From NCBI GenBank assembly GCA_003550665.1, contig PUKW01000319.1, positions 1-36,065 of the forward strand: DNA of 36,065 bases, given 5' to 3'. This document shows, piece by piece, positions 1 through 36,065 of this stretch (the first letter of the stretch is position 1; the number at the start of each line of letters is the position of its first letter). The notes below the pieces were generated by a model that saw nothing but the letters and a program-made list of their open reading frames with translations, was not told where the DNA came from and did not search any database. Source of the DNA: Paracoccaceae bacterium (GTDB taxonomy: Bacteria; Pseudomonadota; Alphaproteobacteria; Rhodobacterales; Rhodobacteraceae). The position numbers were made by a program, and so were the translations under genes.

Positions 1-240
1 ACCTCGGCGCTCGATCCGGAGATGATCAAGGAGGTGCTCGACACCATGATCGCACTCGCCGAGGAGGGGATGACGATGATCTGTGTCACCCACGAAATGG
101 GCTTCGCCCGGCGCGTGGCCAACCGCATCGTATTCATGGACCAAGGCCAGATCATCGAGCAGAACGACCCCGAAACCTTCTTCCATAACCCCAAATCGGA
201 GCGCAGCCGGCTGTTTCTCGAGCAAGTGCTGGGTCACTGA
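1..240 (+). CDS. Polar amino-acid ABC transporter ATP-binding protein, 3' end
   Basis: Only the last 79 codons are in the window. The reading frame is open from base 1 and begins at TSALDPE, the Walker B/D-loop region. The H-loop follows (CVTHEMGFARRVANR), then MDQGQIIEQ and the usual C-terminal PETFFHNPKSERSRLFLEQ. This ending is typical of the GlnQ/HisP/AapP class, which powers import of polar amino acids by binding two permease subunits on the cytoplasmic face. A permease relic of the same transporter class lies downstream at 871-1267, so an ABC operon probably existed here and has been damaged by an insertion element. The Walker A region is outside the window. Confidence 0.93.
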   Translation, partial: TSALDPEMIKEVLDTMIALAEEGMTMICVTHEMGFARRVANRIVFMDQGQIIEQNDPETFFHNPKSERSRLFLEQVLGH

Positions 241-379
241 ATGGTGTGCTGCGACCCGCCGCTGCAGCTTGTAACATTCTAGACTAGGCCGCAGCCGCTT
301 TTGAACACGCTGCTAATCGTGCTTGTTGTGGCCGCCGGGCTCAGAGGAGCTACGCGCGATTTCGGGTGACGCGGCTTGA

Positions 380-865
380 TCAGGCGGCGCGGTTTGCGGT
401 GTCGGTTTCGGCGACACCGTATGTAAACGTGACGCCTTCGATGACCATTGGCAACTTGTTCACACCCCTCAGCCGCCGCCACGTCTTCACTGCGGACTGA
501 TCGAGCTTGAACACCATCAGCTTCGCCGTTTTCTGCGACAGCGCGCCCTTGCTGCGCACGGTCCGGTGCCGGACGGTGGCAAGGACTCTCTCGACCGGGT
601 TGCCGGTGCGCAGGTGATCCCAATGCTCGGCGGGGAGTTCGCGCCGGTTCGCCGCAGGCGACAGACGATCCGGGGGATCGCTTGAGGCGAGAACGGTCGC
701 AGACCCGTAGAAGGTGAGCAATGCGTCCCGGTCCTTGGTCAGGCTCGTCACAGCCTTCTCGTATTTGGCACTGTATTTCTCGGCGAAGGTGTCCATGGCA
801 GTCTCGGCCGCGGCCCGGGTGTCGGCCCATCAGATCTTGCGCAGGTCGGTCTTGAACACCGGCTG
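380..865 (-). pseudogene. IS256-family transposase relic (C-terminal part)
   Basis: The reverse strand encodes a readable C-terminal transposase stretch including FAEKYSAKYEKAV, LPAEHWDHLRTGNP and TVRHRTVRSKGALSQKTAKL, all typical of IS256-family Mutator-type transposases. Three signs of decay are visible. The catalytic N-terminal part is absent. An in-frame TGA follows the KI of FKTDLRKI, near 814-816. About 22 extra residues (starting SATVLASSDPP) separate LLTFY from PAEHW, where family members have only DF. The fragment abuts the 5'-truncated permease relic at about 870, so the insertion and later deletion probably destroyed that gene. Family assignment is firm; the exact element is not identified and no terminal repeats were resolved. 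Confidence 0.88.
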
Positions 866-870
866 CATCG

Positions 871-1267
871 CTGTCGGCCTATCTGGTGCTCCTCGTGGTG
901 CTGCCGCTCGTGCGCGCCGCGGTCGCCGAGGAGATCATCTGGGCGGGGATCGCCTCGCTGGAGAAGGGGCAATGGGAGGCCGGGCGTTCGACCGGGCCGG
1001 GTGCGCGCCCAGACGATGCTGCACGACGTGCTGCCGCAGGCGGTGCGCAACGTGCTGCTCGCCCTGATTTCGAACACCGTCGAGGTCGTCAAGCTGACGG
1101 CGCTCGCCTCGGTAGTCAGCCTCGGCAAGATGCTCTATACGGCCGGGATGACACGCTCGCGCACCTGTAACGCCGCGCCGATGATCCTTGTCGCCGGGAT
1201 CTGCCTTGCGATGCTGTGGCCGCTCCTGCGTCTGGTGAGCCGCTTCGAGCGCCGCGTGAGTGCCTGA
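871..1267 (+). pseudogene. Amino-acid ABC transporter permease relic (frameshifted)
   Basis: Two consecutive frames give the C-terminal half of a HisM/GltK-type permease. The first (871 to about 1000) reads AEEIIWAGIASLEKGQWEAG, the EAA loop that contacts the ATPase. The second (from about 1001 to TGA at 1265-1267) reads VLPQAVRNVLLALISNTVEV and KLTALASVVSLGKMLYTAGM. A one-base gain near 1000 separates them, and the N-terminal membrane segments are missing where the IS256 relic begins. It should have partnered the ATPase ending at 240. It is almost certainly non-functional. Confidence 0.85.
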
Positions 1268-1290
1268 TCAACCTGACCGAGGAGGACATA

Positions 1291-2226
1291 TTGCGACAGA
1301 TCGTTATCGGTGCGGCCCAGATGGGGCCGATCCAGAAGGACGAGCCACGCAAGGCCGTCGTGGCGCGCATGATCGCGCTGCTCGAGCAGGCCGCGGCGCG
1401 CGGCTGCGACGTGATCGTCTATCCCGAGCTTTGCCTGACGACCTTCTTTCCGCGCCACTTCATGGAGGACGCCGCCGAGATCGACCGGTGGTTCGAGCGC
1501 GAGATGCCCGGCCCCGAAACGGCGCCGCTGTTCGAGGCCGCGCGCGCACGCGGCGTCGCTATGAGCTTCGGCTACGCCGAGCTCACGCCCGAGGGCCGGC
1601 GCTTCAACACCGCGATCGTGACCGACAAGGCCGGGCGGATCGTCGGCAAATACCGCAAGGTGCACCTGCCCGGCCACGCCGAATACGATCCCGAGCGCAG
1701 CTTCCAGCATCTCGAGAAGCGCTATTTCGAGCCCGGCGATCTCGGCTTTCCGGTTTGGCGCAACCTCGATGCCTGGATGGGGATGTGCATCTGCAACGAC
1801 CGGCGCTGGCCCGAGGTCTACCGGGTGATGGGACTGCAGGGGGTCGAGCTGATCATGCTCGGCTACAACACCCCCTCGGTCAACAGCCAGGACGGCCGCG
1901 AGGGGCTGGAGCGGCGGCTCTATCACTCCGAGCTGTCGATGGCCGCGGGCGCGTATCAGAACGCGGCCTGGGTCGTGGGCGTGGCCAAGGCGGGCGACGA
2001 GGACGGCCACCACCTGATGGCCGGCAGCGTCATCATCGACCCGGACGGCATCGTCGTCGCACGCGCCGAGACCGAGGGCGACGAGCTTCTGGTGCATGGC
2101 TGCGACATGGATGCGTGCAATTTCGGCAAGTCCACCATCTTCGACTTCGCGCGCCACCGCCGCGTCGAGCATTACGGCCCGATCACCGCGCAGACCGGCG
2201 TGATCCACCCGGACAGCGGGGCATGA
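1291..2226 (+). CDS. N-carbamoyl-D-amino-acid hydrolase (nitrilase superfamily)
   Basis: A 311-residue cytoplasmic amidohydrolase of the carbon-nitrogen hydrolase fold. It would hydrolyse N-carbamoyl-D-amino acids to D-amino acid, CO2 and ammonia. The Glu-Lys-Cys triad is visible: E46 in VYPELCLTTFFPRH, K123 in YRKVHLPGH and C168 in CICNDRRWPEVYR. The CNDRRWPE signature is that of D-carbamoylases rather than general nitrilases, and the length fits their roughly 304 residues. The start is taken as TTG at 1291, 5-12 bases after GAGGAGGA and directly before the conserved strand RQIVIGAAQM; an upstream ATG at 1216 lies inside the permease relic. The stop overlaps the next start as ATGA. First gene of the hydantoin operon. 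Substrate stereochemistry is inferred from family. Confidence 0.9.
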   Translation: MRQIVIGAAQMGPIQKDEPRKAVVARMIALLEQAAARGCDVIVYPELCLTTFFPRHFMEDAAEIDRWFEREMPGPETAPLFEAARARGVAMSFGYAELTPEGRRFNTAIVTDKAGRIVGKYRKVHLPGHAEYDPERSFQHLEKRYFEPGDLGFPVWRNLDAWMGMCICNDRRWPEVYRVMGLQGVELIMLGYNTPSVNSQDGREGLERRLYHSELSMAAGAYQNAAWVVGVAKAGDEDGHHLMAGSVIIDPDGIVVARAETEGDELLVHGCDMDACNFGKSTIFDFARHRRVEHYGPITAQTGVIHPDSGA

Positions 2227-2834
2227 GCATCGATCTGAGCGCGCTGCCGCCGGCCGAGCGCTACAAGCTGCTCACCGCGGTGGTGATCCCGCGCCCGGTG
2301 GCGTGGGTGACGACGGTGAGCGCGGCGGGGGTGGTCAACGCCGCGCCCTACAGCTTCTTCAACCTGTTCGGCCAGGACCCGGCGCTGGTGATCCTCGGGC
2401 TCGAGCACCGCGCCGGCGGGCAGCCCAAGGACACCACGCGCAACATCCGCGAGACCGGCGAATTCGTCGTCAACATCGCCACCCCCGAGCTCGTCGAGAC
2501 GATGGTCGCTACCGCCGCGTCCTACGGCGCGGACACCGGCGAGCCGGAGGCGCTCGGCCTCGCGCTCGCGCCGTCGGCGCAGGTGGCGGTACCGCGGCTG
2601 GCCGATGCGCCGGTGGCGCTCGAATGCCGGCGCACCGTCGCGCTGGCCTTCAGCGCGGAGCGCGAGATACTGGTGGGCGAGGCGCTGGGGCTCGCCGCGC
2701 GGGACGGGCTGATCGATACGGCGCGCAACCATGTCGACTGGGGCGGCGCGTTTCCGGTTGCCCGGCTCTTCGCCGATCGCTACGCCCGCCTTGTCGAGAT
2801 CGAACGCCGCAGCATCCCGCCGGTGCCGGGATGA
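2223..2834 (+). CDS. Flavin reductase-like FMN-binding protein
   Basis: A 203-residue protein of the FMN-binding split-barrel (flavin reductase-like, DIM6/NTAB) family. Family features include RPVAWVTTVSAAGVVNAAPY near the N-terminus, which forms part of the flavin site, then PKDTTRNIRETGEFVVNI and the central ECRRTVAL strand. Family members either reduce free flavin with NAD(P)H or act as FMN-dependent reductases; no partner monooxygenase is seen here. Its ATG overlaps the stop of the carbamoylase by 4 bases, so it is translationally coupled to the hydantoin genes. Its role in that pathway is not obvious. It might act on an aromatic or unsaturated substrate feeding the hydantoinase. Family call firm, function open. 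Confidence 0.85.
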   Translation: MSIDLSALPPAERYKLLTAVVIPRPVAWVTTVSAAGVVNAAPYSFFNLFGQDPALVILGLEHRAGGQPKDTTRNIRETGEFVVNIATPELVETMVATAASYGADTGEPEALGLALAPSAQVAVPRLADAPVALECRRTVALAFSAEREILVGEALGLAARDGLIDTARNHVDWGGAFPVARLFADRYARLVEIERRSIPPVPG

Positions 2835-2916
2835 AAGGGGGGCCGATGACGCAACGCAGTGACCGCACCCCGGCCGGGCCCCACCGCCGGACCTGCCGCG
2901 AGAAGGAGAATGGCGC

Positions 2917-4389
2917 ATGACGCATGATCTCGTCATCCGCGGCGGCACCTGTGCGACCGCGGCCGATACCTTCACGGCCGATGTGGGCATCACCGACGGG
3001 CGGATCGCAACCCTCGGCACCGGGCTCGACGGCGCCGAGGTGATCGATGCACGTGGCAAGCTGGTGCTGCCCGGCGGCATCGAAGCGCATTGCCACATTG
3101 CCCAGGAAAGCGCGTCGGGTGGCATGACCGCCGATGACTACCGCACCGGCTCGATCAGCGCGGCCTTCGGCGGCAACTCGAGCTTCATCCCCTTCGCCGC
3201 GCAGCATCGCGGCATGGGGGTGAGCGAGACACTCGACCTTTATGACAGCCGCGCTTCGGGGCAGTCGGTGATCGATTACAGCTATCACCTGATCGTGGCC
3301 GATCCGACCGAGGCGGTGCTCGCCGAGGAGCTGCCCGCGGCCTTCGCGCGCGGGGTGAGCTCGTTCAAGGTCTTCATGACCTACGATCTGATGCGCATCG
3401 ATGACGGGCAGTTTCTCGACATCCTGTCGGTGGCGAAGGCGCATGGCGCGCTCACCATGGTGCATGCCGAGAACAACGACATGATCAAGTGGATGTCCGC
3501 GCGCCTCGAGGCGGGCGGGTACACCGCGCCACGCTACCACGCGCCGAGCCACCCCGCACTGGCCGAGGCCGAGGCGATCAATCGCGCCGTCGCGCTCGCC
3601 CGGCTCGCGGGGGCGGCGCTGATGATCGTGCATGTCTCCACCGAGGAGGGCGCGCGGCTCGTCGCGGATGCGCGCCGCGAAGGGGCGGCGATCTTTGCCG
3701 AGACATGCCCGCAATACCTGTTCCTGACGCGCGACGATCTCGACCGTCCGGGCATGGAGGGCGCAAAGTTCATGTGCTCGCCGCCGCTGCGCGACGCGGC
3801 GACGCAGGCCGCGCTCTGGCGCCACCTCCAGGCGGGCACCTTCAGCCTGTTTTCCTCCGATCACGCGCCCTACCGCTTCGACGCCTCCGGCAAGCTTTCC
3901 AACGGCCCCGACGCGCCGTTCCGGCGCATCGCCAACGGCATGCCGGGGCTGGCCACGCGGCTGCCGCTGCTGTTCAGCGAGGGCGTCAATGCCGGACGCA
4001 TCACGCTGCAGCAGTTCGTGGCGCTGAGTGCCGCGAACGCCGCGCGGCTTTACGGGCTTGCCGGGCGCAAGGGTACCATCGCCGTGGGCGCCGATGCCGA
4101 TATCGCGATCTGGGACCCTGAGGAGGTGCGCACCGTGCGCCAGGCCGATCAGCACGACGCGATGGATTACACCCCCTATGAGGGCCGCGAGCTGTGCGGC
4201 TGGCCGGTCACCGTGCTCAGCCGCGGCGTGCGCGTGGTCGATGGCGGCGCGCTGGTGGCCGCGCCGGGGCACGGGCGCTTCACGGCGCGCGACCCGATTG
4301 ACCTGACCGGCTATCCCGGCGCCGACATCCCCGAGCTCGACCCGGCGCGCAATTTCGGCGCCCGCATCGCCCCGGAGCGGCGCGGATGA
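2917..4389 (+). CDS. hydA: Dihydropyrimidinase / D-hydantoinase
   Basis: A 490-residue cyclic amidohydrolase of the usual family length. It opens dihydropyrimidines or 5-substituted hydantoins to N-carbamoyl amino acids. The binuclear metal site is complete: H58 and H60 (PGGIEAHCHI), the Lys expected to be carbamylated K151 (SSFKVFMTYD), H183 (MVHAEN), H239 (MIVHVSTEEG) and D315 (FSSDHAPYRF). Start is the ATG at 2917, after GAGAAGGAGAA. About 80 bases separate it from the flavin reductase; a 24-codon frame (2847-2920) fills the gap but has no recognisable content. The stop overlaps the racemase start as ATGA. Flanked by a D-carbamoylase and a racemase, it most likely acts as a hydantoinase; a role in pyrimidine breakdown is the alternative. 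Confidence 0.95.
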   Translation: MTHDLVIRGGTCATAADTFTADVGITDGRIATLGTGLDGAEVIDARGKLVLPGGIEAHCHIAQESASGGMTADDYRTGSISAAFGGNSSFIPFAAQHRGMGVSETLDLYDSRASGQSVIDYSYHLIVADPTEAVLAEELPAAFARGVSSFKVFMTYDLMRIDDGQFLDILSVAKAHGALTMVHAENNDMIKWMSARLEAGGYTAPRYHAPSHPALAEAEAINRAVALARLAGAALMIVHVSTEEGARLVADARREGAAIFAETCPQYLFLTRDDLDRPGMEGAKFMCSPPLRDAATQAALWRHLQAGTFSLFSSDHAPYRFDASGKLSNGPDAPFRRIANGMPGLATRLPLLFSEGVNAGRITLQQFVALSAANAARLYGLAGRKGTIAVGADADIAIWDPEEVRTVRQADQHDAMDYTPYEGRELCGWPVTVLSRGVRVVDGGALVAAPGHGRFTARDPIDLTGYPGADIPELDPARNFGARIAPERRG

Positions 4390-5054
4390 GCGGCCCGATC
4401 CTCGTCATCAACCCCAATTCGAACACCGCGGTGACGGCGGGGCTCGATGCCGCGCTCGACGGCTTTCGCCTCGCGGGTGGCCCGCCGATCGAGTGCGTCA
4501 CCCTCGCCGAGGGCCCGTTCGGCATCGAGAGCCAGGCCGACAGCGACCGCGTCGTCGCACCGCTGCTCGACCTCGTGGAGCGCCGGGCCGACGCGGTCGC
4601 GGTGGTGATCGCCTGCTACTCGGATCCGGGGCTCGACGCCTGCCGCGGCGTGACCCGCGCGCCCGTCTACGGCATGCAGGAGTCCGGCGTGCTCACCGCG
4701 ATGGCGCGCGCCGACCTGTTCGGCGTGGCCGCGATCAGCGCGGCGTCGGTGGTGCGCCACCGCCGCTACATGCGCCGGATGGGCGTTCTCGACCGCCTCG
4801 CCGGCGAGCGGGCACTCGACATGAGCGTGGCCGACACCGCCGCCGGCGGCGAAGCCACCTTCGCGCGCCTGCACGAGGTGGGGGCGGCGCTGGTCGATGA
4901 CGGGGCCGGGGCGATCCTGCTGGGATGCGCCGGGCTGGCCTGGCTGCGCGGCCGGCTCGAAGACGCGCTCGGGGTTCCGGTGATCGACCCGACCCAGGCG
5001 GCGACGGCAATGGCGCTCGGACAGTGGTGCGCCGATGCCGGCGCGCGGGCGTAA
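4386..5054 (+). CDS. Asp/Glu/hydantoin racemase family protein
   Basis: A 222-residue cofactor-independent racemase. The start ILVINPNSNTAVTAG is the family phosphate- or carboxylate-binding signature. The two catalytic cysteines are present in VIACYSDPGL (about residue 78) and ILLGCAGLAW (about residue 180), giving the two-base mechanism that interconverts D- and L-5-substituted hydantoins. ATG at 4386 overlaps the hydantoinase stop by 4 bases. Together with hydantoinase and D-carbamoylase it allows full conversion of a racemic hydantoin to one D-amino acid. Maleate isomerase and aspartate racemase share the fold, but the context favours hydantoin. Last gene of the operon; no clear terminator follows. 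Confidence 0.9.
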   Translation: MSGPILVINPNSNTAVTAGLDAALDGFRLAGGPPIECVTLAEGPFGIESQADSDRVVAPLLDLVERRADAVAVVIACYSDPGLDACRGVTRAPVYGMQESGVLTAMARADLFGVAAISAASVVRHRRYMRRMGVLDRLAGERALDMSVADTAAGGEATFARLHEVGAALVDDGAGAILLGCAGLAWLRGRLEDALGVPVIDPTQAATAMALGQWCADAGARA

Positions 5055-5070
5055 CAGGCGCGGGAAAGAT

Positions 5071-5166
5071 CTGTCACTCAGGCTGCTCGAGAAATTCGGC
5101 GCGATGATGGGCAATCGGACGACCACCAGCACTGCTGCCAAACTCGGCATCTCGCAGCCCGCATGA
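5071..5166 (+). pseudogene. LysR-type regulator fragment (helix-turn-helix only)
   Basis: An in-frame stretch reads LRLLEKFGAMMGNRTTTSTA followed by AKLGISQPA and then a TGA at 5164-5166. This is the first half of a LysR winged-helix domain (consensus LRLFEAV...T.AA..L..SQPAVS). It stops just where VSxAI would begin, and no effector domain follows. It starts within 20 bases of the racemase stop, so it may be what remains of a regulator once adjacent to the hydantoin operon. Confidence 0.65.
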
Positions 5167-5379
5167 GCCGCTCGCCGACGTCTCCCGGTGCGCTCGCGAC
5201 ACCGCGGCCTCACGGCCAGGAGATCCTCCTTCGCGGCTTATTCGCGTGCTGTCCGTGGACATGCGAATTTCAGACGGGGTAACTCGGACAGGGAGGTGCC
5301 GCGATGCGGGAAGGATCGCGCCGACAAGCGGCTGGCTCGGACCGCGGGGATGCCGACGCGCACCGTGGGTGGACCGGGC

Positions 5380-5820
5380 CGGACATCCGGAGTGCGATCC
5401 CCGATAAGACCATTGAATATCTCAAGCCGGGGGGCATAGCCCGGCTCGACCTCAACCATGTCGGCCCGGCGCAGCTCCTCAGGGTCAATGCGTCGCCGTT
5501 GCGGATCGCCAGAGCCGGGGATCGAGGGCGGGCGACCCCGAAGGGGGCCGGGGCACCGGCCCGGCCCGGCGGTGCGCCCTGATCGCGCAGCCTGCCTGCA
5601 CCTCGCCCTCCACCGCGCGGGCCGCTCGCTCCACAGCGACGATGCGAACGACGAAACCCCGCTTGGCAAAGGCGCCACGGTCCTGATCGACGCGGCCCGC
5701 CCCTGCGCCGCAATCTACCCCGATGACGCGCGGTTTTCCGTCTGGTCGCTGCCGCGCGCAATGCTCGCACCGGACCTGCCGGACCTGCCCGCGGCGGCGC
5801 CGGCGCGCGACAATCGCTGA
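5380..5820 (+). pseudogene. AraC-family regulator relic (ligand-binding domain, frameshifted)
   Basis: Two frames together resemble the AraC N-terminal ligand-binding domain. About 5400-5510 gives GGIARLDLNHVGPAQLLRVN followed by ASPLRIAR. About 5587-5820 gives LHLALHRAGRSLHSDDANDE, GKGATVLIDAARPCAAIYPD and FSVWSLPRAML, which match the family pattern of a strand, GD/GA-x-VL-D-x-RP, and LPR. The frame changes between the halves, in the interval roughly 5510-5590, and the sequence stops before any helix-turn-helix. The protein is therefore dead and truncated at both ends. Assignment rests on pattern only. Confidence 0.6.
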
Positions 5821-6439
5821 GCGTGACGTTCGCCGCGTCCCGAGGCCCGGCGATCGCGGGACCAAGGCGGCCGCGGTGATGGGTATGCCGGGCACAGGAG
5901 CATTCTGCGCAAGCAGTGGGGACCGGTTATGCGCACTTTGAGCAAGCGATTTCAGTAGTTTAGTGCGCATCGCGTGAATGCGAATGAACGCGACGCGTTC
6001 CAGGAACCAATTTTTTCCGAAATGCTCCCGGTTCAAGCCGTCGGTGCGCAACATCGCGGTGCTGCCGGGCGGGTTCGACATCAAGACCGGGTCGAGCGAC
6101 GCCGGATCGAGAAGGCGGTCGGCAAGCTCGGACGAGAGACCGACATTCAGCGTAACGGCAAGGTCTTCGCGTTCCTGACGAACGAGGAGAGGGACGTCGA
6201 GGCACTGGCGGTTCGGGTGAGAGTGGCCGCGCTGCAAGAGCGCCGCGGCCGCGCTGGTCGCCCTCGCGTCCGGAAATCCGCGCACCGGCGGGGCTTGAAG
6301 GCATATGCGGCTCACATTATCGTGTAAGCTACTGACCAAAGGCGGATCACCGATCGGTCCGCGGACAATCACGACGCGCCGGGGCCTGCGCTGCGCGCCC
6401 GCGCCTCCGGTGAAATGTACCAGCGAGCGGAGGTTGACC
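5821..6439 (+). other. Gene-poor region before the TAXI operon
   Basis: About 620 bases without a convincing gene. It contains repeat copy A (5898-6000). The stretch 6001-6330 is open in several frames on both strands, for example SELADRLLDPASLDPVLM on the reverse strand, but no frame has a ribosome site or a family I recognise. It is probably more decayed sequence. The leader of the TAXI receptor gene, including its promoter, should lie in 6300-6439, but I see no strong -35/-10 pair. Confidence 0.5.
5898..6000 (+). repeat. RIME/Bru-RS-like palindromic repeat, copy A
   Basis: About 103 bases matching copies at 10708 and 16523. It contains the conserved core GTGGGGACCGGTT within palindrome 1, a central GCGATTTCA, and palindrome 2 built on GCGTGAATGCGAATGAACGC. 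Its left arm is the most diverged of the three (CAAGCAGTGG in place of CAAAAGTGG), so it may be the oldest copy. It lies between the AraC relic and the TAXI operon. Confidence 0.75.
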
Positions 6440-7402
6440 ATGACGTATTCCAGAAAGATCCTGACGGCCGGTATCGTGGGCGCGGCGCTGCCGCTGGGCG
6501 CGGGCGCCGCGCAGGCCGATGAGCTCTCGTTGTCGCTGGCCACCGGCGGCACCGGCGGGGTGTATTTCCCGCTCGGCGGCGCGATGGCCGAGGCCTGGAC
6601 GCAGGGCGTCGACGGGCTGACCGTAACGGCCGAGTCGACCGGCGCGAGCGTGGTGAACGCGCGGCTGATCGAGGACGGCGAGTCGGATCTCGCGATGATC
6701 CAGAACGACATCGTCAACTATGCCGTTAACGCCGCCGAGATGTTCGACGGCGACGACCCGATGGAGCGCAATCTCGGCATGGCGATGCTCTATCCCGAGC
6801 TGATCCAGATCGTCACCCTCGCCGACAGCGGCATCGAATCGGTCGAGGATCTCGCCGGCACCAACGTCGCCGTCGGCGCGCCGGGCAGCGGCACCGAGGC
6901 CAATGCCCGCCAGATCATGGAGGTGCACGGGATCTCCTATGACGACATCTCCGAGCAGTTCCTGCCCTTCGGCGAGGCGGTCGACGCGCTGCGCGACGGG
7001 CGCATCGACGCGGCGTTCCTGACGGCGGGGATCCCGACCGGCTCGGTCGTCGATCTCGGCTCCACCGAGGACATCTCCATCGTTCCGATCGAGGCCGAAA
7101 ACGCCGAGGCGATCGCCGACGCATACCCGTTCTACAGCCCGATCACCATCGAGGGCGGGACCTATTCCGGAATCGACGAAGACGTAGACACCGTCACGGT
7201 GCTCGCCATGCTCACCGCGAGCGCCGATCTCGAGGCCGACGCTGTCGAGCAGATGCTCACCGTGCTGTTCGACGAGGGCACGCTCGAGACGCTGTGCGAC
7301 ACCCATGCGCGCGGCTGCGACATCACGCTCGACACCGCGACCGAGGCGATGCCCATCGACCTGCACCCGGGCGCGGAAGCGTTCTACGACGCGCATCAGT
7401 GA
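6440..7402 (+). CDS. TAXI-family TRAP transporter solute receptor
   Basis: A 320-residue periplasmic receptor of the TAXI (TRAP-associated extracytoplasmic immunogenic) family, at the usual length. The signal peptide is seen at residues 1-27 (GIVGAALPLGAGAAQADE). The mature start LSLSLATGGTGGVYFPLG is the family hallmark. Then come STGASVVNARLIEDGESDLA, NVAVGAPGSGTEANARQIM and the C-terminal receptor lobe. The mature protein is strongly acidic. It would capture a small organic acid, commonly glutamate or a dicarboxylate in studied members, and pass it to the fused permease encoded next. ATG at 6440 follows GGAGG at 6429-6433; longer forms starting at 6305 have no such site. A strong hairpin follows the stop. 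Confidence 0.93.
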   Translation: MTYSRKILTAGIVGAALPLGAGAAQADELSLSLATGGTGGVYFPLGGAMAEAWTQGVDGLTVTAESTGASVVNARLIEDGESDLAMIQNDIVNYAVNAAEMFDGDDPMERNLGMAMLYPELIQIVTLADSGIESVEDLAGTNVAVGAPGSGTEANARQIMEVHGISYDDISEQFLPFGEAVDALRDGRIDAAFLTAGIPTGSVVDLGSTEDISIVPIEAENAEAIADAYPFYSPITIEGGTYSGIDEDVDTVTVLAMLTASADLEADAVEQMLTVLFDEGTLETLCDTHARGCDITLDTATEAMPIDLHPGAEAFYDAHQ

Positions 7403-7423
7403 ACCGGGCGACTTGACCGGCGC

Positions 7424-7452
7424 GGCCGGCGGGCGCAGCATGCCCGCCGGCC
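7424..7452 (+). promoter_or_regulatory. Strong intercistronic hairpin between receptor and permease
   Basis: An 11-base perfect inverted repeat (GGCCGGCGGGC and GCCCGCCGGCC) with a 7-base loop lies 21 bases after the receptor stop. No T-run follows, so it is not a canonical intrinsic terminator. It may protect the upstream message or cause partial termination, giving more receptor than permease. Confidence 0.6.
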
Positions 7453-7503
7453 AACTCTTGCGCGCTGCCCTGCCGCGGTGCGCCTGCAATGCGGGATCGC
7501 CCG

Positions 7504-10050
7504 ATGAGCCAGACTTCCGCCCCGCCCGCCGACGAATCCGCCGCACAACGCCAGTACAGCGGACTCGCCGGGCTGAGCGTGCTCGCCCTCGCCATCGTCT
7601 TTTCGCTGTTCCAGCTGTTCCAGACCGGGATCGGGCTGATGCCGGCGCAGAATTTGCGCGCGGTCCACCTCGCCTTCGCGCTCGCACTGATCTTCCTGCT
7701 CTACCCCACCTTCCCCGGCGGCGACCGGCGCGACCGCATCGCGATCATCGATATCGTCCTCGCCGCCGTCGCGGTGGCCGGGCCGCTCTATTATTACTTC
7801 AACTTCCGCGACATGGTGATGCGCGCCGGCGCGGAGACACAGCTCGACCTGTTCATGGGCGCGCTGACCATCGCCGCGCTTCTCGAGGCGGCGCGGCGCG
7901 CCATCGGGCCGGTTCTGCCCATCATCGCGCTGGGCTTCCTGCTCTACGCCTATTTCGGCCCCATGATGCCCGACCTGATCTCGCATCGGGGCTACTCGTT
8001 CCGTCGCATCGTCTCGCATCTCTACCCCACCACCGAGGGGATCTTCGGCATCCCGCTCGCCGTGGCCTCGACCTTCGTGTTCCTGTTCGTGGTGTTCGGC
8101 GCGGTGATGCAGCGCACCGGCATCAGCGACTACCTCACCCGCATGGCGATGGGCGGGCTCGGCCACTACCAGGGCGGGCCGGCGAAATCGGCGGTGCTGG
8201 CGAGCGCGTTCATGGGCTCGTTCTCGGGCAGCTCGACGGCCAATGTCGCCACCACCGGCACGCTGACCATCCCGCTGATGAAGCGCGTGGGCTTCAAGCC
8301 GCATTCGGCCGGCGGCATCGAGACCGCGGCCTCGACCACGGGGCAGTTCGTCCCGCCGGTGATGGGGGCGGCGGCCTTCGTGATGGTCGAGATCACCGGC
8401 ATCCCCTATGCCCAGATCATCCAGGCCGCGCTGCTGCCGGCCATCCTCGATCTGTTCGGCATCATGTTCTGCGTGCACATGCACGCGAAGAAGCACTCGA
8501 TCCACGGCCTGCCGCGCAGCGAGCTGCCGCGCTTCCTGCCCACGCTGCTGCGCCAGCTGCATCTGCTCATCCCGGTGGCGATCCTCGTGATCCTGCTCGT
8601 GGTGGTACAGTTCACGCCGACGCGCTCGGCCTTCCTCGCGATTCCGATCGCGGTCGCGGTCTCGCTGGTGGCGCGCAACACGATCCTGATCGCGCGCGCG
8701 CTGCGCGCACAGGCGCAGGGCATCGACCCGTTCGCCGGCGTGCAGGAGGCGATCGACCGCGAACGCTCCTCGGAGGCGCAGAAGACCTCCGCCGAGCGCC
8801 CCGCCCTCAAGAGCTGGGGCGGCGCGCTCACCCGCACCTGGGGCGACTGGGTGCGCGACATGCTGCTCGCGCTCGGCGACGGGGCGCGCCAGGCGATCCC
8901 GATCTCGGCGGCCTGCGCGACGGCGGGCATCATTATCGGCATCATCACCCTGACCGGGCTCGGTCTGCGGATGCAGTCGATCCTGATGGCGCTGTCGGGC
9001 GGCGAGCTCTGGGCGGCGCTGATCTTCACCGCGATCGGCTCGATCATCCTCGGCCTCGGGGTGCCGACCACGGCCAACTACATCATCATGGCGACGCTGA
9101 TGGCGCCGGCGCTGGTGCAGCTCGACGTGCCGCTGCTGGCGGCGCACATGTTCGTGTTCTATTTCGGCATCCTCGCCGACACGACGCCCCCGGTGGGGCT
9201 CGGGGCCTATGTCGCCGCGGGCATCGCGCGGGCCGGGCCGATCCGCACCTCGGTGGAGGGTTTCAAGTTCTCCATCACCGCCTTCATCATCCCGTTCATG
9301 TTCGTCTACAACCCGACGCTCCTGATGATCGGGGACGTCAACCCGCTGGAGCTCGGCTGGCTGGTGGCGTCGGGGCTGATCGGGGTCTATGCGCTCGCGG
9401 TGATGAAGGAGGGCTGGTGGCTGACCCGCGCCAGCGCGGTGGAGCGCATCGTGATGACCTTCGCCGCGGTGCTGCTGATTCAGCCGAGCCTGATCGTGGA
9501 TGCGGCGGGCTTCGGGCTGATGGCGCTGGTCTATGGCTGGCAGCGTTTCAAGCTCGCGCGCGAGGGGCCGGAGGGACCGGTCACGCCGGGCGTGGCCGCG
9601 CGCGCGCTCACCGGGGCCGGGGTGATCACCGTGCCGGTGGTGGCCGGCGCGCTGATGTTGCCCGTCGTCACGGTTCAGAACGGTGCCGGAGGCTGGAGCC
9701 GCGTGGTCTATCCCGGCGCCACGGTGAGCCTGACGCATATCCATTCGGCCGAGCAGACCCGCGTCGAGGACCGGTTCCGCGTCGGCTGGCGCGCCGAAAT
9801 GATCCATGACCGCAGCGTGACGCGCTCCTATGGCGCCGGGCTGCCCGAGGATGCGCAACCCGTGGAGGGCGGGCGCGCGCTGGCGGTGCGCGGCACTGGC
9901 GAGCGCTTCACCACGCTGCCGGTGCGCTTCGGCGCGGGCAACGAGCCCACCCTGATCGCTCGCGGCGCGCAGGTTGAGCTCGGCGAGGATGGCGGACGCA
10001 CCGAGGTGCGGATGCGCCATCTCTGGCAGCACCTCTCGCCGTGGCACTGA
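7504..10050 (+). CDS. Fused TRAP permease (small plus large subunits) with C-terminal DUF1850-like domain
   Basis: An 848-residue inner-membrane protein. Residues about 20-170 are the four-helix DctQ-like part and about 170-700 the DctM-like part, with family motifs such as GSFSGSSTANVATTGTLTIP, GLGVPTTANYIIMATLMAP and ADTTPPVGLGAYVAAGIARA. This fused type belongs with TAXI receptors and imports solutes using the sodium or proton gradient. The last 125 or so residues look like DUF1850, with THIHSAEQTRVEDRF, GWRAEMIHDRSVTRSYGAG and LTHI..E..V.D.F..GW-type spacing. DUF1850 is usually a separate small gene beside TAXI systems, so this is a gene fusion. The start could be ATG 7489 or 7504; 7504 is preferred, with GGGA eight bases upstream. 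Confidence 0.92.
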   Translation: MSQTSAPPADESAAQRQYSGLAGLSVLALAIVFSLFQLFQTGIGLMPAQNLRAVHLAFALALIFLLYPTFPGGDRRDRIAIIDIVLAAVAVAGPLYYYFNFRDMVMRAGAETQLDLFMGALTIAALLEAARRAIGPVLPIIALGFLLYAYFGPMMPDLISHRGYSFRRIVSHLYPTTEGIFGIPLAVASTFVFLFVVFGAVMQRTGISDYLTRMAMGGLGHYQGGPAKSAVLASAFMGSFSGSSTANVATTGTLTIPLMKRVGFKPHSAGGIETAASTTGQFVPPVMGAAAFVMVEITGIPYAQIIQAALLPAILDLFGIMFCVHMHAKKHSIHGLPRSELPRFLPTLLRQLHLLIPVAILVILLVVVQFTPTRSAFLAIPIAVAVSLVARNTILIARALRAQAQGIDPFAGVQEAIDRERSSEAQKTSAERPALKSWGGALTRTWGDWVRDMLLALGDGARQAIPISAACATAGIIIGIITLTGLGLRMQSILMALSGGELWAALIFTAIGSIILGLGVPTTANYIIMATLMAPALVQLDVPLLAAHMFVFYFGILADTTPPVGLGAYVAAGIARAGPIRTSVEGFKFSITAFIIPFMFVYNPTLLMIGDVNPLELGWLVASGLIGVYALAVMKEGWWLTRASAVERIVMTFAAVLLIQPSLIVDAAGFGLMALVYGWQRFKLAREGPEGPVTPGVAARALTGAGVITVPVVAGALMLPVVTVQNGAGGWSRVVYPGATVSLTHIHSAEQTRVEDRFRVGWRAEMIHDRSVTRSYGAGLPEDAQPVEGGRALAVRGTGERFTTLPVRFGAGNEPTLIARGAQVELGEDGGRTEVRMRHLWQHLSPWH

Positions 10051-10099
10051 ACCGGGCGCCGGCTCACTCCAGCGCCGCGCGCGCCCGGCGCAGCGGCGC

Positions 10100-10683
10100 G
10101 GCTTTGTTGCAAGTGGCGGATCTGATGGGATTCATATATTGAATCCAGCATGGTAGCTGGGGGCATGAGCAGACTGGCACCCCCAACCTACAAGACCGGG
10201 AACTGGCAGACCTGCAAGGAAGCGCCGGGGGTCGCCGACGGTCCGGTGCGACCCCGAGATGATCTGGGAGGCTGTGACAACCGGCAAGCGCGGCCGGCAG
10301 CCCGACGAAACTCTCCGCGAATCGGTGGCGTTCGTGCCCTCACGACCACCGGGAAGGAACGCCAGACCCCGGAGGCCAGCGATGCCGGGAGCGCGGACCC
10401 GCAACGCGGCATTGCGGACCTCGAAGTGCCCGGGCCATACGCTCTGGCGACGATGCAGCGAAGACCACCGCCCAAGCCGCGCGGAAACGAAGACTCACTG
10501 CGTCAGGCTCCCGGGCCAACGCCACTCGGCGCGCGACTTCGACCGTCCGGTCGCCGGGTTCGGGAACCGGATAGCCGTGCGCAACGGCTTCACCGCGTTC
10601 GCCACACCCGTCACCGAGGCGGTGGGGTGAGTTCGTCCGGGCAAGGAGGAGTCCCGCCATCAATCGATTTGCGAAACAGAGTC
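10100..10683 (+). mobile_element. IS5-family element, internally deleted
   Basis: A left end GGCTTTGTTGCA at 10100-10111 pairs imperfectly with TTGCGAAACAGAGTC at 10669-10683. The transposase begins at ATG 10165 with MSRLAPPTYKTGNWQT, as in IS5-family proteins. It shifts frame near 10220, continues PEMIWEAVTTGKRGRQPD, loses the middle of the gene including most of the DDE core, and resumes near 10340 with a C-terminal tail containing SRAETKTHC, ARDFDRPVAGF and NGFTAFATPVTEAVG, ending at TGA 10628-10630. About 584 bases remain of an element that is normally more than 800. Non-autonomous and decayed. Confidence 0.85.
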
Positions 10684-10707
10684 GGTGAATGGCACCAATG
10701 TGGTCGC

Positions 10708-10813
10708 TAGAGCGCGTCGCGTTCATTCGCATTCACGCGCCGCCCTCTAACCTCTTGAAATCGCATGTCCGAGGAGCGTAAAACCGGTCCCCACTTTTGC
10801 GCGCCATGCTCTA
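10708..10813 (-). repeat. RIME/Bru-RS-like palindromic repeat, copy B
   Basis: A 106-base copy in reverse orientation, bounded by TAGAGC and GCTCTA, so the ends themselves are inverted. It contains the CCGGTCCCCACTTTTGCG core and the second palindrome GCGTTCATTCGCATTCACGC. It is wedged between the IS5 relic and the 3' end of the glutathione transferase gene, 14 bases past that stop. Confidence 0.85.
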
Positions 10814-10827
10814 ATTCAAGAACTTGG

Positions 10828-11634
10828 TCAATTCTCGAGCCTCTTCCAGAACGCCTCCAGTTTCGGCCAGTGGCGTGCGCCCTGTTCGCGCATTTCGTCG
10901 GCGGCGGCCTCTGGTATCCTCCCTGTGACCTCGCTTTCGTAGCTCGGCCGTGCCTGCATGGCCGCGAGCCAGTGACCGATCGAGGGGCGGTCACGGCTCC
11001 AGAAACCCTCCAGGCCAAGGCGCCACAGCCGGTCGATGAAGGAGACGAGGGCGATGTCGCTCAGTCCGAACGCCGGCCCGCTGACCCAGTCTCCTTGCCG
11101 CAACGCCCGATCCATGTCGCTGAAGGTGCGCCGCAGAATACCCAGCGCCTGCGCCGAGTGCGGGGTGTCGAGGCCCTGCTCGATCAGCACTCTGCGCTTT
11201 TCGCGCGCCACCGGATCGGGAATGCGTGAAAGCATGCCGTCGATCTCGTGCTGATCCTTCGTTTCGCGAATTCGCTGACGCATTACGGTGGCATAGGTCA
11301 GCGTGTTGATCGCCGAATGGACCGCCAGACATCGCACCAGCCAATGTCTCGCGGTGGCCTCGGCCGCGCGGCCACGCGGCATCAGCAGGCCGTCATTATA
11401 CTCCCGATCGAGATATTCGATTATCAGGCTCGACTCGCGCAAGACCAGATCGCGGTCGATCAGCGTCGGCACGACGCCGTCGGGATTCAGCGCAAGATAC
11501 TCCGGCGCGTGCTGATCACCGGCCTGAAGATCGAGGATTACTTCGTCATAGCCGAGCCCGATCTCTGCCAGTCCGATACGAACTTTCACCGAACAGACGC
11601 TTGACACCCCATGATACAGTTTGAGCTCCGGCAT
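10828..11634 (-). CDS. Glutathione S-transferase family protein
   Basis: A 268-residue cytosolic protein. The N-terminal thioredoxin-fold domain runs to about residue 80: LKLYHGVSSVCSVKVRIGLA places S/C side chains at 11-14 where the catalytic residue sits, VVPTLI carries the cis-proline (P56), and ESSLIIEYLD (E67-S68) is the glutathione gamma-glutamyl site. An all-helical C-terminal domain follows. The length is longer than the usual 200-230 residues, mostly in the C-terminal half. ATG 11634 is chosen because the fold starts at once and GGAAGG lies upstream; an earlier start at 11670 adds only 12 residues. It is isolated between mobile-element relics. Substrate unknown. Confidence 0.88.
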   Translation of the reverse strand: MPELKLYHGVSSVCSVKVRIGLAEIGLGYDEVILDLQAGDQHAPEYLALNPDGVVPTLIDRDLVLRESSLIIEYLDREYNDGLLMPRGRAAEATARHWLVRCLAVHSAINTLTYATVMRQRIRETKDQHEIDGMLSRIPDPVAREKRRVLIEQGLDTPHSAQALGILRRTFSDMDRALRQGDWVSGPAFGLSDIALVSFIDRLWRLGLEGFWSRDRPSIGHWLAAMQARPSYESEVTGRIPEAAADEMREQGARHWPKLEAFWKRLEN

Positions 11635-11733
11635 GGCATCGCCTTCCATCAGAACGGATTGCCCTGCCACCGAGGGTGGCCCAGGTCTCGTGCGCGTGCT
11701 GCTCGCGCGCGACCGGGTGGCTGAGGGCGGATG

Positions 11734-11905
11734 TTAGTGTATCACTGGCGTCAGGGCCAGCGGGAGCTTGGCCGTCGCGGCGCGGCGAGTTCGCGAAGAC
11801 AGCACCGCGGCGCGCGCCGGAACGACGACCTCGGGCGCCGGCGGACCATAAGCAAGCGATCCATGCAGGCGATCGGTATCGTAGTGGCGACGCCGGCTTT
11901 CGATC
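11734..11905 (-). pseudogene. IS3-family transposase OrfB C-terminal relic
   Basis: The reverse strand reads RRRHYDTDRLHGSLAYGPPA then PEVVVPAR, ending at a TAA at 11734-11736. This matches the standard C-terminus of IS3-family OrfB (YN..RPHSSLGYRPPAPE). Substitutions such as TDRLHG for TVRPHS show decay. Only about 60 codons are recognisable and no inverted repeats were found. The rest of the interval up to 12119 holds nothing I can identify. Confidence 0.75.
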
Positions 11906-12119
11906 CGGATCCGGGCCTCTTGGCGCCGGGGCACGCGAAAGCGCCGCCCGCATCACCCTCAAGAAAGCCGCAAGACTCCGGCCGCAGCGGGGTCGGGAGA
12001 ACGCGTCGCGAGCGCATGTGCCGGAGCGGGCGGGACCGGGGTCGGACATTCCCCGACTTGTCTGCGCAAGGGATCGCTGCGCGTCTGCAGCGCTCGTTTC
12101 GCTTGCCCGTGCGTTGGTG

Positions 12120-13031
12120 CTATCCGAAGGCGACGAGCGCGACCCCGCCGCAGGCGGCCAGCGCCGCGAGCGTGACGCCGAGCCCGGGCGGCGGTTCCGT
12201 GCGAAAGACATAGGCGGCAAGATAGATGCTAACGAAGACCTCGAGCGCGCCGATCACCGCGACTGCAGCGACATCGGCCCGGGCCAGCGCAAAGAATTGC
12301 AGTGTCTGTCCGAGCGACATCGAGGCGGCCGCGAGAACCTGCCAGCGCCCGGTATTGCCGATCATCCCGTTGAGCATCGCGCGTGTGGCGCTGCTGAACG
12401 GCGCGCGCAGGGCCTACCAGATGATCCCGGTAACCGCGCCGACGAAGGCCCCGAACGCAGGGTCGGCCACATGCATCAGCCCGAGCTTGCGGGTCACGTA
12501 GGCTCCGCCGTAAAGGCCTGCCGATGCCGCGCCAAGGGCCTGGCCGCGCCGGTGCGCCGCGGCATCCGCGGCCGTCCCGCCGAGTGCGGCGCCGAGGCTG
12601 GTGCGCATGACCGCCAGGACGCTCCCCATGATCACCGCCATGCCGATCGCGGCGACCAGGCCGATGGTCTCGCCCAGCAAGAGAAAGCCGAGAATGCCGG
12701 CGAAGACCGGCACGAGCCGGCGAAACAGCGACGCGGTTATCGCCCCGGCGAGTTCGACCGACCGGAACATCGCCAGGCGGCCGAGCACGGTCGCCAGGAT
12801 GCCGGCCAGAACGAACCAGCCGATTGCGAGCAGAAGGGGTCCGGCGTCGAGCGCGCCCAGATCAGCCTCGCCCATCGCCGCCCAGAGCAGCCCGGCCAGC
12901 GCGGCCGTGATCAGGATCGAGAGGAAGGCACCGTTGTCGCCGCGCCGGCCGTGCTCGGCGCCCTTGGCGATGGCCGCCCCGGACAGACCGAAACAGGCCG
13001 CCGAGACCAGCGCGATGATTTCACCACTCAT
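12120..13031 (-). pseudogene. EamA/DMT-family transporter with one internal stop
   Basis: A 303-codon frame of normal length and about ten membrane segments, as in the EamA drug/metabolite transporter family. It begins MSGEIIALVSAACFGLSGAA; the first EamA half includes LLGETIGLVAAIGMAVIMGS. The second half includes MSLGQTLQFFALARADVAAV and ends at TAG 12120-12122. A single in-frame TAG at 12414-12416, just after VTGIIW, interrupts it while the frame stays open on both sides. That implies a recent nonsense mutation, or suppression, or a sequencing error. It is the last of four leftward genes behind gntR and would export a metabolite. Function probably lost. Confidence 0.85.
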
Positions 13032-13136
13032 GCGATGCTCCCGCGCTGCCGCCCGGGCCCGCCGGCCTTGCGCGACCTCTCATGCGGTCGCCCGGGCGCC
13101 GACAGCGCCCCGGCGCCACTGCCGGCCCGACCGCGT

Positions 13137-13838
13137 TCAGACCACGCGGGTGGTCAGCGTGCCGACGCCGTCGATGTTGCCTTCGAGGACCTCGCCGCGC
13201 TGGACCGGCCCGACGCCGGCGGGCGTGCCCGTCATGATGATGTCACCGGCGCGCAGCTCGAAGAGGCGCGAGAGTTCGGCGATGACCTCGGGCACCTTCC
13301 AGATGAGCTGGGCCAGGTCACCCTCCTGGCGCATCGCCCCGTCGACCTTCAGCCAGATGGCGCCCTCGTCGGGGTGCCCGATCTCGGCGGCCGGGATGAT
13401 CGGGCCGCAGGGGGCGGAGTGCTCGAACGCCTTTGCCGACTCCCAGGGACGGCCGAGCTTCTTGGCCTCGGCCTGAAGGTCGCGGCGGGTCATGTCGATG
13501 CCCACGCCGTAGCCCCAGACGCAGTCGCGGGCGCGTTCCACGGGGATGTCGCTGCCCCCGGCGCCGAGCGCGACCATGAGCTCGATCTCGTGATGGACGT
13601 CCCCGGTCATCGGCGGGTAGGGGAAATCGGCTCCATCACTCGCGAGGTTCGACGGATTCTTCTGAAAGAAGAATGGCGGGTCGCGGTCCGGATCGTGCCC
13701 CATCTCCACGGCATGGGCGGCATAGTTGCGCCCGACGCAATACACGCGATGGACGGGAAAGCGGGCCGTCGCCCCGGCGACGGGAAGGGTGACGGGTCCT
13801 GGCGCGGGGATGACCAGTTCGGGCGCGGGATCCTTCAT
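13137..13838 (-). CDS. Fumarylacetoacetate hydrolase family protein, fumarylpyruvate-hydrolase-like
   Basis: A 233-residue cytosolic C-C hydrolase. Metal ligands are visible as E84 and E86 in HHEIEL and D115 in [14 protein letters not shown]137 (SAKAFEH) and the C-terminal [15 protein letters not shown] loop are also conserved. The N-terminal stretch [20 protein letters not shown] with PPFFFQK resembles fumarylpyruvate hydrolases of the gentisate pathway more than fumarylacetoacetase itself. ATG 13838 follows AAGGAGAAG. It lies 29 bases after the aldolase-like gene in the gntR operon. It would cleave an acylpyruvate-type ring-fission product or decarboxylate a 2-oxo acid. Exact substrate not determined. 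Confidence 0.9.
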
Positions 13839-13867
13839 GTTCTTCTCCTTTTAGCAAGCGTTGGCGA

Positions 13868-14545
13868 TCAGCGCGACGTCTCGGGGGTCTGCAGCGTGTG
13901 GTAGCCATGGCTTTCGCGCGCCTCGGTGAGCGACCGGCCACGGCGGACCTCGGCGAGAATGGCATCCTCGCGCCCCTCGATGCCCTCGGCGGTGGCGAGC
14001 ACGCTTTCGGCATGGGCGCGCGGAACGACCACGACGCCGTTGCCATCGGCGCGGATCACGTCACCGGGCTCGACCCGGACGCTGCCGAGGCAGACCGGCA
14101 CGCCCATCGCCTCTAGCATCACCCGGTCCTTGCCGGTGCGCATGTGTCCGCGGCGCGACCAGATCGGATACCCGATGGCGCGGCTCTCCGCGAGGTCGCG
14201 GTTGACGCCGTCGATGACGGTGGCGGCCACGCCGCGGGCCTTGGCGACCTCGGTCAGGATGTTGCCCCAGACAGTGCAGTCGGTGCGCCCGCGATTGTCG
14301 ATCACCACCACGTCGCCCGGGGCGATCTCGTCGATGTAGTCGCCGACCGACCCGCCCTCCGGGCGCACCGGCATGTAGGCAAGCGTCACGGCCTGACCGG
14401 CCACCGATGCCCCGGGCTCCAGCGGTTGCAACCCCTCGACTGCGCCGTGCAGCCCGTGCTTGTCCAGCGCATCGGCAATCGCGGAACTCGACATCGCGCG
14501 AAAGCGCGCGAGCGTGTCGTCCGACAGTCGGTCGTGATCGGTCAT
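13868..14545 (-). CDS. RraA / HMG-CHA aldolase-like protein
   Basis: A 225-residue protein of the RraA-like family, which includes class II pyruvate aldolases for 4-hydroxy-4-methyl-2-oxoglutarate and 4-carboxy-4-hydroxy-2-oxoadipate, and oxaloacetate decarboxylases. Family features are SSSAIADALDKHG at 18-30, GDVVVIDNRG near 77-86, the loop WGNILTEVAKARG, and the substrate/metal motif IDGVNRDL with R116-D117. GVVVVPRAHAE follows. ATG 14545 is preceded by GAGGAGGAG. It sits between gntR and the FAA hydrolase in the same direction. A second, LigK-type paralogue lies in the divergent operon at 18698, so the locus has two aldolase-like enzymes. True RNase E regulator activity is unlikely in this context. 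Confidence 0.88.
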   Translation of the reverse strand: MTDHDRLSDDTLARFRAMSSSAIADALDKHGLHGAVEGLQPLEPGASVAGQAVTLAYMPVRPEGGSVGDYIDEIAPGDVVVIDNRGRTDCTVWGNILTEVAKARGVAATVIDGVNRDLAESRAIGYPIWSRRGHMRTGKDRVMLEAMGVPVCLGSVRVEPGDVIRADGNGVVVVPRAHAESVLATAEGIEGREDAILAEVRRGRSLTEARESHGYHTLQTPETSR

Positions 14546-14585
14546 GGGCGTCGCTCCTCCTCTACCTTGCAATCCTCGGGCCTGA

Positions 14586-15290
14586 TCAGCTCGTGGTTTC
14601 GTGCGCGCCATGGGCGCGCGCACGCTCGGCACCGAACAGGTATCGCTCGACCGACTCCAGGTGACGCAGCATTGCCGCGGTCGCGGCGCCGCGGTCGCGC
14701 TGTGCAATGGCGTCGATGATCGCATCATGCTCGCCGAAGGAATGGTGGTCGCGCGGCGGGCGCACGCTGTCGTCGCGCCGGCGCGCCCAGACCACGGTGC
14801 GGCGGATGCCGGCGAGACAGTCGTAGAGCGTGGCGATCACGCAGTTGCCCGAAGCCTCGGCAACGAGCTTGTGGAAATGATTGTCGCAGGCCTCGTATTC
14901 GCGCCAGCTGCCGGCGGCGCGGCTCTGGGCGGTGCAGGCGCGCATCGCCTCGACATCGAGCGAGCTGCCATGCAGCGCTGCCTCACCGGCCAGCGCCGGT
15001 TCGATCGCGAGGCGCGCACGCATCACCTCCGCGGGGCTCGCGCGGCGCGCGACTTCGCCGAGATTGATACTGTCGATGGCGTGGCTGCCACCCACGAAGG
15101 TGCCCTTGCCGACATGGCGCCAAAGCATGCCCTCCGCTTCGAGCACGGCCAGCGCCTTGCGCAGCTCGCCGCGCGTGGCGCCGACCTGGCGGCACAGCTC
15201 CCGCTCGGGCGGGAGCCGGTCGCCGGGCTTCAGATCCTGCTGCGACAGAAAGGCGCGCATCTGAACCAATGTGCCATGATGGTTGCCCAT
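14586..15290 (-). CDS. GntR-family transcriptional regulator (FadR/FCD type)
   Basis: A 234-residue DNA-binding regulator. Residues 1-70 form the GntR winged helix, with LKPGDRLPPERELCRQVGAT, RGELRKALAVLEAEG and VGKGTFV. Residues 90-220 are the FCD effector domain, with the metal/effector pattern ACDNHFHKLVAEASGN and later HDAIIDAIAQRD. It heads the leftward operon and faces tctC across a 230-base intergenic region holding a palindromic candidate operator. Family members usually repress uptake and catabolic genes and are released by a carboxylic acid. ATG 15290 is chosen because the helix-turn-helix needs it. Effector not known. Confidence 0.92.
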   Translation of the reverse strand: MGNHHGTLVQMRAFLSQQDLKPGDRLPPERELCRQVGATRGELRKALAVLEAEGMLWRHVGKGTFVGGSHAIDSINLGEVARRASPAEVMRARLAIEPALAGEAALHGSSLDVEAMRACTAQSRAAGSWREYEACDNHFHKLVAEASGNCVIATLYDCLAGIRRTVVWARRRDDSVRPPRDHHSFGEHDAIIDAIAQRDRGAATAAMLRHLESVERYLFGAERARAHGAHETTS

Positions 15291-15364
15291 GACGCCCTTC
15301 TTTGATCAATTCGCCTCCCGCTTTAGCCTTTTAGCCCCTATTTCACGGCTTCGCAAGTTCGTTC

Positions 15365-15395
15365 TTGACCAATCCCTCAAATTGGTCATACCAAT
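15365..15395 (+). promoter_or_regulatory. Candidate tct promoter and GntR operator
   Basis: ATTGGT-CAT-ACCAAT at 15381-15395 is a perfect 6-base-arm palindrome of the TNGTNNNACNA class bound by FCD-type GntR proteins. A TTGACC at 15365-15370 could be a -35, with a weak ATACCA at 15388-15393 as -10, placing the operator over the -10. The half-site GACCAAT at 15367 adds a partial third arm. It lies between gntR and tctC, so binding could control both directions. Confidence 0.6.
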
Positions 15396-15520
15396 ACGGC
15401 GTGTTCGGCGGAGATGGACCGGACTCGCCGCGCCCGGGGGAGATCGGGACGCGAACGGAGGAAACCGCATGTCCGGGCCCGCCCACCAACGCGGCCGGCT
15501 CGGCGGCATGGGAGGACACA

Positions 15521-16483
15521 ATGACCAGGAAGCTCGCTACCGCACTCGGCGCCCTCATGGTGGGCGCTACCCCCGCACTCGCCGATGACTGGCCCACCCA
15601 GACCGTCACCATCATCGTGCCCTACGCGCCCGGCGGCATCGCCGACATCGCGGCGCGCACCGTGGGTGACGCGATGTCGCGCGAATGGGGCCAGGAGGTC
15701 GTGGTCGACAACCGCACCGGGGGCGCCGGCTTCGTTGCCGCCACCGCCGTCGCACGCGCCGACCCCGACGGACACACTCTGTTCGTAGCCGATGCCGGCG
15801 TGAACGTCGTCAACCCCTTCCTCTTCGACGATGTCCCCTACGATCCCGAAGCCGATTTTCGGCCGATCACCATGATCAGTGACACGCCGCTGGTCCTGTC
15901 GGCCAATGTCGACGCCCCGTTCGACACCACCGAGGAATTCGTCGAATACGCGATCGAAAACCCCGGCGAACTCAGCTTCGGCTCGGCGGGCATCGGCTCG
16001 CTCAACCACATCGTGCCGGAATGGATCAACCTCGAAGCCGGTATCGATGTCGAGCACATCCCCTATGACGGCGGCGCGCCGGCGGCCACCGCGCTCGCAT
16101 CTGGCGAGGTCGAGGTCGGTGTGCTCGCCCTTTCCTCGGTCGGACCCTATGTCGACAGCGGCGAGGTGAAGCTGCTCGGGCTGGCGCGCGAGGATCGCGT
16201 CGGAAGCCACCCGGACCTGCCGACCCTCATGGAGGCCGGCATCGACGTCGCAGCCGGTCAATGGGCGGGGCTTTTCGCGCCATCGGCCGTCTCCGACGAG
16301 ATCGCCGAGCAGATCGAGGCCGATGTGACCGCGTTCCTCGAGACCGACGACGCGGCCGAGACCTTCGGCGAACGCGGGGCGATCGTCTCGCCGATGAGCT
16401 CGTCGGATTTCGCCGAACTCCTCGAAGAGCTGCGGGACCAGTATTCCGGGGTCATCGAGGGCGCCGGGATCACGCCGGACTGA
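15521..16483 (+). CDS. tctC: Tripartite tricarboxylate transporter substrate-binding protein
   Basis: A 320-residue periplasmic receptor of the TctC (Bug) family. The signal peptide is 1-22 (ALGALMVGATPALADD). The mature fold opens with TVTIIVPYAPGGIADIAART, the family's first ligand loop, then VVVDNRTGGAGFVAATAVAR and a C-terminal lobe. Like the TAXI receptor it is acidic. It would capture a carboxylate for TctAB. ATG 15521 follows GGAGGA at 15511-15516. It is separated from tctB by 227 bases containing repeat copy C, which is long for an operon of this kind. The ligand is unknown; oxidised carboxylic acids fit the neighbouring aldolases. Confidence 0.93.
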   Translation: MTRKLATALGALMVGATPALADDWPTQTVTIIVPYAPGGIADIAARTVGDAMSREWGQEVVVDNRTGGAGFVAATAVARADPDGHTLFVADAGVNVVNPFLFDDVPYDPEADFRPITMISDTPLVLSANVDAPFDTTEEFVEYAIENPGELSFGSAGIGSLNHIVPEWINLEAGIDVEHIPYDGGAPAATALASGEVEVGVLALSSVGPYVDSGEVKLLGLAREDRVGSHPDLPTLMEAGIDVAAGQWAGLFAPSAVSDEIAEQIEADVTAFLETDDAAETFGERGAIVSPMSSSDFAELLEELRDQYSGVIEGAGITPD

Positions 16484-16522
16484 TCCGGCCGGCAGGCTGA
16501 ACCTGGTGCACCGGGCCGATAT

Positions 16523-16626
16523 GAGCGCATGTTGCGCAAAAGTGGGGACCGGTTTTGCGCTCCTGCGACATGCGACTTCAGAAGGTCAGAGCGCGTCGCG
16601 CGAATGCGAATGAAGGCGACGCGCTC
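16523..16626 (+). repeat. RIME/Bru-RS-like palindromic repeat, copy C
   Basis: A 104-base copy bounded by GAGCGC and GCGCTC. Palindrome 1 is GCGCAAAA-GTGGGGACCGG-TTTTGCGC; palindrome 2 is GCGCGTCGC-GCGAATGCGAATGAAG-GCGACGCGC. Both arms are well preserved, so this is likely the youngest copy. It lies inside the tct operon between the receptor gene and tctB. Confidence 0.88.
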
Positions 16627-16710
16627 CAGGCCCGGTGCGCGACCGACGCAGGCGCCGCCGGCGCCCGCCGGACCAGCGGTCGCACTACTGCACGGCCTCG
16701 GGAGGATGCT

Positions 16711-17160
16711 ATGCGGAATATGTTGAATGCCGATGCGGCTGCGGGTCTTGTCGCCACGGCGCTCGGCGCGGTCGTGGTCGCTTACTCGCTCTCCAGCTAC
16801 TCGGTCGGAACCCCGCGAAGCATGGGGCCGGGCTTCTTTCCGGTCGGGCTTGGAAGCCTTCTGGTGTTCATAGGCGTCATCCTGACCGCGACCAGCCTCA
16901 AGGGCGGGGCGCCCTTGCCCAGGCTCAACCCGCGCCCGTGGGTGGTCATCCCGCTGGCCATCCTCGCCTTCGCGCTGCTCCTGCCGCGGGCGGGATTCGG
17001 CCCTGCAGGCGTCGTGGCGATGATCGTGGCCGCATTCGCCGAGCGGCGCCCCGCGCTGCCCGGACTTCTGTTGCTCGTCGCGGTGCTCGTTCCGGTGAGC
17101 TGGGCGCTGTTCTCGCAGGGACTCGGGATTCCGCTCAACTTTCTGGTCTGGAGGATCTGA
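16711..17160 (+). CDS. tctB: Tripartite tricarboxylate transporter small membrane subunit
   Basis: A 149-residue inner-membrane protein with four predicted helices (about 9-30, 42-62, 77-95 and 115-140). The motif GTPRSMGPGFFPVGLGSLLV at about 33-52 is the TctB hallmark. It pairs with TctA to form the membrane part of the TTT importer. ATG 16711 follows GGGAGGA; an in-frame extension back to 16555 would run through the repeat element and is rejected. The stop TGA overlaps the tctA ATG by one base. Confidence 0.92.
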   Translation: MRNMLNADAAAGLVATALGAVVVAYSLSSYSVGTPRSMGPGFFPVGLGSLLVFIGVILTATSLKGGAPLPRLNPRPWVVIPLAILAFALLLPRAGFGPAGVVAMIVAAFAERRPALPGLLLLVAVLVPVSWALFSQGLGIPLNFLVWRI

Positions 17161-18701
17161 TGGGGCTTCTCGAGAGCCTGCAGCTCGGCTTTGCCACCGC
17201 GCTGACGATGGAGAACCTGCTCTACTGTCTGCTCGGCGTGACCGTCGGCATGGTGGTTGGCGTCCTGCCCGGGGTCGGGCATCTTGCCGCGATTTCCCTG
17301 CTGATGCCGCTGACCTTCCACGTGCCAACCACGGCGGCTTTGGTGATGCTGGCGGGTATCTATTACGGCGCGCAATACGGCGGCTCGATCGCCTCGATCC
17401 TGCTGAACCTGCCCGGGACGGCCTCATCGGCGGTGTTATGCCTCGATGGCTACCCGATGACGCAGCAGGGCCGCGCGGGGCCGGCGCTCCTGATCACCAC
17501 CATCGCATCCTTCTTCGGAAGCTGCGTGGCGATCCTCGTGCTCGTGCTGCTGGCCCCGCCGCTCGCCCAGCTCGCGCTCGCCTTCCATTCAGCGGATTAC
17601 TTCGCGATGATGATTCTCGGGCTCGTGGCGGCGGGGTCAGTCGCCTCTGGAAAACCCCTCATCGGGCTCGCGAGCGTGCTCATCGGGCTGATCCTGGCGC
17701 TCATCGGGATCGATCTCAACACCGGCGCGATGCGCTTTACCTTCGGTGTCCCCGAACTTTTCGAGGGGCTGAGCATCATCGTGCTGGCGATGGCGCTCTT
17801 CGGGGTGGTGGAGGTGATCTCGTCGATCGGGCAGCCGTCGACCGGCGCCGCGGCGAAGACGCGCATCACCTTCCGCGGGCTTTTGCCGTCGCGCGCGGAG
17901 TTTCGCGAAAGCCTCGCGCCGATGCTGCGCGGTGCCGGCGTGGGCACGGGGATCGGCGTGCTGCCCGGAACCGGGGGCGGGTCGATGGCCTCCTTCATGG
18001 CCTACGCGGTGGAAAAACGCCGCTCCCGCACGCCCGAGCGCTTCGGCAAGGGCGCGATCCCCGGCATCTCCGCGCCCGAGAGCGCCAACAACGCCGCCGC
18101 GCAATCGGCCTTCGTGCCGACGCTGACGCTGGGCATCCCGGGCGACGCGATCATGGCGCTCATGCTCGGGGCACTCCTGATCCACGGCATCCAGCCCGGC
18201 CCGCGGGTGGTCACCGACAGCCCGGACCTGTTCTGGGGCCTGATCGTCAGCTTCCTGATCGGCAACCTGATCCTGCTGGTCCTGAACATTCCGCTGATCC
18301 AGATCTGGGTGCGGATCCTGCAGATACCCTATCGGTATCTCTTCCCCAGCATCATTCTGCTGATCTGCCTCGGCGTCTACAGCGTCAGCCGCTCGCCTGT
18401 GGACGTGATGCTGGTCGCCGGCCTCGCCGGGGCGGGGTATCTCCTGATCCGGCTCGGCTTCGATCCGGCGGCGATGCTGCTGGGCTTCATTCTCGGGCCG
18501 ATGATCGAGGAGAACATGCGCCGCGCCCTGCGCGTCAGCCGCGGCGACTTCATGATCTTTCTCGAGCGTCCGATCAGCGCGGGCTTTCTGACGCTGGCGC
18601 TGCTGATGCTCCTCTGGACCGGCTACACGGCGTTGCGCGCCCGGCGCCGGGCCGACGCCGAAACCACTGACACAGCAGACACCGAGGACCAGACACGATG
18701 A
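17160..18701 (+). CDS. tctA: Tripartite tricarboxylate transporter large membrane subunit
   Basis: A 513-residue polytopic protein, the usual length for TctA, with about 11-12 membrane helices. It has both family signatures: GVLPGVGHLAAISLLMPLTF and the second glycine-rich repeat GIGVLPGTGGGSMASF, followed by ISAPESANNAAAQSAFVPTL. It forms the cation-coupled translocation path for the ligand delivered by TctC. It starts at ATG 17160 within TGATG and has GGAGG just upstream. The stop overlaps the next gene's start as ATGA, so the aldolase and dehydrogenase are likely co-translated with the transporter. Confidence 0.95.
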   Translation: MGLLESLQLGFATALTMENLLYCLLGVTVGMVVGVLPGVGHLAAISLLMPLTFHVPTTAALVMLAGIYYGAQYGGSIASILLNLPGTASSAVLCLDGYPMTQQGRAGPALLITTIASFFGSCVAILVLVLLAPPLAQLALAFHSADYFAMMILGLVAAGSVASGKPLIGLASVLIGLILALIGIDLNTGAMRFTFGVPELFEGLSIIVLAMALFGVVEVISSIGQPSTGAAAKTRITFRGLLPSRAEFRESLAPMLRGAGVGTGIGVLPGTGGGSMASFMAYAVEKRRSRTPERFGKGAIPGISAPESANNAAAQSAFVPTLTLGIPGDAIMALMLGALLIHGIQPGPRVVTDSPDLFWGLIVSFLIGNLILLVLNIPLIQIWVRILQIPYRYLFPSIILLICLGVYSVSRSPVDVMLVAGLAGAGYLLIRLGFDPAAMLLGFILGPMIEENMRRALRVSRGDFMIFLERPISAGFLTLALLMLLWTGYTALRARRRADAETTDTADTEDQTR

Positions 18702-19417
18702 CCCAGCCCATCGCCGTGCGCCGGATCGAGCGCGCCGACACTTCCACACTCGATGGCCTCAGCCAGGCCGGCGTGGCCACCGTGCACGAGGCGCAAGGCC
18801 GCAGGGGGCTCATGGAGCCCGTGATGCGCCCGATCGCGGCGGGTCAGAGGATGGCCGGCAGCGCCGTGACCGCGCTCTGCACGCCGGGCGACAACTGGAT
18901 GCTGCATGTTGCGATCGAGCTCATGGGCCCCGGCGATGTCCTCGTGGTGGCCACCACGTCGCGGTGCACCGACGGCTATTTCGGCGATCTGCTCGGCGAG
19001 TTCGTGGCCGCGCGCGGCGGACAGGCCGTTGTCCTCGATACCGGTGTGCGCGACATAGCGGACCTCGCCGCCCAGGGGCTCCCCGTCTGGGCGCGGGCCA
19101 TCTCGGCGCAGAGCACGATCAAGGAGACGGTCGGCGCGGTGAATGTTCCCGTCACCTGCGCGGGCGTGCGCGTGGTGCCGGGCGATGCGGTCGTCGGGGA
19201 TGATGACGGGGTCGTGGTCGTTGCGCGCCCGCGCGCGGCGGAGGTCCTGGCCGCGGCGCAGGCCCGCATCGCCAAGGAGGACGCGATGCGCGAGCGGATC
19301 CGCGCCGGTGAGGCAACGCTCGACCTGCTTGACCTGCGCGACAGACTCGCCGAACGGGGGCTGTCCTACGCCGACGGTCCGCTGGACTGGTCGGACGATT
19401 CCGGCGCCGGCCGCTGA
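18698..19417 (+). CDS. 4-carboxy-4-hydroxy-2-oxoadipate / HMG aldolase (LigK/GalC-like)
   Basis: A 239-residue divalent-metal pyruvate aldolase. Conserved parts are GVATVHEAQGRRGLMEP at 25-41, GPGDVLVV at 77-84, GYFGDLLGEFVAARG at 93-107 and VVLDTGVRDIADL at 111-123, with R118-D119 as the substrate and metal-binding pair. GDAVVGDDDGVVVVARP follows. This pattern matches the class acting last in protocatechuate 4,5-cleavage and gallate pathways, which splits a tricarboxylate to pyruvate and oxaloacetate. Translational coupling to TctA suggests that the imported compound, or a near derivative, is its substrate. No ring-cleavage dioxygenase is in the window, so a complete aromatic pathway is not shown. 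Confidence 0.88.
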   Translation: MTQPIAVRRIERADTSTLDGLSQAGVATVHEAQGRRGLMEPVMRPIAAGQRMAGSAVTALCTPGDNWMLHVAIELMGPGDVLVVATTSRCTDGYFGDLLGEFVAARGGQAVVLDTGVRDIADLAAQGLPVWARAISAQSTIKETVGAVNVPVTCAGVRVVPGDAVVGDDDGVVVVARPRAAEVLAAAQARIAKEDAMRERIRAGEATLDLLDLRDRLAERGLSYADGPLDWSDDSGAGR

Positions 19418-19431
19418 AGAGGGAACGCGAC

Positions 19432-20388
19432 ATGCGCATCGCCATACTCGACGACTACACTGACACCGCGATCCCGGCTGCGGACTGGTCGGACACCGGC
19501 GAGATCACCGTATTTCACGATACGCTCACCGACAGGGCAGCGCTGATCGAGCGTCTGCGTCCCTTCGAGGTCATCTGCGCGATGCGCGAACGCACGCCGC
19601 TGCCTGCCGAGCTTATCGCCGCGCTGCCGAACCTGAAGCTCATCGTGACCTCCGGGATGCGCAACAAGGCCATCGACCTCGAGGCGGCGCGCGCCTGCGG
19701 GATCACGGTCTGCGGAACGGAGCTCGGCAAGACCAACACATCCGAGCTGACCATGGCGCTCATTCTCGCGGCCAATCGCCGCCTCCTGCCCGAGGCTGAA
19801 AGCCTGCGCGCCGGGGGCTGGCAGGTTGCGCTCGGACGGGAGCTTGCAGGGCTGACACTGGGCCTGGTCGGCCTCGGGCGGATCGGGGCGCAGATGGCCG
19901 GACTTGGCCGCGCCTTCGGAATGGAGATCGCCGCCTGGTCGCAGAACCTGACCGAGGCGCGCTGCGCCGCACTCGGGGTGCAGCAATGTGCCTCGCTGAC
20001 CGAATTGATGGGCTGCGCCGATGTGGTGTCGGTGCATCTGCTGCTCTCCGAGCGGACAACGGGACTCATCGGCGCCGATGCTTTCGCCGCGATGCGTCCC
20101 GGCGCAGTGTTCGTGAATACCTCGCGCGGGCCGATCGTGGATAATGCGTCGCTTCTCAAAGGGTTGCGGGCGGGTCAAATACAGGTCGCGGCTCTCGATG
20201 TCTTCGACACGGAGCCACTGCCCAAGGACCATCCGCTGCGCGACGAGCCGCTGATCGCCGAAGGCCGGCTCCTGCTGACCCCCCATCTGGGCTACGCGAC
20301 CGAGCAGAACTTCCGCCTCGCTTACGGGCAGATGGTCGAGGCGATCCAGGCCTGGAAGGCAGGCAATCCCGTTCGCGCATTGACCTGA
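19432..20388 (+). CDS. D-2-hydroxyacid dehydrogenase family protein
   Basis: A 318-residue NAD(P)-dependent oxidoreductase of the D-isomer-specific 2-hydroxyacid dehydrogenase family. The Rossmann motif is GLVGLGRIGAQMAGLGRAFG (G147-x-G149-x2-G152). The catalytic triad is R232 (TSRGPIVD), E261 (DVFDTEPLP) and H285 (TPHLGYAT). It would interconvert a 2-oxo acid and a D-2-hydroxy acid, for example to prepare a hydroxylated substrate for the aldolase or to reduce a product. It follows the aldolase by 14 bases and ends the tct operon. Cofactor preference and substrate cannot be read with certainty. Confidence 0.92.
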   Translation: MRIAILDDYTDTAIPAADWSDTGEITVFHDTLTDRAALIERLRPFEVICAMRERTPLPAELIAALPNLKLIVTSGMRNKAIDLEAARACGITVCGTELGKTNTSELTMALILAANRRLLPEAESLRAGGWQVALGRELAGLTLGLVGLGRIGAQMAGLGRAFGMEIAAWSQNLTEARCAALGVQQCASLTELMGCADVVSVHLLLSERTTGLIGADAFAAMRPGAVFVNTSRGPIVDNASLLKGLRAGQIQVAALDVFDTEPLPKDHPLRDEPLIAEGRLLLTPHLGYATEQNFRLAYGQMVEAIQAWKAGNPVRALT

Positions 20389-20404
20389 CGGTCGCCCTGC
20401 CAAC

Positions 20405-20650
20405 GCGACGGACCGCATCGGGATCGTCGCCGGATCGATCATCCTGCGTATAGCGGGGACGACGGATGCGAAGCGGGCGGCCGCCCCGGCGCTGCGCGCG
20501 GCGGCATGATCCCTGCCGGGCAATCGGTTCGGATCGCCCATGCCGCCGGGCCGGTTGACATGCGCAAGGGCCACGACGGTCTGGCGGCGGTCGGCAAGCG
20601 TCTCGAACAGCCGCGCACGCCGGCTCGGCGGTATCGGGGCGCTCGCATGC
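20405..20650 (+). mobile_element. IS66-family relic (TnpA end plus TnpB start)
   Basis: Two coupled fragments. The first (20411-20509) reads DRIGIVAGSIILRIAGTTDA then KRAAA and ends in TGA, like the C-terminus of IS66 TnpA. The second starts at an overlapping ATG (20506), MIPAGQSVRIAHAAGPVDMR then KGHDGLAA, the N-terminus of IS66 TnpB. The ATGA coupling is itself typical of IS66. Recognisable sequence fades after about 20600, and the large TnpC is absent. Confidence 0.8.
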
Positions 20651-20669
20651 GGAGTGTCCCCGGGGCCTC

Positions 20670-21017
20670 TCAGGCCGGGGTGAACAGGTGGATTGCGGGC
20701 GCACGCGCGGCATCGCACGAGCTTGTGACGAGCACGGGAAAGAGCGTGAAGAGCGTCGCCACCAGCCCGGTCCAGGCGCCGGCGCGCGGAAGTCCCGCGC
20801 GCATCCCGCCCGAGGCCGGCAGCCGCTGCAGCAGCGCCGCCCCGGCGATCAGCCCCAGCGCCCAGCTTCCCACGAGCGCGGCCCGCTGCAGCGAGACCGG
20901 GCCCGCCACAACCCCGTCCCAGCCGAGCGCGCAGCCCGCACCGTGCAGCGCATACACCACCGAAAAGGTGACCGCCCAGATCATCGGCCCGGCGATGCTG
21001 CGCGCGAGAAAGCTCAT
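20670..21017 (-). CDS. Small membrane protein of the oxidase cluster
   Basis: A 115-residue hydrophobic protein with about three or four membrane segments (WAVTFSVVYALHGAGCALGW, ALVGSWALGLIAGAALLQ, WTGLVATLFTLFPVLV). I recognise no family. The start overlaps the stop of the fused subunit I-III gene as ATGA, so it is translationally coupled and probably an accessory or assembly subunit of that oxidase. Its one conserved-looking feature is a late SSCDAARAP near the membrane boundary. It ends close to the IS66 relic, which may have trimmed further genes of the cluster. Confidence 0.7.
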   Translation of the reverse strand: MSFLARSIAGPMIWAVTFSVVYALHGAGCALGWDGVVAGPVSLQRAALVGSWALGLIAGAALLQRLPASGGMRAGLPRAGAWTGLVATLFTLFPVLVTSSCDAARAPAIHLFTPA

Positions 21018-23569
21018 CCGCCCGCCCCCTGCGCGAGCAGGATGGCCCCCGCGATCAGCGCCGTGACGGCGGCGAAGTCCTGCCAGAGCCGCCAGGCGGG
21101 CAGGCAGCCGGCGCGCGCACCGACGATCTCGCCGCGCCTCGCCTGGTCGAGCGCGAAGGCCGCCATGCCCGCCGCGATCAGCGCGTGCAGGCCGACATAG
21201 CCCGTGAGCACGCCGCGCAGCGCGTCGCGCGCGTGCCGGGTCGGATCGTCGAGCACGGCGGCCGCTAGCCAGCCGAGGCAGGCGAGCGCCACGAGATTGG
21301 CCAGGAGCCCCGCCGCCGCGGGCAGCACGGCCCCGCCGCGGCCCTGTGCGCGCAGCCCGAGCCGCACCGCGACCACGCCAAGGCCGAGCCCGGCCACGAG
21401 CCCCGCGATCAGCCCCGCGCCGAGTTCCGGATCCCCGGTGAGTTCGGGCGGCGGCCAGCCCAGGGCGACGACGCTGAGAAACCCAACCCCGAAGAGCAGC
21501 GCGGCAAAGAGCGTGCCATCGGCCAGCAGCAGGCAGACCGCGCCGGTGCGCCCCAGCGTGTCCTGGCGATGGGTGTGGACCGGCAGGGTCAGACCCGGCG
21601 CCACTTCCACGGGTGCCGCATCGCGCCCCCGCGCCATGCCGCGCGCCCAGACCCAGATCAGCGCCGCAACGAGGGCGAGTGCGGGCAGCGTCAGCCAGTA
21701 GAGCCCGCTCAGCATCATCAGCACGAAGACGCCGATCGCGCCGGCGAGGCCGAGCGGCAGCGCCGTATTGCCCGGAAGGATCGCGACGAATTCGGGCCGC
21801 GCGCTGCCGACCCCGGTGACGAGCACTTCGCGCCGTCCGCGCGGCGCGCCGGGCAGCAGCCCCTCGCCGCGCGCGAGACCCTGCGCCGCCTGCGCGCCGC
21901 CGTCAAGCCGTCCGGGGCCGGGCAGCGAGGCGAAATTGTAGCTCGGCGGCGGCAGGCGCATCGCCCAGTCGAGCCCGGGCGCGCGCCACGGATCCCGCGG
22001 GCTGCGCGGTCCGAGCCAGGCCTGAAGCACCAGGTCGAGCGCAAAGAGCGCAAAGCCGATCGTCATCACGAAACCGAAGAGCGACGAGGTCAGGTTCAGC
22101 CAGATCCATTCGGGATTGTCCGGATAGACGTCGATCCGCCGCGGCATCCCCATCAGCCCGGTCAGGTGCATCAGGAAGAAGGTGCCGTGAAACCCGATAA
22201 GGATCGTCCAGAAGGCGGTCTCGCCCAGCCCCTTGATGCGCGCGCGCCCGGTGATCTGCGGCATCCAGTAGGCCGCCGCCGCCATCATCGGAAAGACGAA
22301 GCCCCCGATCAGGACGTAATGCAGATGCGCGACCACGAAATGCGTGTCATGCGCCTGCCAGTTGAAGGGCACGATGGCCAGCATCACGCCCGTCAGCCCG
22401 CCCATCACGAAGGTCAGGAAGAACCCCATGACGTGATACATCGGCAGGTGCATCTCGGGCCGGCCCTTCCACATCGTCCCGATCCAGGCAAAGACCTGCA
22501 CCGCGGTGGGCACCGCCACGAGCACCGAGGCCGCCGAGAAGAAGGCCAGCGCCATATGCGGGATGCCGACCGTGAACATATGATGCACCCACAGCCCGAA
22601 GGACAGGAACACCAACGCCACGATCGCCGCGACGATCGCGCCGTAGCCGAGGATCGTGGTGCGGCACATCACCGGGATGATCGTCGAAAGCGCCCCGGCG
22701 GCGGGCAGGAAGATAATATAGACCTCCGGATGGCCGAACAGCCAGAACAGATGCTGCCACAGCAGCGGGTCGCCGCCGCGCGCGACCTCGAAGAAGGGCC
22801 AGCCGAAGGCGCGCTCGATCTCGAGCAGCACCGAGGCCAGGATCAGCGGCGGGAACCCCACCAGCATCATCACGCTCGTGCCCAGCATGTACCATGCGAA
22901 AAGCGGCATCTCGGTGAGCTTCATGCCCGGCGCGCGCTGGCGCAGGATCGTCACCGTGATCTCGACCGCGGCGGCGAGCGCCGAAATCTCCACGAAGGTC
23001 ACGCCGAGCAGCCAGACATCAGCGTTCACCCCGGGCGAATAGTTCGCCCCCGAGAGCGGGGTGTACATGAACCAGCCGTCATGCGGCGCCACCCCGCCCA
23101 GAAGCGCGAAGATCAGGATCAGCCCGCCGAACAGGTAGCACCAGTAACCCAGCGCCGTGAGCCGCGGGAAGGCGAGGTCGCGCGTGCCGAGGATCTTGGG
23201 CAGCATGTAGATCGCCAGCCCCTCCAGCATCGGGATGGCAAAGAGGAACATCATGATGCTGCCATGCATCGTGAAGATCTGGTTGTAGATCTCGGTATCG
23301 AGAAAGGCGCCCTCGGGCGTGGCGAGCTGGGCGCGGATCAGCATCGCGAGGATGCCGCCGATTGCGAAGAACACCAGCGCCGTGGCCATGAAGCGCAGCC
23401 CCAGCGTGGTGTGACTGACGGCGGTGATCTGGCCGCGCCAGCCCGGCGCGTTAGCCCAGGCGCGGTCGAGCTCGCGGTGCAGCCCGAGCGCGCGCTGCGG
23501 CGCATTGGCGGCGATCTCGCCCGCGGCGGCGCCTGTGCCGGCCGCGGCGCCAATGGTGGCGTCAGTCAT
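21014..23569 (-). CDS. ctaD: Cytochrome c oxidase, fused subunit I and III (CoxN-like)
   Basis: An 851-residue inner-membrane protein. Residues about 50-560 are subunit I of a heme-copper oxidase, with H280-P-E-V-Y284 (the His-Tyr pair and E282), the HH copper ligands in GLWVHHMFTVG, and the heme ligands in VVAHLHYVLIGG. Residues about 640-851 are a shortened subunit III-like region with five helices. Key proton-path positions are unusual. D131 at the D-channel mouth is kept (RDLAFPRL), but the channel asparagines are I120 and T138, and the K-channel lysine is Q358 (AVQVFAW). Such changes occur in CoxMNOP-type oxidases as I recall them. ATG 23569 overlaps the subunit II stop as ATGACTGA. Confidence 0.93.
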   Translation of the reverse strand: MTDATIGAAAGTGAAAGEIAANAPQRALGLHRELDRAWANAPGWRGQITAVSHTTLGLRFMATALVFFAIGGILAMLIRAQLATPEGAFLDTEIYNQIFTMHGSIMMFLFAIPMLEGLAIYMLPKILGTRDLAFPRLTALGYWCYLFGGLILIFALLGGVAPHDGWFMYTPLSGANYSPGVNADVWLLGVTFVEISALAAAVEITVTILRQRAPGMKLTEMPLFAWYMLGTSVMMLVGFPPLILASVLLEIERAFGWPFFEVARGGDPLLWQHLFWLFGHPEVYIIFLPAAGALSTIIPVMCRTTILGYGAIVAAIVALVFLSFGLWVHHMFTVGIPHMALAFFSAASVLVAVPTAVQVFAWIGTMWKGRPEMHLPMYHVMGFFLTFVMGGLTGVMLAIVPFNWQAHDTHFVVAHLHYVLIGGFVFPMMAAAAYWMPQITGRARIKGLGETAFWTILIGFHGTFFLMHLTGLMGMPRRIDVYPDNPEWIWLNLTSSLFGFVMTIGFALFALDLVLQAWLGPRSPRDPWRAPGLDWAMRLPPPSYNFASLPGPGRLDGGAQAAQGLARGEGLLPGAPRGRREVLVTGVGSARPEFVAILPGNTALPLGLAGAIGVFVLMMLSGLYWLTLPALALVAALIWVWARGMARGRDAAPVEVAPGLTLPVHTHRQDTLGRTGAVCLLLADGTLFAALLFGVGFLSVVALGWPPPELTGDPELGAGLIAGLVAGLGLGVVAVRLGLRAQGRGGAVLPAAAGLLANLVALACLGWLAAAVLDDPTRHARDALRGVLTGYVGLHALIAAGMAAFALDQARRGEIVGARAGCLPAWRLWQDFAAVTALIAGAILLAQGAGG

Positions 23570-24227
23570 CGGCGAACTCCTCGGCAGGCGGGGCGTCCGC
23601 GAGCGCGTCGGGCGGCGCGTCGGCGTCGTAGGCCACGAGCTCGAAGCGCATCGCGGCATGACCCAGCCCGCAGAACTCGGCGCAGAGCCCCTCATGCGTG
23701 CCGGGCCGGTCGGCCTCGATCCGCAGCAGGTTGCGCCGGCCCGGGATCGCGTCGACCTTTCCCGCAAGCTGCGGCACCCAGAAGGCGTGAATCACGTCCT
23801 CGGCTGTGACGATCACGTCCACGGGGCGGCCGGCGGGGATATAAAGCGTGTCGTCGGTCTCCACCATTCCGCCCTCGGCATCGGGCTGGGCAAAGCGCCA
23901 GCCCCATTGATAGGCGTGCGCGCGCACCTCGACCGCGCCGTCATCGCGCGGCAGGATCCGCTCGCCGACCCACAGCCCCGCAACCAGCACCGTCGTGAGC
24001 ACCACGAGCGAAAACCCCAGCCCCCAGCCATGCGTCCAGTAGCGCGCCGGGCGCACCCGCGGCGGGCCGAAACTCAGCGCCAGCAGCACCCCCACGAGCA
24101 GCGTGATCGCCGCCGAGCCGATCAGCATCCCCCACCACAACAGCGCGATGTCGCCGGCCGCCGGCCCCGCCGGGGCGAGGGTCGAGAGCGGGCCGTCGCA
24201 CCCCGCGAGCAGCAGCACCATCGCCAC
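23562..24227 (-). CDS. ctaC: Cytochrome c oxidase subunit II (lipoprotein)
   Basis: About 221 residues. The lipobox LLLAGC lies at the N-terminus. Two membrane helices follow (LWWGMLIGSAAITLLVGVLL and GFSLVVLTTVLVAGLWV). The periplasmic cupredoxin domain has AYQWGWRF, VIHAFWVPQLAGKVDAIPG and the CuA ligand set GLCAEFCGLGHAAM. There is no fused cytochrome c domain. It accepts electrons from cytochrome c and passes them to the fused subunit I. The start is uncertain: GTG 24227 and ATG 24221 both give very short signal sequences, and a rare CTG at 24248 would restore a charged n-region. Its gene is overlapped on the upstream side by the divergent DUF2231 gene's leader. Confidence 0.88.
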   Translation of the reverse strand: MAMVLLLAGCDGPLSTLAPAGPAAGDIALLWWGMLIGSAAITLLVGVLLALSFGPPRVRPARYWTHGWGLGFSLVVLTTVLVAGLWVGERILPRDDGAVEVRAHAYQWGWRFAQPDAEGGMVETDDTLYIPAGRPVDVIVTAEDVIHAFWVPQLAGKVDAIPGRRNLLRIEADRPGTHEGLCAEFCGLGHAAMRFELVAYDADAPPDALADAPPAEEFADD

Positions 24228-24278
24228 CGGTGCAGACCGGCGCAGCTTCTGATAGCGTGCCGCGAAAGGAGACCGCCC

Positions 24279-24791
24279 ATGCCCCGCGACGAAGATCCGA
24301 TGATCGATCCGATCGAGGAAAAGCGCGCGCTTCAGGAAACCGAATCGCGCATCGCGATTCACGGCCACCCGCTGCATGCGATGCTGGTCGCCTTTCCGAT
24401 CGCGCTGACGATGTGCGTGCTCGGCGCCGATCTGCTCTACTGGTGGACGGGCGACGAATTCTGGACCCGTGCTGCGGGCTGGGCGGCCTTCGGGGGCTTC
24501 GCGCTGGGGGTGGTCGCCGGGGTGACGGGCACGGTCGAGCTGCTGATCGTGCCGGGCATCCGCAACCGCTCGGCGAGCTGGACGCATTTCATCCTCGCGG
24601 TGATGCTGCTGTCGATCCTCGGCGCCAACTGGGTGTTGCGCATCGGCGATCCCGAGGGCGCCGTGCTGCCCTGGGGGCTGGCGCTTTCGCTGATCGCGGC
24701 GGGGCTGACGGCGGTGACCGGATGGCATGGGGGCAAGCTCGTCTTCGACTATCAGATCGGCGTCAGCCCGGGGGGCAATTCGCGGTCCTGA
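24279..24791 (+). CDS. DUF2231 membrane protein
   Basis: A 170-residue protein with four predicted helices. The family pattern IAIHGHPLHAMLVAFPIALT at about 26-45 contains the two histidines typical of DUF2231 proteins, and similar spacing continues in WWTGDEFWTRAAGWAAFGGF. ATG 24279 follows AAAGGA. It lies on the forward strand inside an otherwise reverse oxidase cluster, starting 51 bases from the subunit II gene and overlapping the end of the CopD-like gene by 40 bases tail to tail. Function unknown; the histidines suggest heme or metal contact, which would suit the location. Confidence 0.85.
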   Translation: MPRDEDPMIDPIEEKRALQETESRIAIHGHPLHAMLVAFPIALTMCVLGADLLYWWTGDEFWTRAAGWAAFGGFALGVVAGVTGTVELLIVPGIRNRSASWTHFILAVMLLSILGANWVLRIGDPEGAVLPWGLALSLIAAGLTAVTGWHGGKLVFDYQIGVSPGGNSRS

Positions 24792-25258
24792 GGGCTGCGC
24801 ATCCAGCCCGGCAGACCCTCGACGAGGGGGGCGAGGTCGGGCTTGGCGAGCACGAGCCACAGCACCGCGAGCATGAGCGGGACCGCGAAGGCCAGCCCCA
24901 GAAGCGGCGGCGGCATGCGGTAGCTGCGCGGCCGCTCGCCGGTCTGCGAGATCAGATAACCCATCCAGGCATGCACCAGCACCATCCCCGCCACCGCGGC
25001 GAGCTTGGTGAGCATCCACGGCGTGACCAGTTCGAGCAGCAGGATCAGCACCGTGCCCGCCGCCACCGCGATGACCGCGGCCGGCGAGATGATGCGCGTG
25101 TAGCTGTAATGGCTCAGCCGGCGGAACCGCGCAAAGCCGTCCTGGCTCGCGACCGCCGCGCCGCGCCCGTGCAGATGCAGCAGCACAGGCAGCAGGAGCA
25201 GCCCCGCGCACCAGACCGCCAATGCGGCGATATGGGTCGCCTTGAGCGCGGCGATCAT
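24752..25258 (-). CDS. CopD-like membrane protein
   Basis: A 168-residue membrane protein with about four helices and conserved histidines (ATHIAALAVWCAGLLLLPVL, LLHLHG, LVHAWMGYL). This looks like the CopD/HemJ-like superfamily found beside ctaG and oxidase genes, with a likely role in copper delivery or heme handling. ATG 25258 overlaps the ctaG stop (25255) by 4 bases. The 3' end overlaps the convergent DUF2231 gene by 40 bases, so the two transcripts are complementary at their ends. Confidence 0.82.
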   Translation of the reverse strand: MIAALKATHIAALAVWCAGLLLLPVLLHLHGRGAAVASQDGFARFRRLSHYSYTRIISPAAVIAVAAGTVLILLLELVTPWMLTKLAAVAGMVLVHAWMGYLISQTGERPRSYRMPPPLLGLAFAVPLMLAVLWLVLAKPDLAPLVEGLPGWMRSPQDRELPPGLTPI

Positions 25259-25995
25259 GCGGCCAGCCCGTCGCGCCAGCCCCGGCGCAGCAGGAGCGCG
25301 CCGATCAGCGCGAGCGGCAGCATCCCCGGCACCCACATGATCAGCCCGGCAAGCTGCTGATCGGCCATCATGGAAAGCCCGAACGCCTCGGCGCCGACCA
25401 GATGTTCGGGGTAGAGCGCGCGCGGTGCGAAGGTCAGTATGGCGCCGATCAGCCCCATCTGCCCTGCGAGCCCCGCAACCATGGTGGCCGAGGCGAACAT
25501 CGCCATCGCGTCCCTGCGCGCGGCGAGCACCGCGCTCCAGAACACCCAGCCGGGCAGGATCAGCGCGGCCTGCATCGCCCAGTAGATCGCGGTGCTGTCC
25601 CACGCAGCCGCATAGACAGCAGGCACATGCCACCCCCACAGCGCCGCCGAGAGCGCGACGAACGCCGCCGCGCCCGGCGCCCCGCGCCAGGGCAGCGCCA
25701 CGGCGAGCGCGGGCGCGATCACCCCAAGCAGCACCAGATGATGCAGCGAGCGCGCCGCAAAGAGCGCGACGGTCAGCGCGCAGAGCGGTGCGACGAAGGC
25801 GATCAGGGCCGCCAGCGCCGCCACGCCGAAGGCGCCTTCGCGCCGCCGCCCCGCCCGGACGCGGCGCAGAGCGACGGCTCCGGCCAGCATCGCGGCCGCG
25901 AGCAGCGCCAGCAGCGCCGGGTCGAGGTTCCAGCTTCCAAGCAGCTTCTCCGGCAGGGGAACCGGACCGCAATAGGGGGTCGTCGCATTCGTCAT
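25255..25995 (-). CDS. ctaG: Cytochrome c oxidase assembly protein CtaG (caa3 type)
   Basis: A 246-residue membrane protein with about seven helices, of the CtaG_caa3 family used for CuB insertion in caa3-like and alternative oxidases. Visible family features are YCGPVPLPEKLLGSWNLDPA at the N-terminus, LHHLVLLGVIAPAL, ALWGWHVPAVYAAAWDS and LMWVPG-like LIMWVPGMLPLAL. ATG 25995 is the clear start. First gene of the reverse oxidase operon (ctaG, copD-like, ctaC, ctaD fusion, small protein). A consensus EcfG promoter points at it from 431 bases upstream. Confidence 0.9.
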   Translation of the reverse strand: MTNATTPYCGPVPLPEKLLGSWNLDPALLALLAAAMLAGAVALRRVRAGRRREGAFGVAALAALIAFVAPLCALTVALFAARSLHHLVLLGVIAPALAVALPWRGAPGAAAFVALSAALWGWHVPAVYAAAWDSTAIYWAMQAALILPGWVFWSAVLAARRDAMAMFASATMVAGLAGQMGLIGAILTFAPRALYPEHLVGAEAFGLSMMADQQLAGLIMWVPGMLPLALIGALLLRRGWRDGLAA

Positions 25996-26426
25996 GGTCC
26001 TGTCCCTGCTCGGTTCGCGGCCGGCCCGCCCTGCGCGTCACTGGCGCGCGATTGCGCGGTCGGCTCTCGTCTTCCCCGCCGGAAACCGCCGCGCCCGCTG
26101 GCTCGCGGTGGTGGCCCACAAATGTCAGCGGCCCGCAGGGTGCCTTTCAGCATGCAGCATTCAGACAAATGCGCTTCGGCGCAACCCGCCGGACGGCCCG
26201 CCGTCCCTCGCGCAACCCGGCCCGTCCGCGGCACAGCGACCGGAAAGATGGCCCGATCCGCTCCGAGGCGGGCGCAGGGCGGTCAGCACCCCGCCGGCGC
26301 TCGGGTTCGTCCATGCGCGCACGGGGCCGATGCATGGCCGTGCCGGCAAGGGGCGGCGCAAGTGCCGCGGGCCGGGCCGGGCTCGCCGCCATCTTCCTGC
26401 CCGACCCGCCTGATCGCAGGCACCGC

Positions 26427-26451
26427 AACGCGACAAGGCCGGATAGGTTCC
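26427..26451 (-). promoter_or_regulatory. EcfG-type promoter facing ctaG
   Basis: On the reverse strand GGAAC (26451-26447) and CGTT (26430-26427) are separated by exactly 16 bases, the EcfG consensus. The next firm reverse-strand gene is ctaG, 431 bases downstream. It stands back to back with the PRC-barrel promoter. Confidence 0.65.
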
Positions 26452-26485
26452 GTCCAAAGTCAGGACTCTTTTGCCGCTGGGCCAT

Positions 26486-26510
26486 GGAACCCGACCGTGG
26501 CGGCGGCGTT
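26486..26510 (+). promoter_or_regulatory. EcfG-type promoter of the PRC-barrel gene
   Basis: GGAAC (26486-26490), 16 bases, CGTT (26507-26510). The -10 ends 49 bases before the ATG at 26560. Confidence 0.82.
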
Positions 26511-26559
26511 GATCCGCCACGTCTCGCAAGTGAGGCGCGTCAAACTGAGGAAGCACGCG

Positions 26560-27012
26560 ATGAAAAAAATTCTGCTGACCACCGCGATCATCGGCCTGAT
26601 GGCGGTTCCCGGGTTCGCCGATTCGCATGACAATGACAACGGCGACGATGACATGGTCACCGAGAACGGTGACGCGACGGATACCGACGCCGAAGTCGAG
26701 GCTGAAGCCGATGCCGAGGCCGAAGCCGGTGCGGCCGTCGATGTCGCGGATCTCTCCGCCGACGATCTGATGGGCGCCGACGTGATGTCGTCCGATGACG
26801 AGCGGGTCGGCGATGTCGATGATGTCCTGCTCGATGGCGAGGGCACGATCGAGTCGATCCTCTTCGATGTCGGCGGCTTTCTCGGGATCGGGGCGCAGAC
26901 CGTCGAGGTCGGCGTCGAGGATTTCGAGATCCTCGAGGTCGATGATGAACTGCAGGTGCAGCTGGATCTGAGCGAAGAGCAGATCGAGGAGCTGCCCGAA
27001 TACGAGGAGTGA
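26560..27012 (+). CDS. Secreted PRC-barrel protein with acidic linker
   Basis: A 150-residue exported protein. Residues 1-20 are a signal peptide (LTTAIIGLMAVPGFA). Residues 21-60 are an Asp/Glu-rich linker with AEVEAEADAEAEAG. Residues 62-150 form a PRC-barrel: DLMGADVMSSDDERVGDVDD, then VLLDGEGTIESILFDVGGFL and VEVGVEDFEI. Secreted PRC-barrel proteins of this form are frequent members of alphaproteobacterial general-stress regulons. ATG 26560 follows GAGGAAG. It has its own consensus EcfG promoter and a clear intrinsic terminator, so it is a monocistronic stress gene. Molecular role unknown. Confidence 0.9.
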   Translation: MKKILLTTAIIGLMAVPGFADSHDNDNGDDDMVTENGDATDTDAEVEAEADAEAEAGAAVDVADLSADDLMGADVMSSDDERVGDVDDVLLDGEGTIESILFDVGGFLGIGAQTVEVGVEDFEILEVDDELQVQLDLSEEQIEELPEYEE

Positions 27013-27034
27013 CGCGCCGCGACACCCTCCTGTC

Positions 27035-27061
27035 AAGAGCCCGCGATCCGCGGGCTCTTTT
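27035..27061 (+). terminator. Intrinsic terminator after the PRC-barrel gene
   Basis: AAGAGCCCGCG, GATC-type turn, CGCGGGCTCTT followed by a short T-run (27058-27061), 22 bases past the stop codon. The stem is nearly perfect; A residues on the other side let it work in both directions. Confidence 0.88.
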
Positions 27062-27146
27062 CATGTCCGGCAGCGCCGGGCGGACTTGCCGGCCGATCCT
27101 GCGGCGCGGCGCGTCCCCGTCAGGATGGCATGCGCCACTGCACGGT

Positions 27147-27602
27147 TCAGCGGCGTGACGCCACGCCCGCCAGGAGCCTGTCGAGCCCGCCGCGCATTCC
27201 CGCGATGCGGTCGCGCTCCTCGTCGCTCAGATCGGTTGCCAGAACCGCGTCGAACGCCTCCATGACATGCCACTCGCCGTTTCTGACACGGTCGAGGATG
27301 CGCGCATCCACGGGATCGAAGAGCGCGCGAGCGCTCACGGCCGCCCTGTTGATGCGTGCCGTGATGCTGTCCGTGTGCTCGGGGTCAACGCCGCGTGCGG
27401 CCAGGATCGCGTCAAGCGCTGCGACATGCGCCATGTGAAGGCCGAGAAAGCGCTGCGCGATCGGCCGGAACTCCATCTCGGCATTGTCGAGCACCGCTTC
27501 GAACCCGGCGCGCGTATCGAGCGTTCGCCGCCGCAGCTCGCGGATCGCGGCGGTGCTGTCAGTTGGAGGTGCACCGCTCTGGTGGGCTTGCGGGCGGGGC
27601 AT
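27147..27602 (-). CDS. Ferritin-like four-helix protein (DUF2383-like)
   Basis: A 151-residue soluble protein, almost entirely helical. The layout resembles the DUF2383/PA2169-type ferritin-like bundle: an N-terminal helix with TAAIRELRRRTLDTRAGFEA, then EMEFRPIAQRFLGLHMAHVA, RILDRVRNGEWHVMEAFDAV and a last helix RDRIAGMRGGLDRLL. Candidate metal ligands are E, H and E-xx-H pairs in the helices, but I cannot confirm a di-iron site. ATG 27602 follows AAAGGAT. It is located in the stress island but I find no exact EcfG promoter upstream. Family call tentative. Confidence 0.6.
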   Translation of the reverse strand: MPRPQAHQSGAPPTDSTAAIRELRRRTLDTRAGFEAVLDNAEMEFRPIAQRFLGLHMAHVAALDAILAARGVDPEHTDSITARINRAAVSARALFDPVDARILDRVRNGEWHVMEAFDAVLATDLSDEERDRIAGMRGGLDRLLAGVASRR

Positions 27603-27953
27603 ACTGGATCCTTTCCGGCGTGCAAGGTCCCACCGCACCAACGCGCGGGGCGCGGCCCAAGGGGCGGCGGCGCTGATGGCGGATGGGATGGGTTTCTTGG
27701 CGCTATGGGCGCATCGGCCGCGCCGACTGGACGCGCTGCCTGCAGGAGCTGAAATCGGTGTGCGGCGTATCGGTCTCGGCCCGTTCGTCCGGACCCGGCA
27801 GACACCGCCGCCGGCGCGCGGCGCTGCCTGCCCGGCAGCGGCGCACAGCGCGCCGATGCGTCTGTCCCCGGTCTCGATAAGGCGGTCCGGTCTCGTCCGA
27901 ACGACAGCGCAGGAGCCGAAGCGCCCCTGCCAGCGCGGCCGCCCTTGGCGCGC
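27603..27953. other. Intergenic region, nothing recognised
   Basis: About 350 bases between the ferritin-like gene and the DUF1328 gene. Frames on both strands are open but lack ribosome sites, domains or neighbour-like codon use. The promoter of the reverse ferritin-like gene should lie near 27610-27700; no clear motif was seen. Confidence 0.4.
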
Positions 27954-28127
27954 TCACGGCGGGCCACGGCCCTGCAGCGCCCGCGCGACCAGCGCGAGCA
28001 CGAACAGCGCGAGAAACAGCACGAACAGGATCTGCGCGATCCCGGCCGAGGCGGAGGCGATGCCGCCGAAGCCGAAGGCGGCGGCGATCAGCGCGATGAT
28101 GAGAAACGTGACGGCCCATGAGAGCAT
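27954..28127 (-). CDS. DUF1328 small membrane protein
   Basis: A 57-residue protein with two membrane helices ([20 protein letters not shown] and [20 protein letters not shown]), the standard YtjA/DUF1328 layout, with the [12 protein letters not shown] turn between them. ATG 28127 follows AAGGATAT. DUF1328 genes are recurrent in alphaproteobacterial stress regulons, and this one has a consensus EcfG promoter 57 bases upstream. Function unknown. Confidence 0.88.
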
Positions 28128-28184
28128 GACGGATATCCTTCGTATTCGTGTTTCGCGACGCGGTCCTTTGCTTCGCGACGACAC

Positions 28185-28209
28185 AACGCGCGACGCGCGC
28201 CGATGTTCC
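28185..28209 (-). promoter_or_regulatory. EcfG-type promoter of the DUF1328 gene
   Basis: Reverse strand GGAAC (28209-28205), 16 bases, CGTT (28188-28185). The -10 lies 57 bases from the DUF1328 ATG. Confidence 0.82.
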
Positions 28210-28231
28210 TGAAACTCGTCGCGTCGAGCGA

Positions 28232-29974
28232 TCAGCCTTCCGCGGCGCCCCCGCGCGCGCCGCGAAACCGAAGCGCGACGCGGAAGGCGGGGCCGTCATC
28301 CGTCTCGATCGGACCCTGCTCGGCCTCGGTGTCGAGCTGCGTGCTGAAGGCGTGGATCAGCCGGTGGCCGAGCTGCCCGTCGGCGCCCTCGCCCGGCTCC
28401 ACCGGGGCGGCGCAGGTGTTGACGATCTCGAGGACGACATCGCCCTCGGCCGTCTCGGTCAGTCGCACATCGATGCGCGCCGTGCCGCCCACCGGCTGCC
28501 CGACATATTTGAGCGCGTTGATCAGCGCCTCGGTCGCGAGCAGCGACAGCGGCACCACCTGGTCCGGGTCCAGCGTGACCGGATCGAACTTCGTTTCGAC
28601 GGCGATGTCGCTGCCCGGCAGCGTGCTCATGGAGACGAGCTTGCTGACGATCCCGCCGAGGAGCTCGTCGGCGCGCAGGGCGGACAGCCGCTCGGACCGG
28701 TAGAGGCTCTCATGGATCGTGGCGAGCGTCATCACCCGCTCGTGCAGACCGTGCAGCAGCGCGCGCGCTTCGGTGCTCTCCACCTGGCGCGCCTGGATGC
28801 TGATGATCGAGGCGATGAGCTGCAGGTTGTTCTTCACGCGGTGATGCACCTCGCGCAGCAGGACCGTCTTTTCGCTCACCGATGCCTCGAGCTGCGCCTC
28901 GTCGCGCGCGAGCACCTCGGCGAGCTCGCGGAAGGTGGCGCTCAGCTCGCGGATCTCGTCGGGTGCGCGCTCGAGGATCTCGGGCGGTTCACTGCGTTCG
29001 GTGTGCGCGAAGCTGTGCATCTGCGCGCCCAGCGTGCGCACATGGCGGATCACGAGCCGGTGCGCCGCGAAATAGGCCACGCCGAGGCTGACCAGCCAGA
29101 CGAGCACGGCAAAGCCGAGCGTGCTCGACGCCGGGGGTTGATCGCGCGACGGAAGATCTTCGTCGGACCAGATGCCGAGCGCGTAAAGCCGCTCCTCGAT
29201 CAGCGGCACCACCGTGTAGGTGCGCCCATCGCCGCCGGCGCTGGTCTGTCGCAGCACGGTGCGCTCGCCACCGGCGAAGGAGTCGAGGTCACGCCCGGCG
29301 GGGAGCTCGTCGGTGATGTCTTCGTCACCGGGGGCCGTGCTGATGACATCGCCGCTGCGGGTGAACAGGATGCTGTGGCTCGGCTCCCGCTCCTGGCCGA
29401 ATTCGCGCACGAAATCCATCGCGTAGAGCGGCAGCGCGAAGATCACGAACCCGGCGAGTTCGTCATCCTCCTCGATGGGGCTCGCGATCACCAGCGCGGA
29501 GCGGTCGGTGATCTCCCAGTCGGGATCGAGCTCGATCACCGGCTCGTCGCGATCGCGCACGCGTTCCAGCAGATCCGCGTCTGACAGATCCGCGTCGGTC
29601 TCCTCGGAGGCACACAGCATCGCGCCGTCGGGATCGGTGAAGCCCGCGAAGATGAACAGCCCCGCACCGTCGATGAAATCCGCCAGCGCCTTGTCGCATT
29701 CCTCCGGCTCGTCGCGATTGTCGAGGGCCGCCGACCCCAGCGCATCCGCCGAGCCGAACGCGCTCTGGATCAGCGCAAGCTCGCCGGAGATCGACTCGAA
29801 TGTCAGACCGAGCAGCGCGGTCTCGGCGCTGCGGCGCGCCTCGCTTTCGGCGCGGTTGTTCTGCATCACCGCGATCATTCCAAGCGGCACCAGCGCCAGC
29901 GTCAGCATGATCAGGAGCCGGAATCCGAGCCCGCCCGACATCGCCCGCAGCCGCGCCACCAGCCGCGTCAGCAT
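28232..29974 (-). CDS. Membrane HisKA_2 sensor histidine kinase of the general stress response
   Basis: A 580-residue sensor kinase. Helix 1 is at about 17-37. A large acidic extracytoplasmic sensor domain runs from about 38 to 290, and helix 2 is near 300-325. A HAMP-like linker follows. The HisKA_2 box [20 protein letters not shown] carries H377-H378, and the HATPase domain starts near [11 protein letters not shown]. HisKA_2/HWE kinases of this type phosphorylate PhyR to release EcfG. ATG 29974 is 5 bases beyond the ecfG stop, so the kinase belongs to the nepR-ecfG operon. The acidic periplasmic domain is the likely input; its signal is unknown. The receiver-type partner is probably PhyR at 30830. 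Confidence 0.92.
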
Positions 29975-29978
29975 CGCG

Positions 29979-30548
29979 TCACCGCGACGTCGCGGGCTTG
30001 GCGGGCGCAATCCCGTTCGCGGTCGGATCGCTGATCGCGGGGTGCTCGTCGGGGCCGAGTTGCAGCATCTCGGCGAGCCGGGCGCGCCCGCGATTGGCGC
30101 GGCTCTTGATCGTGCCGATCGCGCAGCCGCAGGTCTGCGCCGCTTCCTCGTAGGAGAACCCCGACGCCCCGATCAGGATCAGCACCTCGCGCTGATCGTC
30201 GGGAAGCTGTGCGAAGGCGCCGGCGAAATCGCGCAGCGCGAGGCGGCCGTCATGATCGGGTGCCTGCGACAGCCGCGCGGCGAACGCGCCGTCGACATCC
30301 GCAGTTTCGCGCCGCCCCTTGCGCTGCATGGAGTAATAGCTGTTGCGCAGGATCGTGAACAGCCAGGCGCGCATGCTCGTGCCCGGTGTGAAATGGTCGA
30401 GCTTGCTCCACGCCTTGAGAACCGTATCCTGCACGAGGTCGTCCGCGGTGGCCGGGTTGCGCGCGAGGCTCAGCGCGAAGGCGCGCAGCTCGGGCACCGA
30501 CGCGACGAGCGCATCGCGCGGCGCGGTGACGGGGGCCGGGTCAGTCAT
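29979..30548 (-). CDS. ecfG: General stress ECF sigma factor EcfG
   Basis: A 189-residue sigma factor of the ECF15 (EcfG) group. Region 2 covers about 15-85 (ALSLARNPATADDLVQDTVL, then KAWSKLDHFTPGTSMRAWLF). Region 4 covers about 110-165 (LPDDQREVLILIGASGFSYE, CGCAIGTIKSRANRGRARL). It recognises GGAAC/CGTT promoters, of which six occur in this region. NepR sequesters it until PhyR is phosphorylated. Its ATG overlaps the nepR stop by 8 bases (ATGACTGA), so anti-sigma and sigma are translationally coupled. Confidence 0.95.
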   Translation of the reverse strand: MTDPAPVTAPRDALVASVPELRAFALSLARNPATADDLVQDTVLKAWSKLDHFTPGTSMRAWLFTILRNSYYSMQRKGRRETADVDGAFAARLSQAPDHDGRLALRDFAGAFAQLPDDQREVLILIGASGFSYEEAAQTCGCAIGTIKSRANRGRARLAEMLQLGPDEHPAISDPTANGIAPAKPATSR

Positions 30549-30726
30549 CGCGCTGCTCCTGTGCCTTCAGCCGCTCGAGCAGATCGCGCAGGTGGTCGGG
30601 AAGCTCATCGTCGAGCGACGCCCGGTAGAGCCGGCGCAGGTTCGCATCGATTTGCTGTTCGATCGCGGGGGGGACCTCTTCGGGGGTGTTGGGGTCGGCG
30701 TCGTCTCCTGGATCGCGTCGTGCCAT
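30541..30726 (-). CDS. nepR: Anti-sigma factor NepR
   Basis: A 61-residue protein. The conserved NepR core IEQQIDANLRRLYRASLDDE then LPDHLRDLLERL matches the family pattern (two helices that mimic or clamp sigma). It holds EcfG inactive and is titrated by phosphorylated PhyR. ATG 30726 is favoured by GAAGG upstream; an earlier start at 30762 would overlap the promoter pair. It is first in the nepR-ecfG-kinase operon and lies divergent to phyR. Confidence 0.93.
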   Translation of the reverse strand: MARRDPGDDADPNTPEEVPPAIEQQIDANLRRLYRASLDDELPDHLRDLLERLKAQEQRDD

Positions 30727-30769
30727 GGTGAAGCCTTCTGTCCTGACACCGAATTTGTGCATCTGCCCG

Positions 30770-30794
30770 GGAACAAAACGCCGCGGCGCGCGTT
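30770..30794 (+). promoter_or_regulatory. EcfG-type promoter of phyR
   Basis: GGAAC (30770-30774), 16 bases, CGTT (30791-30794); the -10 ends 35 bases before the phyR ATG. It shares 18 bases with the opposing nepR promoter. Confidence 0.88.
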
Positions 30795-30801
30795 CTGTTC
30801 C
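30777..30801 (-). promoter_or_regulatory. EcfG-type promoter of nepR-ecfG-kinase
   Basis: Reverse strand GGAAC (30801-30797), 16 bases, CGTT (30780-30777); the -10 lies 50 bases before the nepR ATG. Interleaved with the phyR promoter so that 30770-30801 is a near-palindrome. Confidence 0.88.
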
Positions 30802-30829
30802 ATTGAATGGTCAAAAAAGGGGGGATGCA

Positions 30830-31672
30830 ATGACGGGGACGGACGATTTTTCCCGGGGCGCGCCCCCGGACAGCGCGGGCGACAGGGCCGCCCTGATCGC
30901 GCAGGAGCTGCCCTATCTGCGCCGCCATGCGCGCGCGCTCACCGGCAGCCAGCAGCTCGGCGACCACGCCGCCGCGGCGACGCTCGAGGCGATCCTGCAT
31001 GACGGCGATCTGCTCGATGCGGGGCTGCGGCCGCGGGTCGCTCTGCTTGATGTCTTCTACCGGATCCGGGCGGCGAGCGGCGCCACGATGGGCTCGTGGG
31101 AGCCCGGCACGCCCGAGGCACTGGCCGAGCGCCATCTCGCCCGGCTCACGCCGCTGAGCCGCGAGGCGCTCCTGCTGAGCACCATCGAGGAGCTGCGCTT
31201 CGACGAGATCGCGCGGGTCATGTCGATCGAGCAGGCCGAGGCCGAGCGGCTCGTCGCCACCGCCAAGCGCGAAATGAGCGCGACGGTGGCCGGCCGGCTC
31301 CTCGTGATCGAGGACGAAACCCTGATCGCGATGGACATCGAGAGTATCGTCACGCAGATGGGTCACGGTGTGACCGGGATCGCGCGCACCCGCGATCAGG
31401 CCGTCCGCCTCGCCGCGCGCGAACGCCCCGACCTGATCCTCGCCGATATCCAGCTCGCCGACGGGTCCTCAGGCATCGACGCGGTCAGTGACATCCGCGC
31501 CGAGGCCGGCGAGATCCCGGTGATCTTCGTGACGGCCTATCCCGAGCGGCTCCTGACCGGGGCGCGGCCCGAGCCCGCCTTCCTGATCACCAAGCCCTAT
31601 TCGGACGCACAGCTGCAATCGGCCGTCAGCCAGGCGATGTTCTTCTCCTCGACCGCGACCCTGACCGGCTGA
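30830..31672 (+). CDS. phyR: Sigma-mimic response regulator PhyR
   Basis: A 280-residue cytoplasmic regulator. The N-terminal 140 residues resemble ECF sigma regions 2 and 4 (LPYLRRHARALTGSQQLGDH, LTPLSREALLLSTIEELRFD) but lack promoter-binding function. The C-terminal receiver starts near GRLLVIEDETLIAMDIESIV, with phospho-acceptor D206 in LILADIQLADGSSGID and the switch region VIFVTAYPERL, and K in LITKPYS. Phosphorylated PhyR binds NepR and frees EcfG (partner switching). ATG 30830 follows AAGGGGGG. Own EcfG promoter overlapping that of nepR, so positive autoregulation is expected. Confidence 0.95.
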   Translation: MTGTDDFSRGAPPDSAGDRAALIAQELPYLRRHARALTGSQQLGDHAAAATLEAILHDGDLLDAGLRPRVALLDVFYRIRAASGATMGSWEPGTPEALAERHLARLTPLSREALLLSTIEELRFDEIARVMSIEQAEAERLVATAKREMSATVAGRLLVIEDETLIAMDIESIVTQMGHGVTGIARTRDQAVRLAARERPDLILADIQLADGSSGIDAVSDIRAEAGEIPVIFVTAYPERLLTGARPEPAFLITKPYSDAQLQSAVSQAMFFSSTATLTG

Positions 31673-31682
31673 GCCGCGCGGC

Positions 31683-31707
31683 GGAACAACGCCGCGCGCG
31701 CCGCGTT
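31683..31707 (+). promoter_or_regulatory. EcfG-type promoter after phyR
   Basis: GGAAC (31683-31687), 16 bases, CGTT (31704-31707), 51 bases before the ATG of a 39-residue peptide at 31759. It begins 11 bases after the phyR stop. Confidence 0.82.
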
Positions 31708-31758
31708 GGTGGCCGGGCCGCCGCGACGGCGCGGGGCCGATCAACGAAAGGACCCGCC

Positions 31759-31878
31759 ATGAAACTTCTTCATCTCCTGCCCGCCCTCGGGCTCATGGGT
31801 CTCGCCGCCGGCGGCGACACGATCACCGGCGCGGCCGGCAACGTCGCCTTCTGCGAGACTTATCCCGAGCGCTGCTGA
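31759..31878 (+). CDS. Short secreted peptide in the stress island
   Basis: A 39-residue peptide with a hydrophobic signal-like N-terminus (LLHLLPALGLMGLAAGGD) and a short tail with two cysteines (AFCETYPERC). ATG 31759 follows AAAGGA, and a consensus EcfG promoter lies 51 bases upstream, which makes real expression likely despite its size. After signal removal about 20 residues would remain. No family recognised. It may be coexpressed with the AI-2E-family gene that starts 72 bases later. Confidence 0.72.
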   Translation: MKLLHLLPALGLMGLAAGGDTITGAAGNVAFCETYPERC

Positions 31879-31949
31879 GAATCCCTGGACCCCTCTTGCC
31901 CGGCCGGCGCCCTGTCGTGGCGCGGACCAACCTAAGGGAGCGACCCGCC

Positions 31950-33020
31950 ATGCCGCAGCGCGGCCTCGAGGCGTCTGCGCCGCGCTGGCGCAGGACGGAT
32001 GTGATCCTGCTCGCCGCCGGGATTCCCGTCGCGATCTGGATGCTCAGCGACGTCTTGATCGTCGTGTTCTTCGCGGTGATCCTCGCCGTGGGGCTCGACG
32101 GGGTGGCATCGGCGCTGAGCCGGCGCAGCCGGCTGCGCCGCGGCTGGGCGCTGCTCGGGGTCTGTATCGCCATTCCCGCGCTGCTCGCGGGTGCGGGCGC
32201 GGCGGCACTTCCGCAGGTGGTGCGCCAGTTCGGCGCGCTGCGCGAGCGCCTCCAGACCCTGACAGAGGCGCTGCGCCACCGTTTTGCGCTGGATGGCTGG
32301 CCGGGCGAGCTGATGGCCAACATGGAGGAGAACGGCGCGCAGCTCGTCGGCGGGGTCAATCAGCTTGTCACCCATCTCGGTGCCGTCGGCGTCTCCACGC
32401 TGGGCGGTGTGGTCAGCACCTTCGTGCTGGTCGTGCTGGCGGGCTTCCTCGCCGCCGATCCGGCGCTCTACCGCTCGGGGCTCTTGCGGCTGGTGCCGCC
32501 GGCGCGGCGGCCGCTGATCGACGCGACGCTGGCCGCCGCCGCGCACGGGCTGCGCTGGTGGTTTCTCGCCCAGCTCGCCTCGATGGCGATCCTGGGCGGC
32601 TCGGTCGGGCTCGGGCTGTACCTGATCGGCATCGAATACTGGCTCAGCCTCGCGCTCATCACGGCGCTTCTGACCTTCGTGCCCTATCTCGGCCCGGTCA
32701 TCGCGGGGGTCCCCGTCATCGCGATCGGCTTCACCGAGGGGGCCGAAATCGGCGTGATCGTGCTGATCTTCTATCTGGTGGTCCAGAACATCGAAAGCAC
32801 CCTGGTGCTGCCGCTGATTTATCAGAAGGCCGTCCGCCTCGCCCCGGCGGTGACGATCTCGGCGCAGGTGCTGATGGGGCTGTGGTTCGGGGTGGCCGGG
32901 CTCGTGCTCGCAGCGCCCCTGACCGTGGTCGTGCAGGTGCTTGTCGCGCGGCTCTATCTCGGCGCGGTGCTCGGCGAGGCGCCGGAGCACCGGGAGCGCG
33001 CTCATGCTGGAGCAGCATGA
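31950..33020 (+). CDS. AI-2E family transporter-like membrane protein
   Basis: A 356-residue inner-membrane protein with about eight helices, as in the AI-2E/PerM/UPF0118 family. Typical regions are VVFFAVILAVGLDGVASALS, the long soluble loop with RLQTLTEALRHRF, LITALLTFVPYLGPVIAGVP and VVQNIESTLVLPLIYQKAVR with GLWFGVAGLVLAAPL. Members act as exporters or antiporters (for instance sodium/proton) rather than true AI-2 channels. ATG 31950 follows AAGGGAG. No promoter of its own was seen, so it may be read from the EcfG promoter at 31683, linking it to stress. Confidence 0.88.
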   Translation: MPQRGLEASAPRWRRTDVILLAAGIPVAIWMLSDVLIVVFFAVILAVGLDGVASALSRRSRLRRGWALLGVCIAIPALLAGAGAAALPQVVRQFGALRERLQTLTEALRHRFALDGWPGELMANMEENGAQLVGGVNQLVTHLGAVGVSTLGGVVSTFVLVVLAGFLAADPALYRSGLLRLVPPARRPLIDATLAAAAHGLRWWFLAQLASMAILGGSVGLGLYLIGIEYWLSLALITALLTFVPYLGPVIAGVPVIAIGFTEGAEIGVIVLIFYLVVQNIESTLVLPLIYQKAVRLAPAVTISAQVLMGLWFGVAGLVLAAPLTVVVQVLVARLYLGAVLGEAPEHRERAHAGAA

Positions 33021-33147
33021 CGAACGGGCCGGCTCGCGCCGCGACATTACGGTGGAAAAGCTCACCGCGATGTGCAACGATCCGCACGCGGTGATCGCCG
33101 CGCAGCGAACGCGCGCCGCCGGCTTCGCGCAAGCGGGTGGCAGTTGA
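33004..33147 (+). CDS. Small hypothetical protein overlapping the AI-2E gene end
   Basis: A 47-residue frame starting at ATG 33004, inside the last codons of the preceding gene in another frame, with GGGAGCG ahead of it. The sequence (VEKLTAMCNDPHAVIAAQRT) is hydrophilic with a single cysteine and no known domain. The overlap and ribosome site support translation, while the short length keeps confidence modest. Confidence 0.45.
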   Translation: MLEQHDERAGSRRDITVEKLTAMCNDPHAVIAAQRTRAAGFAQAGGS

Positions 33148-33207
33148 TACACCAGCCTGCGGGACAGCGCCCTCCGGACCCCGAAGCACCCAAAAAAGGG
33201 AGTCGAC

Positions 33208-33465
33208 ATGACCGAAACGACCCTGCGCCGCCTGCGCCGTTCCATCAACAGCCTGCACCGCAGCGGGATGCTGGTCCGGATGGCCGGGTTTGCCGCGCTC
33301 GGCGGGTCATTCTGGGCGATGAGCGCGGCGGCCGCGGTCTGGCCCGATGCGGGGATGGCCCCCGGCGAGTTCGGCAGTTGCAATCCGTTGCAGGGTGATT
33401 TCGGCTGCGGTCATGGGCTGGGCTGCGCGTGCCACCTGCTTCCGGAGCCAGGCTCGCAGGTCTGA
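33208..33465 (+). CDS. Small membrane-anchored cysteine-rich protein
   Basis: An 85-residue protein. Residues 1-21 are basic (LRRLRRSINSLHRSG), 22-45 are a membrane or signal segment (MAGFAALGGSFWAMSAAAAV), and the tail holds four cysteines and two histidines in the order C-x8-C-x-H-x3-C-x-C-H. ATG 33208 follows AAAAAGGGAG, a strong ribosome site. The cysteine/histidine tail could bind a metal or form disulfides on the periplasmic side. No family recognised; the CACH end is not a CxxCH heme site. Confidence 0.65.
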   Translation: MTETTLRRLRRSINSLHRSGMLVRMAGFAALGGSFWAMSAAAAVWPDAGMAPGEFGSCNPLQGDFGCGHGLGCACHLLPEPGSQV

Positions 33466-33518
33466 TCGGGCCGGGCCGGCATTGGCGCCGCCGCGCGCCG
33501 CAGTGGCAGCATGGTGAG

Positions 33519-33544
33519 GCGGCGGCGCCCGGAGGCGCCGCCGC
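33519..33544. terminator. Strong hairpin between convergent genes
   Basis: GCGGCGGCGCC and GGCGCCGCCGC form an 11-base perfect stem with a CGGA loop, between the ends of the cysteine-rich protein gene and mgtE. No T-run follows on either strand, so it may be a factor-assisted or bidirectional barrier rather than a standard terminator. Confidence 0.5.
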
Positions 33545-33550
33545 AACGCG

Positions 33551-34600
33551 TCAGGTGCTCACGCCGAGCAGCCAGCTTGCCATCAGGAAATACACCAGCA
33601 GGCCGGTGAAGTCCTTGATGGTGGTGATGAACGGGTCCGCGCCGGGGGCGTGGTCGGCGCCCAGCTTGACCAGCATGTAAGGCATCAGGAAGCCCAGCAT
33701 CGCCGCGGTGAAGACCGAGGTGAACAGCGCCACCCCTACCACGATGCCGAGCTGCGGGATGTCGTTGGGCAGGCCCTGCCAGACATACGCCACCGTGCCG
33801 GCGACGAGCGCGATCACCACCGCCATCGCAAGCCCCACCAGCGCCTCGCGCGCGAACGCCGTGCGCCAGAAATCCTCCGCGCGGATATGCCCCAGCGCGA
33901 AGCCGCGCGCGAAGATCGTCGAGGACTGGGTGCCGACATTGCCGCCCATATCCATCACCAGCGGGATGAAGATCGCGAGTGCGACCACCGCGCCGAGCAC
34001 GTCCTCGAAGGTGTCGATCAGCCCGCCCACAATGAGCCCGCCGACGAGCGTGATGAGCAGGAAGCTCATGCGCAGCCGCACGGTGTACCAGATCGGCCCC
34101 TTCGTGAGCCGCTCGGAGCGGATATGGTCCTGCGTCTTGAGCAGATCGCCGATCCCGGCCTTGTAGTAGATGTCGTCGGAGGTTTCCTGCTCGAGGACAT
34201 CCATCGCGTCGTCGAAGGTCAGGACCCCGACCATGCGTCCGTCGTCATCGATCACCGGCAGCAGCGCGGTGTCGTGTTTCTGCAGCTTGCGCGCGGCCTG
34301 CTCCTGATCGGTGCCAGCGGCCACGGGCAGCCCCTCCCCCTCGAGCAGATCCGCGACGGGCGCCGTATCGGCGCTGCGGATCAGCATGGAGAGGCGCACG
34401 AAACCCTTGTAGGTCCCGTCCGGCGCGGTCGCGAAGACGAGGGCGGATTGCCCCTTGGGCAGGTCGCTGTCGCGCACATGGCTCAGCGCCTCGCCGACCG
34501 TCGCGGTCTCGGCGACGGCGAGAAAGCGCTCGCGGATCCGATTGAGGACCGGCTCGCCGAGACGCTCGGTTTCCGGGGTGGTGATATCGGTTACAGTCAT
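33551..34600 (-). CDS. mgtE: MgtE-family magnesium transporter lacking the N-domain
   Basis: A 349-residue inner-membrane protein. A CBS-pair-like region occupies about 1-165 (PKGQSALVFATAPDGTYKGF, HDTALLPVIDDDGRMVGVLT, FDDAMDVLEQETSDD). Then comes the five-helix MgtE channel with the signature PLVMDMGGNVGTQSSTIFAR and ITTIKDFTGLLVYF, which keeps the acidic pore/ligand residues. The family is usually about 450 residues because a superhelical MgtE_N domain precedes the CBS pair; that domain is missing here. ATG 34600 is chosen with GGAGA 10 bases upstream; other ATGs at 34609 and 34618 are possible. It should carry Mg2+ (or Co2+) with cytoplasmic Mg2+ gating through the CBS domains. Confidence 0.9.
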   Translation of the reverse strand: MTVTDITTPETERLGEPVLNRIRERFLAVAETATVGEALSHVRDSDLPKGQSALVFATAPDGTYKGFVRLSMLIRSADTAPVADLLEGEGLPVAAGTDQEQAARKLQKHDTALLPVIDDDGRMVGVLTFDDAMDVLEQETSDDIYYKAGIGDLLKTQDHIRSERLTKGPIWYTVRLRMSFLLITLVGGLIVGGLIDTFEDVLGAVVALAIFIPLVMDMGGNVGTQSSTIFARGFALGHIRAEDFWRTAFAREALVGLAMAVVIALVAGTVAYVWQGLPNDIPQLGIVVGVALFTSVFTAAMLGFLMPYMLVKLGADHAPGADPFITTIKDFTGLLVYFLMASWLLGVST

Positions 34601-35077
34601 GGTCATCATCGTCTCCATTGCTGAGGCGATGACGGGGCCGCGCGCCGTGTCCGGCGCATGGGTGCGGCATGGATGCGCATGGCGCGGCCCGGCTGCGCCC
34701 GCGCAACCGGCCTTGGCCATCTGCAATCCGCGATCTCGGTGTAACGCCGGGCCCGACCGCCCGGCAGGGCAATCAGGCGCGGGTCACGCCGGAACGGCGC
34801 GCGGACCCGTCATCGAATGCGTCGAAACTCGGAGGTTTCATTTTTCCTCGTTGCCTTGGTTGAGCGCGGCGCAGTTGCCGCGCCCGCAAAACGCGCAATC
34901 ACGACTTCAAGTCAACCTCCCTTGCAACCGGCAACGGGCGCGCGGACGTCGCAAGCGTCCCCGGGGCAACATGGGGATTGCGGCGTGAAGGTCCGGGGCT
35001 TCGGGGTCAGCGCCGGCCCGGCGGCGATCGCGCCGTTCGTGACCCCTGCGCAGGGCAGCGCCGTGGCGCGCGTCACT
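34601..35077. other. Intergenic region, nothing recognised
   Basis: About 480 bases between mgtE and dctM. No frame has a convincing start, domain or codon pattern, and I find no RNA fold that resembles an M-box or ykkC-like element upstream of mgtE. Both flanking genes run leftward, so it should contain the mgtE promoter and the end of the dctM transcript. Confidence 0.4.
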
Positions 35078-36065
35078 TCAGCGCATATCGGGCAGGACGT
35101 TCACGATGCCGGGCTGCAAGAGCAGGATCAAGAAGGCGACGATCTGGATCAGGATGAAGGGAACGACGCCCTTGTAGATCTCCCAGGTCGGCACCTCCTC
35201 GGGCGTGACCCCGCGCAGGTAGAACAGCGCGAAGCCGAAGGGCGGTGTGAGATACGAGGTCTGCAGGTTGATGGCGATGAGGATGCCGAACCACAGCATA
35301 TCCACATCGAGCGCCTGAGCCGCCGGGAGCAGGATCGGCACGACGATGAACACGATCTCGAAGAAGTCGATGAAGAAGCCGAGAAAGAAGATCAGCGCCA
35401 TCGCGAAAAGCACGAAACCCATCTGACCGCCCGGCAGATCCGTGAGCAGGTCGCGCACGATCCAGTCACCGTCGAGCCCGCGGAACACGAGCGCGAAGGC
35501 GGTCGCGGCCACGAGGATGAACATCACCATGCTGGTCAGCTGCGCCGTCTGATAGAGGCTCTCGCGCAGAACCCGCATCGACAGGCGTCGATTGGCGGCG
35601 GCAAGCAGGAGCGCGCCCAGCGCGCCGATCGATCCCGCCTCGGTCGGCGTGGCGATGCCCGCGAAGATCGAGCCCAGCACCGCCACGATCAGCGCCAGCG
35701 GCGGTATCATGACACCGATCACCCGGCGCACCATCGCCCAGCCGCGCACCACGCCCAGCTCCTCGGGCGGCAGCGCCGGTGCCATTTCCGGGCGCGCCCA
35801 TGCCAGCACCGCGACATAGATCACGTAGAAGACGGCCAGCATCACCCCCGGCAGCAGCGCGGCCATGAAGAGCTGGCCGACGGAGACGCCGAGCTGGTCG
35901 CCGAGCACGATCAGGATGATCGAGGGCGGCACGATCTGCCCCAGCGTCCCCGAGGTCGCGATCACCCCGGTCGCGAGGCTCTGGTTGTAGTTGTAGCGCA
36001 GCATCACCGGCAGCGAGATCAGCCCCATCGCCACGACCGTCGCCCCGACGACCCCGGTGGTCGCC
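35078..36065 (-). CDS. dctM: TRAP transporter large permease DctM, 3' part
   Basis: The last 328 codons of a DctM-like permease; the frame stays open to the right edge (ATTGVVGATVVAMGLISLPV). Typical motifs are GTLGQIVPPSIILIVLGDQL, PTEAGSIGALGALLLAAANR and the acidic-end region FFIDFFEIVFIVVPILLPAA, then QTSYLTPPFGFALFYLRGVT. The family is about 430-ish residues, so roughly the first quarter, with the N-terminal helices, is missing from the window. It is the unfused DctM type that works with separate DctP and DctQ proteins, unlike the TAXI permease at 7504. The substrate cannot be told from this part. Confidence 0.93.
   Translation of the reverse strand, partial: ATTGVVGATVVAMGLISLPVMLRYNYNQSLATGVIATSGTLGQIVPPSIILIVLGDQLGVSVGQLFMAALLPGVMLAVFYVIYVAVLAWARPEMAPALPPEELGVVRGWAMVRRVIGVMIPPLALIVAVLGSIFAGIATPTEAGSIGALGALLLAAANRRLSMRVLRESLYQTAQLTSMVMFILVAATAFALVFRGLDGDWIVRDLLTDLPGGQMGFVLFAMALIFFLGFFIDFFEIVFIVVPILLPAAQALDVDMLWFGILIAINLQTSYLTPPFGFALFYLRGVTPEEVPTWEIYKGVVPFILIQIVAFLILLLQPGIVNVLPDMR

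Follow-up and report, generated by a model that had tools for sequence, protein, structure and literature searches.

How could one 32-bp palindrome between nepR and phyR serve both arms of the PhyR/NepR/EcfG partner switch, and could two RNA polymerases start from it at once? The palindrome lies in the window, by which we mean the whole stretch of DNA analysed (36,065 nucleotides from a Paracoccaceae bacterium), at a locus where phyR is divergent from nepR-ecfG according to Pfam domains and coordinates, the arrangement of an alphaproteobacterial general stress response (GSR) locus. The commonest arrangement has nepR-ecfG and phyR in divergent orientation, with EcfG promoters driving both (PMC4814048; here and below, PMC numbers refer to the available parts of the papers). 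We consider it quite probable, judging from sequence and conservation, that the palindrome is a single bidirectional EcfG promoter which would accept one polymerase at a time.

A palindrome with an EcfG-type promoter motif on each strand

The features of an EcfG target promoter, namely GGAAC, a spacer of 16-17 and a CGTT-like -10 box, were found on both strands, each time with a spacer of 16 (Table 1). This confirms the claim of the preliminary description that GGAAC-N16-CGTT occurs on both strands with the -10 boxes in each other's spacer, and the gene names given there (nepR, sigma, sensor and phyR) are borne out by Pfam domains. Each -10 box lies in the spacer of the opposite promoter, 2 bp inward from its -35 box; the two -10 boxes are separate, 10 bp apart, and the predicted transcription starts are 37 bp apart. 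We take the EcfG group to be ECF15-type. The starts were predicted by analogy with Caulobacter, where one SigT motif is reported at -34 of its start (PMC4287350); in Sinorhizobium meliloti 1021, RpoE2-dependent promoters precede the starts of both rsiA1 and rsiB1 (PMC3616915).

Table 1 Features of the proposed bidirectional promoter and of the neighbouring genes in the window.
Feature	Position	Strand	Remark
Interleaved palindrome, proposed bidirectional EcfG promoter	30770..30801		GGAACAAAACGCCGCGGCGCGCGTTCTGTTCC
phyR-ward EcfG-type -35 box GGAAC	30770..30774	+	same box in aligned family loci
phyR-ward -10 box CGTT, spacer 16	30791..30794	+	NGTT at 16/17 in 144/152 paired loci
nepR-ward EcfG-type -35 box GGAAC	30797..30801	-	same box in aligned family loci
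nepR-ward -10 box CGTT, spacer 16	30777..30780	-	NGTT at 16/17 in 143/152 paired loci
Predicted phyR transcription start	30804	+	first G of -35 plus 34, from Caulobacter SigT motif
Predicted nepR transcription start	30767	-	same derivation from Caulobacter SigT motif
phyR, sigma-like and receiver domains, anti-anti-sigma factor	30830..31672	+	Pfam PF22029, PF22233, PF00072
nepR, anti-sigma factor	30541..30726	-	Pfam PF18557
ecfG, ECF-type sigma factor	29979..30548	-	Pfam sigma70 regions 2 and 4
HWE/HisKA_2 sensor kinase	28232..30010	-	Pfam PF07568, PF07536

The distance between the ATG codons of phyR and nepR is 103 bp by coordinates. The likelier start of nepR is the ATG at 30726, preceded on its strand by GGACAGAAGG, which fits the predicted leader better than an alternative ATG at 30762, where the leader would be only about 5 bases long. 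In the list of open reading frames the kinase frame overlaps the end of ecfG, and the kinase probably belongs to one operon with ecfG. A single NepR match was found in the genome and, among the matches listed, a single PhyR match. Rfam and tRNA scans of the window returned no matches.

The window contains six matches to GGAAC-N15..18-CGTT against 0.57 expected, a number that none of 100 shuffles attained, and the exact 32-bp geometry is single-copy in the 3.15 Mb genome. Single GGAAC-N16..17-CGTT sites occur 31 times genome-wide, compared with 23 for the reversed pattern, which is little over background, so an isolated motif means little. What count are the pair, its place and its conservation.

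Loci and counting rules

The order sample comprised 196 genomes of 88 genera, all belonging to one family, the Rhodobacteraceae, and PhyR was detected in at least 144 of them. Its loci (L001-L151) were taken from the PhyR matches listed, in most cases the top match of a genome; L002 and L149 were dropped for having no full PhyR, and L055 for having no ecfG. From 569 PhyR relatives 80 named loci were kept, four of which had no divergent ecfG in the flanking DNA taken; the nearest named relatives include Paracoccus, Loktanella, Gemmobacter, Pseudooceanicola and Marivita. Sample and relatives together place the window in the Rhodobacteraceae as broadly defined by GTDB. Altogether, 224 loci with a divergent ecfG were reduced to 204 distinct ones. 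At the class level 60 loci (L152-L211) were taken from the listed matches, and 32 of these had a divergent ecfG within 900 bases. A PhyR tree was built from 53 family and 29 class loci, chosen from 253 usable proteins, with a midpoint root only.

In the loose census, the best site per strand was picked independently with at most two mismatches. The strict rule called for GGAAC or GCAAC, NGTT and a spacer of 16 or 17; both -35 boxes were admitted because they are the two most frequent ones of GSR promoters in Sphingopyxis (PMC7083833). For the same reason, GCAAC in some Paracoccus loci is not read as a decayed -35 box (PMC7083833). The alignment set consisted of 150 interleaved loci with spacers of 16 and 17 only.

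The paired sites in Rhodobacteraceae

The exact 32-bp form was found in 24 of the 196 genomes (18 of 88 genera) and its reversed control in none. All 24 matches are flanked by phyR and ecfG, which are on opposite strands, and in 22 of them nepR was also detected by tblastn. When the symmetric element was allowed a core of 10 or 11, giving 32 or 33 bp, it was present in 38 of the 196 genomes, representing 26 of the 88 genera, again with no match to the reversed pattern; the 14 extra matches are all at phyR, ten according to tblastn and four by their position beside PhyR matches. Among the named carriers, Gemmobacter fulvus (plasmid p2, 32 bp) and Dinoroseobacter shibae (pDSHI02, 33 bp) have both sites perfect, and Ketogulonicigenium vulgare (32 bp) has one mismatch in the nepR-ward site. 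At the Roseobacter litoralis locus no pair at 8 of 9 or better was found.

The loose census of the 204 loci gave an outer length of 31-33 in 147, of 27-28 in 22 and another value in 10, with no pair in 25. Dinucleotide shuffles yielded 0.55 (31-33) and 6.7 (27-28) pairs per 204-locus set, and when partners were swapped between loci the 31-33 class averaged 27 and never exceeded 43, against the 147 observed. According to the strict rule, 158 of the 204 loci are two-sided: 136 are interleaved (31-33 bp), 21 nested (27-28 bp) and one has another layout. A pair at phyR/nepR is thus a conserved feature of the family, being interleaved or nested in 157 of the 158 two-sided loci. Only a nepR-ward site was present in 34 loci, only a phyR-ward site in nine and neither in three. 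In 100 sets of mononucleotide shuffles under the strict rule no 31-33 pair appeared, and there were 0.17 nested pairs per 204 loci. The outer lengths of strict pairs are quantised at 27, 28, 31, 32 and 33 with none in between, and only ten pairs were found at other offsets. It is very likely that the two-way arrangement is a built-in design and not a coincidence.

The spacing of the boxes is kept on each strand. Among 152 GGAAC/GTTCC pairs of outer length 31-33, NGTT follows at a spacer of 16 or 17 in 144 on the phyR-ward strand, in 143 on the nepR-ward strand and in 136 on both. The 150 interleaved loci fall into outer lengths and spacer pairs as follows: 32 with 16/16 (n = 65), 33 with 17/17 (n = 38), 32 with 16/17 (n = 18), 31 with 16/16 (n = 12), 32 with 17/16 (n = 9), 33 with 17/16 (n = 5) and three single cases. 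Symmetry is broken in 33 of the 150 while both promoters remain within spacing, and these asymmetric pairs indicate that the spacer is conserved rather than the symmetry. Information content is at most 0.27 bits in the central columns (13-19 for loci of 32 bp, 12-20 for loci of 33 bp). It reaches or approaches 2 bits in the -35 boxes and in the GTT of the -10 boxes, in part because these were search requirements, whereas the base at the start of the -10 box is variable.

Perfect sites are found phyR-ward in 103 of the interleaved loci, nepR-ward in 88 and on both sides in 64. The two halves have identical -10 boxes in 75 of 150 loci, compared with 65.5 after permutation, a value matched or exceeded in 48 of 5000 permutations with relatedness ignored. 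Equal strength of the two halves is weakly supported by these numbers, and matched strength, tested as a proof of balance, turned out to be a weak one.

Three loci (L022, L023 and L090) carry an additional nepR-ward EcfG-type site with its -35 box about 40 bp upstream of the phyR-ward one, in L022 and L023 in addition to the interleaved pair. On the phyR side, about 3-7 bp outside the palindrome, the aligned family loci share a conserved A-rich tract, which has no equally distant counterpart on the nepR side; the tract might belong to the phyR leader or act as an upstream element of the nepR-ward promoter.

Layouts elsewhere in Alphaproteobacteria

Among the 32 class-level loci, the -35 boxes stand back to back in 11 (outer value -6 to -9). 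An interleaved pair is present in four, namely L156 and three loci from family f42, and a nested pair, not always the top-scoring one, in three loci from family f37; 14 fit none of these three layouts. The exact 32-bp pattern occurs in two of the 385 genomes of the class sample, and at one of the two (L002) its neighbour is just a receiver-domain match and not a full PhyR; the exact form is therefore not general in the class. The search for the same overlap in other alphaproteobacteria, called for by the preliminary description, accordingly had a divided outcome: the overlap is family-wide in Rhodobacteraceae and is not general in the class, where 14 of 32 loci have none of the layouts and 11 of 32 are back to back.

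In family f37, 10 of 12 PhyR genomes contain a nested GGAAC..GTTCC of outer length 27 or 28 whose two strands both carry a strict site. In family f42, five of six loci contain an inverted repeat of 32 bp in which the nepR-ward site is perfect and the phyR-ward -10 box reads CATT; these repeats (L339-L343) are not counted by the strict rule, and CATT hints at a weaker or different phyR-ward -10 box in that family. The sites of S. meliloti Ak57 are back to back at -5, with the -35 boxes 5 bp apart, and not interleaved. At the locus of Sphingomonas parapaucimobilis, which has a different gene order, no phyR-ward site was found.

In the PhyR tree the Rhodobacteraceae group together (100/100), with interleaved loci on either side of a weakly supported first split under the midpoint root, and the nested form occupies one well-supported subclade of seven rows (100/99). 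The family ancestor may well have been interleaved, with the nested form derived from it at least once and reached separately by f37.

A proposed shared promoter and its alternatives

In the mechanism that we propose, EcfG-RNA polymerase would dock on the palindrome in either orientation and start phyR on one strand or nepR-ecfG-kinase on the other, though not the two simultaneously. The stretch melted in an open complex runs from about -11 to +2. Each open complex would thus cover and melt the -35 box of the other promoter, so two polymerases should not occupy the element together; mutual exclusion of this kind, as claimed in the preliminary description, is supported by the geometry and seems hard to escape. 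In the back-to-back lineages exclusion is less certain, because neither start region covers the boxes of the other.

Stress would free EcfG, and both arms of the partner switch would then rise together from the shared site. The ratio of initiations would depend on the relative recognition of the two orientations and not on the amount of active EcfG, and this constraint would be visible only near saturation, that is, at high occupancy. In a steady-state calculation a shared site held the output ratio constant while the sigma level varied 10^4-fold, even with one side clearing slowly, whereas with two separate sites of unequal affinity or clearance the ratio drifted. At low occupancy the two designs behaved nearly alike, in agreement with E. 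coli, where competition was reported only at raised activity (PMC12825309). Competition for the element may be what sets the phyR/nepR ratio, although we place exclusion well above this claim. Partner switches depend on the stoichiometry of sigma, anti-sigma and anti-anti-sigma factors, and a promoter that fires on one side at a time would be a simple physical tie between them.

Two observations bear on how far such a tie would reach. By the strict rule 43 of the 204 loci are one-sided and three have no site, hence two-way use is not indispensable. In Rhodobacter sphaeroides, a member of the family, membrane stress raised ecfG mRNA in a PhyR-dependent manner and phyR mRNA was not raised, a difference which speaks against simple equal output, its locus geometry lying outside our comparison (PMC5830050).

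The same evidence may be read in other ways. The two sites could be ordinary promoters packed for economy, with an overlap of no regulatory consequence at the usual occupancy in the cell. The gap is short, both genes need EcfG, other lineages place their sites back to back, and no competition was seen at basal activity in E. coli (PMC12825309); on the other hand, packing for economy leaves the quantised spacing unexplained, since many offsets other than 27, 28, 31, 32 and 33 would fit, and the nested form recurs in another family, f37. We find this reading somewhat doubtful yet deserving of serious weight. Alternatively, only the nepR-ward promoter might matter, its partner being passive or decaying and phyR being read from another promoter. 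Such a one-way element would agree with the excess of loci having nepR-ward sites alone (34, compared with nine phyR-ward), with CATT in all five f42 repeats and with R. sphaeroides, where phyR mRNA did not track ecfG mRNA (PMC5830050). It is nevertheless unlikely, as the phyR-ward site is perfect in more of the 150 interleaved loci than the nepR-ward one (103 against 88) and NGTT stands at 16/17 phyR-ward in 144 of 152 pairs.

A palindrome may also be the operator of a dimeric DNA-binding protein, and the long, near-perfect inverted repeat GGAACCAAACGC-N8-GCGTTTGGTTCC seen in several loci has that appearance. The distance between half-sites, however, takes any of the five values 27, 28, 31, 32 and 33 instead of being fixed, asymmetric forms are common (33 of 150), each strand retains the EcfG spacer of 16-17, and the half-sites equal the published EcfG consensus (PMC7083833, PMC4287350). 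The operator was rejected, because half-site distance and symmetry vary and the promoter spacer does not; we regard it as highly improbable.

Returning to the bidirectional promoter, a broader claim can be put forward tentatively, and we lean somewhat against it: the elements might constitute a distinct class of ECF bidirectional promoters with at least two, perhaps three, alphaproteobacterial origins, locking the ratio of PhyR to NepR-EcfG transcripts at any level of active EcfG. In such a class two complete promoters would interleave, or each -35 box would double as the -10 box of the other. One hexamer of the nested form may indeed be a -35 box for one strand and a -10 box for the other, and such a two-way promoter would be unusually compact. 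With one gene pair carrying interleaved, nested and back-to-back forms in related lineages, a natural comparison for promoter exclusion is ready to hand.

Comparison with known promoters

The closest parallel is provided by the E. coli sigma70 bidirectional promoters described by Warman, Grainger and colleagues, in which initiation is mutually exclusive, competition appears only when activity is raised, and the ratio of forward to reverse output was reported to be unaffected by polymerase concentration (PMC12825309). Here as there, pseudo-symmetric DNA would take the polymerase in two orientations, one at a time, and the element lies between functionally linked divergent genes, as is often the case in E. 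coli (PMC12825309). The E. coli type has a shared -10 box and starts 10-23 bp apart (PMC12825309), in contrast to the ECF-type sigma factor, the two separate interleaved -10 boxes and the predicted starts 37 bp apart of the present element; in the nested form each -10 box overlaps the -35 box of the other promoter. A further difference is that here one locus carries the element in most loci of a family. The element would thus work like a bidirectional promoter, and is not of the E. coli sigma70 type.

Published divergent phyR/nepR-ecfG loci have the same genes, the same order and EcfG control on both sides, and the available parts of these accounts give promoters on both sides without describing an overlap (PMC4814048, PMC3616915). 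Similarly, GSR promoters of the form GGAAC-N16-17-C/GGTT were predicted in Rubellimicrobium, with no overlap described in the available part of that paper (PMC12148442). At hrpL/hrpJ, a promoter is repressed when holoenzyme carrying the ECF sigma factor HrpL is bound at its divergent neighbour (PMC5263251). This resembles the proposed behaviour of the present element, but the repressed promoter is sigma54-dependent, it is the activator site that is occluded, and the arrangement is not a symmetric two-way ECF promoter (PMC5263251). Among the matches listed from the open-access literature, no description of interleaved or nested EcfG promoters was found.

Further EcfG-type sites in the genome

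Other EcfG-type sites are present in the window. Two lie back to back at 26427-26510, one on the minus strand (26427-26451) and one on the plus strand (26486-26510), the latter preceding an acidic, secreted-looking open reading frame that by eye resembles PRC-barrel proteins. Two more are found at 28185-28209 and 31683-31707; the first stands before a DUF1328 gene, and the second follows phyR and precedes an AI-2E family transporter gene. With these two the window looks like a small stress-response island.

A second ecfG-like gene of the same genome (47.5% identity) is divergent from an AI-2E family transporter gene, and the two are separated by a region with a perfect nested palindrome (L312 1501-1527; contig C294, 11647-11673) with GGAAC-N16-CGTT on both strands and an outer length of 27, which may be due to chance, a fraction of one being expected per genome by a rough estimate that assumes the GC content. 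The other nested palindrome found (L304) sits inside a reading frame, in surroundings which we take to be respiratory complex I genes from the look of their open reading frames.
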